This document shows positions 1-64,000 of a stretch of 64,000 nucleotides of DNA, piece after piece; within the stretch, counting starts at the first letter, position 1, and each line of letters opens with the position of its first letter. This DNA comes from Polyangium spumosum (GTDB lineage: Bacteria; Myxococcota_A; Polyangia; Polyangiales; Polyangiaceae), in NCBI RefSeq assembly GCF_009649845.1, contig NZ_WJIE01000003.1:186001-250000 (forward strand), in the 5' to 3' direction. A program made the position numbers and the translations under genes. The notes beneath the pieces are model-generated. The model had not been told where the DNA came from. It made no database searches and was given only the letters and a program-made list of their open reading frames with translations.

Positions 1-813
1 TTTGTCGTCGCACGGCCACGCGTAATCGGTCGAATACACGAGCTTGCCCCACGCTTCGAGGCGCGTCTTGCCTTGCTTGAAGATCTGGCATCCGAACTCC
101 CCCGCGTTCGACGGCACGACGAGGCTCATCCGGTACGTCGAATCGCGCGCGAGCTCGCTCGGGAGCAGATCCGCGGGGGGCGCCACGTCCTCGTCGTCGC
201 GCGTGCTCGCGAGGAGCAGCGCATGCATCGTGCCTCGCGCGAGCGACGCGACAAACTCCGCCTCCGCGTCGGTCTCGGGCGCATGCAATCCCTCCATGAG
301 ATCGAGCGCGCGGCGCGCCGCCCGCAGCGGCCGGTAGCTCTCGCCCGGCGCCGCGAGCCGCGCCTCCAGGGCCTCGGCGGCCGCGGCCACGACGGCGTCG
401 ACCTCCTCGGCCTTCGAGGTGATCGTCTTCCACGCGAGCGCCGGCCGGTCGATCGGCGTGACGAGCGAAAGCGCGGTCGGGGCGCTCGGACGCACGATGA
501 CCACCTGATCATCACCCGGGCGCCATTCGGCGGGATCGTTGGTCCCCCAGCAGCCGTCCTCTCGAGACCGCACGTTGCCGAGCAGGGCCGCGCGGAGCGC
601 CTCCGTCGCGTGCTGCCGGAGCTCGGCCGCCTCCGGCGTATCTGCGTCATCGACGACGAGCACGTATACGTTCGGCGTCCCCCGGCCGACGTACATTTGC
701 GATTCATAGAGCGCCGTCGTGCTCGGCGTGACCGGCACGGCCGCCGGCCCATCACACGCCGTCGCCGCCAGACCCGCGGAAAAGGAAAGAAAGAGCGTCG
801 GTACCCACTTCAT
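1..813 (-). CDS. Secreted lipoprotein, unknown function (C-terminus off the left edge)
   Basis: An open minus-strand frame of 271 codons runs from an ATG at 813 to the window edge with no stop, so the C-terminus is missing. The N-terminus has a lysine, a hydrophobic core and Ala-Ala-Thr-Ala-Cys near residues 16-20, which reads as a weak lipobox, so export and lipidation are likely. The rest is soluble and acidic, with an Ala/Glu-rich helical middle and no motif I recognise. It lies 124 bp downstream of the SNF2 helicase gene on the same strand. The long frame open on the other strand over the same bases is Arg-rich and looks like a shadow. Function unknown. Confidence 0.6.
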   Translation of the reverse strand, partial: MKWVPTLFLSFSAGLAATACDGPAAVPVTPSTTALYESQMYVGRGTPNVYVLVVDDADTPEAAELRQHATEALRAALLGNVRSREDGCWGTNDPAEWRPGDDQVVIVRPSAPTALSLVTPIDRPALAWKTITSKAEEVDAVVAAAAEALEARLAAPGESYRPLRAARRALDLMEGLHAPETDAEAEFVASLARGTMHALLLASTRDDEDVAPPADLLPSELARDSTYRMSLVVPSNAGEFGCQIFKQGKTRLEAWGKLVYSTDYAWPCDDK

Positions 814-937
814 GGCCGTCGCGTGCGGCAAACGGCATGCCCATGGTCCAGCGTGGTACTTGCCCTCGAAATCGCCGGTGTTCGTGCGCCCGGCGGCAAC
901 TCGACGGCGCCCCGCGCCTACGTCGTTGGCAGTCCCA

Positions 938-3892
938 TCAACTGAGGAGCGCCATCAAATCGTCGCGCGTGATCCCCGCCGCCTGCGCCGCCTCGCCGAG
1001 CGCCGCGTCGGCCACGAGCCGCTTTTTCTCCTGCAACGCGAGGATCCGCTCCTCCACCGTGTCCTTGGCCACGAGCCGATACACGAAGACGGGTTTGTCC
1101 TGACCGATACGGTGCGCGCGGTCCGCGGCCTGGTCCTCGACGGCCGGGTTCCACCACGGATCCATCAAGAACACGTGATCGGCGGCGGTCAGGTTGAGGC
1201 CCGTTCCGCCGGCCTTGAGCGAGAGCAGCATCACGGGCGGGCCCCCTTCGGCCTGGAACGCGTTCACCACGCCCGCGCGATCCACGGTCGAGCCGTCGAG
1301 CCGATTGAAAGAAATCCCGGCCTCGGCGAGGTGCGGCTCGATGAGGTCGAGCAGCGACGTCCATTGCGAGAACACGAGCGCCTTGTGGCCGTCCGCCGCC
1401 GCGTCGGAGAGCGCCTCGACGAGCGCCTCCACCTTCGACGACCCCGAAGCCGCCTGCCCCGGCACGAGCGCCGCGTGGCAAGCGGCCTGCCTCAGCCGGA
1501 GCAGCGCCTCGAGCGCGGCGAGCACGCTGCCGCCCTCGGCGAGGCGCTTCACCACGTCATTCAGCGTCGCCGCGCGCACGGCGTCGTACACCGCGCGCTC
1601 CTTCTCGTCGAGCTCCACGCTGAGCACGCCGTCGGTGCGCGGCGGCAGCTCGGGCGCGACCTCGCGCTTCAGCCTGCGCAGCACGAAGGGGCGGATCCGC
1701 TCCCGCAATCGCTCGGCCGCGCCGGCGTGGCCGTCCTCGATCGGCGCGGCGTAACGCGCCTTGAAATCGCCCCGCCCCCCGAGGAGCCCGCGGTTCGCGA
1801 AATGCATCTGGCTCCAGAGCTCCTCGAGCCGGTTCTCCACGGGCGTGCCGCTGAGCGCCACCTTGAATTTCCCGCGCAATGCATACGCGGCCCGCGCGAC
1901 CTGGCTGTCGGGGTTCTTGATGGCCTGCGCCTCGTCGAGCACGATCGTGTCCCACTCCACGGCCGAGAGCGCCTCGACGTCGATGCGCATCATCGAATAC
2001 GTGGTGAGCGTGACGTCCGCCTTCGGATCGAGCGCGCGCTTCGGGCCGTGGTAGAGGGCGACCTCGAGGCTCGGCCGGAACTTGCGGATCTCGGCCTCCC
2101 AGTTGAAGAGCACGCTCTTCGGACAAACCACGAGCGCCCGGCCGCGCATGGCCGCGAGCGCCTGCAAGGTCTTCCCGAGGCCCATGTCGTCCGCGAGGAT
2201 CCCGCCGAGGCCGGTGTCGCGCAAGAACGAGAGCCAATCGACGCCGCGGCGCTGATAGGACCGGAGCGTGGCGGAGAGGCCGGAGGGCAAGGGCGCCTCG
2301 GGTATCCCGGAGAAACCCTCGAGCAGGGGGGCGAGCCGGGAAAAACCCGGGGGCCTCGGCGCGTCGATCTCCTCGCAGAGGCGCGCGAGCGCGGGCAGGA
2401 GCGCGGGCGGGATCGTCTGGTCCTCGGTCTCCGCGCGGGCGGCGAGCAAATCGGCCACGCGATCCCCGAAACGCGAGAGCCAATCGGAAGGCAAGGGCGC
2501 GAAGCCTCCGCCTTCGAGCGGGACGATGTCGAGCCCGTCCTTCCACGCGCGAATGACGGCCGCGCCGCTCGCGAATCGCGTCGCCGCGCCCTCCTCGCCC
2601 TCCTCGGAGGCCAATTCGAAGACGACGTCGAAGCCGTCGCCCTGGATGTCGAACCGGGGCACGAGCGGGCGCTTGCCGAAGAGCTCGCCGAGCGTCTCGC
2701 CCTGGTCGCCGCCCCGGAACCCCTTGAGCTTCTGGGCGAACCGCAAGGCCGCCTCGCCGTCGAGATCGACGCGCCGGCCGGGGATCAAATTGAGCTCGTC
2801 GCGCAATCGCTCGATGAGCCTGCGCTCCTCGGCCTCGTCGCGCACGGGCACGGCGCCGCCGAGGTGCACGAGCACATTCTGCTGGACGCGCGCCTCCGGC
2901 GGATCCCCGTACACGAGAAGCGGCAACACGGAGAGCGTGTGCCCGGCCTGCGAGAGCTCGATCGAAATGCGCGGGCGGCTCTTCCGCGCGACGCCCGGGA
3001 GCCTCTTCGTGCGCACGGAGAGGCGCGTGTGTTTGTCGAGCTCGGGGAGGATCTTCGTGACGAACGTGCCGAGCTCCTCCTTGGCGACGAGCCGCTCCAT
3101 GGGCAATTTCTCCCACGCGTCGCCCGTCAGCGAGGTGTCCCCGAGCGGACGCAGGACGTCCCCCGTGCGCGCGGCGCCGCGCGCGATCACCTCGTCGACG
3201 GCGGGGTCTTTCTCGACGCGCACGAGCACGCCGCCATTCTTGCCGTCGAGCACGACGGCCGAGGGGCGGACGGCCTGTTTGTTCGTGCGGACCGGAAAAC
3301 CGTCGAAGAGCACGCTCGGCGCATTCTCGAGCAGCGCGAAGAGCTCCCGCACCCGCGGAATCGGGACGACCCCGCCTTTCCAGGTCGAGATCATTCGATC
3401 GACCGTGATGTCCTCGTGCGTGGGCAGGAGCGGGAGGTCGCCGCGCGAGACACGATTCGTGATCGAGCCCAGGAGAGGCTCGCGGCGGCCGTCGGGGAAG
3501 ATCACGGCGCGCTCCAGGAAAAGCGTACCCGCGTCGCGGCTGAACTCGTATTCGACCTTGCCGAGCGGCTTCGCGGCCGGCGTGGCCCTCGGGCCCGCGT
3601 CGGTCCCGGCCGCGGGGATCGCGCCTTCGGGCGCCTTCGCGGCGACGATCACGGCGGCGGCGACGTGCTGGCAGGGATCGAATTTGCCACCACAATCACA
3701 CGTCCACTCCTCGTCCGCGACGTACAGGGTGACCGTGGGCGCGATGGCGACGCCGGGGGCCCGGACGCGGAACGTGAGCTCGTTCTGGGTCTTCTTGTCG
3801 AGGACGACGGCGCCGTCGCGGGCCAGGTTGACGCCCTTCGACCAGAGGCCGGGCGGGCAGGCTCTACGGACGGCCTGGAGGAGCGAATCCAT
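938..3892 (-). CDS. SNF2-family DEAD/DEAH ATPase with N-terminal SWIM zinc finger
   Basis: About 984 residues. The N-terminal SWIM finger is visible as C65-x-C67 ... C74-x-H76. The SNF2 core follows: Walker A Asp-Asp-Met-Gly-Leu-Gly-Lys-Thr near residue 566, Walker B as Asp-Glu-Ala-Gln near 649, and the helicase C-terminal signature Ala-His-Arg-Ile-Gly-Gln near 924. These motifs identify a Swi2/Snf2 DNA translocase of the bacterial RapA/HepA-like type, which remodels protein-DNA or RNA polymerase-DNA complexes. SWIM fingers are known DNA/protein-binding modules. I prefer the ATG at 3892; a GTG at 3913 would add seven residues, and neither has a strong Shine-Dalgarno site. No restriction or defence partner is adjacent. 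Confidence 0.93.
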
Positions 3893-3949
3893 GACGTCGG
3901 GAGCGGTTAGCACGAGAGGGCGCTCGTGTCGCTCGAGCGCGCGCCGAGC

Positions 3950-4210
3950 CTAAGCCCGCGTATGGCTGTCTTCGAGGATGGCCCGGAAGATCGCACCGGC
4001 GAGCTCGGCCGGGACGCCGAGGCGCTCGGCGTAAGCGCGGCGCTCGGCGAGGAGCTCGGCCTCGCGCACGGGATCCACGAGAGGCAGGCCGAGCGCCCGC
4101 TTCTTGACGAAGAGCGCGGAGACGAGCGCCCTGCGCCGCGCGACGAGGTCGAGGAGCTCATGGTCGAGCTCGTCGAGGGCCGTTCGGGTCTCGTTGACTT
4201 CCGCAGACAT
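3950..4210 (-). CDS. Chorismate mutase, AroQ (type II) fold, monofunctional
   Basis: An 86-residue all-helical protein. By spacing against the E. coli AroQ mutase domain, R9, R26, K37, D46, R49, E50 and S82 match catalytic R11, R28, K39, D48, R51, E52 and S84. The position of the essential Q88 is A86, the last residue, so that contact is absent or replaced. The family converts chorismate to prephenate for Phe/Tyr synthesis. There is no signal peptide, so it should be cytoplasmic. It lies between the helicase gene and the divergent U32 gene, with no aromatic-pathway neighbours, so it may act on a related isochorismate-type substrate. Confidence 0.8.
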   Translation of the reverse strand: MSAEVNETRTALDELDHELLDLVARRRALVSALFVKKRALGLPLVDPVREAELLAERRAYAERLGVPAELAGAIFRAILEDSHTRA

Positions 4211-4279
4211 GGCGGACGATCGTTACATCCGCCCGGAGCGCGTGCCACCGCTTTCGGGTTGCGATATAGCCTTCCGATC

Positions 4280-6763
4280 ATGAGCTCTGCCGCGCCGCCG
4301 AGGCGCCCCGAGATCCTCGCCCCCGCCGGCGACGAGGCCGCCCTGCGGGCCGCGGTGCTCGCCGGCGCGGACGCCGTTTATTTTGGGCTCCAAGGGTTCA
4401 ACGCCCGCGCGCGCGCGAAAAACTTCGACGCCGCGGGGCTCGCGAAGACGATGACGTTCCTGCACGAGCACGGCGTCAGAGGGTACGTCACGCTGAACAC
4501 GCTCGTCTTCGACGAGGAGCTCGAGAACGTGGAGAACGCCGTGCGGGCCTGCGCGGAGGCGGGCGTCGACGCGGTGATCGTGCAGGATCTCGGGGTCGCG
4601 CGGCTCGTCAAGGCGATCGCGCCGGCCTTGCCGATCCACGCGTCGACGCAGATGACGTGCACCGACGCGGGCGCCGCGGAGCTCGCGCGTGAGCTCGGCG
4701 CGAGCCGCGTCATCCTGGCGCGCGAGCTCTCCGTGGACGACATCGCGGCGATCCGGCGCGCGACGGACGTGGAGCTCGAGGTCTTCGTGCACGGCGCGCT
4801 CTGCATCGCGTATTCGGGGCAGTGTCTGACGAGCGAGGCCATCGGCGGTCGCAGCGCGAACCGCGGGGCCTGCGCGCAGGCCTGCCGGCTGCCCTACGAG
4901 CTCGTCGTCGACGGCGAGAAGCGCGACCTCGGGGAGCACGCGTATCTCCTGTCGCCCGAGGATCTGGAGGCGAGCGCGCTCGCGCCCAAGCTCGCCGAGC
5001 TCGGCGTCGCGTCGCTGAAGATCGAAGGGCGGCTGAAGGGCCCCGACTACGTGGCCGCGACGACGCGGCTCTACCGCGCGGCGCTCGAGGCGAGCGCGAA
5101 GGAGGAGCTCGGTTCGATCCGAAAAACGGCGCTGCAGACGTATTCACGCGGCTCGGGTCCGGGCTTCCTCGCGGGCGTGGATCACCAGCGGCTCGTGGAG
5201 GGGCGCGCCTGTGATCACCGGGGTCTGCCGGTGGGCGAGCTCCTCGGGACGGCGCGGGCGCGAGGCAAGACGCTGCTCCGGATCCGGCTCGAGGAGGCGA
5301 TCTCGCGCGGCGACGGCGTGCTCGTGGAGGGAGGATTCTCGGGCGAAGGCGAGATCGGCGGGCGCATCTGGACGATCACGAGGAGCGGCGCGGACACGCC
5401 ACGCGCCGAGCCGGGCGAGGAGGTCTCCGTCTGGCTCGGCCCCGACGCACGCGCGGACGCCGCGAAGCCGGGCCGGCGCGTGTGGAAGACGGACGATCCG
5501 GCGAGGGAGAAGGCGGTGCTCGCGGAGATCGAGCGCTCGCCGCGGAAGGTCCCGCTCACGATCCGGGTCTCCGGCGCGATCGGCGAAACGCCGCGGTTCG
5601 AGGCGATCGCGACGTCGGGGCTCCGGTGCGCCGTGACGGGCGACGCGCCGATCGGCGAGGCGCGCGGCGGCGCGGACGTCGCGTCGGTATTGAAGGACAA
5701 ACTCGGGCGGCTCGGCGACACGCCCTTCGAGCTCGCGGCGATCGAGGCGGACCTGCCCGCGGGCGTGATGATCCCGCCGTCGTCGTTGAACCGGGCGCGC
5801 CGCGCGCTCGTCGAGGCATTGCTCGCCTCGGCCGCGCGGAAGCTCGACACGACGTCCGTGCATTTCCAGGACCTCGTCCGCGCGGCGAGCCCGCCCGATC
5901 GGAGCCCGCCGCCGGCGGGCCTCTTCGTGCTCTGCCGGACGGAGGCGCAAGCCGCGGCGGCGCTCGACGCGGGCGCGGACGGGGTGTATCTCGATTTTCT
6001 GGAGCTCGTGGGTACGGGCGCGGCCCTGCGCGCGCTCCGGGCGTCGCGGACGAACGTGACGATCGGCGTCGCGCCGCCGCGTATTCGCAAGCCGGGCGAG
6101 GAGAAGATCGATCGGTACCTCCTCTCGCTCGAGCCGGATCTCTTGCTCGTGCGGGGGCTCGGCGCGCTTCGCGAGGGCGCGGGGCTTGTGATCCCGCGGA
6201 TCGGTGATTTCTCGCTGAACGTGACGAACCGATTGACGGCGGCCGAGGTGCTCTCGCGGGGGCTCTCGGCGTTCACGCCCTCGTTCGACCTCGACGCGGC
6301 GCAGCTCGAGGGGCTGCTCGACTCGCCGTTCGGGCCCTTCGCCGAGGTGGTCCTGCACCACCCGATGCCGCTCTTCCACATGGAGCATTGCGTGATCGCG
6401 GCGCTGCTCTCCACGGGGAAGGATCATCGTGATTGCGGCAGGCCGTGCGAGAAGCACAAGGTGTCGCTCCGGGACCGCGCGGGGATGGAGCACCCGGTGG
6501 AGGCGGACGTGGGCTGCCGGAACACGGTGTTCCACGCGGCGGCGCAGAGCGCGGCGAGCCTCGCTTCGGCGGCGAAACGAAGCGGCGCGCGGCGCTTCCG
6601 GATCGAGCTCGTGCGCGAGACGGCCGAGGACGTGGCGAGGATCGTCGGGACGTACCGGCGGCTGCTCGGAGGGGAGATCAGCGCGCCGGAGGTCTTCCGG
6701 GCGCTCGAGACGGAGGGGGGATATGGGGTCGTGAAGGGCTCACTCCGGGTCTTGCCGGCGTGA
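4280..6763 (+). CDS. Peptidase U32 family protein (RlhA/TrhP-like, with DUF3656-type region)
   Basis: 827 residues from the ATG at 4280; an in-frame extension upstream overlaps the chorismate mutase and is rejected. The U32 signature lies near residues 168-183 (Glu-Val-Phe-Val-His-Gly-Ala-Leu-Cys-Ile-Ala-Tyr-Ser-Gly-Gln-Cys), followed by a Cys-rich stretch, and a second Cys cluster (Asp-Cys-Gly-Arg-Pro-Cys) sits near 720. Despite the peptidase label, characterised relatives RlhA and TrhP hydroxylate 23S rRNA or tRNA, and the cysteines would suit Fe-S binding. The length fits long U32 proteins with a collagenase-like insert. An RNA-hydroxylase role is inferred. It is followed 19 bp later by a same-strand small gene. 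Confidence 0.88.
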   Translation: MSSAAPPRRPEILAPAGDEAALRAAVLAGADAVYFGLQGFNARARAKNFDAAGLAKTMTFLHEHGVRGYVTLNTLVFDEELENVENAVRACAEAGVDAVIVQDLGVARLVKAIAPALPIHASTQMTCTDAGAAELARELGASRVILARELSVDDIAAIRRATDVELEVFVHGALCIAYSGQCLTSEAIGGRSANRGACAQACRLPYELVVDGEKRDLGEHAYLLSPEDLEASALAPKLAELGVASLKIEGRLKGPDYVAATTRLYRAALEASAKEELGSIRKTALQTYSRGSGPGFLAGVDHQRLVEGRACDHRGLPVGELLGTARARGKTLLRIRLEEAISRGDGVLVEGGFSGEGEIGGRIWTITRSGADTPRAEPGEEVSVWLGPDARADAAKPGRRVWKTDDPAREKAVLAEIERSPRKVPLTIRVSGAIGETPRFEAIATSGLRCAVTGDAPIGEARGGADVASVLKDKLGRLGDTPFELAAIEADLPAGVMIPPSSLNRARRALVEALLASAARKLDTTSVHFQDLVRAASPPDRSPPPAGLFVLCRTEAQAAAALDAGADGVYLDFLELVGTGAALRALRASRTNVTIGVAPPRIRKPGEEKIDRYLLSLEPDLLLVRGLGALREGAGLVIPRIGDFSLNVTNRLTAAEVLSRGLSAFTPSFDLDAAQLEGLLDSPFGPFAEVVLHHPMPLFHMEHCVIAALLSTGKDHRDCGRPCEKHKVSLRDRAGMEHPVEADVGCRNTVFHAAAQSAASLASAAKRSGARRFRIELVRETAEDVARIVGTYRRLLGGEISAPEVFRALETEGGYGVVKGSLRVLPA

Positions 6764-6782
6764 GCGAGGTCCTGACGAGGCG

Positions 6783-7220
6783 ATGAAACCACGCGAGCCG
6801 ATTCAGTTCGGGAAACATACGCTGTCCTTCGAAGAGCCCGGGATCGCCGTGACGGTGTACCGGGGGCCGATCACCCTGGAGGACATGCGTGTCCTCGTCG
6901 ATCTGCCGGACATGGAAGAGCACGAGGGCCAATTTCAGCTCGCGCTCTTCCACATGCAGGGCTTCGGCGGCCTCGAGGCTGCCGCGCGCAAGCTGGGCGC
7001 GGAGCGGCCGAGGCCGGCGGCGGTGTATTACTCGGCCTACGTGGGCGCGAACTTCAAGATACGCGTGGTGGTATCGCTCTTCATGCGGGCGGCGAACCTG
7101 CTGCAGGGGCCGAAGAACGTGGCGGGGTTCTTCGACGACCACGAATCGGCCAAGGCGTGGCTGATCGAGCAACGGCGGCGGCACCTCGAAGGCGCCGGAG
7201 ACGTCGGAAACAAAAAGTAG
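6783..7220 (+). CDS. STAS/SpoIIAA-like small protein
   Basis: 145 residues. The alternating beta/alpha pattern and the C-terminal segment Phe-Phe-Asp-Asp-His-Glu-Ser-Ala-Lys-Ala-Trp-Leu resemble the SpoIIAA-like (STAS/SEC14-type) proteins common in myxobacteria. There is no signal peptide or membrane segment, so it is probably cytosolic. The start is the ATG at 6783, with a GAGG-type ribosome site just upstream; the 19-bp gap suggests co-transcription with the U32 gene. The phospho-acceptor serine of true anti-anti-sigma factors is not obvious. The role is unknown. Confidence 0.65.
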   Translation: MKPREPIQFGKHTLSFEEPGIAVTVYRGPITLEDMRVLVDLPDMEEHEGQFQLALFHMQGFGGLEAAARKLGAERPRPAAVYYSAYVGANFKIRVVVSLFMRAANLLQGPKNVAGFFDDHESAKAWLIEQRRRHLEGAGDVGNKK

Positions 7221-7222
7221 GC

Positions 7223-7311
7223 CGGAGGCGCACGTCTCGGTGCACCTCCGACCCAAAGCCAAGGAAGCGGACGGGCCCTCGCGCGCCCGGGAGCGGATGG
7301 ACGCGCGAGGG
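7223..7311. terminator. Two hairpins between convergent genes
   Basis: Two inverted repeats fill the gap between the STAS-like gene (plus) and the first XRE gene (minus). One is CGGAGGCGCAC at 7223 with its near-complement at 7240-7250 (one mismatch). The other is a perfect CCCTCGCGCG (7276-7285) with CGCGCGAGGG (7302-7311). Neither has a T-tract, so a termination role rests on position and stem strength only. Confidence 0.35.
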
Positions 7312-7322
7312 CGCGGATCGAT

Positions 7323-7658
7323 TTACTTGCGCGCGGCGACCTGCGCCTGAATCTGGCGGCGCAGCTTCCGCACCTCCGTCTGGGACAGGTGACGGAGCAA
7401 TTCGGCGGTCTTGGCGCGCTCGTCCTCCGCGGCGAACGTGAGGAGGTACATCGGGGGCACGCCGAAGCCCTCCGCGAGGCGGGCGATCGTGCCGATCGTG
7501 ATCGCGGCGAGGCCGTGCTCGACGCTGGAGAGGTGGCCCTTCGAGAGCGCGCTCGCGTCGGCGAGGGCGCCGAGGGACATGTTGCGCTCCTTGCGAAGCG
7601 CACGAATGCGGGTACCGACCTGGAGGGCAAACGGCTCGGGAGTGGAACGTCGCGGCAT
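7323..7658 (-). CDS. XRE-family HTH regulator, copy 1
   Basis: 111 residues from the ATG at 7658, reading Met-Pro-Arg-Arg-Ser-Thr-Pro. A Cro/CI-type helix-turn-helix covers about residues 12-70 (Leu-Ser-Lys-Gly-His-Leu-Ser-Ser-Val-Glu-His-Gly is the recognition region), followed by a Glu-rich helix and a basic tail (Arg-Arg-Gln-Ile-Gln-Ala-Gln). The frame stays open upstream, but the conserved paralogous start and shared pre-start sequence argue against using it. It is nearly identical to the gene at 8020-8355, with the same length and a C-terminal tail identical over 14 residues. It is a DNA-binding repressor by family, probably controlling itself through the dyads at 7850 and 7914. Confidence 0.85.
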   Translation of the reverse strand: MPRRSTPEPFALQVGTRIRALRKERNMSLGALADASALSKGHLSSVEHGLAAITIGTIARLAEGFGVPPMYLLTFAAEDERAKTAELLRHLSQTEVRKLRRQIQAQVAARK

Positions 7659-7849
7659 TTTGATATGGTTCTCGGTTCGCCCTCGCAGGCGATCCGACCG
7701 GCCTCCTTCACGCCGGGGAAAACGTTGCGGTTCGTGTCTCGAAGCTCTCGTCGCCCCGCGCGCCGCTCTCTCGCGACCACCGCGTGACGACCACGAAAAC
7801 GAATATGCACCCATTCCGACGAACTCGCACGAAAAACCGCATCGCGATC

Positions 7850-7864
7850 GGACCTTGAATGTCC
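7850..7864. promoter_or_regulatory. Candidate operator dyad, copy 1 proximal
   Basis: GGACC-TTGAA-TGTCC: 5-bp half-sites with a 5-nt spacer and one imperfect position. It lies 192 bp upstream of XRE copy 1 and exactly 64 bp from the next dyad at 7914. The same pair with the same 64-bp spacing occurs before XRE copy 2. Confidence 0.5.
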
Positions 7865-7913
7865 TACCCAGCACGTGGAGCGGATCCAGGCCAGGGAAAA
7901 CGGCCGGGGTGAG

Positions 7914-7928
7914 GGACATTCTCTGTCC
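7914..7928. promoter_or_regulatory. Candidate operator dyad, copy 1 distal
   Basis: GGACA-TTCTC-TGTCC, a perfect 5-bp dyad with a 5-nt spacer. It pairs with the dyad at 7850. Confidence 0.5.
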
Positions 7929-8019
7929 TAGCTTCTTTCGTGGTGGACAAAAAAGCGAGAGCGCCGATCGGACCTGCCGATCAGCGCTCTCCAGGTAGAT
8001 TTCGTGGTGGGACGCGCGA

Positions 8020-8355
8020 TTACTTGCGGGCGGCGACCTGCGCCTGGATCTGGCGGCGCAGCTTCCTCACCTCGCTCTGGGGCAGGTGCCGCAGGAGCTC
8101 GGCCGCGTGGGCGCGCTCGTCCTCGGCGGCGAACGTGAGGAGGTACATCGGAGGCACGCCGAAGCCCTCGGCGAGCCGGGCGATCGTGCCGATCGTGATC
8201 GCGGCGAGGCCATGCTCGACGCTGGAGAGGTGGCCCTTCGAAAGCTCACTCGCGTCGGCGAGCGCCGCGAGGGACATGTTCATCTCGTAACGGAGCTCGC
8301 GAATACGGGCGCCGACCTGGAGTGCAAACGCATCGGGAGTGGAACGTCGCGGCAT
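8020..8355 (-). CDS. XRE-family HTH regulator, copy 2
   Basis: 111 residues from the ATG at 8355. It is a close paralogue of the gene at 7323-7658: the same Met-Pro-Arg-Arg-Ser-Thr-Pro start, the same helix-turn-helix, and substitutions clustered in helices 1-2 and near residue 85. The identical length and collinear upstream blocks show a tandem duplication of about 0.6-0.7 kb. The two proteins could form heterodimers or compete for the same dyads. No effector domain is present. Confidence 0.85.
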   Translation of the reverse strand: MPRRSTPDAFALQVGARIRELRYEMNMSLAALADASELSKGHLSSVEHGLAAITIGTIARLAEGFGVPPMYLLTFAAEDERAHAAELLRHLPQSEVRKLRRQIQAQVAARK

Positions 8356-8546
8356 GTGGATATGGTTCTCGGTTCGCCCTCGCGGACGCGCCGACCGGCC
8401 TCCTTCTCGCCGGAAATCCAAGGGTCTGTCTGGTGGTGAAGCTCTCGGCCGTCCGGCCTCTCCGCGCCCTTCGCGCTGTCGGCTCGGTACGACCAGGAGC
8501 GAATATGCACCGTATTGGACGAACCCGCACCGAAAAACGTGATCCT

Positions 8547-8569
8547 GGTAGGACAACAATTGTCCTACC
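8547..8569. promoter_or_regulatory. Candidate operator dyad, copy 2 proximal (extended)
   Basis: A perfect inverted repeat, GGTAGGACAA then a 3-nt spacer then TTGTCCTACC. The core 8551-8565 (GGACA-ACAAT-TGTCC) matches the other three dyads, but here the symmetry extends to 10 bp per arm. It lies 196 bp upstream of the XRE copy 2 start. Confidence 0.6.
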
Positions 8570-8614
8570 CAGCATGGATGCGGCATCGAGGGGAGGGAAA
8601 ACGCGCGGACGATC

Positions 8615-8629
8615 GGACGTTTCTTGTCC
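8615..8629. promoter_or_regulatory. Candidate operator dyad, copy 2 distal
   Basis: GGACG-TTTCT-TGTCC, one imperfect position. It is exactly 64 bp from the core dyad at 8551, the same spacing as in copy 1. Confidence 0.5.
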
Positions 8630-8665
8630 TGGATAGCCTTCAACCCGCGCCGGCGACGCAAAAAT

Positions 8666-9241
8666 TCAATGGAGGACGATCGTGGGCCTCTGCTCACCCG
8701 GGAGCCAGAGCTCGGAGATGGTCACGAACGTGTCCTCCCGCATGTACCAGCACTTCCAGCCGCAGGAGGCCCAGGTGACGAGGCTCATCAGGCGCCGATC
8801 GCCCCTGCGGACGGGGAAAATCACGTGGAGGGCGCCGAAGGTCTTTTCGATCTCCTTGCCGTCGAAGTCCTTCGTCTTGCCCTTGACCGCGTAATCGATG
8901 ATCGAGACGTCCTTCTCGGAGCCGCCGACGACACGAAGGCCCTTGAGCTGGTCGTACGGATCCCGGCAGGAGATACGCAGCCATTCGCGGACCGCGGACG
9001 CCGTGCAATGGTCGTGGGGCCGGAGGAGCTCGAGCGGCGCGGCCTTCTCCCACTCCTCGGCCGTGGGTTTGTCGGAGGCCGCCTCGGGAGGCGTCCACGC
9101 CGCGAGGGATGGCGCGCTCGGCTCCGCAGGAGCGGCGGCGGGCGCCGGCGTCTCCTCGGCCACGGCGAGCGAAAAGAAGGCGAAGAGGGCGAGGAACGGC
9201 GGCGAGAACGCGAAAACGCGGCGCAGGTTCGAGGTGCTCAT
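8666..9241 (-). CDS. Secreted protein of unknown function coupled to the cytochrome lipoprotein
   Basis: 191 residues with a Sec-type signal peptide (basic start, hydrophobic core to about residue 27, Ala-Val-Ala-Glu cleavage region), an Ala/Pro-rich linker, then a compact domain with four or five cysteines and several tryptophans. Its ATG overlaps the stop of the upstream cytochrome gene (ATGA at 9238-9241), so the two are probably translationally coupled and act together outside the cytoplasmic membrane. No family recognised. Confidence 0.75.
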   Translation of the reverse strand: MSTSNLRRVFAFSPPFLALFAFFSLAVAEETPAPAAAPAEPSAPSLAAWTPPEAASDKPTAEEWEKAAPLELLRPHDHCTASAVREWLRISCRDPYDQLKGLRVVGGSEKDVSIIDYAVKGKTKDFDGKEIEKTFGALHVIFPVRRGDRRLMSLVTWASCGWKCWYMREDTFVTISELWLPGEQRPTIVLH

Positions 9242-11412
9242 AACGTCTTCAGAAAGGCGACGAGCGCCGCCCGATCCTCCTTCGAAAGGTGATCCGTGTG
9301 GCCCATGCGCTTGCCATTACGCTCGACGAGCTCCTCGAGCGTGGCCGCGCTGCCGTCGTGATAATAAGGCGCGCTGCCGGCGAGAAAGAGCAAGGAGGGC
9401 GTCTTGAACTTCCAGTCGCCCTCGGGCTCGGCGTCGAAGCGGGCCTTGTCGAAGGCCCACGGGCCGAGCCCCACGAGGGCGCGGTTCGTGTATTCGGTCC
9501 TCGGCAGGTGGCAGGTCGCGCAGCCGACGTTGGGGTCGTTGAAGAGGACCTCGCCGCGCTCCTCCTCGGCCGTCTTCTCGCGATTGTGACGCGGAGGCGG
9601 GACGAGGCCACGGCGGGCGAACGCCAGGATGGCCTCGGCGCGCGGGATCGTCTTGTCCGCGGAATGACTCAGCGGCCCGCCGCCGAGCCAGCGGTGAATG
9701 CCGAAGCCGATGATCACGCGGTGCTTCAGGTTGGGGCTCTCGCCCTTCCAGCCATAAGGGCCGTGCGCGGCGACGCGGCCCGCGAGCATCGGCGTCTGGC
9801 GCGGGACGCCCTTCATGAAGCCCTCGAACGCCTGCTTGTCCTCGAAGGCGTGTATCGCGCCCGGCTCGTATTTGCCCTTCTCGTCGAAGCTCTCCCGGAT
9901 GTCCTCGTGCCAGACGTGCCCGTCGTCTCGGCCCTCGGGGTGGCAGCCGGCGCAGGCGAACGCGTTGCTCACGAGCCAGTCGCGCGCATTGTAATAAAGC
10001 CGGCGGCCGAGGGCGGCCTGCTCGGGGAGGAAATCCGGGCCGAGAGAAAATATGGCAGGGGGCGCAGGTTCGTAGGGGGCGCGTTTGTCGTAGGCGTCGA
10101 GCCGGACGATCGCGAGGTCGTGGCTCGACCGGCAGAACACGAAGGCCGTGGCCTCGTCCTCGGAGAGCGCGATCCCCGTGGGCGCGCCGCAGCGGGTGTC
10201 GCCGGGTTTGTCCTTCTCGTCGTCGCTGCGCGTGGCGCCGAGGTCGTACTTGCGCAAGGCGCCGAGCGAGGGGTCGAGGGAGAGCGCGTCGAGCTCGACG
10301 AGGTGATCGGTGCCTTCGCTGGCGACGAGCAAGGTGCGCGTCTTCTTGCGATACACGACGGCGCGTGGCTGGACGAAGACCTCGCCGATCTGCGACGGCG
10401 CAGGGCCCGTGAGGTGCGGGTCGTCGTGCTCGAAGCCGAACTCGCTGATCGTCTTCTGAAACGATTTCGCCTGCATGACGAACCAGCGAGGCGCCCGCTC
10501 GGCGAGGGGGCGCTCCTCCACGACCGAGAGGATGTCGACGGTGTTCTGGCCATTCCACGCGCTCTCGCCCATCGCTCCGAGCGCGTGGCGCGGGACGAAG
10601 AGGCGGGCGCCGTCCGGCGAGAGGACGGCCGAATACGCGAGCGTCGCCGCCTCGCGCCGCAGAGGATCGGCCGGGGTGCGCAGCGGCGCGCCCGGGAAGG
10701 GGACGTCCTTCGCGCGCGCCTCGCCGTCGAGGGCGTCGATCCGCGTGAGCGCGGCGCGGACGAGGTGCGTCACGTACGCGGTTTTCCCGTCGGGCAAGGC
10801 GACGACGGCGCGAGGCTCGCGGGGGACGTCGAGGGTCCAGCGTTTCTTCAGCGTGCCGAGGTCGACGGCCGAGACGGCGTGTGCCCACGGCGAGGTGACG
10901 AGCGCGGTCGACGCGTCGGGGGTGATCGCGAGGCCCCAGGCGTCGGCAGGCAGCTCGACGCGGCCGAGCTCGACGAGGCCGGCGGCGGGATCGGGGCGCA
11001 TGACGAGCAGGAGGCCGGGGCCTTCGTACGGAGAGGCGAGATCGTCGCTCTTGCGGATACCACGCACCGTGACGAGGACCCGATCCCCCGTCGCGAGGAC
11101 GGCCGCCGGAGGGCCGGGCATGTGCACGGCGACGGGCGGGTTGCGGGCGTCGGCCGGGAGCGCGATACGCCGCACGACCTGTTGATCTTCGTCGGCGAGG
11201 TAAAGCGCGGGCTCGGAAGGAGAACGGACGAGCGCGCCTCCCTCCCGCACGATCACCGGCGCGGGGGCAGGGAATGCGCTGGGCGCGGCGCTCGCGGTCG
11301 GCGGCGGAGGTGGAGCGGAGGAGGACGTGCTCTCTTCGCCGGACTTGCAGGCCGCGAGGGCCACGAGCGTGGTGAGGCCAGCGAGGAGGAAGGTGGACGC
11401 GGTCGTTCGCAT
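9238..11412 (-). CDS. Di-haem cytochrome c lipoprotein with N-terminal beta-propeller (MauG/peroxidase-like)
   Basis: 724 residues from the ATG at 11412. The signal peptide ends in a lipobox (Ala-Leu-Ala-Ala-Cys), then a Ser/Pro/Ala-rich linker. Residues of about 60-430 show repeated YncE/WD-like beta-propeller blades. The C-terminal part carries two haem c motifs, Cys-Ala-Gly-Cys-His near residue 485 and Cys-Ala-Thr-Cys-His near 631, as in cytochrome c peroxidase/MauG proteins. The family moves electrons in the periplasm or oxidises peroxide or protein substrates. It is coupled by ATGA overlap to the secreted gene at 8666. Electron donor and substrate are unknown. Confidence 0.85.
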   Translation of the reverse strand: MRTTASTFLLAGLTTLVALAACKSGEESTSSSAPPPPPTASAAPSAFPAPAPVIVREGGALVRSPSEPALYLADEDQQVVRRIALPADARNPPVAVHMPGPPAAVLATGDRVLVTVRGIRKSDDLASPYEGPGLLLVMRPDPAAGLVELGRVELPADAWGLAITPDASTALVTSPWAHAVSAVDLGTLKKRWTLDVPREPRAVVALPDGKTAYVTHLVRAALTRIDALDGEARAKDVPFPGAPLRTPADPLRREAATLAYSAVLSPDGARLFVPRHALGAMGESAWNGQNTVDILSVVEERPLAERAPRWFVMQAKSFQKTISEFGFEHDDPHLTGPAPSQIGEVFVQPRAVVYRKKTRTLLVASEGTDHLVELDALSLDPSLGALRKYDLGATRSDDEKDKPGDTRCGAPTGIALSEDEATAFVFCRSSHDLAIVRLDAYDKRAPYEPAPPAIFSLGPDFLPEQAALGRRLYYNARDWLVSNAFACAGCHPEGRDDGHVWHEDIRESFDEKGKYEPGAIHAFEDKQAFEGFMKGVPRQTPMLAGRVAAHGPYGWKGESPNLKHRVIIGFGIHRWLGGGPLSHSADKTIPRAEAILAFARRGLVPPPRHNREKTAEEERGEVLFNDPNVGCATCHLPRTEYTNRALVGLGPWAFDKARFDAEPEGDWKFKTPSLLFLAGSAPYYHDGSAATLEELVERNGKRMGHTDHLSKEDRAALVAFLKTL

Positions 11413-11503
11413 CGGCGGGACCCGGTTACGCTCCAGGATAACCCGACATTCCAGGCGAAGGCCATCACCGGGCGCAGCGGTCGCGCCGCGAGAAATGGGT
11501 TTG

Positions 11504-12925
11504 TCAGGGTGCGCCGTTGCTGGCGAGGATGGCGTGCGCGACGAACCCGAGGACGAACCCGACGCCGAGCGCGATGAGGCCAAACGCGAAGGCGGCGCGG
11601 CGCGGGACGGCGTCCGCCGGGATGACGACCGCAGGCGCGGCGCGCGTGGCGCCCGGGATCTCGGCGAAGCTGACGCCGGGAGGACGGCCGAGCGGCGGAG
11701 CGACGGGCGGCGGAGCGACGGGCGGCGGGGCCACGAGCGGCGCGCCCGCGGGAGGGACGACGACCGCAGGCATCCCGACGGCAGGCGTGGGGCGGCGCAA
11801 GGCCGCAGGCGGGCCAGGGTCGGGGATGTCGGTGACGGCCGGCATCGGGACGGTCAGCGCCGCGGGAGGGCGCGCGGCGGGCGCCGGAGGGCCGAGGCGC
11901 ACGGAGGCCGGCGGCGGCGGGACGGCGGCGTCGGCGCCTTGGAAGGGGAGAAGCGTGGGCGCCGAGCCGAGGAGCGAGGAGACGGGGGCCGCCTGCGTCG
12001 GGGCGTCGGCGCCGTCGATCGTCACGTGGGAGCGGCCGAGGGCGCGGGCCTCGGCGAGGTCCTTCAGCATGAGCTCGATGCTCTCGTAACGCTCGGCGGG
12101 CCGGCGCTTGAGGGCGCGCATGACGATGGTGGTGAGGCGCTCGGCGGCGGGCTCGTCGACGCCGCCCTTGCGAGGCAACACGAGGGGCGGGGCCTCGTCG
12201 CTGAGCTTCTGGCGCGCGTACGCGAGGTCGTCCTGGTCGCCGAAGACGTTCCGGCCGGAGGCGGCGCGATAGAGGATCGCGCCGAGGGCGTAGACGTCGG
12301 CCGCGCCGCCGACCTCGCGCGAGTTCAGGAATTGCTCGGGCGCCATGTACGGGATGGTGCCGACGGCCATGTCGGCGCGGGTGATGCCGGTGAGCGTCTC
12401 CTCCTTGCCGCGTTTGTCCTCGGCCGGGTCGAGCAGGCGGGCGAGGCCAAAATCGATGAGCACGGCGCGGCGCTCTCCGCTCGCGAGGCGCCGCAGGATG
12501 ATGTTCTCGGGTTTGACGTCGCGGTGGATGATGCTCTCGTGGTGCAGGTCGGCGATGGCGCGCGCGACGCCCTCGCCGATGTCGAGGACCTCCTCGACGG
12601 AGAGGATGCCCTGTTTGTCGAGCAGGTCGGCGAGCGACGGGCCCTCGACGTACTCCATCACGAGCAGGAGGCCGAAGTCGGGATCGGTCGTCTGCTCGAT
12701 GACGCGCGAGACGTGATCACTCTCGACCTTGCCGAGCAGCAGCGCCTCGCGGCGGAAGCGCGTGACGAGGTGTGGATCCCGCGCGGCGTCGGGCAGGAGG
12801 CGCTTGATCGCGACCTGCGCGCCGGAGGGCTCCTTGGCGATCCACACCTCGCCCATGCCGCCCTCGGCGATCTTGCGCTCGAGGCGGTACTTGTCCCCAA
12901 TCATCACCCCCGGGACGAAGTCCAT
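11504..12925 (-). CDS. Membrane-anchored Ser/Thr protein kinase (Hanks type)
   Basis: 473 residues from the ATG at 12925 (a GTG at 12961 is less likely). The kinase domain spans about residues 10-275: glycine loop Ala-Glu-Gly-Gly-Met-Gly-Glu-Val, the VAIK lysine, catalytic His-Arg-Asp-Val-Lys-Pro-Glu-Asn, Asp-Phe-Gly and Ala-Pro-Glu, all intact, so it should be active. A long Pro/Ala-rich linker leads to one transmembrane helix near residues 440-465 and a very short tail, so the kinase faces the cytoplasm without an extracellular sensor. GCTAGCAT eight bases before the ATG could be the -10 element of a leaderless transcript. Substrate unknown. Confidence 0.92.
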   Translation of the reverse strand: MDFVPGVMIGDKYRLERKIAEGGMGEVWIAKEPSGAQVAIKRLLPDAARDPHLVTRFRREALLLGKVESDHVSRVIEQTTDPDFGLLLVMEYVEGPSLADLLDKQGILSVEEVLDIGEGVARAIADLHHESIIHRDVKPENIILRRLASGERRAVLIDFGLARLLDPAEDKRGKEETLTGITRADMAVGTIPYMAPEQFLNSREVGGAADVYALGAILYRAASGRNVFGDQDDLAYARQKLSDEAPPLVLPRKGGVDEPAAERLTTIVMRALKRRPAERYESIELMLKDLAEARALGRSHVTIDGADAPTQAAPVSSLLGSAPTLLPFQGADAAVPPPPASVRLGPPAPAARPPAALTVPMPAVTDIPDPGPPAALRRPTPAVGMPAVVVPPAGAPLVAPPPVAPPPVAPPLGRPPGVSFAEIPGATRAAPAVVIPADAVPRRAAFAFGLIALGVGFVLGFVAHAILASNGAP

Positions 12926-12933
12926 CGGCCGCG

Positions 12934-12941
12934 ATGCTAGC
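12934..12941 (-). promoter_or_regulatory. Candidate -10 element (GCTAGCAT)
   Basis: On the minus strand GCTAGCAT ends eight bases before the kinase ATG. It matches the GCTAGNNT pattern found before several other genes here. If it is a -10 box, the message would be leaderless or nearly so. Confidence 0.35.
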
Positions 12942-12985
12942 CGAGGTCGGGGTCCCGGCACGAAGAATTGGAGCGTTTTCCGCCC

Positions 12986-13588
12986 CTAGGGGCTCGGGGC
13001 ATATTCGACGGTCAAGGAGAACGCGTCGGCGCTGTCGACGACACAACCACGGCGAAGGCGCAGGGTGAACGTGTAGAGGTTCGTCCCGCGCCGGTACTGG
13101 GTCTCGTCGACGCCGAAGCGGAGGAAACCCGTGCCACACGCGGCCTCGGGCAGCGGCAGCGACGAGGTGGCGCACGTGGCCTGCTTGCGCGCCGGCCGGT
13201 CGCAGCGCTCGAGCTCGAGCGTGTAGTCGCCCTGGGGATCGAGCGGCGCGCGCACGGCGTACTCGGCGAACCACGAGACGCCGATGGGCTGCGTGATGTG
13301 GAAGTTCGGGGCCGGCGCGCTCACCCACGCGGCGCGCGCGAGCGGCTCGCCCTCGGCGAGCAGCGAGCCACAAGGATCGTCCGGGTCGACGTCGCTCCCC
13401 GGCTCGAGCGCCTCGCCTCCTTCGCATCTGCCCGCGTCGGAGCCGTTTTTTTTATCGACCTCGCTGGACCTGTCGAACGAAGCCGCGTCGTCGTCACCCT
13501 CCCCCGGCCCCGCGCAACCGGAGGCCACGAGGAGCAGCAAGAGCGCAGCGGATGGCCACAGGGACGGTCGAAGCATCATCGAATGCAT
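12986..13588 (-). CDS. Lipoprotein of unknown function
   Basis: 200 residues from the ATG at 13588. The signal peptide has a long Leu run and a lipobox (Ala-Ser-Gly-Cys), then an acidic linker and a beta-rich C-terminal domain with about six cysteines. The coding strand has a run of eight adenines near 13444-13451 (Lys-Lys-Asn), unusual in such GC-rich DNA and a possible slippage site. The next minus-strand gene is the kinase, 60 bp away; upstream lies the divergent metalloprotease gene. No family recognised. Confidence 0.75.
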   Translation of the reverse strand: MHSMMLRPSLWPSAALLLLLVASGCAGPGEGDDDAASFDRSSEVDKKNGSDAGRCEGGEALEPGSDVDPDDPCGSLLAEGEPLARAAWVSAPAPNFHITQPIGVSWFAEYAVRAPLDPQGDYTLELERCDRPARKQATCATSSLPLPEAACGTGFLRFGVDETQYRRGTNLYTFTLRLRRGCVVDSADAFSLTVEYAPSP

Positions 13589-13698
13589 GGTGTCCGGAGC
13601 TCTTGCAATCGAGATGCCCGGAAACGACGGGGACAGACGCGTGAAATGGGCGGCGCGTGGACGTTGACGGGGCAAACGAGCCTCCGTACTTCTGGAGG

Positions 13699-15315
13699 AT
13701 GTTCGGCGCGGGATCGGCACGCTCGGGGGTTCGGCAGGCGACGCGGATCGCGCTGGGCGCGCTCGTGATCGCGGGTTGTAGCGACACGGTCCAGGTGAAG
13801 CCGGGCGGGTCGGGCGCGCCGCCGCCCGAGGAGCCGCGGCTCTCGGGGACGTTGCTCTACTAGTCTGTCGCGTACGACCACGCGGCGGACGGGCTCGACT
13901 ATTCGAAGACGGCCCCGAGGCCGATCCGAGGCGCGCGGGTCGCGCTGCTCGACGCGACGAGCGACGAGGTGCTCGCGGAGACGACGTCGGACGGGGCGGG
14001 CCACTACGGCTTCGACTGGGAGGGCACGGCGCGCGTGAAACTCTGGGTCTACGCGCAGACGATGGAGCCGCCGATCGTCGTCGTGGACAACACCTCGGGC
14101 GACGCGACGTACGTGCTCGAGAGCGCGGAGGTCGTGGCGGAGGACGACACGACGCTCGACGTGGTGGCGACGACGGGCTGGACGGGGGTCTCGTACGGCA
14201 AGGCGCGGGTGGCGGCGCCGTTCTCGATCCTCGACGCGGCCTTCGCGGCGGCGCGGCGGTTCCTCGACGAGACCACGCCGAAGCCCGCGTTCCCGCGGCT
14301 CGAGATCAACTGGAGCGTGGACAACCGGCCGGAGGACGGGCTCGTCCTGCTCGGCCAGATCGGGACCTCGCACTGGGACGGCGAGGAGATCTACGTGCTC
14401 GGCAAGGAGAACGTGGACACGGACGAGTTCGACACGCACGTGCTGGTGCACGAGTGGGGTCATTCGTTCGAGGATCGGATCACGCGCTCGGATAGCTGGG
14501 GCGGCTCGCACGGCTACGGGGACGTGCTGGATCCGCGCCTCGCCTACAGCGAGGGGTTCTGCAACGCGCTCTCGGCGATGATCCTGGATCCGGACACGAT
14601 CTACAGCGACTCGATGGGCGCGGGGCAAGGCCACGGGTTCTGGGAGGACATCGAGGAGAACGACACGAGCGAGGGCGCGAAGCCGGGCTGGTACGCGGAG
14701 ACGACGGTGCAGAACGTGGTCTTCGACGTGTACGATAAAAACGTCGAGGCCTTCGACGGCGTCGAGCTCGGGCTACAAGGCGTCTATGCGGTGCTCATCG
14801 GCGAGCTGAAGACGACGCCGGCGATGGTGACGCTGTTTCCGTTCGTCGCGGGGCTGAAGAGCGCGCACCCGGACGCGGCGACGGCGATCGACGCGCTGGT
14901 CTCGCACCACGGCGCGGGCGCGGCGTTCGGGATCGATCCGGTGAAGGACGCGTGGGGCACGGGCGAGTCGCACGCGGCGGGAGATCCGGGGGCGCTGCCG
15001 GTGTTCGTGCCGGTCGAGGCGGGCGCGACGGTGAAGCTCACGTTGATCGGCGGGATCGATCCGGCGCTGCTCGGGCAGAACCGGTTCCTGCGCGTGAAGG
15101 GCACGGGCGCGCCGCTCGAGGTGCGCTCGAGCTCGCTGCACGACGTGGATCTGTATGTGTACCTGCGCGGCAAGGAGCTCGATGGCTCGGCGTCGTTGAG
15201 CGGCGAGGAGAGCGTCTCGTTCGCCACGCAGGAGGGGGAAGAGTACGTGGTGAACGTGCAGGGCTACGGAGAGGTCTCGGGCCCGTACGAGGCGACGATC
15301 GAGGTCCTTCCATGA
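13699..15315 (+). pseudogene. Zinc-metalloprotease-like lipoprotein gene interrupted by an in-frame amber codon
   Basis: One frame of 539 codons reads through except for a TAG at 13861-13863. Before it: a signal peptide with lipobox (Val-Ile-Ala-Gly-Cys) and a start of mature protein ending Gly-Thr-Leu-Leu-Tyr. Directly after it, in the same frame, protein-like sequence continues (Ser-Val-Ala-Tyr-Asp-His-Ala), then a beta-sandwich-like region and the zinc motif His-Glu-Trp-Gly-His at 14449-14463 with a Glu about 35 residues later (Tyr-Ser-Glu-Gly), as in gluzincin metallopeptidases. The end overlaps the next gene by ATGA, so the 3' part is still under coding constraint. A GAG-to-TAG change, a sequencing error or readthrough could explain it. 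A GTG at 13657 is an alternative start. Confidence 0.75.
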
Positions 15316-15839
15316 AGACGACGAACGTGAAACACGCGCTCTTGCTGCTCGCGGGTGTGGCGATCGCAGCCTGCGGGACGGTGGATCGAAAGGAGCCCGA
15401 TCACGGGGCGCCGGAGGCGAACGCGGGCAAGGGGCGCGAGACGCGCGAGGCGCGGACGCAGAAGCCGGGCGCGCCGGTGAAGGTGGAGGGCAAACTCGCG
15501 ACGTCGAGCGCGGCGCTGGTGGTCGCGTTCGGCGAGGACGCGAGCGACGTGACGGTGGAGGTCTGGGGCGTCGACGGTCTCGTGGTGACGAGCGAGAAGG
15601 AGCCGGTGCAAGGGCAGCGGTTCGCGCGAGGCGAGAAGGTGGACGTGGATGTGTCGTTCACGGCGCCGGCGACGCGGGCAGACCTGGCGGTGCGGGTGCG
15701 AGGGACGTTCGGAGGGCGGGTGCGCGAGCGGGTGCAGTCGTTCACGGTGAACGCGGGGGCGCCCAGCGCGACGCCGGCGCCGGGGGAGGTGAAGATGGGG
15801 CCGGATGGGAAGCCGGTGCGGGTGATGCGGGGGGAGTGA
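15312..15839 (+). CDS. Lipoprotein, partner of the metalloprotease gene
   Basis: 175 residues. The signal peptide has a lipobox (Ala-Ile-Ala-Ala-Cys), a charged low-complexity linker follows, then about 100 residues of beta-sandwich-like sequence rich in Val and Thr. The ATG overlaps the upstream stop (ATGA), so it is translationally coupled to the metalloprotease frame. No enzymatic motif is visible. A binding or chaperone role for the protease is inferred from coupling only. Confidence 0.7.
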   Translation: MKTTNVKHALLLLAGVAIAACGTVDRKEPDHGAPEANAGKGRETREARTQKPGAPVKVEGKLATSSAALVVAFGEDASDVTVEVWGVDGLVVTSEKEPVQGQRFARGEKVDVDVSFTAPATRADLAVRVRGTFGGRVRERVQSFTVNAGAPSATPAPGEVKMGPDGKPVRVMRGE

Positions 15840-15871
15840 GGAGACCTGGCGGAGGAGGATCGCTGGGGGTC

Positions 15872-16129
15872 GATGTCGGCGAGGATACCTGCAGGAGGTC
15901 TTTTGGTGGGGGTTGATGTCGGCGGAAATACCTGCAGGAAGTCTCTGGGTGGGGGTTGATGTCGGCGGAAATACCGGCAGGAGGTCTCTGGGTGGGAGTT
16001 GATGTCGGCGGAAATACCGGCAGGAGGTATTTTGGTGGGGGTTGATGTCGGCAGAAATACCTGCAGGAGGTATCTGGGTGGGGGTTGATGTAGGCGAGGA
16101 TACTGGCTGGTGGGGTTTTGGTGGGGGTC
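15872..16129. repeat. 43-bp direct tandem repeat, about six copies
   Basis: The unit starts GATGTCGGCGGAAATACC, then TGCAGGAGGTCTCTGGG and TGGGGGTT. Copies start at 15872, 15915, 15958, 16001, 16044 and 16087; the last is diverged. Each unit holds a CCTGCAGG or CCGGCAGG core within a small dyad (ATACC...GGTAT in the best copy). The period is not a multiple of three and minus-strand frames across it are Pro/His/Arg filler, so I call it non-coding. It fills the gap between the lipoprotein gene and the ATPase/nuclease-like pair. Confidence 0.9.
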
Positions 16130-16139
16130 GCCAGGCAAC

Positions 16140-16697
16140 CTACACGGTCGACAACCGGCGCGCCTTCACCCGGTCTCCAAACTCTTGATTCCACTCGTGG
16201 AGCGAGAGAATCAGACAGTCCTTGATGTAGAGATCCGCCTTCACCCAGCTTCGTCCCCGGGGTCCGGGCAGGCCGAGTGCCCTGCGCAGTTCATCGGCAG
16301 CGGTTCGGTAATACTTTGCCCGCTTCGCGGGCGGGAGCGCGTCACACGCGAAAAGGACGATGTACGTGATGCTGGTGCCCGCCGGGAGCGCGTCATCGAG
16401 GAGGAGGTGAAGAAACGTATCCTTCGCCTTCGGCGCCAAGCTCTCGTGAATGAGCTTCTTTTGCTTGAAGTCTTCGATCGAGCGCGCGGGATCTCCCTGC
16501 ACGTAGGGGTTGTCGGGATCCTTGATCTCGACGAGCCACAGCTCCTTCGTTTCCGGCCAGTGAAATACGAAGTCGACCTTCTTCCAGTGTTTGATCCCGT
16601 GTTCCTCGTCGTCGAAGCGCCAGGGCTCGGATACCGCGGAGACGTCGATCTCGAGGTCGCCGGTCTCCTCGTCACGCCACCACCGCTCTGCGGTCAC
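16140..16697 (-). CDS. PD-(D/E)xK-like protein, second gene of an ATPase pair
   Basis: 185 residues from a GTG at 16697 that overlaps the ATPase stop (GTGA), so translation is coupled. D42 in Lys-Val-Asp-Phe-Val-Phe, followed 15 residues later by E57-Ile-K59 in Leu-Val-Glu-Ile-Lys-Asp, fits the D...ExK core of PD-(D/E)xK nucleases, with predicted beta-strands at both motifs. There is no signal peptide. Known two-gene defence systems pair such an ATPase with a nuclease (for example Septu, whose nuclease is HNH, or PARIS, whose effector is TOPRIM-like); this pairing differs. The nuclease call is motif-based and unproven. Confidence 0.65.
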   Translation of the reverse strand: MTAERWWRDEETGDLEIDVSAVSEPWRFDDEEHGIKHWKKVDFVFHWPETKELWLVEIKDPDNPYVQGDPARSIEDFKQKKLIHESLAPKAKDTFLHLLLDDALPAGTSITYIVLFACDALPPAKRAKYYRTAADELRRALGLPGPRGRSWVKADLYIKDCLILSLHEWNQEFGDRVKARRLSTV

Positions 16698-17707
16698 TTC
16701 GCCCTCCCGAGCACGCGAGCGATGTCCTCGTCATACAGGCGCAAATTCTCCTCGTCGATGGCGTTGCGCGTCAACGCATCTGCCCGCTCGGCCACTTCTA
16801 CCTGGACCTTGTCCGCCTCCCGATAAAACGCGAAGAAGCGCGCCTCGCCAGGACGCTCTTGTAAATCCAGCTCCTTGAGGAGGAAATCACTGTGCGTCGC
16901 CAGGAAGATCTGAACGCCGATCTCCCGCGACAGGTGGAGCAGGAGGTCCACCAGGTCCTTGATTCGTACCGGGTTGATGTTCGCCTCCGGTTCGTCCCAG
17001 AACAGGAGGGAGCTCTGGCGCAAGGTGTCGTTCTCGATGAGCTGGAGCAAAAGCGCGAACTTGCGTAGCCCCTCGGCCAGCAGCGTGAATTCGAGCTTGC
17101 CTTGGTCGTTGCTCAGGTAGAAGTGTTCATTGCTGATCTCGATCTTGCCGCTGATCAGCGCCTCGATCTTCTTCCGGAGCGCGATCCTCTCCTTCGAAGG
17201 CTTGCCCTTGTTCACGGGCGAGAACGCGTGCACGAGGATGTCGCGGTAGGTCTCCTCGAAATAGATTTCCTTCTGGTCGTAAAGAGACCGGAATCCCGGT
17301 GCATGCGCGAGCATGTCCTTCGGAGGGATGAACACGCCCTTGCCGTCCTTCGGCGTCGGCGTCGCCCACTTGCTGGTGAAATCCGAAAACGAATCCACCG
17401 ATTGATTGCTGCTGAAGCGAAAGGACAGGTCGTGGCCATCTCGTACGAGGCGCACCCTCGCAGACTGCGCCTGGTTCGTACGGCGAACGAGCCGCCCCAG
17501 GCGCCGCGGCTCGGGTAAAAAGACACGCAAGAGCTTCTGCGCGATGTCGTTCTCGAGGCGATGCGCCTCCGTCACCGCGTAGAGGAGCTTGAGCAGATGT
17601 GTCTTCCCCGTCGCATTGGGACCGACGAACACGTTGAGCCCCGGGACGAAGTCCAGGCTCAAGGCATGAAAGACCGTGAAATTCTCCAGCTCCAGGTGGC
17701 TCAGCAC
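16694..17707 (-). CDS. AAA/ABC-type ATPase of the OLD/RecF-like group
   Basis: 337 residues from a GTG at 17707, with an AGGA ribosome site eight bases upstream. Walker A is Gly29-Pro-Asn-Ala-Thr-Gly-Lys-Thr36. A signature-like Glu-Gly-Leu-Arg-Lys precedes Walker B (Leu-Leu-Phe-Trp-Asp-Glu-Pro-Glu-Ala-Asn), and an H-loop Ala-Thr-His-Ser follows. This is the ATPase core seen in OLD, PtuA and AriA defence proteins. No TOPRIM or other nuclease domain is fused; the coupled downstream gene may supply it. Codon use is visibly less GC-rich than in the flanking genes, which suggests transfer. Confidence 0.85.
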   Translation of the reverse strand: MLSHLELENFTVFHALSLDFVPGLNVFVGPNATGKTHLLKLLYAVTEAHRLENDIAQKLLRVFLPEPRRLGRLVRRTNQAQSARVRLVRDGHDLSFRFSSNQSVDSFSDFTSKWATPTPKDGKGVFIPPKDMLAHAPGFRSLYDQKEIYFEETYRDILVHAFSPVNKGKPSKERIALRKKIEALISGKIEISNEHFYLSNDQGKLEFTLLAEGLRKFALLLQLIENDTLRQSSLLFWDEPEANINPVRIKDLVDLLLHLSREIGVQIFLATHSDFLLKELDLQERPGEARFFAFYREADKVQVEVAERADALTRNAIDEENLRLYDEDIARVLGRAK

Positions 17708-17773
17708 GATGTGGTCCTAGTCTCGGCGTTCCGGCTGCGTCAACCACCCCATGGGGTCGAGGAAGGCCCCCCG

Positions 17774-20194
17774 TCACCTGACCCCATACTGCCCGATCAT
17801 CTCCGCGACCTCCTGCGCCGTCGGCCGCGCCGCTGGATCCGGATCCATGCAGCGCTCGAACATCAGCGCGAGCCCGCCCTGCAATCCCTCGACGCGGCGA
17901 AGGCCCGCGGGGCGCGGGAGGGTTTGGCCCTGCATGCCGACGAAGATCGGCGGCACGTTGAAGGGGCGCTTGCCCGTCAGGATCTCGTAGGCGATGACCC
18001 CGAGGCTGAAGACGTCGGAGTGCGCCTTCCAGTGGCGTGAGCCCTGCGCGAGCTCAGGGCCCATGTAGGTCGGCGTGCCGACGAGGATGCCCGTCCGCGT
18101 GACCTCCTGCGGCGGCGGCGGGAGGCTGCGGCGCGTGGACGGCGGCGTGTCGAGGTCGCGACCTCGCTCGGAGACGGGCGGGCGCTCGGGACCGTGCTCG
18201 CCCGTGAGCGTGGAGATGCCGAAGTCGACGAGCTTGACCTGCGCATGACCCTCGGCGTCCGCGGAGACCATGACGTTGCCAGGCTTGAGGTCCCGGTGGA
18301 TCACGCCCTGCGCGTGCACGGCGGCGAGGCCCGCCGCCATCTGCCGGAGCACGGAGAGGCACCAGGCGACGTCGCGATGGCGCTCCTTGCAGCGGTGGAG
18401 CGGCTTGCCCTCGCAGAGCTCCATCACGAGGTAGAGCAGGCCCTCGGGCGTGACGTCGACGTCGGTGATCGAGGCGAGGTTCGGGTGGTCGAGGCGGGAG
18501 AGGATCTGCGCCTCGCGCACGAAACGCGCCATGGCGAGCTTGTCGCTGCGGCTCGTGAGCACCTTCATGGCGAAGCGGCGCGCGTCGCGGACACGCTCGA
18601 CCTCGTAGACGACGCCCATCGCGCCCTGGCCGATCTCCTCGATCACGCGGTAACGCTCGGCGATGAGCGCGCCGACCTCGAAGCTCGGCGCGCTCGTGAC
18701 GAGGTCGTCCTCGTCGACGTCGACGTCGGTGCGCAGCGAGGAGAGGAGGCTCGTCGTGTGCTGCTGGATCTTGCGGCGGAGCTCCTCGTTCAGGACCTCG
18801 ACCTCGGCCTTCTTGGCCTCGATGGTGCGGATCTTCTGCTGCACGTCGCGGCGCATCTGGTCGAGGCCACGCGCGAGGTCGGCGAACTCGCTCTTCTCGT
18901 CGACGGGGATCGGGGTCTTGATGTCGCCCGACGCGAGGCGCGACGCAGCCTCGAGGAGCACGGCCTGCTCGGCGATACGCTTCTGGTGGAGCGCGCTCTC
19001 GAGCTCGGCGCGGACGGCGCGCGTGGAGACGATGTTGATGGAGAGCTTCTCGCCGAGGGCGTTGAGGAGCGAGAGGTCGGCCGCGTCGAAGGGCCGGCGC
19101 GACGCGTCGCTCTCGAGGTAGAGGACGCCGAGCAGCTCGTCACGGACGCGGAGCGGCGCAGCCATGGCGCTGCGGCGCGTGCCTTCGATGTGCTTCCACA
19201 CGCGCGCCTCGCGGCGGAGGCGGACCTCTTCGACGAGGTCGTCGAGGACGGGCGCGAAGCCGGCGATCACCGAGGCGAGCGGGGTCTCCGCGCCGCCAGC
19301 CTCGCTGCCCGCCGCGACCTCGAGCTCGGCCCCGGCGACGGCGCCTCCCTCACGCGTGACGAAGAGCAACGCGGCGCGGGCGCCGAGCAGGCGGATGATC
19401 TCGTCGAGCACGACACGCGAGAGGCCACCACGATCGGGGGCCTGCGCCGAGGCGAGGCTGAGCTCGAGGACTCGCAAGGAGCGGCCCATGCGGTCGTGCG
19501 CCTCGAAGAAGCGGCGCGCGAGGATGACGCCGAGCGAGAGGGTGAAGGCGAAGAGGCCGACGTGCCCGAGCGAGACGTCGCCACGCGGGACGAGGCCGAT
19601 CTCCTCGAGCACGTCGTGCACGGCAGCCGCCGCCGCCAGGAGGAACCCGACGGTGAAGATGCGGGCGTCGAGGTTGCCACGCGCCGCAGCGAGGACGGCG
19701 CGCGCGCTCATGACCACCATCGTGCCGAGCAGGAGGACCCCAAACGGCAGGAGCGTCCGCTGTACGGGCACGAGCCCCGTCGCGACGAGCAGCGCCGCGC
19801 CGAGGAAGTACGCGCCATGCGCCCACTGCAGGTGGCGGAGCAAGCGGAAGCGGCCCGGGCCGAAGACGTGCTCGAAGTACGACGCGAGGAAGATCGGCGC
19901 GAGGTAGAGGCAAACGAGCTCGACGTGCACCCAGACGATCGGCGCGTCGAAGAGCAAGCCGCGGATGGGCGCGGCCGCGGGGAGGTAGATGCCGAGCGAG
20001 AGCGCGAGCAGGCCGTACGCGAGGTTCGACCTTTCGCGACGCCCGGAGAGGAACAGCGCGAGGACGAAGACGCCCGCGGACGCGAGGAGGATGCCCATCA
20101 CGAGCGTGGGCAGGTCGGAGCGGACGGCGGCGAGGGAGAGCTCGGCGCGCGGGCCGATCACGGCCTCGCCGATGTCGTGCGGCGAACGGGGCAT
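17774..20194 (-). CDS. Membrane Ser/Thr kinase with 7TM, GAF and coiled-coil sensor
   Basis: 806 residues. Residues of about 25-235 contain seven hydrophobic segments resembling the 7TM-DISM or histidine-kinase N-terminal membrane type. About 250-400 is GAF-like (conserved end Val-Leu-Tyr-Leu-Glu-Ser), 400-480 is HAMP/coiled-coil-like, and 500-800 is a Hanks kinase with glycine loop Gly-Gln-Gly-Ala-Met-Gly, His-Arg-Asp-Leu-Lys-Pro-Gly-Asn, Asp-Phe-Gly and Gly-Pro-Glu in place of Ala-Pro-Glu. It should sense a membrane or intracellular signal and phosphorylate Ser/Thr. The sensor layout is typical of histidine kinases but carries a Ser/Thr kinase, a known myxobacterial mix. Confidence 0.9.
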   Translation of the reverse strand: MPRSPHDIGEAVIGPRAELSLAAVRSDLPTLVMGILLASAGVFVLALFLSGRRERSNLAYGLLALSLGIYLPAAAPIRGLLFDAPIVWVHVELVCLYLAPIFLASYFEHVFGPGRFRLLRHLQWAHGAYFLGAALLVATGLVPVQRTLLPFGVLLLGTMVVMSARAVLAAARGNLDARIFTVGFLLAAAAAVHDVLEEIGLVPRGDVSLGHVGLFAFTLSLGVILARRFFEAHDRMGRSLRVLELSLASAQAPDRGGLSRVVLDEIIRLLGARAALLFVTREGGAVAGAELEVAAGSEAGGAETPLASVIAGFAPVLDDLVEEVRLRREARVWKHIEGTRRSAMAAPLRVRDELLGVLYLESDASRRPFDAADLSLLNALGEKLSINIVSTRAVRAELESALHQKRIAEQAVLLEAASRLASGDIKTPIPVDEKSEFADLARGLDQMRRDVQQKIRTIEAKKAEVEVLNEELRRKIQQHTTSLLSSLRTDVDVDEDDLVTSAPSFEVGALIAERYRVIEEIGQGAMGVVYEVERVRDARRFAMKVLTSRSDKLAMARFVREAQILSRLDHPNLASITDVDVTPEGLLYLVMELCEGKPLHRCKERHRDVAWCLSVLRQMAAGLAAVHAQGVIHRDLKPGNVMVSADAEGHAQVKLVDFGISTLTGEHGPERPPVSERGRDLDTPPSTRRSLPPPPQEVTRTGILVGTPTYMGPELAQGSRHWKAHSDVFSLGVIAYEILTGKRPFNVPPIFVGMQGQTLPRPAGLRRVEGLQGGLALMFERCMDPDPAARPTAQEVAEMIGQYGVR

Positions 20195-20257
20195 CGCTTG
20201 GTCCAGGGGTCCCTCGGGAGAAGCCGCGAGGATATCAGAGCTCCGCCGCGGGCGAAC

Positions 20258-20605
20258 TCACCGCGCGCTTGCCTTCTTTTTCCCCTCGGTCACGGCCTTG
20301 CCCGCGATACGCGCGCGCGCCGCGCGCATGAGCGGCTCGGCCGGCGTGAGCGCGTCGACGAGGTCGCCCGCGCGCAGGGCGGCCTCCTCGGCCCGCCTCC
20401 ACGCGGCCGCGGCGCCGATCGTGTTCGGCCCGCTCCGCTGCGCGAGGGCGAGCGCCGACGCGAGGTCCCGCCCGACCCGCTCGATGCGCTCGAGCTCGAC
20501 GCGCCCCGCCCCCGCGAGTTTGGCGGCCGCATACATTGCCCGCACGATGCCGATGAGGTCGCGCACGGCCGCCGCAGGAAAAGGGTCTTCACGCCCGGAG
20601 ATCAC
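20258..20605 (-). CDS. Small helical protein, unknown
   Basis: 115 residues from a GTG at 20605. It is entirely helical, Ala/Arg/Glu-rich, with no motif and a basic tail (Lys-Lys-Lys-Ala-Ser-Ala-Arg). It lies between the 7TM kinase and hutH on the same strand, with short gaps. There is no Shine-Dalgarno site. Its amino-acid balance is better than that of the overlapping shadow frames. Function unknown. Confidence 0.5.
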   Translation of the reverse strand: MISGREDPFPAAAVRDLIGIVRAMYAAAKLAGAGRVELERIERVGRDLASALALAQRSGPNTIGAAAAWRRAEEAALRAGDLVDALTPAEPLMRAARARIAGKAVTEGKKKASAR

Positions 20606-20651
20606 CTGAACGAATGTATCGGATCCGTGTCGAAATGGCGAGCCGGGGCTT

Positions 20652-22208
20652 TTACCGGAGCGGCCCCGTCACCTCTTCGACGGCGCGGCGGAGGGCGCCC
20701 GAGAGGACGATGTCGCGGACAGCGGCGATGTCGCGGTAGAGCGGGCGGTCCTCGTCGAGCGTGGGGGAGACGGCGCGTACGGTCGCGTGCGCTCGCTCGA
20801 CGGCGGCCGAGGAGCGGAGGGGGCGGCGCTGATCGATGCCCTGGGCGGCCGTGAGGATCTCGATCGCGAGCGAGGTGCGGACGTTCTCGATGACCTGCGC
20901 GAGCTTGCGGGCGCTCACGCTGCCCATGCTGACGTGATCCTCGCGGCCGGCGCTCGACGGGATCGAGTCGACGCTCGCGGGGTGGCAGAGGACCTTGTTC
21001 TCGCTGACGAGCGAGGCGCTCGTGACCTGGGCGATCATGAAGCCCGAGTGCAGGCCACTCTGCGGCGCGAGGAACGGGGTGAGGCCACTCGAGAGCGCGG
21101 GGTTGACGAGCTGCTCGACGCGGCGCTCGCTGATGTTGGCGAGCTCGGCCGTGGCCATGGCCGCGAGGTCGAGCGCGAGCGCGAGCGGCTGGCCATGGAA
21201 GTTGCCGCCGGAGAGCAGGTCGGCGCCGCCGTCCTCGCGGAGGAAGACGGTGGGGTTGTCGGTGACGCTGTTGATCTCGCGCGTGAGGACGTCGGCCGCC
21301 CAGCCGAGCGCGTCCCGCGAGGCGCCGTGCACCTGCGGCATGCAGCGGAGCGAGTAGGCGTCCTGCACGCGCGGGCAGCCGTCGTGGCTCTGCATGATCT
21401 CGCTGTCGCCGAGCATGGCGCGCAGGTTCGTGGCGCAGGAGGCCTGACCGGGGTGCGGGCGGACGGCCATGAGGCGCTCGTCGAAGGGGCGCTTCGAGCC
21501 CTTGTTCGCCTCGAGGCTCATCGCGCCGGCGACGTCGGCGATCGCGCAGAGATCGAGCGCGTCACGCACGGCGAGCGCGCCGACGGCGGCCATGTACTGC
21601 GTGCCGTTGATGAGCGCGAGGCCCTCCTTCGCGGCGAGGACGACAGGGCGGAGAGCGGCGCGCGCGAGGGCCTCGGCGCTCGACATGCGCTCGCCGCGGA
21701 AGGAGGCCTCGCCCTCGCCCATGAGCGTGAGCGCGAGGTGCGCGAGCGGCGCGAGGTCGCCCGAGGCGCCGACGGATCCTTGCGAAGGGATACGCGGCGC
21801 GACGCCGGCGTTGAGCATGGCGAGGAGCAGATCGACGACCTCGACGCGCACGCCGGAGTGGCCGAGCGCGACGACCTGCGCGCGCAGGACCATCATGGCG
21901 CGGACCTCGGGCTCGCCGAGGTCCGGGCCGACGCCACACGCGTGGCTGCGCACGAGGTTCTTCTGCAGGGCGATGACGTCGCGCTCGGCGATACGCGTCT
22001 CGGCGAGCGCGCCGAAGCCGGTGTTGATGCCGTAGACGGCGGGGGCGGCGTCGCCAGCCTCGGCGATGGCGTCGACGGCGCGGCGCGAGGCGAGGATACA
22101 CGCGCGGGCCTCGGGGCAAAGGGCGACGGGGCGGCCGCGACGGCTCACGTCCTCGAGATCGGCGAGGGTGATCGGGCGCCCGACGAGAAGCGGCTCCTGG
22201 GTAAACAC
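20652..22208 (-). CDS. hutH: Histidine ammonia-lyase
   Basis: 518 residues from a GTG at 22208 with AAGG eight bases upstream; a GTG at 22238 would add ten. The MIO cofactor triad Ala-Ser-Gly lies near residues 147-149 in [12 protein letters not shown]. The N-terminal Tyr-Gly-Ile-Asn-Thr-Gly-Phe-Gly is present, and the selectivity region reads Val-Arg-Ser-His, as in histidine rather than tyrosine ammonia-lyases. It deaminates L-histidine to urocanate in the cytoplasm. No hutU, hutI or hutG lies nearby, so the pathway is split in this genome. Confidence 0.93.
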
Positions 22209-22313
22209 GGGGCCGACCTTAGTACATCCGAGAGGCACGTGAAGGGAGCGAGGGACGGACGGACAAAAGCGGAACCTTTCACGGTGAGAGCTCTTCGCCT
22301 AAGCTCCGGCCCC

Positions 22314-22697
22314 ATGCAAACTCTGCGATGGTCCTGCGCGGCGCTCGTGCTCGTACTGGCCGCGTGCGCCGGCTCCGCTGCCGAGGGGCCGGGGTCGAGC
22401 GAGCCCGGCGCAAAAGAGCCCGCGTCGACCGAGCCCGCCACGAACGAGCCGCCTCCCGCCGCGGGCCCGATCACCTGCGGCCTGCCCGCGCCCGTGGTGA
22501 GCGAGGACCCGTGCACGAAGGACGCCGAGTGCGCGCCCTCGGAGCCTTGCCATGCGCACGCGTGTGTCGCCGTCGCCCACGCGAAGCCGCGCACGCCGGA
22601 CACGGTCTGCTCCACGATGCTCGATTGCAAGAGCGTCGACGCGAACCCCTGCGTGTGTCACGAGGGCCGCTGCGCTCTGGTGCCGAAGCCCAACTGA
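22314..22697 (+). CDS. Small cysteine-rich lipoprotein
   Basis: 127 residues from the ATG at 22314. The signal peptide has a lipobox (Val-Leu-Ala-Ala-Cys), then a Glu-Pro-Ala-Ser/Thr linker, then about 75 residues with ten cysteines spaced as disulfide pairs (Cys-Glu/Lys-Asp-Ala-Glu-Cys style). It is divergent from hutH and 5 bp upstream of the biotin-carrier gene. This is a common myxobacterial surface lipoprotein style; function unknown. Confidence 0.75.
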   Translation: MQTLRWSCAALVLVLAACAGSAAEGPGSSEPGAKEPASTEPATNEPPPAAGPITCGLPAPVVSEDPCTKDAECAPSEPCHAHACVAVAHAKPRTPDTVCSTMLDCKSVDANPCVCHEGRCALVPKPN

Positions 22698-22702
22698 GAT
22701 CC

Positions 22703-23206
22703 ATGCGTTACTTCGTCAAGTTCCCCTCCGGACGCGAGGTCCCCGTCGATCTGACCGTGCTGCCCTCGGGCGAGATCCGCGCCGAGGTCGAGGGACGAAC
22801 GATCGAGATCGACGCCTACGACCACCAGGGCGCGGTGCACCTCGACATCGGCGGGCGCTCGGTCGAGCTCTGGATGGAGGGCACGCCGCCCGAGGTCGGC
22901 GTCGTGACGTCCTCGCGGCGGTTTTACGCGCGCGTCGAGAACGAACGGCTGCGCGCGCTCTCGAGCGTGCAGGGCGGCAAGAGCGGCGGCGGCGAGGGGC
23001 TCATCACGTCGCCGATGCCCGGGCGCGTGCTCAAGGTCCTCGTGGCCGAGGGCGACGAGGTGCACGCGGGGCGGCCGCTCGTCGTGGTCGAAGCGATGAA
23101 GATGGAGAACGAGCTCGCGTCCACCCGCGACGGTCGGGTGAAGAAGGTCTACGTGTCCGCTGGCGCCACCGTCGAGGGGGGTGCCAAGCTCGTCGAGATC
23201 GAATGA
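22703..23206 (+). CDS. Biotin carboxyl carrier-type (biotinyl domain) protein
   Basis: 167 residues. The C-terminal 75 residues form a biotinyl/lipoyl barrel with the biotinylation motif Glu-Ala-Met-Lys-Met-Glu-Asn; the lysine is the attachment site. The N-terminal half is beta-rich, as in detached carrier subunits of acyl-CoA carboxylases. It is normally the mobile arm between biotin carboxylase and carboxyltransferase. Neither partner is in the window. The stop overlaps the next ATG (ATGA), so it is translationally coupled to a PLP enzyme, an odd pairing. Confidence 0.9.
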   Translation: MRYFVKFPSGREVPVDLTVLPSGEIRAEVEGRTIEIDAYDHQGAVHLDIGGRSVELWMEGTPPEVGVVTSSRRFYARVENERLRALSSVQGGKSGGGEGLITSPMPGRVLKVLVAEGDEVHAGRPLVVVEAMKMENELASTRDGRVKKVYVSAGATVEGGAKLVEIE

Positions 23207-24222
23207 CTCTTCGAAAGCGCCTCCCGCTCGCTCACCTGCCGACCCCCCTCCAGCGCCCGCGCAGGCTCGCCGTCGCGACGGGCATCGACCTCTGGGTCAA
23301 GCGCGACGACATGACGGGCGGCGCCGAGGCGGGCAACAAGATCCGCAAGCTCGAGTTCTTGCTCGGCGCGGCCCTCTCGCTCGAGTCGGACACCGTGATC
23401 ACCTGCGGGGGCCTGCAATCGAACCACGCCCGCGCGACCGCGCTCGCGGCCGCCTCGCTCGGCCTGCGGGCGGTGCTCTTCTTGAGGTCGAACGATCCGT
23501 CGCTCGACCCGACCCGCGCGCCGCTCGAGGGCAACGTGCTGATCGACCGCCTCGCCGGCGCGGAGATCCGGCTCATCTCGCCCGAGCAGTACCGGGATCG
23601 CGAGCGCATCCTCGACGCGGCCGCCGAGGAGCTGCGCCGCGAGGGGCACAAGCCCTACGTGATCCCCGAGGGAGGCTCGAACGGGCTCGGCGCGCTCGGG
23701 TACGTCGAGGCCATGGGCGAGGTGCGCAGGCAGCTCGATCTCGGGCTCGGCGGCGGCAAGGCGTTCGACGCGATCGTGGTCGCGTGTGGATCGGGCGGCA
23801 CGGCGGCGGGCGCGGCGCTCGGCGCGGCGCTGTACGGGGTCGCGAGCGAGGTCGTGGCCGTGGCGGTGTGTGACGACGCGCCGACGTTCCAGGCGCGGAT
23901 CGAGGGCATCGTGCGGGAGGCGCGCGCGCTCGACCCGCGCCTGCCCGAGCCCACGCGCGTGACGGTCGACGACGCCCACAAGGGCCCGGCCTACGCGGTG
24001 AGCACGCCCGAGCAGCGCCGCCTCATCACGAGCGTCGCGGGTCTGTCCGGGATGGTGCTCGACCCGGTCTACACGGGCAAGGCGTTCTCGGCGCTGATGG
24101 ACCTCGCGGGGGCCAAAGGCCCGCTCGCCGGCAAGCGGATCCTGTTCGTGCACACGGGCGGACTGCCGGGGCTCCTGGCGCAAGGAGCGACGTTCCAGGA
24201 CGCGCTCGGTCTGGACGGATAA
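23203..24222 (+). CDS. PLP-dependent D-cysteine desulfhydrase / ACC deaminase family enzyme
   Basis: 339 residues. The N-terminal Lys-Arg-Asp-Asp-Met-Thr-Gly ... Gly-Asn-Lys-Ile-Arg-Lys-Leu-Glu holds the PLP lysine. Gly-Gly-Leu-Gln-Ser-Asn-His is the substrate loop and Gly-Ser-Gly-Gly-Thr the phosphate loop. This is the fold-type II group that includes DcyD (D-cysteine to pyruvate, H2S and ammonia) and ACC deaminase; motifs and length cannot choose between them, though DcyD-like is the commoner call. It is coupled by ATGA to the biotin-carrier gene. Cytosolic. Confidence 0.88.
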   Translation: MTLRKRLPLAHLPTPLQRPRRLAVATGIDLWVKRDDMTGGAEAGNKIRKLEFLLGAALSLESDTVITCGGLQSNHARATALAAASLGLRAVLFLRSNDPSLDPTRAPLEGNVLIDRLAGAEIRLISPEQYRDRERILDAAAEELRREGHKPYVIPEGGSNGLGALGYVEAMGEVRRQLDLGLGGGKAFDAIVVACGSGGTAAGAALGAALYGVASEVVAVAVCDDAPTFQARIEGIVREARALDPRLPEPTRVTVDDAHKGPAYAVSTPEQRRLITSVAGLSGMVLDPVYTGKAFSALMDLAGAKGPLAGKRILFVHTGGLPGLLAQGATFQDALGLDG

Positions 24223-24255
24223 ACTCGTTTGCACTCAAACGAAAGAGGCGAAGGC

Positions 24256-24942
24256 ATGCTGCTGCGCGTCCTCGAACCCGAGGTCATGGACACGCCCGAG
24301 GAGGCCCGTGACTACGACGCTATGGACCACGCCGCGGTGAACCGCGCGTTCTGCGAGGACGTGCTCGCGGTCCTGCCGAGCCCCGGGCGCGTGCTCGACG
24401 TCGGCACGGGAACGGCGCGGATCCCCATCGAGCTCTGCAGGCTCGCGGAGGGCGCCGAGGTCGTGGCGATCGATCTCGCCGACCACATGCTCGCCCTCGC
24501 GCAGGAGAACATCACGCGCGCCGGGCTCGCGTCACGCGTGACCGTCGCGAAGATCGACGCGAAGGCCCTGCCCTGGCCGGACGGCTCCTTCGGCGCCGTC
24601 CTCTCGAACTCGATCGTCCACCACATCCCCGAGCCCGCGGCGGTCCTCGCGGAGATGTGGCGCGTGACCTCGCGCGGCGGCGTGCTCTTCGTGCGCGACC
24701 TGCACCGGCCCGACAGCGAAGCCGAGATCGATCACCTCGTCGCGCTCCACGGCGGCGCGCCCCCGGCCGATCCCGCTGCTTTGCCTTCGTTTGAGCACCA
24801 ACGATCCCTCTTCCGCGCCTCCCTCGCCGCGGCGCTCACCGTGGCCGAGGTCGTCGCGCTCGTCGCGCCGCTCGGGATCCCCGCGTCCGCGGTGCGGATG
24901 ACGAGCGATCGGCACTGGACGCTCTCCGCCGTCAAACCCTGA
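24256..24942 (+). CDS. Class I SAM-dependent methyltransferase
   Basis: 228 residues from the ATG at 24256, with AGAGG seven bases upstream. Motif I is Val-Leu-Asp-Val-Gly-Thr-Gly-Thr-Ala, the acidic motif II is Val-Val-Ala-Ile-Asp, and a Ser-Asn-Ser-Ile-Val-His-His-Ile-Pro motif resembles UbiE/methyltransferase-11 proteins. It binds S-adenosylmethionine; the acceptor is unknown. It is 33 bp after the PLP gene and may share its transcript. Confidence 0.85.
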   Translation: MLLRVLEPEVMDTPEEARDYDAMDHAAVNRAFCEDVLAVLPSPGRVLDVGTGTARIPIELCRLAEGAEVVAIDLADHMLALAQENITRAGLASRVTVAKIDAKALPWPDGSFGAVLSNSIVHHIPEPAAVLAEMWRVTSRGGVLFVRDLHRPDSEAEIDHLVALHGGAPPADPAALPSFEHQRSLFRASLAAALTVAEVVALVAPLGIPASAVRMTSDRHWTLSAVKP

Positions 24943-24970
24943 AGGCGGAGAGCGCCTCGCGCGCGGTTTC

Positions 24971-25100
24971 TCTCAGAGGGTGTTCTACAGGCGTCGCGAG
25001 CGGCGCGAGGCTAGGGAGGGCGAGCGAGGCGTACTTTGTACGCTGAGCGAGTCCGACCGACGCATCGCGCCGCGCAGCAGCCTGTGGAACACCCTCTCAG
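24971..25100. repeat. Large imperfect palindrome between convergent genes
   Basis: The outer arms are GAGGGTGTTCTACAGGC and, at the right end, GCCTGTGGAACACCCTC (one G-T pair). The symmetry continues inward through a GC-rich arm (GGCGCGA / TCGCGCC) to a central hairpin GCGTAC-TTT-GTACGC near 25030. The right arm contains the stop codon of the L,D-transpeptidase gene. It could be a bidirectional terminator or a copy of a dispersed palindromic element. Confidence 0.75.
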
Positions 25101-26671
25101 GGATGGATGTGCACCACGGTGCCTTCGCCCGTGTTTTCGCTCGCCTGCACGCCGTGCCAGTCCGTCGGGAGCGGCGGATCGGTCCACATGAAGACGCGGC
25201 GCGCGTCGATCGGCGAGAGGTTGATGCAGCCGTGGCTCCGGGGCTTGCCGTACTCGTCGTGCCACGGCGCCGCGTGGAGCGCGTAACCCGCCTCGAAGTA
25301 CTGCACCCACGGCACGTCGCGCAGCTCGAACTTGTTGCCGACCTCGTGCGAGTCCATCGTGGTCGTGACGTGCTTCTCGCGGATCTTGAAGGTGCCGCGC
25401 ACGGTCGAGTACGTCTTCTTCGGATCCCCGAGCCCGTCGCGCCCCGTCGCCACCGCCGTCGCGTACACGGGCTTCGTCCCCTCGTAGAGGATGAGGATCT
25501 GGCTCAGGATCGAGATGTCGATCCACTTCTTCGTCTTCGCCGCGAAGCTCGGCAGCTCCGACGGTTTGACCGCGATCGCCACGTCGCTGTCCTTGAGCCA
25601 CGACCCGTCCTTGGCCTCGACGAGGCGCGTCTTGCCGATCCGCGTGCTCTTGCCCGTGAGCTGGATCGGCACGTGGAACGCGAGCTTGCCTGCCTTCTTC
25701 AGCGAGCGCTCGCTCGTGTCGTACTTGTACGCGCCCGTCACGCGCACGAACGCGAGCGGCAGCTCCCAGCCCTTCGTCATGTCGACGCCGTGGAACGTCG
25801 ATCCACGCGCGGGCTTGAGCTTCGAGGTCGGCACGAGGCGCGCGTCCGTGGTCATCGCGAAGCGCCGATCGTTGTCGCCGACGAACGTGCCGATGAGCGC
25901 GAGCCCCGCGTGCCGAGCGACCCGGTTCGTGATGATCGCGTAGTCCGGGACCTTGAACGAGCTGATGTTCGGGATCTTGCGGCCGCCCTGGAAGAACCAG
26001 GGGATCGCGTCGCTCCCGTCGCCGCCGAAGAGCTCCGGATCCGAGAGCTCCGGCGGCTCGCTCGGGGGATCGCCGATCGCGTTGCCCTCGGCGTCGAGCG
26101 GCACGTCGTTCGCGCCGACCTCGATCGCGTCCCACTTCTTCTTGAGGCGCTTGTAGCTGCGCAGGTGCTCCTTGAGGCGCATCTCGTACTGGAACTGCTC
26201 TGCCTTCTTCGGGGGCCGGTAGTAGTTCGGCGCGATCGCTCGTACGAACGCGTAAGGATACGGCATGGGCTTCGAGAGGTCCGGCCGCCGCGTGAGCGCC
26301 CGCAGGATCGGGTGCTTCATGTCGATCGTCGCGCTGCCCTCGGCGCAGATGTATCCGGCCGGCAGCACGCGGTAATAGCCGCCCTGGCAGTCGTCGAACG
26401 CGGCGGGCTTCTCGCCGCGAACCGCGGTCGCGCCCGCGCGCAGGTAGCCGAGCTTCGGCGACCTCCGATCCGGCTTCGTGTAGATGATCGCCGCCATCTC
26501 CACGGCGCCGATGCGGGGGCCGCCCTCCCTGGGCACCGTCGCCGGATCGAGCGCGACCTGCTCCGCAGGCGCAGACAGGCTGACGATGCCCTCGGGGGAG
26601 CTCTTGCCTTTGCACCCGGCGAGCGCGAGCACCCCGAGGGCCAGGAGAGAGAGCCGCTTGCGTGCATCCAT
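25097..26671 (-). CDS. L,D-transpeptidase (YkuD) lipoprotein
   Basis: 524 residues from the ATG at 26671. The signal peptide has a lipobox (Leu-Ala-Gly-Cys). The C-terminal YkuD domain carries the catalytic His and Ser-His-Gly-Cys-Ile-Asn near residues 481-487, the active-site cysteine of L,D-transpeptidases, which make 3-3 crosslinks in peptidoglycan or attach proteins to it. The roughly 350 residues before it are larger than usual, with an SH3-like region near 45-110, and probably bind the wall. Should act in the periplasm. Confidence 0.9.
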   Translation of the reverse strand: MDARKRLSLLALGVLALAGCKGKSSPEGIVSLSAPAEQVALDPATVPREGGPRIGAVEMAAIIYTKPDRRSPKLGYLRAGATAVRGEKPAAFDDCQGGYYRVLPAGYICAEGSATIDMKHPILRALTRRPDLSKPMPYPYAFVRAIAPNYYRPPKKAEQFQYEMRLKEHLRSYKRLKKKWDAIEVGANDVPLDAEGNAIGDPPSEPPELSDPELFGGDGSDAIPWFFQGGRKIPNISSFKVPDYAIITNRVARHAGLALIGTFVGDNDRRFAMTTDARLVPTSKLKPARGSTFHGVDMTKGWELPLAFVRVTGAYKYDTSERSLKKAGKLAFHVPIQLTGKSTRIGKTRLVEAKDGSWLKDSDVAIAVKPSELPSFAAKTKKWIDISILSQILILYEGTKPVYATAVATGRDGLGDPKKTYSTVRGTFKIREKHVTTTMDSHEVGNKFELRDVPWVQYFEAGYALHAAPWHDEYGKPRSHGCINLSPIDARRVFMWTDPPLPTDWHGVQASENTGEGTVVHIHP

Positions 26672-26770
26672 GAGGCCCGGATGCCGGATGTCGGCCGAGA
26701 GGGCCAACTTTGCGGCCCGCCCCCAAAAACCGACCCCGACGGCCTCTCCGCGCTTCGATGCTCGAAGGAC

Positions 26771-26799
26771 TTGCGCAGGGGCAAACTTCCCGCTAGGTT
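26771..26799 (+). promoter_or_regulatory. Candidate promoter of tRNA-Arg
   Basis: TTGCGC (26771-26776), a 17-nt spacer and TAGGTT (26794-26799) lie 27 nt before the tRNA. The spacing is ideal for the housekeeping sigma factor; the boxes match only in part. Confidence 0.45.
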
Positions 26800-26826
26800 G
26801 CTGGCCCCGCGTCCGAGACGCGGCGT

Positions 26827-26900
26827 GCGCCACTAGCTCAGCTGGATAGAGCGTCGGCCTCCGGAGCCGAAGGCCAGTGGTTCGAATCCACTGTGGCGCG
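26827..26900 (+). tRNA. tRNA-Arg (anticodon CCG)
   Basis: The acceptor stem GCGCCAC pairs with GTGGCGC. The D-arm has AGCTCAGCTGGATAGAGC. The anticodon stem TCGGC/GCCGA encloses loop CTCCGGA, giving anticodon CCG (reads CGG). The T-arm AGTGG-TTCGAAT-CCACT is intact. CCA is not encoded (CAA follows). It ends 12 bp before the stop of the convergent hybrid kinase gene; no integrase is nearby. Confidence 0.97.
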
Positions 26901-26912
26901 CAACGTAGTTCA

Positions 26913-28487
26913 TCAACCCCCGTTCCTCGGAGCCATCGCAGCGAGGAGCTCGTCGACGCTGACCGGCTTGACGAGGTGGTGCTCGAAGCCCGCCTCGCTC
27001 GCCTGTTTGCGATCCTCCTCCTGCCCGTAACCCGTCACCGCGAGGAGCCGCGGCGCTCGTGGCCCGAGCCGCTCGCGGATCCGCGCGGCGAGCTCGTAGC
27101 CGTCCATCACGGGCAGCCCGATGTCGAGCACCGCCACGTCCGGCGCGAACGACTCGATCATGGCCAGGGCCTGCGGCCCGTCGAACGCCACGGCCACGGG
27201 CCAGCCTTGCGCGCGGATCATCTCCGCCAGGAGCGTCGCCGCGTCCTCGTTGTCGTCGACGACCAGCACCCGATGCGCAGGGCACGCCTCGGCCGCCGCT
27301 CGCGCCGGCTCCGCCTCGCCGAGCGCCGCCTGCTCGCACGCGGGCAGCCGCACCTCGATCGTGCTGCCGCGGCCCGCGCCGTCGCTGTACGCCGACACCT
27401 CGCCGCCGTGCAGCGACACCAGGCTCTTGACGAGCGTCAGGCCGATGCCGAGCCCGCCCGCGCTCCGCTCCATGCTCTGCGCGCCTTGCACGAACGGCTC
27501 GAAGACGCGCGCGAGCAGCTCCTTCGACATGCCCACGCCCGTGTCGCGCACCGTGGCCACGATCGTGTCGCCGCGCCGCTCGGCCGAGACCTCGACGCGC
27601 CCGCCGGGATCGGTGTACTTCGCCGCGTTCGTGAGCAGGTTGGCGAAGACCTGCGCCAGCCGGTCGGGATCGGCGTCCACGCAGAGCGCGCTCCGGGGCA
27701 CGTTCACGCTCACGTGGTGGCGGCGCTTCTCGAGCAGCGGGCTCGCCATCTCGAGCGCTCGCGTGATGATCGGCTCGAGCTCGGTCGGGCGCTTCGAGAG
27801 CGAAATGAGGCCCCGCGCGACGCGCGAGACGTCGAGCAGATCGTCGACCATCCGGCCGAGGTGATGCACTTGCCGCTCGATCACCTGCTCCGGGCGGCCG
27901 AGATGGCCGCCGCTGCGCATCCGGATCAGCTCGAGCGCCGTGACCATCGGGGCGAGCGGGTTGCGCAGCTCGTGCCCCAGCATTGCCAGAAATTCGTCTT
28001 TGGCGCGGTTCGCCGCCTCGGCCTGGCTCCGGAGGGACTCCTCGCGCGCCATGAGCTCTTCGGCGTCGAGCCGCGCTCGGCGCTCGCTCTCGTGGGCCTC
28101 ACGGAGGTGGTTGATGGCGACGTTCCGCTGGTGCGTGACCCAGCTGATGAGCGTGCCCATCATGAAAAAGACGAGCACGCCGCTGAACCACTCCGTCTCG
28201 CCGCCGTGGTCCACGGATTGGATATTCAGGAAAAACGCGAACACCCCGGCGGCCCCGAGGAGCGTGGTGAGGATACCGGCGCGAAATCCGCCATACCAAC
28301 CGCTCACGACGACGGCGGGAAAGAGCAGGATGAAAGGGTTCGAATCGCCGAGGAGCGGCCTCAGCGACCATCGCACGACGAGCCCGATCGCAGCCGCGAG
28401 CACGGCGACCGCGTATCGTTTCCACGCATCGGGCGGCGCGGGCTTCGACCGGTCCAATGCCTTCTCGACGTCGTTCGTCTGGTTCAA
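26913..28487 (-). CDS. Hybrid sensor histidine kinase / response regulator
   Basis: 524 residues from a TTG at 28487. About residues 25-120 hold four membrane helices resembling the DUF4118 sensor region. The H-box Leu-Gly-His-Glu-Leu-Arg-Asn-Pro-Leu lies near 169, followed by N-, G1- and G2-boxes (Asn-Leu-Leu-Thr-Asn-Ala-Ala-Lys; Asp-Thr-Gly-Val-Gly-Met; Gly-Leu-Gly-Ile-Gly). The C-terminal receiver has Val-Val-Asp-Asp-Asn, the phospho-acceptor Asp near 452 and Val-Lys-Pro near 507. All key residues are present, so it should pass phosphate from His to its own Asp. No DNA-binding output is adjacent; it may feed the operon upstream. Confidence 0.92.
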   Translation of the reverse strand: MNQTNDVEKALDRSKPAPPDAWKRYAVAVLAAAIGLVVRWSLRPLLGDSNPFILLFPAVVVSGWYGGFRAGILTTLLGAAGVFAFFLNIQSVDHGGETEWFSGVLVFFMMGTLISWVTHQRNVAINHLREAHESERRARLDAEELMAREESLRSQAEAANRAKDEFLAMLGHELRNPLAPMVTALELIRMRSGGHLGRPEQVIERQVHHLGRMVDDLLDVSRVARGLISLSKRPTELEPIITRALEMASPLLEKRRHHVSVNVPRSALCVDADPDRLAQVFANLLTNAAKYTDPGGRVEVSAERRGDTIVATVRDTGVGMSKELLARVFEPFVQGAQSMERSAGGLGIGLTLVKSLVSLHGGEVSAYSDGAGRGSTIEVRLPACEQAALGEAEPARAAAEACPAHRVLVVDDNEDAATLLAEMIRAQGWPVAVAFDGPQALAMIESFAPDVAVLDIGLPVMDGYELAARIRERLGPRAPRLLAVTGYGQEEDRKQASEAGFEHHLVKPVSVDELLAAMAPRNGG

Positions 28488-28666
28488 ATGCTCTTCTAGG
28501 GTAGTACGGATCTCGCGCTGGGGCGATTCCGCGAGCCCGCGAAGGCGCGCGCGTGGACGGTCCGGACTGGAATGGAATCAAAGGAATTCGGCGCGGGCGC
28601 GGCGAATTTCGGGCGTGGGCCGGAGGCCCGGGCGTGACGAACGAGCGGGGCGGTCTGGGCGCTCCG

Positions 28667-29074
28667 TCAGGGCGCTTTGACGTCCTCGAAGGTCGTCCTC
28701 GCGGCAATGTGCTCCTCGCTCAGGTTGAGCAGGATGGGCAAGGTCTCGCATTGCCAGTCGTCATCGGCGATACGGCGCACGGTGACGCGGCCGGGGACGA
28801 GGTTGTAGACCGCGTCGACGATATCCATGATGACGTAGAACCCGTTCGAGTTGCAGAAGCGCATCTTGACGAAGTCCATCGTCGTCTCGGTGACGGATTG
28901 CCGGGGGAGGACCTTCGCGAGCTCCTCGAGGTACGTGTGGAGGTAGCGGTAGGGGTTGTCCACCCGGATGACGCCCTCGAACGTCAGGATCAGGTGATGA
29001 TCATCGAGCTTCGCGACCGAGTGGAACACGCTCAGGCCGCCGTCCATGATTTCACCGTAGGTGAGGACCTTCAT
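28667..29074 (-). CDS. STAS-like protein, last gene of the partner-switching operon
   Basis: 135 residues. The pattern Met-Arg-Phe-Cys-Asn-Ser-Asn-Gly-Phe matches the strand-loop-helix region where anti-anti-sigma (SpoIIAA/RsbV) and SiaC-type proteins carry the phosphorylated Ser/Thr; the Ser in Asn-Ser-Asn-Gly is the likely site. Its ATG overlaps the stop of the HATPase gene (ATGA), giving the classic kinase/STAS pair. It is expected to bind a target when unphosphorylated. Target unknown; no sigma factor is in the window. Confidence 0.65.
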   Translation of the reverse strand: MKVLTYGEIMDGGLSVFHSVAKLDDHHLILTFEGVIRVDNPYRYLHTYLEELAKVLPRQSVTETTMDFVKMRFCNSNGFYVIMDIVDAVYNLVPGRVTVRRIADDDWQCETLPILLNLSEEHIAARTTFEDVKAP

Positions 29075-29577
29075 GCGAAACCTCTCATCGGGAATAGCGC
29101 TTTGACAACGAGGAACCCCTGCTCGTACTCAGCCGTGAGCTTGAACTTGCTCTCCGCGGTGAGCCGCATGAGGCCGAGGCCTCCCTTCGCCTTGTCGATA
29201 CGCCGGCGATAGACCGTGTCCGCGAGCAGCTTCCGCGGGTCCTCGGCGTTGGCGATGACGGTGAAGCGTTCCTGCACGGCTTTGAACTCGTCTTCCGTGG
29301 CGGGATTCGCCACGGTGATCATGAGCTCGTCGCCGTCGATCTTGAGGTCGACGCGCAATGCGCCGTCGCGGATCGAGCAGTGCTCCATCACGTTGGTGAC
29401 CAGCTCGATGACGACCACGTTCGCCTTCGAGCAGATCTGCCGCGGGTAGAACATCCCCAGGAGGTCGAAGAGAAAGTTCCCGAGCAGGCCTGCCACGTCT
29501 CCGGCGACGTGATCGAGCGGCGCGATGGAAATCGACGCTCCAACCGCCGTCTGCGTCCGGTTGCCCCCGGCGCTCAT
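29071..29577 (-). CDS. RsbW/SiaB-like HATPase (serine kinase) protein
   Basis: 168 residues. A GHKL ATPase N-box, Glu-Leu-Val-Thr-Asn-Val-Met-Glu-His, and a G2-type box, Lys-Gly-Gly-Leu-Gly-Leu-Met, are visible, as in anti-sigma kinases SpoIIAB/RsbW. There is no signal or membrane segment. It overlaps by ATGA on both sides: with the phosphatase gene upstream and the STAS-like gene downstream. By family it phosphorylates the STAS partner and may hold a target protein. Confidence 0.8.
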   Translation of the reverse strand: MSAGGNRTQTAVGASISIAPLDHVAGDVAGLLGNFLFDLLGMFYPRQICSKANVVVIELVTNVMEHCSIRDGALRVDLKIDGDELMITVANPATEDEFKAVQERFTVIANAEDPRKLLADTVYRRRIDKAKGGLGLMRLTAESKFKLTAEYEQGFLVVKALFPMRGFA

Positions 29578-30563
29578 TTAGCGCACCTTCGCATGATGAG
29601 GAGCGTGATGTCGTCGATGTCCTCGGCCCTGAAGGCTGTGTAATCGTCTACACATCTTTTCAGGATATCCTGGACGGGCTCTTCGCTATGCCGCGCGATG
29701 ATGTCGTTGAGACGTTGCACGGTATAACCCTTTCCCTCTGCATCTAAAGCCTCGACCATACCGTCCGTGTATAGCGCCAGGACGTCTCCCTGCTCGAACG
29801 GCAGCTCGAACTCACGAAACGGCTTGGTCCTCAAACCGATGTAATTGCCCACCCTGTTGAACGTTCGCTGCATCCCGTGCCGGACCAGAAGTCCGTAACC
29901 GCCGCCGGATACGTACCGGATGAACCGATCGCTGAACACGACGAAGTTCACCGTGGCGTAACGCCTCACTCCGCGGAGGAAGGCATACGACGCACGGTTG
30001 ACCCAATCCACGATCGCGCTCGGGCTATCGGAGCGCCGCGTCGCATTCTCGATCTGCGACTTCAAGAAGGCCATGATGAGCGCCGCCGACACCCCGTGCC
30101 CCGAGATGTCGAACACGCTGACCGCAAAGCGTTCCCCGGGTAGCTGGGAAAAGTCGTAGTAGTCCCCTCCAACCTCCGCGAGCTGCTTGTGGTAAATGGC
30201 GATTTCCAGGTCCGCGGAGAGCGTCGACGAATCTGGCAAGAGCGCCTGCTGGATGCCTCGGGCGACCTCGAGGTCCTCGCTCACGATCCGGTTCTGAAGC
30301 TCGAGCTCGTTCTCGATACGTGTCGCATGCTCGAGCGTGAGCTCGTGCACCACGGACATCTCGTCCATGTCGGCCTGCATACGCTCGTTATGCAAGACGA
30401 GCCCTCGACACCGAGCGAGGAGCTCCAGAGCCCCACCCTCGCGCGCGAGCAAAGCCTTGCAAGCAGCGTCATCCGATAGGAGCGCCTTGACGGCTTCGAG
30501 ATCCGTCTGCTCCGACCGAGCTTCGGCCACCGGATCCGACGAGCTGTCCTTCGATGCGGTCAT
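29574..30563 (-). CDS. Soluble SpoIIE/RsbU-type PP2C phosphatase
   Basis: 329 residues. The N-terminal 110 residues are helical (coiled-coil 60-105). The PP2C domain contains Gly-Gly-Asp-Tyr-Tyr-Asp, Asp-Ile-Ser-Gly-His-Gly, Tyr-Thr-Asp-Gly-Met and Asp-Asp-Ile-Thr, the metal-binding aspartates, so it should be active. It has no receiver or sensor domain, so its input must come from another protein. It should remove phosphate from a STAS-like partner. ATGA overlap with the HATPase gene downstream. Confidence 0.88.
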   Translation of the reverse strand: MTASKDSSSDPVAEARSEQTDLEAVKALLSDDAACKALLAREGGALELLARCRGLVLHNERMQADMDEMSVVHELTLEHATRIENELELQNRIVSEDLEVARGIQQALLPDSSTLSADLEIAIYHKQLAEVGGDYYDFSQLPGERFAVSVFDISGHGVSAALIMAFLKSQIENATRRSDSPSAIVDWVNRASYAFLRGVRRYATVNFVVFSDRFIRYVSGGGYGLLVRHGMQRTFNRVGNYIGLRTKPFREFELPFEQGDVLALYTDGMVEALDAEGKGYTVQRLNDIIARHSEEPVQDILKRCVDDYTAFRAEDIDDITLLIMRRCAK

Positions 30564-30611
30564 CGTTCGAAGAAATCCTCCGCCACGGGCGCCCTTCGTT
30601 CCCCTCTCCTA

Positions 30612-31529
30612 TCAGTCACAGAAGATCATCTCGAAGTTCTGGTTGAACTTCTTCAGGTTCGGGAGCGACTTGCCCTGCCACGGGATCGCCTTCGAGCCCC
30701 GGACGACGAGCTGCACGTCACCCTTCTTCCGCATGGCGATGGCGAACTTGTAGAGCACGTTGATGCCAGAGCTGTTCAGGAAGTTCAGGGTGCGCATGTC
30801 GATCGTGATCGACTTCGCGTTCCCCAGGAGGACCTTCTCGAGGAGATCCTCGATCGGCTGGTATTCCTGCGGCCCGCCGAGGCGCAGGATACCCTCGAAG
30901 TAGACCGTGACCTCCGCGGGATCGTACCAGACTCGATAGTTACCACCTTTGATTTCCATTCTAGCCCTTTCCTTCAAGATGGGCAGCCGCGCCATCGTCC
31001 TGATGCAAGTGTTCTGCGCTGAGACCGGATCGAGCTTCCACCCCAGGCTCACGCCGTAATCGCTCATGATGATGAGATACCCGAGCCCGGAGCCCGTCGC
31101 CTCGACGTCCTCCGCGTTGGCCTCGGCCTGGCGACGCAAGAGCTCACCCGGATCCTCACGCGAGAGCTCGAGGAGCTTCTCCCGCAACGGAGGGACCTCG
31201 CCGTTGGCGATGTGGTTGCTCACCAGGCACACCAGGTCTTCCTTGCCAATCCCGACCGTGACGTTGATGTCACCGCTGCGGTTGAACTTGACGGCGTTCT
31301 CCACGAGCTCGTTGAGCACGTAGCTCACCGCGCCGCTCACCTCCGCCCGGCTGATGAGCTTCCCGTCGTTGTCCGCGTCCGGAAAAAGCTCGGCGAAGTA
31401 CTCCGCCATGAAGTTCGCCGTGAGGTTGCAGAGGCTCCACCGCACCGCGAACGAATCCGGGTACAGGGTCAACGACATGTGCTCGCTGAACGAGTCGTCC
31501 AGCGAATAGACGCCAATGATCTCACTCAT
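30612..31529 (-). CDS. HATPase-STAS two-domain partner-switch protein
   Basis: 305 residues. Residues of about 1-185 are a GHKL-like domain with N-box Glu-Leu-Val-Glu-Asn-Ala-Val-Lys-Phe and G-box Gly-Ser-Gly-Leu-Gly-Tyr. About 190-305 is STAS-like, with Leu-Asn-Phe-Leu-Asn-Ser-Ser-Gly-Ile, so an acceptor serine is present. Kinase and antagonist modules normally reside in separate proteins (RsbW plus RsbV, or SiaB plus SiaC). The fusion suggests self-phosphorylation or a built-in switch. It lies between the two phosphatase genes, 22 bp after the membrane phosphatase. Confidence 0.75.
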   Translation of the reverse strand: MSEIIGVYSLDDSFSEHMSLTLYPDSFAVRWSLCNLTANFMAEYFAELFPDADNDGKLISRAEVSGAVSYVLNELVENAVKFNRSGDINVTVGIGKEDLVCLVSNHIANGEVPPLREKLLELSREDPGELLRRQAEANAEDVEATGSGLGYLIIMSDYGVSLGWKLDPVSAQNTCIRTMARLPILKERARMEIKGGNYRVWYDPAEVTVYFEGILRLGGPQEYQPIEDLLEKVLLGNAKSITIDMRTLNFLNSSGINVLYKFAIAMRKKGDVQLVVRGSKAIPWQGKSLPNLKKFNQNFEMIFCD

Positions 31530-31551
31530 AGTGTTGCCGGTCTCCTACGCG

Positions 31552-33966
31552 TCATAGCCTCTTGATGACCAACACGGTGATGTCATCGTAGACCTTGTTC
31601 GTACCGATGTGGCTCATCAGGTCTTCGATGATCGCGTCCTTGATCTCCTGCGACGTCTTCTTGTGGTGCTGAGCGATGACCTCGCATAGCCGCTCGACGC
31701 CATACTGCGCCGTGTCGGTGCGCTCCGCCTCCGTCACCCCGTCCGTGAAGAGAACGACGACGTCCCCCGACTCCAGCGCGATCTCCATGTTGGCGAGGAA
31801 CTCGGTGATGTCCTCGTCCATGCCCACCGGCAGCCCGAGCCCGGTCGTGTCCACGCGCTCGAGCTCGCCCGAAACCCGCACGACGATGACCTCTTCGTGC
31901 TGACCCGTGAGCCGGAGCTTGCCGTCGCTGTAGTCCATCAGCGATAGCGTGAGGTTCTTGTCCGAGCTGATGCGCTGGATGTTCTGGTAGATGACCTTGT
32001 TGACGATGCCGAGGAACCGCATCGGATCCGTCTCGTTGCTGGCGAGCAGCGTACGGACCGCGGTCTGCACCATCAACATGAGCACGCCGCTCTCGAGGCC
32101 GTGCCCGGTCACGTCGCCGATGCCGATCTTGATGACGCCGTTGCCGCGGAGCACATCGTAATAATCACCGCCGACCTCGTCCGCAGGCGACATGTACCCC
32201 GCGATGTCGAGGTCCTTGATCTCCTGCAGCTCCTGCGCGGGCGGGAGCACCATGAGCTGGAGCTGCCGCGCCACGTTGAGCTCCGCGCCGAGCCGCAGGT
32301 TCTCCTGCGCGAGCTGGGCGTTGAGGCTCATGATCTCCTTGTTCGCATCCTCGAGCTCACCCGTGCGCGCCTTGACGAGCTGCTCGAGGTTGTTCGTGTG
32401 CGCCTGGATCTCGGCGGCCATCTCGTTGAAGGCCCCCGTGAGCTGGCCGATCTCGTCCTCGCTCGTCACATGCACGCGCACGGCGTAGTCGCCCTGGCGC
32501 ATACGCGTCGCGCCCTCGGAGAGCGCCACCAAGGTGCCCGTCATCTTCCGCGAGACGAGGAAGACGCCCGCCATGAGCACGAGGATCGAGCCAAATGAGA
32601 CGAACGCCTGGCTCGCCACGATGCTCGTCCGGCTCGTCTCGATCGCGTCCTGCGCCTTGAACAGAGACGCGTAGATCTCCTTCTTCGGCACCACGAAGCC
32701 GAGCGTCCAGTTCTCCGGCGCGATTTTCCCGTCCGCCAGCGTCTGGAACGTCGTGAGCTGCTTCAGCACCATGATGTGCGGCTGGCCGCCGATCTGCACG
32801 TCCTCGCGGTAGTGCACCGCGCCGTCGCTCGGGAGCGCGATCGCCGCGACCTGGGGCTCGGTGCTGTCCTTCAAGAACCGCTGCAAGAGCTCGAGGCCCT
32901 GCTTGTCGGCCTTCGTCTTCAGCCCGAGCTTCTTCACGCCCTCGTCGTTCACCGCGACGACGTTGCCGTTCGCCTGCGCGAGGAACGCGAAGCCCGTCTC
33001 CGCGAGCTTCACGTCCTTGATGTACGTAATCAGCGTCTCCAGCGTGAGATCGACCCCAAACGCGCCCTCGATGCCCGTCCGATCCTTCGACCACACCGGG
33101 TGGAAGATCGTCATGATCAGGCCGCCGCCGCCGGCATCCATGTACGGCGGGAAGATCGTCACGTAGTTCTTGCGAGCCTTGACGCCTCCCGGCTCCTTGA
33201 TCCACGTCTCCCAGCTCGGGACCAGGCCGGCATAAAAGAACTCGTAGAAGTTCGTCGCGTTATGGCCCGGGTAGAGCTCGTCGAAGACCTTGCCGAGGTC
33301 GGCGTACGGGGCGAGGCGAACGAAGGGCAGCGCCGGCGGCCCGACCATGTAGATCTGGAGCTTCGGCGCGCCATGCCGCGTGAAGGCCGGCATGATGAGG
33401 TCGAGGTACGCCGACCTCTCGATCGCCGCCTGCGCCTCGGGCACGATCGCGCCGTCCTTCTGCATGTACCCCCAGGCCGAGATGACCGCGGGCTCGGCAG
33501 CGTCGTTCTGGAGCCAGCCGCCCGCGGGCTGCTCCTTGCCGTCCTTGTCCTTCCGCTGAAACGCAGGCGTGAACGTGAACCGATCCTTGAAATACGGCAT
33601 CCCCGAGATCGTCGCGTGAATGCCGTTCATGTCCTCGCCCCGATCCGCGACGGTCTGGGCGATGTCGGAGACGACCTCGATGTCGGCGATGGCGTGCTGG
33701 AAGCTCGAGTTGACGTGCTGGCTCGTGTCGACGAGGTGGTTCGTCAGCGACTCGCGGTAGGCGATATTGAGGCCCGCCTCGATCTCGCGGGTCGCCTCGA
33801 GGCTCAGCTTGTGGATGCCCTGCCGGGCGACGAGCATGTTGAGGATCGCGCCGAGCAGAACGCTGACGCCCGTGACCAGAAGAAACTTGGTGTTGAATTT
33901 CTTGAATCTCGCGAGCAGGCCGCTGGCTCCCGCTCCCCTGAGACTCTCACGAGCGTCTGACGACAC
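31552..33966 (-). CDS. Membrane SpoIIE/PP2C phosphatase with Cache and HAMP domains (SiaA-like)
   Basis: 804 residues from a GTG at 33966 with AGGAG upstream. TM1 is about residues 28-48, then a long extracytoplasmic Cache-type region to about 430, TM2 about 440-460, HAMP about 463-515, a coiled coil, and PP2C from about 590 with Gly-Gly-Asp-Tyr-Tyr-Asp, Asp-Val-Thr-Gly-His-Gly and Phe-Thr-Asp-Gly-Val. The layout matches SiaA of Pseudomonas, a surface-sensing phosphatase. It is the likely signal input of the operon: a small extracellular ligand changes phosphatase activity towards a STAS partner. Confidence 0.88.
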   Translation of the reverse strand: MSSDARESLRGAGASGLLARFKKFNTKFLLVTGVSVLLGAILNMLVARQGIHKLSLEATREIEAGLNIAYRESLTNHLVDTSQHVNSSFQHAIADIEVVSDIAQTVADRGEDMNGIHATISGMPYFKDRFTFTPAFQRKDKDGKEQPAGGWLQNDAAEPAVISAWGYMQKDGAIVPEAQAAIERSAYLDLIMPAFTRHGAPKLQIYMVGPPALPFVRLAPYADLGKVFDELYPGHNATNFYEFFYAGLVPSWETWIKEPGGVKARKNYVTIFPPYMDAGGGGLIMTIFHPVWSKDRTGIEGAFGVDLTLETLITYIKDVKLAETGFAFLAQANGNVVAVNDEGVKKLGLKTKADKQGLELLQRFLKDSTEPQVAAIALPSDGAVHYREDVQIGGQPHIMVLKQLTTFQTLADGKIAPENWTLGFVVPKKEIYASLFKAQDAIETSRTSIVASQAFVSFGSILVLMAGVFLVSRKMTGTLVALSEGATRMRQGDYAVRVHVTSEDEIGQLTGAFNEMAAEIQAHTNNLEQLVKARTGELEDANKEIMSLNAQLAQENLRLGAELNVARQLQLMVLPPAQELQEIKDLDIAGYMSPADEVGGDYYDVLRGNGVIKIGIGDVTGHGLESGVLMLMVQTAVRTLLASNETDPMRFLGIVNKVIYQNIQRISSDKNLTLSLMDYSDGKLRLTGQHEEVIVVRVSGELERVDTTGLGLPVGMDEDITEFLANMEIALESGDVVVLFTDGVTEAERTDTAQYGVERLCEVIAQHHKKTSQEIKDAIIEDLMSHIGTNKVYDDITVLVIKRL

Positions 33967-34124
33967 GTCTACCTATCTCCTGGCAACGCCCACGGGGCTT
34001 CCGGCAGATTTGCGACGTTAGACCGTCTGCGTTCCGGGATCCACACGAAACATGCGTCCTTTCCCGGGCGACGTTCGCCTGGGCGATCGATCCGCCGACC
34101 CCGCCAGGCGCTTGGCGCATGGGT

Positions 34125-35360
34125 TCAACTGGTCCGGAACGGCTTGCGCCCGGACGCCGCGATGATGGGCCATACCGCGTAACCGCGGTCGCTGAGGATG
34201 GTCTCCATGTGGGCCCGCAGGCCCTTCTCGACGTCGGCGTGCAGCGAAGGATCGGCGCCAGCCGCCGCGCCAAACTGCCAGGCGACGCGGATCCAGAGCT
34301 CGACCACGCGCGCGAGGTCGTTCGGATCGGAGTTCGTGTTGCTGACGTTGATCTGGCTGATCTTGATGTCCTCGAGCCCCGCGCCCTGGAGGAGGAACCG
34401 ACCCTTCGGGCCCATGTCGAGGTCGACGCCGCCCTGACGGCTCACCTGGAGGAAGCTCTTGTACCCCTGCTGGATGACCTCCTCATTCGGGTATCCCACC
34501 ATACAGGAAAGCATCTCGTTCGTGATGTAGATACGACCGCCGGGGCGGCATATCCGCACGAGCTCGTGGAGGATCTTCTCGGGCTGGTGGAAGATCTGGA
34601 GCGATAGCCGGCAAGCCACGAAGTCGAACGAGTTGTCCGCGAGGAGGAGCGCCGCGGCGTCGCCGTATTGATACTCGATGTTCTCCAGGCCGTAATCCGA
34701 TACCACCTGACGGGCATACCGGAGGAGAGGCCTCGAATGATCGACCCCGACGAGATACTCGGGCCGGAAGTCACGCTGGATGAAGATGTCGAAGCAGCCG
34801 AGGCCACAGCAGATGTCCGCCACCCGGAGCCCCGGCCGCAAGCCGTGCTGCACGAGGATGTCCTGCTCGTGGTTCCAGATGAGCTTCTCCTGCATCCGGA
34901 GGACGTTGATGAACTCGTCGTCCTCGAGCACCGGCTGGGTCGGATAGAGGGCCTTGTCATAGACCTCGATCGTGACGGCCGGATAGAGCTCGGCGATGAC
35001 CTGGAACTTCCGTATGGCCCAGGGTATGACGCTCGAAAGGACGAACTTGATGCGCAGGTCGGGGCGCGCGTGAGCCACCCACCGCACGAAGCGGTTCAGC
35101 TCGAGGAACGCGACGTTGTTCATGTACTTGAGGCGCTTCAAGTTCACGCACAACGTGCCCCGCGCGCTCCGCGCGGCCTGCTCGAGCGAGCTCCGGACCG
35201 AGGCCATCTCCTCGGCGACGAACGGGCGGAGCGTCCCCGTGAGGGTCACCTCCTGCTCCTCGTTGCCCGTCAGGCGCATGTTGAGCGCCACGGGCATACA
35301 TGAAGGAGGGACCCCTGAGGAAGGCGTACCAGAAGACGCGGGAGCGATGGAGTTGCTCAT
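34125..35360 (-). CDS. STAS-like / SAM methyltransferase fusion protein
   Basis: 411 residues. About residues 25-145 resemble a STAS domain, but the acceptor position reads Tyr-Met-Asn-Asn-Val-Ala-Phe with no Ser or Thr, so phosphorylation there is unlikely. About 160-410 is a class I methyltransferase: motif I Val-Ala-Asp-Ile-Cys-Cys-Gly-Leu-Gly, Val-Gly-Val-Asp-His as the acidic motif, and a UbiE-like Asp-Phe-Val-Ala-Cys-Arg-Leu region. The start overlaps the stop of the upstream gene (ATGA). A methyltransferase tied to a partner-switch domain is the most unusual part of this operon; its substrate is unknown. Confidence 0.75.
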   Translation of the reverse strand: MSNSIAPASSGTPSSGVPPSCMPVALNMRLTGNEEQEVTLTGTLRPFVAEEMASVRSSLEQAARSARGTLCVNLKRLKYMNNVAFLELNRFVRWVAHARPDLRIKFVLSSVIPWAIRKFQVIAELYPAVTIEVYDKALYPTQPVLEDDEFINVLRMQEKLIWNHEQDILVQHGLRPGLRVADICCGLGCFDIFIQRDFRPEYLVGVDHSRPLLRYARQVVSDYGLENIEYQYGDAAALLLADNSFDFVACRLSLQIFHQPEKILHELVRICRPGGRIYITNEMLSCMVGYPNEEVIQQGYKSFLQVSRQGGVDLDMGPKGRFLLQGAGLEDIKISQINVSNTNSDPNDLARVVELWIRVAWQFGAAAGADPSLHADVEKGLRAHMETILSDRGYAVWPIIAASGRKPFRTS

Positions 35361-35914
35361 ACCTCCCCCATTTCGTCCACCTCGGGCAGCTCGAGGAAGA
35401 GGCTCAACCTGTCCTGCCCCGGCGGCTCGGATATGGTGAGGGTGCAGGTGTACACGGCAGCAAGCTCGAGCAAACCGAGCATCGTATCCTCGCCCTCCGC
35501 CGGCTCCTCGAGCCTGGCGCGATACCAGCTCTTCAGATCGGGTTGATTCACGATCTGCACGGCCATACGGTAAAACACTCGATTCTGCTCGGTGACCGGG
35601 AGCGTGAGCTGCAGGACCACGTGCCGGCCTCGCTTGCGGAAGATGAGGTCGATCTGCCCCTCGGGCGCGTGGTTGCGATAGATGACCTCGAGCAGCTCGT
35701 TGATGAACGTCGAAAGCAGCGTCGCATGACGCTCGGGGTCACCCTCGTTCGCGCTCACGTAACGGGCGAGATAGTTGGCGAGCAGGTGGCAGTGACCCCA
35801 CTCCCGCGCAAAGCCGCCTACCGTAAACCGAGCCGCCATGATCATCCTGTATCGGCTCGTGGCGAAGTCGGCTTCCATGGGCGGAGCCGGTGTGATGGTC
35901 TTGACAATCGACAT
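35357..35914 (-). CDS. Degenerate HATPase-like protein, first gene of the partner-switching operon
   Basis: 185 residues from the ATG at 35914; a longer open frame upstream lacks coding character. Glu-Leu-Leu-Glu-Val-Ile-Tyr-Arg-Asn-His resembles a GHKL N-box and Met-Leu-Gly-Leu-Leu-Glu a weak G-box, in a beta/alpha context like SiaB/DUF6272 proteins. Several ATP-contact glycines are missing, so it may bind but not phosphorylate. ATGA coupling to the STAS-methyltransferase gene suggests those two form a complex. Confidence 0.6.
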   Translation of the reverse strand: MSIVKTITPAPPMEADFATSRYRMIMAARFTVGGFAREWGHCHLLANYLARYVSANEGDPERHATLLSTFINELLEVIYRNHAPEGQIDLIFRKRGRHVVLQLTLPVTEQNRVFYRMAVQIVNQPDLKSWYRARLEEPAEGEDTMLGLLELAAVYTCTLTISEPPGQDRLSLFLELPEVDEMGEV

Positions 35915-36269
35915 CGGGACCTCGAAGGCGGCCGACCGTCGGCCTAGAAAGGCTAGCCGGTCCCGACGTCGACGTCGAGTGCCGTCTGTCCAACCGTGGT
36001 TACTCGCGACGTGTCTCAACATGCTCTGCAAGTGACCGTTCGCGCACGCGCGGGTAGCAGCTACCATGCCACCCCTATCACGAGTCAACACAGTCCGTTC
36101 ACCAAAGCACGATGCCCACGTCAGGCGGCGCCGAACCGTAGAAGCTACATACGAACGTAGCGCGGCACACCTGAAATCCACCGCCAAACCCTGGGGTTTG
36201 TCCGCGGCGAGACGGAACAACCATCACGTGCTAGGTTCGTCGCGGCTCGCCCAGCCCAAGGTGGTTACG
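35915..36269. other. Divergent intergenic region (355 bp)
   Basis: Upstream of both the partner-switching operon (minus) and the DUF72 gene (plus). GCTAGCCT on the minus strand (35950-35957) and GCTAGGTT on the plus strand (36230-36237) are -10-like elements 32-36 nt before the respective starts. Base composition is lower in GC than the genes. I see no RNA gene. Confidence 0.5.
35950..35957 (-). promoter_or_regulatory. Candidate -10 element of the partner-switching operon
   Basis: GCTAGCCT on the minus strand, 35 nt before the first ATG of the operon. It is one of the recurrent GCTAGNNT sites in this window. Confidence 0.35.
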
Positions 36270-37235
36270 ATGAAGCAGCTCGTGTTGTTCTCGGGGAGGG
36301 CAGAGCCCGAGCTCCCCGAGATCGATGCAGACCGCGCGCTCGCACGAGAGCTCGCGCCCGAGGTCCGCCTCGGGACGTCCACCTGGACGTTTCCCGGGTG
36401 GCGCGGAATTTTCTACCCGCGCGAGATCGCCGAGCGCGAGATCACGACCCGCGGGCTCCACCTCTATGCACAGAACCCGCTCTTCCGCACGGTGGGGATC
36501 GATCGGAGCTACTACGCGCCGCTGCGCAGCGAGGAGCTCGCGCGGTACCGCGACGATCTGCCCGACGGGTACGGCTGCGCCATGAAGGTGTGGAGCGGTA
36601 TCGTGGCGCGGCGGGATCCACACACGGGCGAGCGCTCCCGCTCGTTCCTCGATCCACGCGCGTTCGAAGACCACGTGCTCGCGCCGATCGAGCGGAGCTT
36701 CTCCCGGAACGTGGGCGTGTTGCTCCTCGTGCTTTCGCCGATACGCGCCGAGGAGCGGATGGATCCCGCGGAGCTCGCCGAGCGGCTCGATCGGTTCTTC
36801 GAAGAGGCGCCACGATCGTTTCGTTACGCGGTGGAGCTCCGCAACCCGGAGCTGCTCTCGAGGGCGTACCTCGACGCGCTCGCGCGACACGGGGTGACCC
36901 ACGTGCTCGGGCTCTGGGAGCGAATGCCCACGATCGGCCGTCAGCTCGCCGTGCCGAAGATCCTCACGGCGCCGCTCGTCGTGTGCCGACTGTCCATCCG
37001 GCCCGGCGAGCGATACGAAGAGAGGAGGCGGATCTGCGCGCCGTTCGACAAGATCGTCTCCCCCGACGAGGAGAGCCGCGGCGACGTCGTCGAGGTCGCG
37101 AAGCGCTGCGCCCACGAGGGGCGGAGCCTCATGGTGCTGGTGAACAACAAAGTGGAGGGCTCGGCGCCGCTGACCGTTCGCGCGCTCGCGCGGCGGATCG
37201 TGGCGTCGACGGGACGTGCGTCCTGGACGAAATGA
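36270..37235 (+). CDS. DUF72 family protein
   Basis: 321 residues from the ATG at 36270. The TIM-barrel-like DUF72 hallmarks are visible: Gly-Thr-Ser-Thr-Trp-Thr-Phe-Pro-Gly-Trp near the N-terminus, the Tyr-Tyr-Ala-Pro region, and Ala-Val-Glu-Leu-Arg-Asn-Pro. DUF72 proteins are widespread, with no settled reaction. There is no signal peptide, so it is cytosolic. A GCTAGGTT element ends 32 bp before the start. Confidence 0.88.
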   Translation: MKQLVLFSGRAEPELPEIDADRALARELAPEVRLGTSTWTFPGWRGIFYPREIAEREITTRGLHLYAQNPLFRTVGIDRSYYAPLRSEELARYRDDLPDGYGCAMKVWSGIVARRDPHTGERSRSFLDPRAFEDHVLAPIERSFSRNVGVLLLVLSPIRAEERMDPAELAERLDRFFEEAPRSFRYAVELRNPELLSRAYLDALARHGVTHVLGLWERMPTIGRQLAVPKILTAPLVVCRLSIRPGERYEERRRICAPFDKIVSPDEESRGDVVEVAKRCAHEGRSLMVLVNNKVEGSAPLTVRALARRIVASTGRASWTK

Positions 37236-37276
37236 GGCGGACGCCCGCGGGGTCCGCCTCTTGGTCGTTCAGGCGC

Positions 37277-37891
37277 TCAGAAGCCGCCGCCGACCTGCGC
37301 CAGGAGGCTCCAGGTGTCGGCGCCGGGCTCGTCGCCGGCAGGCGTGATGGGCGAGCCCAGGTTGTCGAAGAACGCCGGGCGGTAGTTGAAGCGCGCGCCG
37401 ACCTTGATGTTCTCGGTGAGCAAGCGGTCGGCGCCCACGCCGACGGGCACGACGAGCGTGAAGGCGTCGCCGTAGTTGCCCGCGAAGCCGGCGTAACCGA
37501 CGCCGCCGACGACGAAGGGCTGCAGCGGCAGAGCGTTGGCGGCGGCGAGGTTGTAGCGGAGGCCCGCGTCGAGGGAGGTCATCACGAGCGAGTCGCGCGT
37601 GTCGGCGCGGGTGTTGGCGCTGCCGAGGTAGTTGCCCTCGAGGGCCCAGCGATCGTTGATCGCGCCCGTGATACGCACGTTCCAGCCGACGCCGAGGCTG
37701 CCGACGCCGCCGAGGAAGCCGACGACACCGGCGCCGCCTTCCACGGAGAACGACTGCGGCCGCGGGACCCTCTGGATGACGGGTTCATCGGCAGGAGGCA
37801 TGCCTCCCTGGTTGTTCTGCGCGTGAGCCAACGTCGGCGCTCCCAGAGCGGCGAAAGCGAGCACGGCCGCCACGATTCGTCCGGTGGTCAT
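37277..37891 (-). CDS. Outer-membrane beta-barrel protein
   Basis: 204 residues from the ATG at 37891, with a strong GAGGAGGAAG ribosome site. The signal peptide ends Ala-His-Ala-Gln. The remainder alternates polar and hydrophobic residues in Gly-rich strands, with a Gly-Gly-Gly-Phe end whose terminal Phe is typical for barrel insertion. About eight strands would fit an OmpA/OmpW-size porin-like barrel. It converges with the DUF72 gene and is divergent from the MNIO cassette. Confidence 0.78.
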   Translation of the reverse strand: MTTGRIVAAVLAFAALGAPTLAHAQNNQGGMPPADEPVIQRVPRPQSFSVEGGAGVVGFLGGVGSLGVGWNVRITGAINDRWALEGNYLGSANTRADTRDSLVMTSLDAGLRYNLAAANALPLQPFVVGGVGYAGFAGNYGDAFTLVVPVGVGADRLLTENIKVGARFNYRPAFFDNLGSPITPAGDEPGADTWSLLAQVGGGF

Positions 37892-38247
37892 TGCTTCCTC
37901 CTCAGCTATGGATCGAGGCGCGTTGCCGGGAACGAGCCTCGCCTTTGGTGCGTCCCGGTGCACGCTGCGGGCCACGAGGGCTGTGCAGGTCGGACCCTGC
38001 ACGTCCAGACGGGCGACCCGGACCCGAGGGATGTAACGAGGGCGGATGGCGGCCGCGCGAGGCGCGTGGTCAAGGAGCACGGCGGCGCGAGGGCGGGTGT
38101 CAAGCCTTTCTTGTTGCCGCCCGGGGGGCTTCGGGCAGAGAGTAGACGGAGCGACGCGCAGGCCTCGGGAGGGGCGCGGATCCAGGGCAGCGGAACCGCG
38201 AGGGGGTGGAGGCCGTAGTTGGTGGACCAAGGATCGAGGAGCAGACG
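37892..38247. promoter_or_regulatory. Divergent upstream region of the barrel gene and the MNIO cassette (356 bp)
   Basis: It contains a perfect dyad, GTGCAGG (37983-37989) with a 6-nt spacer and CCTGCAC (37996-38002), in the middle of the region, as expected for a regulator site acting on one or both genes. No further gene is supported. Confidence 0.45.
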
Positions 38248-38640
38248 ATGAACGCGAAGAGCATTTACGAGACCCTCGCGGCGCTCGGCGCGAGCGCGAT
38301 GATCGCCGGTTGTGCCGGGACGCAGGAGCCGGTGAAGGCCGCGGAGGAGCCGCAGGCCGAGGCGCCCGCAGAGGCCGCGCCGGCAGAGAAGACCGAGGAG
38401 GCGGCGGGGACGGAGGCCGCAGGGGCGACGAACGCGGCGGCGGCGCCCGCGGAGGCGCCGAAAGAAGCGGCGGCTCCGGCGGCGACGACGACGCCCGCGC
38501 CCGCGGCAGCGCCCGCGCCCGCAGCGACGCCGGCCCCGGCGAAGGCAGCGGCGCCGGCGCCGAAGCCCGCGGCGAAGAAGGCCGCGGCGCCCAAGAAGGC
38601 CGGCGCGGAGGCGGCCTGCGGCGAAGGATCCTGCGCGTAG
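38248..38640 (+). CDS. Putative MNIO-modified RiPP precursor (lipoprotein-type signal, C-terminal Cys motif)
   Basis: 130 residues from the ATG at 38248, with GAGGAG six bases upstream. The signal peptide has a lipobox Met-Ile-Ala-Gly-Cys (C22). Residues of about 25-118 are low-complexity Ala/Pro/Glu/Lys. The last residues are Cys124-Gly-Glu-Gly-Ser-Cys129-Ala. This tail resembles the Glu-Gly-Lys-Cys-Gly repeats of precursors modified by DUF692 enzymes (bufferin/HvfA type), where cysteines are oxidised to metal-binding heterocycles. It lies 3 bp before the DUF692 gene. Substrate status is inferred from tail and position; it is not a known DUF2282 precursor. Confidence 0.7.
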   Translation: MNAKSIYETLAALGASAMIAGCAGTQEPVKAAEEPQAEAPAEAAPAEKTEEAAGTEAAGATNAAAAPAEAPKEAAAPAATTTPAPAAAPAPAATPAPAKAAAPAPKPAAKKAAAPKKAGAEAACGEGSCA

Positions 38641-38643
38641 AGG

Positions 38644-39519
38644 GTGGCTCTCGGGACGATGATCACAGGGGTCGGGCTGGGGCTCCGGTTCGACTTCCTC
38701 GACGACGTGCTCGCGCGGGTCGAGGCGGACGCGCCGCTCGGCCCCGTGCGTTTTTTCGAGGTCGCGCCGGAGAACTACATGCGCCGGGGCGGGTTCATCC
38801 CGGCGGCGCTCGAGCGGATCGCCGCGCGTTTTCCGCTGCTCTCGCACGGCCTGTCGATGTCGCTCGGCGGGCTCGATCCCTTCGATGACGCCTACATGCG
38901 CGAGCTCGCCGCGTTCACGCGGAGGTTCGGCGTGCCGTTCCACTCGGATCACCTGTGTTTCTCGGGGATACGAGGGCGGATGGCGCACGAGCTCTTGCCG
39001 CTTCCGCTGACGGTCGGGGCCGCGAAGTACGTGGCCTCGCGCGCGCGGGAGGCCGAGGATCGGCTCGGCGTGCCGATGGTGGTCGAGAACATCACGCGGT
39101 ACGTCGTGCCGGGCAGGCCCGAGCTCGGCGAGGCGGCGTTCCTCGCGGAGGTGCTCGATCGTTCGGGGTCGAAGCTCCTGCTCGACGTGAACAACGTGTT
39201 CGTGAACGCGATCAACGATGGGCAGGATCCGCTCGTGTTCCTCGCGGAGATCCCGCTCGATCGGGTGGCCGCGATCCACGTGGCGGGCCACGAGAAGCGC
39301 GCCGGGACGGACCTCGTCATCGACACGCACGGCGCGGACGTGGTGGGCGAGGTGCTGTCGTTGCTCACGTGGACCGTCGAGCGGACGGGGCCCGTGCCGG
39401 TGGTGCTGGAGCGGGATCACGCGATCCCGCCGCTCGACGAGCTGCTCGCGGAGGTCACGCGCGTGGAGGCGGCCTACCAGGCAGGGCTCGCGGCGTGGGA
39501 GGCGCGGGATCGTGGTTGA
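38644..39519 (+). CDS. MNIO (DUF692) multinuclear non-haem iron oxidative enzyme
   Basis: 291 residues from a GTG at 38644; the ATG at 38659 ([10 protein letters not shown]) is equally likely. TIM-barrel DUF692 motifs carrying iron ligands are all visible: Phe-Glu-Val-Ala-Pro-Glu-Asn-Tyr, Ser-His-Gly-Leu-Ser-Met, His-Ser-Asp-His-Leu-Cys, Val-Glu-Asn-Ile, Leu-Asp-Val-Asn-Asn, His-Val-Ala-Gly-His, Asp-Thr-His-Gly and Leu-Glu-Arg-Asp. Characterised members (MbnB, bufferin enzymes) convert Cys in a peptide to oxazolone/thioamide or thiooxazole using two or three irons. The coupled DUF2063 gene overlaps its end. Confidence 0.9.
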
Positions 39520-40306
39520 AGAGGAGGAGGGGCGGGCCGCGATCGCGGAGGTCGCGGAGGTGTTCGCGGCGGTCGTGCAGGGTCCGCCGGAGGACGGGCG
39601 CGTCGGGATTTACAGGTCGCTCGTTCGGCGCGGGATCGTGTCGGCGGTGCGGGCGCAGATGCCACGCACGGCGCGAGCGCTCGGGGCGCGGTTCGAGGCG
39701 ACCGTCGATCGATGGCTCGACGAGGCGCTGCCGAGCTCGCCGTACCTGCGCGACGCGGCGGCCGAGCTCGTCGGCTGGGCGGCGCCGCGCTGGGCGGAGG
39801 ATCCCGCGGTTTCGCCGTGGATTCCGGATCTAGGACGTTACGAGGTCGTACGGTTCGAGGTGGCGGCGGCGCCCGCGGCGAGCCAGCCGAGCGGCGCGGC
39901 ACTCGCGCTCGATCGGGCGGTGTGTTTCGGGGCTGGGGCGCGCGTCGTTTCGTACCGGTGGGCGGTGCACAGGTGGGCGGAGGACGCGCCGGGCGCGCCC
40001 GAGGAAGAACCCACGGCCCTCCTGCTCTACCGGGACGGGGCGCACGAGGTCCGGTGCCTCGTGCTCTCGCCGCTCGCGGCCACGATCCTCGCGCGGCTCG
40101 TCGGGGGAGCGCGGCTCGGGGAGGCGGTGACGGAGGCGTGCGCGGAGCGCGGGGAGCCGCTCGGCGAGGCCGTCTTGCGCGGCACGGCGGAGGTGCTCGC
40201 GGACCTCGGGGAGCGCGGGGTGGTCCTCGGCGCGGCCGAGCACGGAAATCACGATCCGATCACGCACGCGGGGACCGAGCGCGGTATAGTCGCGGGCGAA
40301 CAATGA
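39512..40306 (+). CDS. DUF2063-type partner protein of the MNIO enzyme
   Basis: 264 residues from a GTG at 39512, which overlaps the MNIO stop by 8 bp. The N-terminal 100 residues are helical with the Tyr-Arg-Ser-Leu-Val-Arg-Arg-Gly start typical of the DUF2063 (putative DNA-binding, MbnC-like) domain. The C-terminal half is a mixed alpha/beta domain, as in MbnC-like partners that bring the precursor to the MNIO enzyme. No membrane segment. It ends 25 bp before the kinase-SUMF1 gene. Confidence 0.75.
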
Positions 40307-40331
40307 GCCGAAGGCACCTCAGCGTTTGCCC

Positions 40332-42542
40332 ATGACGACGAGCCAGCAAAACGACCCGCTCGGCATCACGGGGACGATCCTCGCCGAGAAATACCGGATC
40401 GACTCGATGATCGGCGAGGGTGGCTTCAGCGTCGTCTACCGCGCCGAGCACCTCATCTGGCAGCAGCCGGTCGCGATCAAGTGCTTCCGCATCCTCGCGC
40501 AGGCGCCCGAGAACAAGCGCGACGAGCTGCTCGACGGCTTCATCCAGGAGGGCCGCCTGCTCGCGAGCCTGTCGAGCCGCTCGGCGGCGATCGTGCAAGC
40601 GCGCGACATCGGCAAGTTCACGACCGCGGACGGGATGTGGATCCCGTACATGGTGCTCGAGTGGCTCGAGGGCAAGACGCTCGATCACGTGCTCTTCGAG
40701 GAGCGCGTCGCGGGCGCGAAGCCGCGCGAGATCCACGAGGCGCTCGCGTTGCTCGAGCCGGTCGCGGTGGCGCTGGAGATCGCGCACGCGAAGAACATCG
40801 CGCACCGCGACATCAAGCCCGCGAACGTCTTCGTCATCGGCGACCCGCGCGGGGCCTCGCCGTTCACGAAGATCCTCGACTTCGGCATCGCGAAGGTGAT
40901 GGCCGATCACGCGGCGGCGACGGCCGAGCTCGCGCAGACGGGCAAGGAGATCACGGCGTTCACCCCGAACTACGGGGCGCCCGAGCAGTTCAGCCGATCG
41001 TACGGCGCGACGGGGCCGTGGACCGACGTGTTCGCGATGGCGCTCATCGTGGTCGAGGTGCTGCGCGGCGGGATCCCGGCGTTCGAGGGGGACGACTTCA
41101 TCCAGTTCGCGGTCGCGAGCCGCGATCCGACCCGCAGGCCGACGCCGCGCACGCTCGGCGTGCCCGTCTCGCCCGAGGTCGAGGCGGTGTTCGAGAAGGC
41201 GCTCGCGGTCGCGCCGACCGATCGGTATCCGTCGATGGGCCGCTTCTGGGCCGCGCTGCACGAGGCGGTGTTCCCGGACATCGCGTGGAACCCGGGGACG
41301 ACGAGCGGCGTGTCGTCGTCGATCACGTCGTCGCCGGGCGGCAGGAGCGCGTCACGCGCGAGCATGCCGGGCCCGCTGCAGGAGACGCTGCCGCGCCCGA
41401 GCGGCGGGACGGCGATGATGGAGGGAGCGCCGTCCTTGCCGGCGCTGCCGGGGCCGACGCAGAACGCGCCGCAAGCGCCGTTCACCGGCCCTGTGCCGAT
41501 GGCGACGAGCAACACGGACCGCGCGCCGGTCGCGGATCAAGGCAAGGGGCTGATGGCGTTCGCGGCCGTCGCGGCGATCGCGCTGCTCGGCGGGAGCTTC
41601 GCGGCGTACAAGATGTTCACGAAGCCCGCGGGCAACACGCCTACGGTGGGATCGAGCGCGCCCGTGGCGAGCGCTCTGCCGAGCGCGAGCGCGTCGGTGA
41701 TGGCGACGGCGGCGCGGCCGACGGAGTGCCCGGCGGGGATGGTGCTCGTGCCGGGCGGCAAGTTCTTCATGGGCTCGGACGAACCGTCGTTCAAGCTGTG
41801 GCAACCGGCGCACAAGGTCATCCTCGACACGTTCTGCGTCGACCTGCACGAGGTGACGGCGGCCGAGTACAAGGAGTGCTCGGACCAGGGCGAATGCAAG
41901 CGCCCGGAGGCCGCGCCGAACTGGCCGAAGGTCGCGGGCAGCACGGACGAGGAGCACGAGAAGAAGCGCGAGGCATACGCGGAGCTCTGCACGTTCGGCA
42001 AGGCGGGCCGCGAGAGCCACCCGGTCAACTGCGTGAGCTGGTTCCAGGCCGACGGGTACTGCAAGTGGCGCAAGAAGCGCCTGCCCACGGAGGCGGAGTG
42101 GGAGTACGCGGCGCGTGGCTCCGACGGGCGCAAGTTCCCCTGGGGCGACGACGACGCCGCGGCGGGGCACATGAACGCGGGCGGCAAGGAGTGGGCGGCG
42201 TGGGAGAAGGCGCAGGGCCTCAAGCTCACGGGCACGCTCTACGACATCGACGACGGCTACGCGGGCACGGCGCCGGTGGGCAGCTTCCCGAAGGGCAAGA
42301 CGCGCTTCGGCGCGGACGACTTCGTGGGCAACGTGTGGGAGTGGACCGCGGACTGGTACGAGACGTACAAGGCCGAGGAGGAGATCAACCCGAAGGGCGC
42401 GCCCGCGGGTGATCGGAAGGCGATCCGCGGCGGCGGCTTCAACGGCGGCGTGTTGCTGTGGCTCAATCCTGCGATGCGGTTCCACCAGGTGCCGGACGCG
42501 ACGACGCCGGTGATCGGGTTCCGCTGCGTGATGAACCTTTGA
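40332..42542 (+). CDS. Ser/Thr kinase - transmembrane - SUMF1 (FGE-like) fusion
   Basis: 736 residues from the ATG at 40332. The kinase domain spans about residues 18-310, with Gly-Glu-Gly-Gly-Phe-Ser, Val-Ala-Ile-Lys, His-Arg-Asp-Ile-Lys-Pro-Ala-Asn, Asp-Phe-Gly-Ile-Ala and Ala-Pro-Glu intact. A transmembrane helix lies near 400-420, a Ser/Ala linker near 425-460, and an SUMF1 domain runs from about 465 to the end (Gly-Asn-Val-Trp-Glu-Trp; Arg-Gly-Gly-Gly-Phe; Gly-Phe-Arg-Cys). The paired copper-binding cysteines expected after Arg-Gly-Gly-Gly-Phe are absent, so it is probably a binding module and not a formylglycine generator. It sits 25 bp after the MNIO cassette, possibly on the same transcript. 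Confidence 0.9.
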   Translation: MTTSQQNDPLGITGTILAEKYRIDSMIGEGGFSVVYRAEHLIWQQPVAIKCFRILAQAPENKRDELLDGFIQEGRLLASLSSRSAAIVQARDIGKFTTADGMWIPYMVLEWLEGKTLDHVLFEERVAGAKPREIHEALALLEPVAVALEIAHAKNIAHRDIKPANVFVIGDPRGASPFTKILDFGIAKVMADHAAATAELAQTGKEITAFTPNYGAPEQFSRSYGATGPWTDVFAMALIVVEVLRGGIPAFEGDDFIQFAVASRDPTRRPTPRTLGVPVSPEVEAVFEKALAVAPTDRYPSMGRFWAALHEAVFPDIAWNPGTTSGVSSSITSSPGGRSASRASMPGPLQETLPRPSGGTAMMEGAPSLPALPGPTQNAPQAPFTGPVPMATSNTDRAPVADQGKGLMAFAAVAAIALLGGSFAAYKMFTKPAGNTPTVGSSAPVASALPSASASVMATAARPTECPAGMVLVPGGKFFMGSDEPSFKLWQPAHKVILDTFCVDLHEVTAAEYKECSDQGECKRPEAAPNWPKVAGSTDEEHEKKREAYAELCTFGKAGRESHPVNCVSWFQADGYCKWRKKRLPTEAEWEYAARGSDGRKFPWGDDDAAAGHMNAGGKEWAAWEKAQGLKLTGTLYDIDDGYAGTAPVGSFPKGKTRFGADDFVGNVWEWTADWYETYKAEEEINPKGAPAGDRKAIRGGGFNGGVLLWLNPAMRFHQVPDATTPVIGFRCVMNL

Positions 42543-43062
42543 GCTCGAAGCGCGGGCCGTAACGCGCGACGAGCAAGCCGATCGACGTGCCGACGAGCGC
42601 GCCCGCGAGGATGTCGCTCGGGTAGTGCACGCCGAGGAAACAACGCGACCAGGCGACGAGCGCGGCGAAGACGAACGCGGGGACGGCGAAGCGAGGCCAC
42701 GCGGACGCGACGAAGGCCGCGAAGGCGAACGAGCCGGCGGCGTGTCCACTCGGGAAGGAGTGTCCGCCCGGGGAGCTGATGAAGACGGGCTCGCAGGCGG
42801 CGAGCACGTCGCAAGGGCGGGCGCGGCCGACGAGGGCCTTCACGGTGGAGACGAGCGCGCTCGTGGCGACGAGGGCGGCGATGAGGCGCGCCGTCGTGGC
42901 GCGGGTCTCTTCGCGCACGAGGAAGGGGACGAGCCCGAACATGCCCCAGCCGCCGCCGACGACGGTGACGGCGACGAAGAGGGGCGTGGCCCAGGCGGGC
43001 GAGCCGTGGGCGGCGCGGAGGAGGGCCTCGTCGGCCGCGGAGATCACATCGAGGAGGTGCAA
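42463..43062 (-). CDS. PAP2-superfamily membrane phosphatase
   Basis: 199 residues from a TTG at 43062 (a GTG at 43047 is possible). The three phosphatase motifs are present: Lys-Ala-Leu-Val-Gly-Arg-Ala-Arg-Pro; Phe-Pro-Ser-Gly-His; Ser-Arg-Cys-Phe-Leu-Gly-Val-His-Tyr-Pro-Ser-Asp, with four or five membrane helices. It is likely a lipid phosphate or undecaprenyl-pyrophosphate-type phosphatase acting at the membrane. Its last 80 bp overlap the end of the convergent kinase-SUMF1 gene. Confidence 0.85.
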   Translation of the reverse strand: MHLLDVISAADEALLRAAHGSPAWATPLFVAVTVVGGGWGMFGLVPFLVREETRATTARLIAALVATSALVSTVKALVGRARPCDVLAACEPVFISSPGGHSFPSGHAAGSFAFAAFVASAWPRFAVPAFVFAALVAWSRCFLGVHYPSDILAGALVGTSIGLLVARYGPRFELKGSSRSGTRSPASSRPAPGGTASQD

Positions 43063-43163
43063 AGCGCCGAAGGATAGTCTCGCGAGGCCCCTGCGGTCGA
43101 CGGTTGGGGCTTCGGCTCGCCTTTGGCGCCCTACGCCCCAAACCCCTGCTAGGTTGTCTGCCC

Positions 43164-44642
43164 GTGCCGGTCCCGGACCATCTCCTCGGCGAAACGTCGG
43201 TGACGGGGCCGCTCGGCTCCCTCGCCTTGTCCCAGGTGCGCCCTGGGAGCACCGTGCTCGCGCTCCGGGCGGTGAAGTGGCACGAGGGGCTCGGGCGGCT
43301 CGGCGTCGTCTTGCCCTTCGCGCTCGTGCACGACGTGGGGCTGCTCTTCGCGACGTCGCGTGATCACGTGGAGCTCGGCCCGCGCGTGGAGCCGGCGTCC
43401 ATCGCGCGGGGCATGCCCGATCTCTTGCGGCTGCTCGACAGCTACCGGCGCGTGCTCGAGGAGCTCGGGCAGAGCGAGGCGGCGCGGCGCGCGCCCGAGC
43501 TCAAGATGAGCGACGACCTCGTCATCGTGCTGCTCTCGCGGCTGCTCGGCGCCGTGGCGTCGCGCGTGAACGTGCCGCCGGCGTACCGCGCGACGGTGCC
43601 GATGGATGCGTCGCTCTTCGAACGGATCGATCAACAGCTCCCGCAGCTCTTCTCCACGGCGCGGCGTGGCTTCGAGGCGTCGGCGCTCGCGGCGCTGGAG
43701 GTCTCGCGGCTCTTCGTGCTGACGATGACGGACGCGCTCGACCTCGACACGCTGCGGCTCTTCGGCATGCTCGGCGCCGATGGCGCGGGCGGCGCGCTCA
43801 CGCAGGTCGATCTTCTCGCGGCGCTGGAGTCGCCGGAGGCGAACGACATCGTGAACTTCTCGCTGGAGATCCTGCCGAGCGTGCTGGAGACGAAGACGCG
43901 CCCCGCGGCTGGGACGACGGCGGCGCACGGCTACTCGGGGATCGGGACGCGTGGATCGATCGACGGGCTCGTGCTCACGGAGCTCGCGTGGGACGACCTC
44001 GAGCTCGCGCGCAGGTTGCTCGACAACGAGGTGCTCTACTACGCGCGCGAGCAGAGCCGCGACGAGCAGCGGCGGGTGCACTACCTGCTCGTCGACGCGT
44101 CGGCCTCGATGCGCGGCGACCGGCAGACATTTGCGCGCGGGATGGCGATCGCGACCGCGAAGAAGCTCCTGCTCGAGGGCGAGGACGTCGCGTTCCGCTT
44201 CTTCGACGCGCGGCTCTACGAGATTCACCGGGCGCACGGCGACAAGCTGCCGACGGCGCATGTGCTCTCGTTCAAGGGTGAGCGAGGGAGGAACCCCGCG
44301 CGTGTGTTCGCGGAGCTCGCGACGGAGCTCGACCTCCACAAGCACCGCGATCCACGCACGCCCGTCGTGCACCTCTTCACGCACGCGGCGCTCTACATCC
44401 CGCGGGAGATGGTGCAGGCGGTGCGGCGCTCGGCGCACATCGCGGCCGTGTTCATCCTGCCCTCGGGCGGCAAGCTCGACCTCGACTACCTCGACCTGCT
44501 CGACACGCACTGGGTCGTCGACCACGCGACCCTGTCGAGCGGCTCGGCGCGCGCGAACGCGGCGCGATCGATCCTCGATCAGACGACGGCGTCTTCCGGG
44601 GAAGACGAGGGCAAGGGCGCGGCGAAGGGGGCCGCGGCGTGA
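43164..44642 (+). CDS. VWA-domain protein, pair partner of the HEAT-repeat gene
   Basis: 492 residues from a GTG at 43164; a GCTAGGTT element ends eight bases before it, so the transcript may be leaderless. The C-terminal part has a von Willebrand A fold with an intact MIDAS, Leu-Val-Asp-Ala-Ser-Ala-Ser, near residue 310. The N-terminal 290 residues are mixed helix and strand with no known family. Cytosolic. The GTGA overlap with the next gene implies the two act together, perhaps as a metal-dependent scaffold with a repeat-protein partner. Confidence 0.75.
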   Translation: MPVPDHLLGETSVTGPLGSLALSQVRPGSTVLALRAVKWHEGLGRLGVVLPFALVHDVGLLFATSRDHVELGPRVEPASIARGMPDLLRLLDSYRRVLEELGQSEAARRAPELKMSDDLVIVLLSRLLGAVASRVNVPPAYRATVPMDASLFERIDQQLPQLFSTARRGFEASALAALEVSRLFVLTMTDALDLDTLRLFGMLGADGAGGALTQVDLLAALESPEANDIVNFSLEILPSVLETKTRPAAGTTAAHGYSGIGTRGSIDGLVLTELAWDDLELARRLLDNEVLYYAREQSRDEQRRVHYLLVDASASMRGDRQTFARGMAIATAKKLLLEGEDVAFRFFDARLYEIHRAHGDKLPTAHVLSFKGERGRNPARVFAELATELDLHKHRDPRTPVVHLFTHAALYIPREMVQAVRRSAHIAAVFILPSGGKLDLDYLDLLDTHWVVDHATLSSGSARANAARSILDQTTASSGEDEGKGAAKGAAA

Positions 44643-46504
44643 GCGGTCGTCCGGTCGCGGATCTGCGCGAAGAGGCGCGGATGGCGAACGCGCGGGGCGA
44701 CCTCGGGCGCGCCAGGCACGCGCTCGTGGCGGCGCTCGGTCAGACGATCGCGCGCGAGGAGGAGTACGCCGCCGCGGTGCGTGACCTGCGCGAGGTGCTC
44801 GTCGCGATCGGCGACATGCGCGGCGCGCTCACGCTCGACTGGTACACGGGCAGCGAGAAGGGGCAACGCGACCTCGTGACGAGCGGGCGCGTGCCGGTGA
44901 TCGATCGCGCGCGCACCTACCTCGCGTGGGCGGATCGCGCCGAGGACGCCTCGCGCAAGCAGGCGCTCTACGCGAAGGCCGCGGACGAGTACGAGTCGGC
45001 GGGCCTCGTGGCGCAGGCGGCGATCGCACGGGAGCGGGGCGGCGATCTGTATCGAGCGCGCGCGCTCTGGTCGCGCCTCTCGCAGATCCTCGGCGCGTCG
45101 GGCGGGGATTTCTACGCGGCGGGGCTCGCGCGCTTCAACCTCGCGCGCACGTCCACGCGCACGGGCGAGCCCGCGGCGGCGCGCGAGGCCGTGGTCGCGG
45201 CGGTGCACCTCCTCGAGGAGGCGGCGGATCGCTACGAGACGATCGGCCAGCGCGAGCGCGCGTTCGACTGCTACCAGGTGCTCATCGCGATCGGCCGGGA
45301 GAGCGGCGAGTTCGAGCACGTGCTCGAGGGCTTCGTGAACGTGATCCGCATCCTGCGCGAGGATCACCTCCGGTACTACGCGCTGCAGTCGTACGAGGAG
45401 GCGCTCTCCGCGGCCGAGAAGCAGAAGGAGGTCTCGGCCGCGGCCACGCTCGCGCGCGAGATGAGCGCCTACGCGCGCAAGGAGGGTCTGCCGGCCGTGG
45501 CGAACTTCGGCACGCTGGCGCAGGCGCGGCTCTGGCAGGAGGTGGCCGAGGCGTCGAACGCGCGCGGCGCGCCGCCGTCGATCGCGGAGAACGCGCTGCT
45601 CGCGGCGGTGATCGCGCTCGGCGAGGCGGGGCAATACGGCAAGGTCGGCGCGGTGTACGACAAGCTCGCCGCGCTCGACCTGGAGGAGGCGCGGCGCAAG
45701 CACTACACGAACGCGCGCAAGCGGTACACCGAAGCGCAGGACCTCCGCATCGAGAGCCAGCCCTTGCCCGCGCACCTGCGCCACGAGGTCGGCTTCCCCG
45801 AGGTCTGGCACGTCGACCTCGTCGAGTGGGAGCAACGAGGCAGCGCGAGCCAGGCCGCGGGCGACGTCGTGCTCGATCCTTCCGCGTGGTCGGAGGTCAC
45901 GCGCAGGCGCGCCATGCTCGCGCGGCTCACGGCGCTCGCGATCGAGGCCGAGGAGGAGGCTTCGCCGGGACGCACGGCGCAGAGCGGGCTCTACGTCACG
46001 CTCGCCGAGCAGCTCGCGCTGGTCGAGCTCTACACGATCCTCTCGCCGCTCGAGCACCTCTTCCGCAGGCCCGAGCGCGAGGTGCGGATCGCCGTGGTCC
46101 GCGCGCTCTCGCGGTTCCTGTACAAGCGCACGTTCATCACGCTGCGCGAGGCGCTCGTCGATGGTGACGGCGGCGTGATCCAGGAGGCGGCCAAGGCCCT
46201 CGAAGAGCTGCGCTTCCCGCACGCCTTCGATCCGCTCGCGCGTATCTACCGCGAGTCGCAGAGCTCCACGGTGCGCGCCTCCGCGGTGAAGGCGCTCGCG
46301 CGGATCGACACGCTCGAGGCGGCCGAGATGCTCCTCAGCGTCATCGAGCACGACGGCCGCGAGGAGCGTCAGGCGGCGCTCGAAGCCTTGAAAAGGGCGC
46401 GCGGCGCGAAGTTCGTCGACGTCGCAAAGTCGGCCCTGCCAGGGCTCTCGGGTGCGGCGCAATCGGCCGTCCGCGAGGTCCTCCGCAGCCGCGGGATCGG
46501 CTGA
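44639..46504 (+). CDS. TPR/HEAT-repeat protein, unknown
   Basis: 621 residues from a GTG that overlaps the VWA stop (GTGA). About residues 1-400 are TPR-like helical hairpins (Ala/Glu/Arg-rich, with Tyr and Leu at regular points). About 470-620 show three or four HEAT-type repeats (Arg-Ile-Ala-Val-Val-Arg-Ala-Leu, Val-Arg-Ala-Ser-Ala-Val-Lys-Ala-Leu). It is a protein-interaction scaffold by fold; the partner is presumably the VWA protein. Confidence 0.75.
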   Translation: MSGRPVADLREEARMANARGDLGRARHALVAALGQTIAREEEYAAAVRDLREVLVAIGDMRGALTLDWYTGSEKGQRDLVTSGRVPVIDRARTYLAWADRAEDASRKQALYAKAADEYESAGLVAQAAIARERGGDLYRARALWSRLSQILGASGGDFYAAGLARFNLARTSTRTGEPAAAREAVVAAVHLLEEAADRYETIGQRERAFDCYQVLIAIGRESGEFEHVLEGFVNVIRILREDHLRYYALQSYEEALSAAEKQKEVSAAATLAREMSAYARKEGLPAVANFGTLAQARLWQEVAEASNARGAPPSIAENALLAAVIALGEAGQYGKVGAVYDKLAALDLEEARRKHYTNARKRYTEAQDLRIESQPLPAHLRHEVGFPEVWHVDLVEWEQRGSASQAAGDVVLDPSAWSEVTRRRAMLARLTALAIEAEEEASPGRTAQSGLYVTLAEQLALVELYTILSPLEHLFRRPEREVRIAVVRALSRFLYKRTFITLREALVDGDGGVIQEAAKALEELRFPHAFDPLARIYRESQSSTVRASAVKALARIDTLEAAEMLLSVIEHDGREERQAALEALKRARGAKFVDVAKSALPGLSGAAQSAVREVLRSRGIG

Positions 46505-46820
46505 TTTCGCCCTGGAAACAGGCGCTACCGGCCCTTGGATTCCAGTGTACGCGTACCTCTCGTAAGGGAAGTCAGGTCGAGACCGGACACGGGATTCCAA
46601 CTCGTCCCGAGCGATCTGGAGACGAAGATGGCCTATTCATGGACTCGTGGACGGCGCGCTTCGGGGGGAGCGTCTCACTAGGCCGTCCCGGCCCCCGGGA
46701 AGTTGCTGCTCGACAAGGTCGACCTTTCGGCGACTCCCGGTGGCCGGCGTCTTTTGAGGCGCTTCGCCGGGGAGACGGGATCGACGAACGATCAACTCCC
46801 CGGCGAAGCGCGAGGGCCGA
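46505..46820. other. Intergenic region between convergent genes (316 bp)
   Basis: No supported gene; a short open frame near 46639-46878 is Arg/Gly/Ser filler. It contains the strong nested inverted repeat at 46759-46811. Confidence 0.6.
46759..46811. terminator. Perfect 16-bp inverted repeat with an inner hairpin
   Basis: GCGCTTCGCCGGGGAG and its exact complement flank a 21-nt loop that itself holds GATCG-ACGAA-CGATC. It lies 9 bp past the stop of the minus-strand epimerase gene. No T-tract follows on either strand, so a role as a transcription-stop structure is positional inference. Confidence 0.5.
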
Positions 46821-47759
46821 CTACGGCTTCAAGATCGACGCGAGCGCCGGGACGAGCGACGGGTACTGGAACACGTAGCCGAGCTCCTCGGCGCGCCTCG
46901 GCACCACGCGTTGCCCCGTCGTCACGACCATCGCCGCCTCGCGCCCGAGCGCGACCTCGATCGCGACCTTTGGCGTCGTGAACCACGCGGGCCTGCGCAT
47001 CACGTGGCCGATCGCGGAGGCGAGCTCCTTGCTCGTCGCGGGCTCGGGCGACACGACGTTGATCGGGCCACGCGCGCGCGTGTCGTCGAGCGCGAGCAGC
47101 GCGAGGCCCACGACGTCCTCTGCGTGCACCCACGCGATCACCTGCGTGCCCGGCGCGATCGGCCCCCCTGCGAACATCTTGAAGGGCAGGATCATCCTCT
47201 CGAGCGCGCCGCCGCCCTCGCCGAGCACGACGCCGATCCGGAGCATCACCGTGCGCACGCCGAGCGCCTCGGCCTTCGCGGCTTCGGCCTCCCAGCGCTC
47301 GACCACGTCCGCGAGGAACCCGTCGCCGCGGCTTCCGCGCTCGTCGAGCGCCTCGTCGGGCGACCGCGGGCCGTAGTACCCGACGGCGGACGCGCACACG
47401 AAGACCTCGGGCTTCTTCTCGGCGCGGCGGATGCCTTCCACGACGAGGCGGGTCGACTCGACGCGGCTCGCGACGATCACGCGGCGCGACTCGTCCGTCC
47501 AGCGTTGCGCCACGTTCTCGCCGGCGAGGTGCACGACGGCCGAGGCGCGCCCGATCTCGTCGAGCCAGGGCCCCTCGTGCGCGGGGTCCCACGCGGCGGC
47601 GGTCGCGCCCCGGGGCAGCTTGCTCTGCGCGCGGCTCGGATCACGCGTGAGCACTGTCACGCGGTCCCCGCGCCCGAGGAGCGCCTCCGTGAGGCGCCGC
47701 CCGATGAACCCGGTGCCACCCGTCAACAGGACCGTCTTCACCACGGCGCTCTTTACCAT
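46821..47759 (-). CDS. TIGR01777-type epimerase (extended SDR, YfcH-like)
   Basis: 312 residues. The N-terminal Rossmann motif Leu-Leu-Thr-Gly-Gly-Thr-Gly-Phe-Ile-Gly is followed by an extended-SDR core. Ala-Ser-Ala-Val-Gly-Tyr-Tyr-Gly holds the Tyr, and a C-terminal DUF1731-like tail is present (Arg-Ala-Glu-Glu-Leu-Gly-Tyr). It binds NAD(P); the substrate of the family is unknown. Cytosolic. A perfect 12-bp palindrome covers its start codon, 17 bp from the divergent reductase gene. Confidence 0.88.
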   Translation of the reverse strand: MVKSAVVKTVLLTGGTGFIGRRLTEALLGRGDRVTVLTRDPSRAQSKLPRGATAAAWDPAHEGPWLDEIGRASAVVHLAGENVAQRWTDESRRVIVASRVESTRLVVEGIRRAEKKPEVFVCASAVGYYGPRSPDEALDERGSRGDGFLADVVERWEAEAAKAEALGVRTVMLRIGVVLGEGGGALERMILPFKMFAGGPIAPGTQVIAWVHAEDVVGLALLALDDTRARGPINVVSPEPATSKELASAIGHVMRRPAWFTTPKVAIEVALGREAAMVVTTGQRVVPRRAEELGYVFQYPSLVPALASILKP

Positions 47760-47776
47760 GGTAAGAGGCTACGGAC

Positions 47777-48868
47777 ATGGAACTCGAGGTCTTCCGCAAG
47801 CTCCCGCTCGGCGGCACCGATCGCCGCTCCATCGTCCAAGCGCTGGCCCAGGACGGCCTTCGTGTCGCGCGCGAGCTGCTCGCCGCGCAGCGCGCCGAGC
47901 TCAGGCCGCGCGGCGCGGGCCTCGCGAAGGACACGGCCGTCGTCATCCTCGGCGGCTCGAACGGGCTCACGCGCGCGCTCGCGGTGCAGCTCCTCTTCGG
48001 CGAACGGGCGGCCGTCTTCGGCGTGCACTACGACAGCGAGAAGATGCAGATCGGCGGCCACCACGTCGCGGCGATCGTGGAGGCGGCGGAGGCCGAGGGG
48101 CTCACGGCGCGGTTCTGGAACGCGGACGCGACGAAGCCCGAGACGGTGGAGGAGGTCGTCGCGGCGCTCCGCGGCCGGTACCGCGCCGTGCACCTCGTCA
48201 ACGGCATCGCGGCGGGCGCGACGAAGCGGTACGCCGAGCACGGCCCGACGAACGTGAAGGACATCGACGTCGCGTTCGACCCGATCCTTCAGGTCCCGGA
48301 TTTCAGCCGACCGGAGAACATCCGGCGCGTGGGGCTCGTGGAGGTCGAGGTCGCGACGGACACGGACATCGAGCGGACGAACCGGTTCATGGGCACGTCG
48401 TCCTTGCTCTGGGCCGAGCCGCTCGCCGCGGCGGGCCTCGTCGCGCGGGGCGAGAGCGTGGTCGCGTTCTGCGATTACGACTTCGAGCCCGACGACCCGG
48501 TTTATGCGATGGGCCCGCTCGCGGGGGCGAAGAAGCTCCAGCGCCAGACGATGCAAGAGATTCACGACCGGTTCGGGGCGCGGACGGTGCGGCTCTGTTA
48601 TCCGGCGGTGGCGACGACGGCGCTCGGCGCGATCCCGGGCGGGCTGCTCATGTACGGGCTCTCGGCGCAGATCCTCGAGGAGCGTGGGCAATACCAGGAC
48701 GTCCTCGAGCTCGGGGCGGCGACGGCGCCGATCTTCGCGCCGGGCTTCCAGGGCTCGATCTTGCGCCTCGACGAGGCCTATCAGGCGGCATTGCCGGAGT
48801 TCCACCGGCGCAAGGACGCGCTCTCGCCGACGAACCTGCGCGACGCGTTCACGAAGCTGTATCGATGA
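47777..48868 (+). CDS. NAD(P)-binding reductase, FabV/SDR-like
   Basis: 363 residues. A nucleotide-binding Ile-Leu-Gly-Gly-Ser-Asn-Gly-Leu-Thr is followed by a loop (Ser-Glu-Lys-Met-Gln-Ile-Gly-Gly) and a core resembling the long trans-2-enoyl reductase FabV, with a Tyr-x-Met-Gly-Pro segment near residue 240. By similarity it would reduce an enoyl or keto acyl chain. The neighbouring acyl desaturase supports a lipid role. The exact reaction is uncertain. Its 3' end overlaps the convergent desaturase by 20 bp. Confidence 0.6.
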   Translation: MELEVFRKLPLGGTDRRSIVQALAQDGLRVARELLAAQRAELRPRGAGLAKDTAVVILGGSNGLTRALAVQLLFGERAAVFGVHYDSEKMQIGGHHVAAIVEAAEAEGLTARFWNADATKPETVEEVVAALRGRYRAVHLVNGIAAGATKRYAEHGPTNVKDIDVAFDPILQVPDFSRPENIRRVGLVEVEVATDTDIERTNRFMGTSSLLWAEPLAAAGLVARGESVVAFCDYDFEPDDPVYAMGPLAGAKKLQRQTMQEIHDRFGARTVRLCYPAVATTALGAIPGGLLMYGLSAQILEERGQYQDVLELGAATAPIFAPGFQGSILRLDEAYQAALPEFHRRKDALSPTNLRDAFTKLYR

Positions 48869-49736
48869 TGGCCGACGCTGCCGGAGCCGGCTCGTAGCGG
48901 CCGACCTGGGGGTGCGCGCCGAGGTCGATGACCTTCAGGAAGGCGAGCAGCCGGATCACGGGCCACGTGGGATCGAGCTCCCAGGCGCGCACGGCGAAGT
49001 TCGGGGCCTGGCCGAACCTGTGGTGGTTGTTCTGGAAGAGCTCGCCCATCGTCAGGAAGTCGAAGGGCAGCGTATTGCGCGAGTCGTCCTTGATATCGAA
49101 ATTCCGATAACCATACCGGTGACCGCACCAGTTCACGATGGCGCCGTGGACGACGCCCATCAAGAAATGCGCGGGCAGGAGCAGGAACTGCCACCAGGCG
49201 GTCGCGAACACGAGATAAAAGGCCACGTACGCCGCTCCCCAGGCGATCCGGGCGGGCCAGTCGCCGCCGAGACGATCGACGAGCTCCCACTCGGGATAAC
49301 CGCCGTCGAACTTCGGCTCGGGCGTCTCGATGCGATAGGCGATGTCGTGATAACGCTTCTTCGTCCCCCACATCATCGCAAAAGGATTGCCGGTGTGGCG
49401 CGGCGAATGCGGGTCGCGCTCGGTGTCGCTGTAGGCGTGGTGGTGCCTGTGCAGGATCGCGTAGGCCCGCGGGACGAGGAACGAGGAGCCCTGGGAGACG
49501 AACGTGAGCAGGTAAAAGAAGCGCTCCCAGCCCTTGCTCATCGTGAACATGCGGTGGGAGGCATAGCGGTGAAGGAAAAACGTCTGGCAAAATATGGAGA
49601 GCATCCAGTGCCCGACGAAGAACAACACGATTGCCATCCCCTGGTCGTAGGCGAGGTCGGGTGCGCGCACCGTCACGGGAGGGTCATCTTTCGGTCTGAC
49701 CGTGAACCGCGCCCGGGTGGGAAGCGTGGAAACCAC
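48849..49736 (-). CDS. Acyl-CoA (fatty acid) desaturase
   Basis: 295 residues from a GTG at 49736. The three histidine boxes of membrane di-iron desaturases are present: His-Arg-Tyr-Ala-Ser-His at 56-61, His-Arg-His-His-His at 96-100, and Asn-Asn-His-His-Arg-Phe towards the C-terminus, with two pairs of membrane helices. It introduces a double bond in acyl chains using O2. It is convergent with the FabV/SDR-like gene; the two may tune membrane lipids. Confidence 0.9.
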   Translation of the reverse strand: MVSTLPTRARFTVRPKDDPPVTVRAPDLAYDQGMAIVLFFVGHWMLSIFCQTFFLHRYASHRMFTMSKGWERFFYLLTFVSQGSSFLVPRAYAILHRHHHAYSDTERDPHSPRHTGNPFAMMWGTKKRYHDIAYRIETPEPKFDGGYPEWELVDRLGGDWPARIAWGAAYVAFYLVFATAWWQFLLLPAHFLMGVVHGAIVNWCGHRYGYRNFDIKDDSRNTLPFDFLTMGELFQNNHHRFGQAPNFAVRAWELDPTWPVIRLLAFLKVIDLGAHPQVGRYEPAPAASAIIDTAS

Positions 49737-49987
49737 CTCACGTGCCGCGCGCCTTTTCGCGCGGGGGCTTGAATGCGCGCCTGGCTCTGCCGTCCAAGCC
49801 CTTTGGCCGAGCGCCGATCGGGGACCCGAGCCCGTTCGCGCGTGAGGCTCGCCTTTTGGCTTGCTTGCGTCCGAAACCTCGCTCGGCTCCGTCGTGGTCC
49901 CATGCCCCCTGGTTGGCCCCGACGGAGAGCTCTGCTAGCCTCGGCACGTCCTTGTCGAACTCGGGTGTGTACCTGGGAGGAACTCGA

Positions 49988-50443
49988 ATGAAGATGCGAT
50001 TCTTTGCGATGCTTGGTGCAGTGGCTTGTTTTGCGTTGCCCGCCTGCGTGATCGTCGATGGCAACCCCGGCAGCGGCGGCGCCGGCGGTGACGGCGGCGC
50101 GGGTCCGGGCGTCGGCGGCGCCGGCGGCACGGGCGGCATGGGCGGCGCGGGCGGCATGGGTGGCGCGGGTGGCGCGGGCGGCGGCATGACGGTGTGCACC
50201 GAGTCCTGCGCCGAGGCCACCACGGACACGACGCTCTCCTTCTGCGACACGGCCGATGGCAAGACCGCGTCCGAGCTCTTCAGCGCGCAGCTCGCCTGCG
50301 TCTGCGCGTCGATGGGCACCTGCGAGGCCGTCTGCGCCGAGAGCTACTGCAAGGATCAGGCGCCGAGCGCCGACTGCCTTGCCTGCATGCAGGATCCGGC
50401 GCAGTGCGGCCCCGCCGTCAGCGCCTGCGCGAACGACGCCTGA
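49988..50443 (+). CDS. Gly-rich lipoprotein with Cys-rich C-terminus
   Basis: 151 residues from the ATG at 49988, with GGAGG six bases upstream. The signal peptide ends Phe-Ala-Leu-Pro-Ala-Cys (lipobox). Residues of about 28-66 are Gly-Gly-Ala/Met-Gly repeats, a flexible linker common in Polyangiales lipoproteins. The last 85 residues hold about a dozen cysteines. Surface role inferred. A strong terminator follows. Confidence 0.8.
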   Translation: MKMRFFAMLGAVACFALPACVIVDGNPGSGGAGGDGGAGPGVGGAGGTGGMGGAGGMGGAGGAGGGMTVCTESCAEATTDTTLSFCDTADGKTASELFSAQLACVCASMGTCEAVCAESYCKDQAPSADCLACMQDPAQCGPAVSACANDA

Positions 50444-50466
50444 TCGGCCACACATCCCCCCATCGC

Positions 50467-50508
50467 GCGAGCGGCCTGCCGGTCTTCCGGGGCCGCTCGC
50501 GGCTTTTT
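50467..50508 (+). terminator. Rho-independent terminator
   Basis: GCGAGCGGCC pairs with GGCCGCTCGC around an inner CCGG/CCGG stem and a TCTT loop, followed by GGCTTTTT. It lies 24 bp past the lipoprotein stop and is the clearest intrinsic terminator in the window. Confidence 0.85.
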
Positions 50509-50553
50509 GTGTGGTCACGACGCCGCCCCGAAGGCGTGCTAACGAGCCGCCCC

Positions 50554-51327
50554 GTGAAGGCCATCATCATCGGCGCGGGCCGCGGCAGCCGCCTCCGCCA
50601 CCTGACCGAAGAGATCCCGAAGACCCTGGTCCCCGTCCTGGGACGCCCGATGCTCGACGGCATCCTCGAGGCGCTCGCCGCCGGCGGCTTCTCCCGCGAG
50701 GACATCATCTTCATCTGCGGCTACAAGGCCGAGGTCATCCAGGCGCGTTACCCCGACCTCACCTACATCGAGAACACGCGCTGGGAGCACAACAACATCC
50801 TCGCCTCGCTCCTCTGCGCCCGCGAGCACCTCGCCGAGGGCTTCGTCTCCACGTACGCGGACATCGTCTACCGCCCCCAGATCGTCGCCGACCTGGTGCG
50901 CGCGCCCTGGGACATCACGCTCGCCTGCGACACGGACTGGCGAAGGCGCTACCAGGGCCGCTCGCAGCACCCGGAGACCGACGCGGAGAAGATGCGCGCC
51001 GAGGACAGGCGGGTCGTGGAGCTGTCGCGGCGGATCGACTCGGAGCGAGCGGCAGGGGAGTTCATCGGCGTGATGAAGCTGTCCGCCGAAGGAGCGCAGC
51101 GGTTCGTGCGCGCCCACGACGAGGCGAAGGCTGCGCACCCGGAGGGCGTGTTCCGCGAGGGACGCACGTTCGAGAAGGCGTACTTGATCGACCTGCTCCA
51201 GCACATGCTCGAGCGGGGCGAGGTGATGCACCGCGTGGACACCCACGGCGGGTACATGGAGATCGACACCGTCGAGGACGCTTCGCTCGCCGAGTCCTGG
51301 TGGGCCGGAGGCCACCCGGCGAGCTGA
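50554..51327 (+). CDS. Sugar/choline-phosphate nucleotidyltransferase
   Basis: 257 residues from a GTG at 50554. Gly-Ala-Gly-Arg-Gly-Ser-Arg-Leu, then Pro-Lys-Thr-Leu-Val-Pro-Val, is the nucleotide-binding signature of NTP transferases (CTP or UTP:phosphate-group donor). Asp in Thr-Tyr-Ala-Asp-Ile-Val-Tyr and a C-terminal Glu-Ile-Asp-Thr-Val-Glu-Asp fit the metal-binding acids. The family activates a phosphorylated sugar or phosphocholine for surface polymers. Substrate unassigned. Confidence 0.85.
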   Translation: MKAIIIGAGRGSRLRHLTEEIPKTLVPVLGRPMLDGILEALAAGGFSREDIIFICGYKAEVIQARYPDLTYIENTRWEHNNILASLLCAREHLAEGFVSTYADIVYRPQIVADLVRAPWDITLACDTDWRRRYQGRSQHPETDAEKMRAEDRRVVELSRRIDSERAAGEFIGVMKLSAEGAQRFVRAHDEAKAAHPEGVFREGRTFEKAYLIDLLQHMLERGEVMHRVDTHGGYMEIDTVEDASLAESWWAGGHPAS

Positions 51328-51392
51328 AATCGCGGGCGGCGGGAACTCCTTTCGCCCTCGGGTTACGCTTGGGGGACGAAGGAGGCGCGGGC

Positions 51393-52115
51393 ATGCGACG
51401 AGCTTGGGCCGAGGGGATCGGTACGTTCATCGTGGTCTTCGCGGGCTGCGGCGCGGCGGCGGTGGGAGGGGCGGCGCTCGGGACGATCGGGATCGCGTTC
51501 GCGTTCGGGATCGCCTTCGCCGCGGCGGCGCTCGCGCTCGGGCCCTCGAGCGGGGCGCACCTGAACCCGGCCGTGACGGTGGCGGCCGCGCTCGCCGGGC
51601 GGCTGCCGGCGCGCGAGGTGTTGCCGTACATCGCGGCGCAGATCGCCGGTGCGACCGCGGGTGTTGGGCTCGCCGTGACGATCGCGCGAGGCAGGCCGGG
51701 CGGGGCGCCTCTCGTCCTCGAGGCGCTCGCCGGTGGATTCGGCCGCCACTCGCCGGGGTTTTACGGAGCGAACGCCGCGCTCGCCGTGGAGATCGGGCTC
51801 TCGGCGATCCTCGCGTTCGTGCTGCTCGGGTCGACGTCACGCGCGCGCCCGGCGGCGCAGAACACGCTCACAGCGCTCGCGGGTGGGCTCGGCGTCACGC
51901 TCGTGCACCTCGTGGGCATGCCCGTGACGGGTCTACCCGCGCATCCGGCGCGCGCGATCGGCGCGGCGTTTTGTGCGGGCGGCGTCGCGCTCGATCAGCT
52001 CTGGGTGTTCGTGCTCGGCCCGATCCTCGGCGGCGCGATCGCGGCGATGGCGCTGCGCGTGTCGTTTGCGCCCGAGAGGTCCGTGCTCGAAGAGAAACGA
52101 GCTCAACCGAGCTGA
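51393..52115 (+). CDS. MIP/aquaporin-family channel with altered second NPA box
   Basis: 240 residues, six helices. The first half has the canonical His-Leu-Asn58-Pro-Ala-Val. The second half has His184-Pro-Ala-Arg187 where Asn-Pro-Ala-Arg is expected, so one pore-lining Asn is replaced by His while the selectivity Arg is kept. The fold and length fit a water or glycerol channel. The His could alter proton exclusion or solute choice. The gene end overlaps the convergent ion-channel gene by 13 bp. Confidence 0.85.
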   Translation: MRRAWAEGIGTFIVVFAGCGAAAVGGAALGTIGIAFAFGIAFAAAALALGPSSGAHLNPAVTVAAALAGRLPAREVLPYIAAQIAGATAGVGLAVTIARGRPGGAPLVLEALAGGFGRHSPGFYGANAALAVEIGLSAILAFVLLGSTSRARPAAQNTLTALAGGLGVTLVHLVGMPVTGLPAHPARAIGAAFCAGGVALDQLWVFVLGPILGGAIAAMALRVSFAPERSVLEEKRAQPS

Positions 52116-53071
52116 AAACGGACGGCCGGCAGATCGACGGCGGCCGTGTCGACGACGAGCGTGTCGCCCGCGTGGACGACGTCACGCGGTCGCACGGGGG
52201 AGAAGCTCTCGTCGGGGTGCTTGCGGCGGCTCACGATGCGACAAGGCAAGCGCTCTTCGAGGTCCATCACCGTCGCCTCGGCGCGTGACGCGGACACCGT
52301 GACTTCGGCCGTCACGCGCACGACGTCGTCGAGCCGGTACGCGGCGCGCACGCCCTCGTACGTCGCCTGGATCGCGATGAGCGGCGCGGAGAGCGCGCTC
52401 GTCGAGAACGACTGATCGAGCCCGAGCGCGCCGCCGACCTTGCCCGCGAGCCTCTGATCGAACATGCGCATCACCACGCGCACGTTCGGGTTCATGCGCT
52501 TCGCGTCGAGCGCGATCTCGAGGTTCGCGAGGTCGTCGCTCGTCGCGCACACGACGGCCTTCGCGCGCTTGGCGCCGACCTTCACGAGCAGCTCGTCGCG
52601 GCGCGCGTCGCCGATGTGCACGGGGATCCCCTTCTCGCGCACCGCTTCGAGGAAGCCCTTCGTGTCGTTCTGCTCGATCGCCACCACGTCCTCGCCGAGG
52701 CGGCAGAGCTCCTCGATCACGCGGTAGCCCACGTGCCCCACGCCGCACACCACGACGTGCCCGCTCATCATGTCGGTCATGATCGAGGTCCACACCTCTC
52801 TTCGCGTCGCCAGGTCGAAGAGCGACGCGCCGATCTTGAAGACGCCCTGCGCGAGCAGGAAGAGGCCCGCGAGCGGGGTCAACCAGAAGACGGCGCGCGC
52901 GACGGGCGTGTGAGGGAAAGGCTCGGTCGGCTCGAAGACGAGCAACGTCCAGAGCGACCAGACGGTCTCGGTGAAGTCGGGCAACACCTCGCCGCCGCGC
53001 CGGAGATCCCAGCGCAGCACGAGCGTGGCGACGATGAGGTAGAGGGCCGCGTAGAGGAGCGGAGGTCCCAT
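52103..53071 (-). CDS. TrkA-N (RCK) domain ion-channel-like protein
   Basis: 322 residues from the ATG at 53071. The N-terminal 90 residues hold two membrane helices. About 100-230 is an NAD-binding RCK/TrkA-N domain (His-Val-Val-Val-Cys-Gly-Val-Gly-His-Val-Gly), then a TrkA-C-like end. The loop between the helices has no Gly-Tyr-Gly/Gly-Phe-Gly selectivity filter, so K+ selectivity is doubtful. The frame remains open and basic for about 24 residues upstream without an ATG/GTG/TTG; a CTG at 53143, overlapping the EF-G-like stop (CTGA), could be the real start. Confidence 0.78.
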   Translation of the reverse strand: MGPPLLYAALYLIVATLVLRWDLRRGGEVLPDFTETVWSLWTLLVFEPTEPFPHTPVARAVFWLTPLAGLFLLAQGVFKIGASLFDLATRREVWTSIMTDMMSGHVVVCGVGHVGYRVIEELCRLGEDVVAIEQNDTKGFLEAVREKGIPVHIGDARRDELLVKVGAKRAKAVVCATSDDLANLEIALDAKRMNPNVRVVMRMFDQRLAGKVGGALGLDQSFSTSALSAPLIAIQATYEGVRAAYRLDDVVRVTAEVTVSASRAEATVMDLEERLPCRIVSRRKHPDESFSPVRPRDVVHAGDTLVVDTAAVDLPAVRFQLG

Positions 53072-53139
53072 GCGCCGCAGGACGTAACCTGCGGCGGCGA
53101 CGCGGAACCGGAGCGCGCGGAAGCGACGGCGCTTCGAGA

Positions 53140-55251
53140 TCAGTCTTCCTCTTCCGTGACCTTGAAGCCGCTGTCCTTGATGACCTTGTCCTGGATCATC
53201 GGCGGGCAGATCGCGAGGTGGTCGACGCTCATCGAGAACGTGCCCTTGCCTTGCGTCATGCTCTTCAGCTTCGACTCGTACTCGAGCACCTCGGAGAGCG
53301 GGACGTACGCGTTGACGATCGTCTGATCCTCGACCGTGTCCGTGCCGAGGATGCGGCCGCGGCGGCTGTTGATGTCGCCGATGACGTCACCCGTCGCCAC
53401 GCTCGGCGCGACGACCTGCATCTTCACGACCGGCTCGAGCAAGACCGCGCCTGCCTGCGCCGCGGCGGCCTTGAAGGCCTTGCTGCCGGCCATCTGGAAG
53501 GCCGCGTCGGACGAGTCCACGTCGTGGTACTTGCCGTCGTAGAGGCGCACCTTCACGTCGACCATCGGGAAGCCGGCGAGGAAGCCCTTCGCCATCGACT
53601 TCACGATGCCCTTCTCGACCGAAGGGATGAACTGACGCGGGATCGCGCCGCCGACGACCGCGTCCTCGAAGACGAAGCCGCCGCCGCGCTCCACGGGCTC
53701 CATGTCGATGTAACAGACGCCGAACTGGCCGTGGCCGCCCGTCTGCTTCTTGTGTTTGCCCTCGACGCCCGCGACGCGCTTCGTGATCGTCTCCTTGTAG
53801 GCGATGTGCGGCGCGCCGAGGCGCGCGTCGATGCCCACGCGGCGGCGGATGCGCTCGACCGTGATCTCGAGGTGCAACGAGCCGAGGCCGCTCACCACGA
53901 GCTCGCGCGTCGTCTCCTCGATCGACACGCTGAGGCCCGGATCCTCCTCCGTCAGCTTGTAGAGCGCCGTGCTCACCTTGTCCTCGGCGCCCTTGCCCTC
54001 GAACTTCACGCCACGCGAGAAGAGCGCGGGCGGCAGCTCCGGCGCCGTGAACAGGAAGGGGTGCTTGTCGTCGCAGAGCGTGTGTCCGCTCAGCGTCGTC
54101 TTCAGCTTCGCGAGCGCGACGATGTCGCCCGCCTTCACCTCGTCGACGGCCTTCGCGTCCTTGCCGACGACGTTGAAGATCTTGCCGACCTTCTCAGCGT
54201 TGCCCGTCGACGCGTTGAGCATCGAGCTGTCGGGCTTGAGCGTGCCGGAGAGGACACGCGCGAACGAGGTGCGACCCGCGTGGGGATCGATCGACGTCTT
54301 GAAGACGAAGACCGCCGTCGGCGCGTCGGTCGAGCTCGGCCGCTCGGCGGCGGCGGGCGCCTGTCCGAGCTTGCCGCCGGGGACCGTGCCCTTCCACATG
54401 GAGTGCGCCGTGGGCGGCGGGACGAGCTCCACGATGCCGTCGAGCAGCGCCGCGATGCCGCTCGGCCGCGTGCCGGAGGCGAAGTAGACGGGGACGACCT
54501 TGCCCTCGCGCACGGCGTCGCGCAGGCCCTGATCGAGCTCCTCCTGCGTGAGATCACCCTCGGTCAGGTACTTCTCGGTGAGCTCGTCGGTCGTCCCGGC
54601 GACGTCGTCGACGAGCCTGCCGCGGCCCGTCTCGAGCGCGCCCGCGAGGTCACCGGACACCGGGCCCGGCGTGATCGCGTTCGGCGCCTCGGGCTTGCCG
54701 AGCCACGCCTTCTTCGTGCGCAGCGCGACGACGCCCTGGTAGTCGAGGCCCTCGCCCACGTGGTGCTCCATCACCGCGAGCGGCGCCTTCAGGCGCGCCT
54801 TGATCTCGGCGACGACCTCGTCCGGCTGCGCGTTCTCCGCGTCCACCTTCGTCACGACCACGAGGATCGGCAGGCCTTGCGCGCGCGCCCAGGCGAAGAC
54901 GCGCTCGGTGATCGGCTGCACGCCGTCCTTGCCGCTCACGACGAGGACCGCCGCGTCCACCGCGCCGAGCGCGAGGCGCGTCTCGGCGAGGAAGCTGCCC
55001 TCGCCGGGCGTGTCGACGACGTTCACCTTCTTGCCGTTCCAGTGCAGGTAGGCGACGCTCGCTTCGAACGAGCAGGCGTGGTCCTTCTCCTCGGCCGAGT
55101 CGTCGAGGATGCTCGACTTGTCGTCCACTTTCCCGAGCTTGGGCGTCGCCTTCGCCACGAAGAGCATGGCCTCGGCGAGCGACGTCTTGCCGGCTCCCTT
55201 GTGGCCGATCAGTGCAACGTTGCGAATGTCGCTGGGCGCGGTCGTCGTCAT
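53140..55251 (-). CDS. EF-G-like translational GTPase (second type)
   Basis: 703 residues. G1 is Gly-His-Lys-Gly-Ala-Gly-Lys-Thr, G3 is Asp-Thr-Pro-Gly and G4 is Thr-Lys-Val-Asp (in place of Asn-Lys-x-Asp). Domains II-V follow, ending Asp-Ser-Gly-Phe-Lys-Val. It resembles the EF-G-like (EF-G2/FusA2) branch more than canonical EF-G. These bind ribosomes; the role of the second copy varies. Cytosolic. The 209 bp upstream, towards the divergent membrane gene, hold its promoter but no clear boxes. Confidence 0.9.
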   Translation of the reverse strand: MTTTAPSDIRNVALIGHKGAGKTSLAEAMLFVAKATPKLGKVDDKSSILDDSAEEKDHACSFEASVAYLHWNGKKVNVVDTPGEGSFLAETRLALGAVDAAVLVVSGKDGVQPITERVFAWARAQGLPILVVVTKVDAENAQPDEVVAEIKARLKAPLAVMEHHVGEGLDYQGVVALRTKKAWLGKPEAPNAITPGPVSGDLAGALETGRGRLVDDVAGTTDELTEKYLTEGDLTQEELDQGLRDAVREGKVVPVYFASGTRPSGIAALLDGIVELVPPPTAHSMWKGTVPGGKLGQAPAAAERPSSTDAPTAVFVFKTSIDPHAGRTSFARVLSGTLKPDSSMLNASTGNAEKVGKIFNVVGKDAKAVDEVKAGDIVALAKLKTTLSGHTLCDDKHPFLFTAPELPPALFSRGVKFEGKGAEDKVSTALYKLTEEDPGLSVSIEETTRELVVSGLGSLHLEITVERIRRRVGIDARLGAPHIAYKETITKRVAGVEGKHKKQTGGHGQFGVCYIDMEPVERGGGFVFEDAVVGGAIPRQFIPSVEKGIVKSMAKGFLAGFPMVDVKVRLYDGKYHDVDSSDAAFQMAGSKAFKAAAAQAGAVLLEPVVKMQVVAPSVATGDVIGDINSRRGRILGTDTVEDQTIVNAYVPLSEVLEYESKLKSMTQGKGTFSMSVDHLAICPPMIQDKVIKDSGFKVTEEED

Positions 55252-55460
55252 GGTCGATTCCTGTCCGCCCTCGCGCTTGGAGGCCTCGGGCCCCCTCCCC
55301 TATTCGCAGGGCGGATCTCCCCTCTACGCCTGTTCGGTCGCTCTTGCCAGGGGGTTTGGGGTCAAAGCAGTACGTGTCCGCGCCTCCGCCTCGCGCGGCA
55401 TCGAGAGGCCGCCCCAGACGGCCCGGGGCTCGGCTAGCATGGGCCCCGCCCCGCGTTCGC

Positions 55461-55793
55461 ATGCAGCTCGTTCGACTCCTGCTCCAGTTCGCCCTCGGGA
55501 TCGCCTTGCCCTACGCGGTGCAGCGCTGGGACAAGGGCCGCCTGCCCGAAGAGCGGCGCGCGCGCGCCTGGAACGCGGCGACCTGGGGGGCGGCGGTGTG
55601 GTGGTACGGGCCGCTCTCGATGATCGCGTGGGGCTGGGTGACGCGGCGCGAAACGGGCCTCGTCGGCGCCGTGCGGGGCGCCTTCGGGATGGTGCTCGGG
55701 GCCGTCGCGTGCCTGCTCGTCGTGCTCGTGTCCCTCGGCGTGGACCTCGCCTTCGCCTGGGCCTTCGGCTTGCCGATCGATCTCGGCGACTGA
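55461..55793 (+). CDS. Small membrane protein, unknown
   Basis: 110 residues from the ATG at 55461, with GCTAGCAT 20 bp upstream. Two or three hydrophobic helices (about 5-20, 40-62, 70-100) with a basic loop between them and a short tail. No family recognised. It ends 1 bp before the convergent polX stop. Confidence 0.6.
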   Translation: MQLVRLLLQFALGIALPYAVQRWDKGRLPEERRARAWNAATWGAAVWWYGPLSMIAWGWVTRRETGLVGAVRGAFGMVLGAVACLLVVLVSLGVDLAFAWAFGLPIDLGD

Positions 55794-55794
55794 G

Positions 55795-57429
55795 TCAGCC
55801 GCGCGCGAGGAACGTACGGAGCTCGCCTGCGGAGAGCGTGTTCGCGACGTCCTTCGCCTCGCACCAGCCGCGCCGGGCTTGATCGAGGCCGTAGCGGAGG
55901 AGCTCGACCTCCTCGACGTTTCGCGCGTGGCTCGTGAGGGCGAGCCGCGCGCCTGCCTCCTTGACGGCCCGCGCGTAGCCGTCGGCGCCCTGGAGAAAGC
56001 GCGCGTCGAGCCCGAGGAGCACGCCGCGCTCGCGGCACGCCTTCGCCACCGCCTCCACGTCGAACTGCCGCGGCTTGCCCGCGCCGAAGGGACGCGCGAG
56101 CACGTGGAGGCACCCCGTCTCCACCGCCGCGACGAGCGCCTGCGTGAGCGCTTTTTCAGCGAGGTTCGCCGCGTCGATCTCGCCGATCACGACGTCGACC
56201 TCCGCGAGCTCCTCCTCGCTCGCCCCGATCGAACCACCTTCGCCGATCGTCACCACCCTGCCGGCGAACAGCTCCACGCCCGCGTGCTCGCGTGCTCGTT
56301 CGATCACGCTCCGCGGCGCGCCGATCACGACCAGCCAGGCGCCGCCCTTCGCCCGCCACGCCGAGGTGATCGCCGCGAGCTCGTCGGCGTCGGGCTTCCC
56401 CGCCACGAAATCCCCGCGCAGCTCCGCGCGCTCCACGAGCTTCGGCAGCTTCCCCTCCCGCGCCGCGTCGATCTCGCCGCGATCCTCGCGGATCTCCGGC
56501 GGCACCCAGGCGAGCCCCACCGCCTCGAACACGTCCTCCTCGCGCTCGCCCGAGAGGCGTTTGTCCTCCTGGAACACGCCCCACTCGCTGATCTTGAGCT
56601 TCTTCCGGACGCCGAGCGTCCGGATCGCGATGTTGTGCGCCTTCGACCCCGTGAAGTAGTGCATCGCCGCGCCGAACGTCTCCTCCGGCACCACGCGCAG
56701 ATCCACCTGCAGCCCGCTCTTCAGGAGCACGCTCGTCTTCGTGTCGCCGTCCGCGAGCACCTTGTCCGTTTGTGGATCTGCGATGAGCTTCTTCCCGATC
56801 GCGACGCTCACGTCCGCTGCGACGAGGATGTCCACGTCGCCCACGTTGTCCCTTCGCCTGCGGTAGCTGCCCGCGACCTCGATCCGCAGCACGCCCGGCA
56901 CCTCGCGCAGCCGCGCCACGATCGGCTCGACCTGCGCCTCGGCCTCGGCGAGCGAGATCCGCTTCCCTCGCGCCGCGCGCGCCGCGATCCCCTCCAGGAT
57001 CTGCGCCTCGAGCTTCGGGCCCACGCCCTTCAGCGCGCGCAGCCGCCCTTCACGCGCGGCCTTCTCGAGCTCCTCGATCGTGTCGATCCCGAGACCCTCG
57101 TGGATCGCCTTCGCCCGCTTCGGCCCGAGCCCCGGCAGCTCGAGCAGGTGGATCAAGCTCTCCGGCGTGCGTGACTTCAGCTCGTGCAACATCGCGAGCT
57201 CCCCCGTCTCCGCGAGCTCGCGGATCTTGCCGGCGAGGTCCTTGCCGATGCCCGGCAGCTCCTCGAGCGAGCCCGGCCCCTTCTCGGGCAACGTGCTCAC
57301 GGGCGAGGCGAGCGCGGAGACCGTACGCGCGGCCCCGCGGTAAGCGCGGACGCGGAACACGCTCGCGCCCTCGATCTCCAGGAGATCCGCGACCTGATCC
57401 AGCGTGCTGCCGATGGTTTCGTTGTCCAT
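55795..57429 (-). CDS. polX: Family X DNA polymerase with degenerate PHP domain
   Basis: 544 residues from the ATG at 57429 (Met-Asp-Asn-Glu-Thr). Helix-hairpin-helix motifs (Pro-Gly-Ile-Gly, Pro-Gly-Leu-Gly, Gly-Val-Gly) bind DNA. The polymerase active site is Gly-Asp-Val-Asp-Ile-Leu near 195-200, with a third Asp in Val-Asp-Leu-Arg-Val. Where bacterial PolX normally starts its PHP 3'-5' exonuclease with Asp-Leu-His-x-His, this protein reads Gly-Asp-Phe-Val-Ala-Gly-Lys, and the later metal His/Asp sites are also lost. It should polymerise in base-excision repair but not proofread through PHP. Confidence 0.9.
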   Translation of the reverse strand: MDNETIGSTLDQVADLLEIEGASVFRVRAYRGAARTVSALASPVSTLPEKGPGSLEELPGIGKDLAGKIRELAETGELAMLHELKSRTPESLIHLLELPGLGPKRAKAIHEGLGIDTIEELEKAAREGRLRALKGVGPKLEAQILEGIAARAARGKRISLAEAEAQVEPIVARLREVPGVLRIEVAGSYRRRRDNVGDVDILVAADVSVAIGKKLIADPQTDKVLADGDTKTSVLLKSGLQVDLRVVPEETFGAAMHYFTGSKAHNIAIRTLGVRKKLKISEWGVFQEDKRLSGEREEDVFEAVGLAWVPPEIREDRGEIDAAREGKLPKLVERAELRGDFVAGKPDADELAAITSAWRAKGGAWLVVIGAPRSVIERAREHAGVELFAGRVVTIGEGGSIGASEEELAEVDVVIGEIDAANLAEKALTQALVAAVETGCLHVLARPFGAGKPRQFDVEAVAKACRERGVLLGLDARFLQGADGYARAVKEAGARLALTSHARNVEEVELLRYGLDQARRGWCEAKDVANTLSAGELRTFLARG

Positions 57430-57515
57430 GATCTCGATCTTCCTCTCCGCTCGCCTGCTCGCGGCGGAAAGCAAACCACACGTCGGGATTCTCGCGCTAT
57501 ATCCCCTCGCCAAAC

Positions 57516-58721
57516 GTGAGGACCCACCTCGCCGCAGCAAGCCTGTTCGTCCTGGCCGCCTCCGCGACCACGGCCGCTGCCGCTCCCGTCGCTGCGCCCC
57601 GCGGCGCCGCGGGCTGGGCCGACGAAGCACGCGGCGGCATCCGCGGCGTCACCATCGGCCCCATCGAGAGCCTCCGCCACCCCGACAAGGGTTACGGCAC
57701 CCGGGCGAGCGCGCGCGCGATGGACGAGGCCAAGGCGCTCGGCTCCACCTGGATCAGCCTCACGCCGTTCGGCCGGGTCTGGGACCTGAAACCGAGCGGG
57801 ATTGATCTCACCTTCGAGGCCCCGTTCGAGCAGAACCGCGAGGACGTGCTCCGCGCGATGCATCAAGCGCATGCGCGTGGGCTCAAGGTCTTCCTCGTGC
57901 CGCACCTGTGGGTCGAGACCGGCGGCTGGCGCGCGCTCATCGATCCGGGCGACGACGCGGCGTGGGCGCGCTGGGCCGCGGCGTATCGACATTTCCTGCT
58001 CACCTGGGCCCGGGTCGCGGCCGAGGGCGGGGCCGAGATGCTGAGCGTCGGCGTCGAGCTCCGGAGCTTCGTCACCACGGGCCGCGCCGCGCTGTTTTAC
58101 CCCATCCTCGAGGAGGTCCGCCGCGTCTACCCGGGCCTGCTCACCTACTCGGCGAACTGGGACGACGCCGAGGACACGCTCATCTTCGGCGAGCTCGATC
58201 TCGTCGGGATCAACGCCTTCTACCCGCTCGCCGACAAGGACGGCGCCGGGCGCGACGAGCTCCACGCGGGTGGTCGCCGGGTGGCCGAGGGGATCGAGCG
58301 GCTCGCGGCGGCGTGGGGCAAGCCCGTCGTGCTCACCGAGATCGGGTACACGACCCGCAAGGACCCGGCCGTGCGGCCCTGGGAGTGGCCCGACGGCATG
58401 AAAAACGTGACGATCGACGAGGAGGCGCAGGCCCTCGCGTACGAGGCGATCATCGCGCCCTTGCTCGACAGCCGCGCCTGCGCGGGCTTCTTCGTGTGGC
58501 GGTATTACGCCGATCCGGACGACGTCTCGCAGGAGTCCGAGTGGGGTTTTTCCCCGCGCGGCAAGCTCGCCGAGCTCGTGCTCCGCGACGCCTTCACCGC
58601 GCGCTGGGCCGCCGACGGCCCCTCCTTCCTCGGCGAGAACCTCGGCCGCCACCGCGCCCGCACCCCGGGCCTCCTCGGCTGGGAGCTCTCCCCGCCGCCC
58701 GCCTGGCACAGTTCTTTCTAG
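57516..58721 (+). CDS. Secreted glycoside hydrolase, GH113-like TIM barrel
   Basis: 401 residues from a GTG at 57516. The signal peptide is cut after Ala-Ala-Ala-Ala. The barrel has Ser-Val-Gly-Val-Glu-Leu-Arg (likely acid/base Glu) and Val-Leu-Thr-Glu-Ile-Gly-Tyr (likely nucleophile), as in GH113 beta-mannanases and related glycosidases. It would cleave a beta-linked polysaccharide outside the cell. The family assignment is by motif only. Confidence 0.75.
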   Translation: MRTHLAAASLFVLAASATTAAAAPVAAPRGAAGWADEARGGIRGVTIGPIESLRHPDKGYGTRASARAMDEAKALGSTWISLTPFGRVWDLKPSGIDLTFEAPFEQNREDVLRAMHQAHARGLKVFLVPHLWVETGGWRALIDPGDDAAWARWAAAYRHFLLTWARVAAEGGAEMLSVGVELRSFVTTGRAALFYPILEEVRRVYPGLLTYSANWDDAEDTLIFGELDLVGINAFYPLADKDGAGRDELHAGGRRVAEGIERLAAAWGKPVVLTEIGYTTRKDPAVRPWEWPDGMKNVTIDEEAQALAYEAIIAPLLDSRACAGFFVWRYYADPDDVSQESEWGFSPRGKLAELVLRDAFTARWAADGPSFLGENLGRHRARTPGLLGWELSPPPAWHSSF

Positions 58722-58737
58722 TCGCCTCCCCAGATAC

Positions 58738-58759
58738 GCCGTCCTCCGCGGAGGACGGC
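58738..58759. promoter_or_regulatory. Perfect 22-bp palindrome
   Basis: Half-site GCCGTCCTCCG followed directly by its reverse complement, between the glycosidase stop and the pacifastin-like gene, 25 bp before the latter's ATG. There is no T-tract. A dimeric-regulator site or a stop structure are both possible. Confidence 0.5.
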
Positions 58760-58784
58760 CCATGCTGGCACAGGAGTCGACATC

Positions 58785-59498
58785 ATGATCATTCGCGCCC
58801 TTTCTTACGGCTTTTCTGCTCTCGCCTTCGCGGCGCTCTCGGTCGTCGCCTCGGGCTGCGTCTTCGTCAGCGCCGACGGCGGCGGCGGCGGCACCTGCGA
58901 CGTCGACGGCAAGGTATTCACCGTCGGCGAGTCCTTCCCCTCGGCCGACGGCTGCAACACGTGCACCTGCGAGGCCGACGGCTCCACGGCGTGCACGCGA
59001 AAGGCGTGCATCGAGTCGTGCACCTACGACGGCCAGATCTACGAGGTCGGCGACGTCTTCCCCGCGATCGACAGTTGCAATATGTGCACGTGTTCGGCGG
59101 ACGGCACCATCGCGTGTGACACGCAGGACTGCCCCCACCCCGCGTGCATGTACGAGGGCAAGGGCTACATGCCCGGCGACATGTTCCCCTCGGCCGACGG
59201 CTGCAATACGTGCGCCTGCGGCGCAGACGGCACGATCAGTTGCTCCGAAAACGACTGCTCCTGCCTCTACGACGGACAAACCTACCCGGCCGGCGCCTCG
59301 TTCCCCTCGACGGACGGCTGCAACACCTGCACCTGCGTCGACAGCGCCGTCGCGTGCACCGAGAAGGCCTGCCTCGCTTGCACCTACAACGGACAAACCT
59401 ACCAACCGGGAGAATCGTGGCAGGCGAGTGACGGTTGCAACACGTGCACGTGTAGCGAAGATGGTCTCGTGGGATGCACGAAGATCAACTGCCCGTGA
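58785..59498 (+). CDS. Lipoprotein with five pacifastin/VWC-like cysteine-rich repeats
   Basis: 237 residues from the ATG at 58785, with AGGAG eight bases upstream. The lipobox is Val-Ala-Ser-Gly-Cys. Five repeats of about 40 residues follow, each Cys-x-x-x-Gly-x-x-(Tyr/Phe)-x-x-Gly-x-x-(Phe/Trp) ... Asp-(Gly/Ser)-Cys-Asn-x-Cys-x-Cys ... Cys. The Cys-Asn-Thr-Cys-Thr-Cys ... Cys-Thr-Arg-Lys-Ala-Cys block in repeat 1 matches the pacifastin serine-protease-inhibitor signature; the longer first loop is more like VWC. It should be a surface-attached, disulfide-rich protein, possibly inhibitory or binding. Confidence 0.8.
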   Translation: MIIRALSYGFSALAFAALSVVASGCVFVSADGGGGGTCDVDGKVFTVGESFPSADGCNTCTCEADGSTACTRKACIESCTYDGQIYEVGDVFPAIDSCNMCTCSADGTIACDTQDCPHPACMYEGKGYMPGDMFPSADGCNTCACGADGTISCSENDCSCLYDGQTYPAGASFPSTDGCNTCTCVDSAVACTEKACLACTYNGQTYQPGESWQASDGCNTCTCSEDGLVGCTKINCP

Positions 59499-59624
59499 TC
59501 GTCCCGACGATCCCCCGCCGCGCCTCGACGAACCGACCCGCCTCTCCTGAATTGCCTCTTTCATCCTGTCCCGACGCCTGGTAGTGCCCCTCCCAGGCCT
59601 AGGGCAGCGATGAGGAGTTATTCC

Positions 59625-61925
59625 ATGCAGCTTCGTTCTCTTTCTGTGGCGGGCGTCCTCGCGGCGCTCGCCGTGGGCGCCGCCGGTTGTAGCGACGATC
59701 CGACGACGAACACCACGACGAGCTCGTCGTCGAGCACGGGCGGCGGAGGCGGCCAGGGCGGCACAGGTGGCACAGGCGGCGTCGGCGGAATGGGCGGCGA
59801 CGGCGGAATGGCCGGCGCCGGCGGTATGGGCGGCGACGGCGGTATGGGCGGCGCCGGGGGAATGGGCGGCGCCGGGGGAATGGGCGGCGCAGGCGGGATG
59901 GGCGGCGCCGGAGGGATGGGCGGCGCTGGTGGATCCGGCGGAGGCCTGCCTCCGGCCGAGATCTGCGGCAACACGATGGACGACGACGGCGACGGCGACA
60001 TCGACTGCGCCGACGCCGACTGCGCGGCGGCGTGCGCCGAGGTCTGCTCGGGCGGCGTGGACGAGGACCTGGACGGCGACGTCGACTGCGCCGACAGCGA
60101 CTGCGCGATGTCGCCCGCGTGTGGCAACCTCGTCATCAACGAGATCGATTACGACAACTTCAGCGCCGACACGGCCGAGTTCATCGAGATCTACAATGCC
60201 GGCGGCGACGTGATGCTCGACGGCACCACGATCTACATCATCAACGGCACGCCGGCCGGCGGAGCGCCGCCCGCGGTCGTCACCTCGTATCCGCTCACGG
60301 GGATGCTCGGGGCCGGCAAGTACCTCGTGCTCGCGGCGCCCGGGATGGCCGGCATCGATCCGGGCGCGACGGTCGTGCCGCTCGCCAATGCCTCGGACAA
60401 CCTCCAGAACGGCGCGCCGGACGGCGTCGCGCTCTTCTACAAGCCCGCCGCGATGCTGCTCGACGGGGTCTCGTACGAAAACGCGACGCCCGCGGGCTCG
60501 ATCGGGGCGGTGATGATCGAGGGACAAACCGTCTCGCTCGTCGCGGGCACGCCGATCACCGAGATCGACAACCAGCTCGCCTCCTCGCCCACGCGCTCGC
60601 TCGTCCGCATGCCGAACGGGCAAAAGACGGCCGACGACGACGCCGACTGGACGGCGACGACGGTGCTCACGCCCGGCGCGCCGAACGCCGTGACGGCCGA
60701 GGTCTGCAACGACGGCGTGCTCGACGAGGACGCCGACAACCTCATCGACTGCGCCGACCCGGATTGCTCGATGGAGCCGCAGTGCGTCGAGTCCTGCGCG
60801 AACATGATGGACGACGACGGCGACATGATGATCGACTGCGCCGATCCCGACTGCGCCGCCGACCCCGCCTGCAAGGTCCCCGAGCTCTGCGACAACGGGG
60901 TCGACGACGACGGCGACATGACCGTCGATTGCGCCGACATGGATTGCTTCGGCCAGGCCTGCGGCGCGAACGGCCTCGTCTGCGAGGCCATGACCATGAT
61001 GTGCGTCTGTCCGGGCAACGCGGCCGTCGAGCTCTCCTGCGCCGACCTCGTCGACGACGATTGCGACGGCCTCGTCGACTGCGCCGACATGGATTGCGCG
61101 GGCAACATGGCCTGCCTCGCCCACAAGGTCACGGCGGTCGATTACGCGGTCATCGCGCACGGCGGCAAGCTCGTCGTCACGGGCAATGGCTTCACGGGCG
61201 CGACCTCGGTCAAGATCGGCGGCGTCGAGCAGACGTTCACGGTCGACACGAACACGCAGATCACGATCACGGACGTGCCCGACGCGACGCCGGTCGCGTT
61301 GCAGGACCTCGTCGTCACCACGCCGAGCGGCGACACGGCGCCGTTCCAGGTGACCGTGATCCACCTGATCATCAACGAGTTCGACTCGGACCAGGCGAGC
61401 ACGGACACCGCCGAGTTCGTCGAGATCACGACCGGCGTGCCGAACGTGAGCCTCGCGGGCTACACGCTCGTGCTCTACAATGGCAACGGCGACGTCTCGT
61501 ACCTGCCCGTGACGGAGCTCAACGGCACGACGGACGCGAATGGCATGCTCCTCGTCGGCAGCCCGATGATGACGCCCGAGCCGACGGTCAAATTCGCGAA
61601 CAACAGCGTCATGCAAAATGGCCAGGACGCGGTCGCGATTTACCAGGCCCTCCCGGCGTCCTTCCCCGCCGCCACGCCCGTCACGGCGAACGGCCTCATC
61701 GATGTGCTCGTGTATTCCACGGGCCAGTCGCCCGACGCCGGCCTGCTCGACGTCCTCATCGGGCCCGCGGGCACGCCGGGCCGCACGCAGGTGAGCGAGG
61801 GCTCGGGCGGCGTGCAGGAGACACAATCGATCCAGCGCTGCGGCGACGGCCGCAAGAACGGCGACAAGTTCGCGGTCGGGCAACCCACGCCCGGCGCCGC
61901 GAACAACGTCATGGCCTGCCCGTGA
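59625..61925 (+). CDS. Lipoprotein with lamin-tail domains and Asp-rich Cys repeats
   Basis: 766 residues from the ATG at 59625, with GAGGAG seven bases upstream. The lipobox is Gly-Ala-Ala-Gly-Cys. A Gly-Gly-Met-Gly-Gly-Ala/Asp linker runs to about residue 110. Several DxDxDG-type repeats (Asp-Asp-Asp-Gly-Asp ... Cys-Ala-Asp ... Cys) probably bind calcium. Two lamin-tail-like domains (Asn-Leu-Val-Ile-Asn-Glu-Ile-Asp near 170 and Leu-Ile-Ile-Asn-Glu-Phe-Asp near 580) flank an IPT/TIG-like segment. A cell-surface adhesion or scaffold role is inferred. Confidence 0.82.
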   Translation: MQLRSLSVAGVLAALAVGAAGCSDDPTTNTTTSSSSSTGGGGGQGGTGGTGGVGGMGGDGGMAGAGGMGGDGGMGGAGGMGGAGGMGGAGGMGGAGGMGGAGGSGGGLPPAEICGNTMDDDGDGDIDCADADCAAACAEVCSGGVDEDLDGDVDCADSDCAMSPACGNLVINEIDYDNFSADTAEFIEIYNAGGDVMLDGTTIYIINGTPAGGAPPAVVTSYPLTGMLGAGKYLVLAAPGMAGIDPGATVVPLANASDNLQNGAPDGVALFYKPAAMLLDGVSYENATPAGSIGAVMIEGQTVSLVAGTPITEIDNQLASSPTRSLVRMPNGQKTADDDADWTATTVLTPGAPNAVTAEVCNDGVLDEDADNLIDCADPDCSMEPQCVESCANMMDDDGDMMIDCADPDCAADPACKVPELCDNGVDDDGDMTVDCADMDCFGQACGANGLVCEAMTMMCVCPGNAAVELSCADLVDDDCDGLVDCADMDCAGNMACLAHKVTAVDYAVIAHGGKLVVTGNGFTGATSVKIGGVEQTFTVDTNTQITITDVPDATPVALQDLVVTTPSGDTAPFQVTVIHLIINEFDSDQASTDTAEFVEITTGVPNVSLAGYTLVLYNGNGDVSYLPVTELNGTTDANGMLLVGSPMMTPEPTVKFANNSVMQNGQDAVAIYQALPASFPAATPVTANGLIDVLVYSTGQSPDAGLLDVLIGPAGTPGRTQVSEGSGGVQETQSIQRCGDGRKNGDKFAVGQPTPGAANNVMACP
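59755..59945 (+). repeat. Degenerate 12-15 bp coding repeat (Gly-Gly-Met-Gly)
   Basis: Tandem GGAATGGGCGGC-type units encode the Gly/Met/Ala/Asp linker of the lamin-tail lipoprotein. In-frame and expandable, typical of surface-protein linkers here. Confidence 0.8.
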
Positions 61926-61978
61926 GCTGAATCGGACGGGGGGCTCGATCCCGATCGAGCCCCTCCCCGCCGCATCCC

Positions 61979-64000
61979 TCAATACGCGTCCGCCGGCACC
62001 TCGACGTCGCCCGGCATCTCCAGCGGCAGCGGCTGCACCGCCGCGTCGCCGCCTTCCATCCATTGATACCGCGCGAGGTTCCCGAGCACCCGCGCCACGT
62101 AGTTACGCGTCTCGTCGTACGGGATCCGCGCGACCCAGAGGTCCGCCTCCGCGTCCACGCCCGGCCGCGTCCAGTTCCCCACCGCCTTCGGCCCCGCGTT
62201 GTACGCGGCCACCGCGAGGACCGGGTTCTTCTGGAACGTCTTCAAGAGCTTGCCGATGTAATACGACCCGAGCCGCAGGTTCACGTGGGGGCTCTTGAGC
62301 CGCGTGGGCTCGAAGCTCATGCCGACCTCGGCCGCGGCCTTCTCCGCCGTCTTCGGCATGAGCTGCAGGAGGCCCACGGCGAACACCGGCGAGAGCGCCT
62401 CCTGATCAAATGCGCTCTCCTGCCGCATCAACGAATGCACGAGCCCGCGCGGCACCTCGTGCTCGGCCTCGAGCTTCCGCACCTCGTCGAGATAAGGCCG
62501 CGGATAGAGGCACTCCCAGGCCCAGCGATCGGCCTCGCCCGGGGCGCGCAGCAGCGTCGGCAACCCGACGTGCGCCACGCCCACCCGGTACCGGCGCCGC
62601 GCGTGCATGAGCTTGCCGTACATGCCGCAGAGCGCCTCGGCCTCGCGGCCCGCGAAACGCGCCGACGCCTCGCGCTCGAAGGGCACGAGCCGCCCCTCGG
62701 CCTCGGCGTCGAGCCCGAGCGAGACCAGGAGCCGCGCCGGATCCGGCAATTCGAGGTCGAGCGGGTTCGCGGGGCGCGCCGCGCCGGGCTCGATGAGGGG
62801 CGGCAAGGGCGCGCCTGCGGCCGCGAGGCGCGAGCGGGCCGCGAGGGCGGCGAAGGAGAGCGGGAACGCGCGGGCGACGTCGGTCCAGATCCGCACGGCC
62901 TCGTCGCGGTGACCGGCGCGGAAGGCGGCGAGGCCCTCGAGCTCGTGGAGCTTCTGCGCCTCGTCGGCCTTCTTCGCCGCCTTCGCGAGCCGCGCGAGGG
63001 TCTTCTGCGCCGTCTTCGCTTGCCCGGCCGAGAGCTGCGCGAGCGCTTGCTCGTACGGGGCGTCCTCGCGGTACATGCCCTTCGGGAAGAGCGCGAGATA
63101 ACGTGTATAAAGCGGCGCCGCCTCGTCGTAACGGCCGCGGAGCAGGAGATGGCGCGCGGCCTGATAAAGCGCGCGCTCGGCCCAGCTATTTTTCTTGTAC
63201 TTCGAGGAGAGGTCGAGCCAGCGCTTGATGGCCTCGTCGACCTGCCCGCTGCGGGCGAGCGCCGTCGCCGCCAGGTACATCGCCTCGACCTTGCGCGGGC
63301 CGGGCAGCGTCGAGAGCAAGCGGAAGGCCTTCTCGGCCCCCGGATAATCACGCGCCTTGAGCTTCGCCTCGGCGCGCGCGTGCAGCACGTCGAGCAGCGG
63401 CAGCGCCTTCTTTTTTTCGAGCTCGTCGAGGACCGGAATCGCCTGGTCGGCGTGGCCGCTCCGGATGAGCCCGAGCGCGCGGGCGAGCTGATCCTTCGGC
63501 GCGAGGGATTGCTTCAGGCGCCCGAGCGAGGCCACGGCGGCCTCCCCCTCGGGCAGGCCCGCGGCCTCGACGGCGAGCCAGCGCAGGTCGGCGATCGCGA
63601 GCGGCAAGCTGCCCTGGGCCTCGGCGATCCGGGCGCGGGTGGCCCGCAGCGGGGCGTCGTCGGTCTTCTTGCGGGACTTCGCGGCGAGGGCGAGGGCGCG
63701 GTCGAGGATCGCGCGCGCCGGGGCGAGCTGCCCGTCCTTCTCCAGCGCCAGCGCGGCGCGCCCGAGGTCGGCGGGCGTGCGCGATTTGCCAAAAAACGCC
63801 GCGGCTTCGGCGAAGGGGCCTGCCTCGACCGCGGCCTCGGCGCGCCTGCGCAGGATGTCGTCCGCGAGCAGCGGCAGCTCCTTGTCGAGGCCCGTCAAGA
63901 GCTCGACCACGCGGGGGAAATCTCCACGCTCGAGGGCCACGCGGCCCCGCACGTACTTCATCTCGGGCCGCTGCCGCTCGGCCTCGGGCAACGCGTCGAG
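61979..64000 (-). CDS. Soluble lytic transglycosylase (Slt70-like), N-terminus off the right edge
   Basis: The frame has no stop to the right edge; 673 codons plus the stop are seen, and the true start lies outside. The N-terminal two thirds is a helical superhelix of TPR-like repeats, as in Slt70. The C-terminal catalytic domain has Arg-Gln-Glu-Ser-Ala-Phe-Asp (catalytic Glu), then Leu-Leu-Gln-Leu-Met-Pro and Ala-Tyr-Asn-Ala-Gly-Pro. It cleaves the MurNAc-GlcNAc bond of peptidoglycan with anhydro-ring formation in the periplasm. A coding T7 run near 63412 encodes Lys-Lys. Confidence 0.9.
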   Translation of the reverse strand, partial: LDALPEAERQRPEMKYVRGRVALERGDFPRVVELLTGLDKELPLLADDILRRRAEAAVEAGPFAEAAAFFGKSRTPADLGRAALALEKDGQLAPARAILDRALALAAKSRKKTDDAPLRATRARIAEAQGSLPLAIADLRWLAVEAAGLPEGEAAVASLGRLKQSLAPKDQLARALGLIRSGHADQAIPVLDELEKKKALPLLDVLHARAEAKLKARDYPGAEKAFRLLSTLPGPRKVEAMYLAATALARSGQVDEAIKRWLDLSSKYKKNSWAERALYQAARHLLLRGRYDEAAPLYTRYLALFPKGMYREDAPYEQALAQLSAGQAKTAQKTLARLAKAAKKADEAQKLHELEGLAAFRAGHRDEAVRIWTDVARAFPLSFAALAARSRLAAAGAPLPPLIEPGAARPANPLDLELPDPARLLVSLGLDAEAEGRLVPFEREASARFAGREAEALCGMYGKLMHARRRYRVGVAHVGLPTLLRAPGEADRWAWECLYPRPYLDEVRKLEAEHEVPRGLVHSLMRQESAFDQEALSPVFAVGLLQLMPKTAEKAAAEVGMSFEPTRLKSPHVNLRLGSYYIGKLLKTFQKNPVLAVAAYNAGPKAVGNWTRPGVDAEADLWVARIPYDETRNYVARVLGNLARYQWMEGGDAAVQPLPLEMPGDVEVPADAY

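Follow-up and report, generated by a model that had tools for sequence, protein, structure and literature searches.

A lipoprotein-type MNIO cassette of Polyangium spumosum as a likely member of the EGKCG-type (HvfABC, oxazolin/captophorin) RiPP systems

The window, a stretch of 64,000 nucleotides from Polyangium spumosum, carries a three-gene MNIO RiPP cassette composed of an MNIO, its PME1 partner and a lipobox-bearing precursor. This cassette is likely to be the Polyangium lipoprotein form of the EGKCG-type (HvfABC, oxazolin/captophorin) MNIO RiPPs, with the chemistry, copper binding and localisation of its product predicted. The open reading frames and domain matches bear out the layout given in the initial annotation, i.e., a lipobox precursor, an MNIO starting 3 bp past its stop codon and a DUF2063 gene overlapping the MNIO 3' end by 8 bp (Table 1). 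Its assignment as an MNIO RiPP cassette was also borne out. PF05114 (MbnB_TglH_ChrH) matched the MNIO at 3.9e-86 (289 bits, cut-off 25), and the His, Glu and Asp motifs, among which the iron-binding residues are presumptively assigned here, were invariant in an alignment with 18 homologues and aligned with those of PDB 3BWW. The partner passed the cut-offs for PF22106 NGO1945_C (2.3e-16) and PF09836 DUF2063 (2e-8). A phmmer search of the partner against solved structures gave no match at E <= 1; its AlphaFold model (mean pLDDT 87.9) had PDB 3DEE (gonococcal NGO1945) as the best Foldseek match, followed by the TglHI entries 8hi7_A and 8hci_A. The scores on the NCBIfam equivalogs were below cut-off for HvfB on the MNIO (267.8 bits, cut-off 360) and for HvfC on the partner (109 bits, cut-off 142), and the MNIO was also under the BufB cut-off.

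Table 1. Positions of the cassette features in the window and of the second precursor in the same genome
Feature	Position	Strand	Basis
Precursor lipoprotein, HvfA/oxazolin-like, 130 aa	38248..38640	+	ORF, ATG 38248, TAG 38640
Lipoprotein signal peptide MNAKSIYETLAALGASAMIAG, lipobox IAG/C (Cys22)	38248..38313	+	sequence pattern
Conserved post-lipobox segment AGTQEPVKAAEEPQAEA; PV[ND]AxEVP-like across Polyangiaceae precursors	38314..38364	+	
Ala/Pro/Glu/Lys-rich tether, 101 aa, conserved segment included	38314..38616	+	
Core CGEGSCA, two Cys expected as modification sites	38617..38637	+	
MNIO (DUF692, PF05114), HvfB-like maturase, GTG start	38644..39519	+	
HvfC-like partner (DUF2063 + NGO1945_C), GTG start	39512..40306	+	
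Second precursor, MNTKSIYETLAALGAGVMIAGC...SCGEGSCG, 140 aa	G000:C1:800882-801304 (L157:4883-5305)		tail-pattern search of own genome

The precursor is of the lipoprotein type, as had been proposed, with the lipobox I-A-G-C recognised by pattern at residues 19-22. The lipobox Cys is separated from the first tail Cys by 101 residues, so the 95-residue spacer first described was about right, and residues 23-120 include 45 Ala, 17 Pro, 11 Glu and 9 Lys. The C-terminus reads C-G-E-G-S-C-A. An intergenic block on the 5' side of the precursor (38098-38150) is conserved in five genomes of the genus, which here means the six genomes grouped with the window's own genus. In upstream alignments made to look for a promoter motif common to main and second precursors, conservation showed in the main copies; this block contains TTGACA on the minus strand, and it is possibly the promoter of a divergent outer-membrane barrel gene. 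A Ser/Thr kinase fused with an FGE-sulfatase domain (40326-42542) starts about 20 bp past the partner gene.

The initial annotation had set the conservation of a two-Cys C-terminal core as its test, and this core was found to be conserved in the Polyangiaceae. The family is represented by 108 genomes, at least 90 of which have an MNIO match; 77 loci (L003-L079), the better-scoring among the matches listed, were read, and G032:C763, which starts at a contig end, was left out. Removal of one duplicate gave 76 loci: the precursor of L044 (G059:C19) is identical to that of L045 (G030:C3) in a genome from a different genus, which is probably due to a contaminating contig in one assembly. The ORF scan required C[GS]xx[STACGN]C within the last 40 residues together with a composition filter, and thus favours the tail motif, but the controls went through the identical filter. 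A two-Cys-tail ORF, with the tail at or near the C-terminus, was present upstream of the MNIO in 70/76 loci, a count that can be read as 70/75 because the MNIO tree puts L077 on the paralogue side too. The strict tail CG[AEQPK]G[ST]C was found upstream in 66/76. Tail-bearing ORFs were absent from the antisense (0/76) and downstream (0/76) controls and from the paralogous MNIO loci (0/13), so the tail ORF does not stand next to the MNIO by chance. The paralogues (L080-L092) were set by score, and the tree agrees for L080, L081, L082, L085, L087, L088 and L090. Six loci had no tail ORF in the scanned stretch (L039, L041, L043, L067, L073 and L077); among these, the L067 precursor is displaced 2.4 kb upstream (L214), the L077 precursor is bufferin-type, and a possible L041 precursor lies elsewhere in that genome (L213). 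The commonest tail, CGAGTC, accounted for 41 of the 71 scan matches, duplicate included, and in the same set the tail was followed by a single residue in 40 and by 4 to 13 residues in the others.

A lipobox was found by script in 64 of the 77 loci, and the other thirteen comprised six without a tail ORF, four truncated at a contig end and three that the script filter missed. In the rest of the phylum, the script gave an upstream lipobox candidate in 40 of the 51 loci read, doubtful in L115, L116, L123, L151 and L152; inspection by eye added L122, L126, L128 and L140 and found none in L127, L135, L136 and L143. Outside Myxococcota, a lipobox-like Cys was seen by eye in about 3 (L254, L272 and L277) of some 39 EGKCG-like precursors. 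The tether of the Polyangiaceae precursors had a median length of 104 residues (range 85-190, n = 63). Myxobacteria are Gram-negative, and the E. coli +2 rule predicts lipoprotein sorting from the residue that follows the lipobox Cys. Because this residue was G, A, S or T in all 63 precursors (47, 13, 2 and 1, respectively; never Asp), an outer-membrane location is predicted, the face being unspecified. The surface anchoring and the wall-spanning spacer of the initial annotation would go beyond this prediction.

Within the genus, codons 1-39 of the precursor had 10 variable sites, all synonymous, in five genomes, the sixth copy being cut by a contig end. Two of the last 10 codons varied silently and one was nonsynonymous (last residue Gly or Ala), and the tether diverged in both sequence and length among the five genomes. 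Judged from these substitutions, constraint appears stronger on the leader and tail than on the tether. The motif PV[NDQKEHA][AST] was present in 44/63 precursors (3.9 on average after shuffling) and in none of 8 paralogues. The constraint extends beyond the lipobox, and the segment is possibly a recognition element that is kept on the mature product and perhaps read by the partner. Single Ala changes preceding the core did not stop FonBC (PMC12668002). The upstream gene might instead encode an ordinary lipoprotein that is no substrate, its cysteines staying free thiols or forming a disulphide, and indeed it has no known precursor domain and a low-complexity body. We consider this very improbable in view of the specific linkage to this MNIO lineage, the constraint on tail and leader, and the EGKCG repeats in relatives; an unlinked lipoprotein was likewise set aside.

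The EAACGEGSCA tail corresponds to the double EGKCG unit found in oxazolins and captophorins. Several Polyangiaceae relatives keep EGKCG (three in L017) or EGSCG/GSCG repeats in addition to a tail of this kind, with the same enzyme adjoining. The EGSCG/GSCG repeats were found in lipoprotein precursors beside this enzyme at L011 and L021 and, in the rest of the phylum, at L093, L095, L098 and L100; many precursors from the rest of the phylum have such EGSCG repeats or EASCGEGSCG-like ends (L117, L120, L131 and L133). In the tree of 78 MNIO proteins, whose labels were hand-assigned from the precursors, the window MNIO fell inside a 58-row branch (support 100/99) made of 33 EGxCG and 25 tail types; the remaining 20 rows were DUF2282/bufferin (11), other (5) and EGxCG (4). 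The tail form is polyphyletic on this tree, with 6 changes, and does not make one clade. The "distinct class" of the initial annotation was thus not supported: the core can be read as two EGKCG-type units, related precursors have EGKCG or EGSCG repeats of their own, and the tree puts the enzyme among the EGxCG types. Lipidated MNIO RiPPs, an oxazolin included, had also been reported before (PMC12636315).

The window precursor has no true repeated EGKCG but a single degenerate double unit, EAACG-EGSCA, in which the Lys that typically precedes Cys in EGKCG is replaced by Ala and Ser. It did not match the curated HvfA models (NF050137 and NF050188), which also miss L225 and, despite its three EGKCG, L017. 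On the HvfA model, the second precursor of Table 1 scored 13.6 bits (in its tail) and L093 16.6 bits (cut-off 19.5), and the EGKCG control L248 scored 53.4 bits. The window cassette gave no match to the DUF2282 or BufA2 signature, and its MNIO is in the non-bufferin branch. FonBC needs two repeats, with EAKCG-EGKCG as the minimal FonA and a -8 Da product (PMC12668002). The variants EAACGEGACG and EAKCAEGKCA, which are close to the window's EAACG-EGSCA, were accepted by FonBC, and a Glu-to-Ala change between the cysteines impaired it (PMC12668002). The Polyangiaceae enzymes must differ from FonBC, because the Ala that impairs FonBC stands between the cysteines of the commonest tail, CGAGTC (41/71).

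Two other readings of the tail were weighed against this kinship. In one, the precursor belongs to a separate RiPP class in which both tail cysteines end up in one linked or rearranged product, such as a macrocycle, instead of two independent thiooxazoles. The CxxxxC spacing in the C-terminal region would suit this reading, as would the 32/63 precursors whose only cysteines past the lipobox are those two; the other 31/63 have more, up to nine. Chryseobasin-type enzymes do macrocyclise a two-Cys C-terminal motif by MNIO (PMC12636315). This reading is nevertheless quite improbable, because the MNIO lies in the EGxCG branch and not near ChrH (28 bits on the NCBIfam ChrH model vs 268 on HvfB), a DUF2063 partner is present, and relatives have single-Cys EGKCG/EGSCG repeats beside the tail. 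Chryseobasin-type chemistry was likewise set aside.

The precursor could also belong to the published "CxxxxC" family (Antoine 2025) or "Cluster X" (Chen 2025), which are catalogued and uncharacterised. The window tail is a CxxxxC motif; members of the CxxxxC family have signal peptides and PME1 partners and come from "Pseudomonadati", the kingdom that includes Myxococcota (PMC12452194), and Cluster X consists of lipoproteins with CxxxxC (PMC12636315), so that a signal or lipoprotein peptide combined with CxxxxC is common to all of them. However, 54% of the published CxxxxC clusters have Lactamase_B_2, and their core genes include DoxX (PMC12452194), whereas in the six genomes of the genus the matches listed include no PF12706 or PF07681 in the 80 kb around the cassette on its contig, some contigs being shorter (11.6 kb in G089). 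On this comparison with the published descriptions, membership is less likely than not, though a real possibility.

Other precursors and paralogous enzymes were seen in the course of the analysis. The own genome encodes a second MNIO (G000:C10:15099-15914, L080), which falls on the bufferin side of the tree and is accompanied by a short lipoprotein precursor (CSGAKK...CKAGACSGK). Both of the MNIO pathways detected in this genome thus look lipoprotein-based. At L077, L081, L087 and L090, bufferin-like precursors (CKGxNxCKGxGGCK-like) lie beside paralogous MNIOs of the Polyangiaceae, three of the four having a lipobox; the L081 precursor scored 42 bits for BufA2 (cut-off 60). Tail-pattern matches outside the genus were read in nine stretches (L213-L221), of which six were other ORFs and L214 was the displaced precursor of L067. 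The ORFs in L221 (G070) and L213 (G020) end in CGAGSCG and have no MNIO match in the stretch fetched, the one in L221 being without a lipobox; these two are possibly further dispersed precursors.

The tail-pattern search of the own genome gave four matches, among them a second precursor that shares its leader and tail with the window precursor. No MNIO or HvfC match was found in the 10.5 kb fetched around it. Upstream on the same strand are a PF02321 outer-membrane efflux protein and a multicopper oxidase (PF07732, 2.5e-40) that ends 30 bp before the precursor, and further on the opposite strand carries a CusA/CzcA-like RND gene, cut at the stretch end and below the model cut-off. A protein search recovered seven copies of the second precursor in 6/6 genomes of the genus, ending in CGEGSC plus Gly (six) or Ser (one). 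Copper genes adjoin all seven copies: five (L208-L212) have a P-type ATPase about 415 bp downstream on the same strand with HMA and E1-E2 in every case, and two are beside multicopper oxidases, one of these (L207, G089) having them on both sides. On the copper-subfamily model TIGR01511 (cut-off 397), the three ATPases scanned against NCBIfam reached 571-582 bits. Because the ATPase context of the five copies looks to have been inherited as a single arrangement, the copies amount to three events and not seven. Three copper contexts by accident are unlikely, because the own genome (10.76 Mb) has 7 PF07732 and 2 TIGR01511 matches over cut-off; the PF07732 background was counted in the genus too. 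The test was not blind, since these copper neighbours had been noticed beforehand.

The copper neighbours of the second precursor support a copper role independently of the captophorin literature, and with 7/7 copies they favour the metal trap suggested initially. The RiPP might nevertheless be the same and its task lie with another metal or with redox or oxidative stress, copper being incidental. A search of the 64 kb window with six query proteins matched the two from the cassette itself and none of the copper proteins, and copper matches were found near few main loci overall (Cu-ATPase near L064 and L068, an HMA-sized match near L034, multicopper oxidase near L115/L116). We regard a task other than copper as improbable, because the second precursor lies beside copper genes in 7/7 copies and three different contexts, and because characterised EGKCG products are described as copper-binding (PMC12668002). 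The position of the second precursor away from any MNIO found suggests maturation in trans, and, as far as gene positions tell, the own MNIO/partner pair probably also modifies this second lipoprotein. The fuller proposal is tentative, and we give it slightly less than an even chance: one MNIO/partner pair would mature two outer-membrane lipoproteins, the second near CopA-type ATPases or multicopper oxidases, and the modified two-Cys tail on its long tether would act as a copper relay or buffer. If this is true, the precursor, rather than the enzyme, moves between copper loci, and a relay or buffer stands next to the oxidase and efflux machinery.

The following mechanism is proposed for the EGKCG-type cassette. 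In the cytoplasm, the partner would bind the precursor by its N-terminal part and present the C-terminal EAACG-EGSCA unit to the MNIO. Oxidation of both tail cysteines by this enzyme would most likely yield 5-thiooxazoles, with mass changes of -4 Da per cysteine and -8 Da in total. The product would be exported by Sec and the lipoprotein pathway, cleaved before Cys22 and lipidated on it, and Ala at position +2 predicts sorting to the outer membrane. From there, the two-site head, on its tether of about 100 residues, could range through the periplasm (or the exterior) and bind copper. In this genus the enzyme pair probably also acts in trans on the second lipoprotein, whose gene adjoins copper genes.

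Lipidation of MNIO RiPPs is already on record, for an oxazolin and a CxxxxC lipoprotein cluster among others (PMC12636315, PMC12452194). NedA, a lipidated oxazolin with -12 Da over three motifs, and DybA are lipidated products carrying the MNIO modification (PMC12636315). The window cassette resembles NedA and the DAG-RiPPs in its MNIO with a substrate-binding partner, its lipobox precursor and its EGKCG-type core; for NedA and the DAG-RiPPs, lipidation and -4 Da per motif are reported (PMC12636315). Unlike NedA, it has one C-terminal double unit with Ala and Ser in place of Lys on an Ala/Pro-rich tether of about 100 residues, a host in Myxococcota and a second substrate copy beside copper genes. 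With the captophorins (fontiphorin FonA, oxazolin HvfA and gonophorin NgoA; PMC12668002) it shares HvfB/HvfC-type proteins, and its core is close to the two-repeat minimal substrate of FonA, which itself has seven sites. Bufferins Buf1 and Buf2 are likewise Sec-exported, with an MNIO, DUF2063 and copper, and about 16% of Buf2 are predicted lipoproteins (PMC12452194), but they differ in Cys pattern and MNIO tree branch, and the bufferin-branch MNIO of the own genome (G000:C10) is separate. As far as searched, two things are new: the myxococcotal lipoprotein form, often with one C-terminal two-Cys unit on a tether of about 100 residues, and a second precursor that adjoins copper genes and lies apart from any MNIO found.

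These findings extend lipidated MNIO RiPPs to myxobacteria, in which the lipobox precursor is the common form (64/77 family loci read), and they provide natural two-site substrates of the size found to be minimal in the FonBC work. Through the dispersed second precursor, the tail is linked with copper genes on grounds other than homology, and maturation in trans becomes testable. In Myxococcus xanthus, copper accumulates at the contact with prey, where CopA, CuoA and Cus2 are up-regulated (PMC7010606). Speculatively, a membrane-tethered copper buffer could matter for predation.
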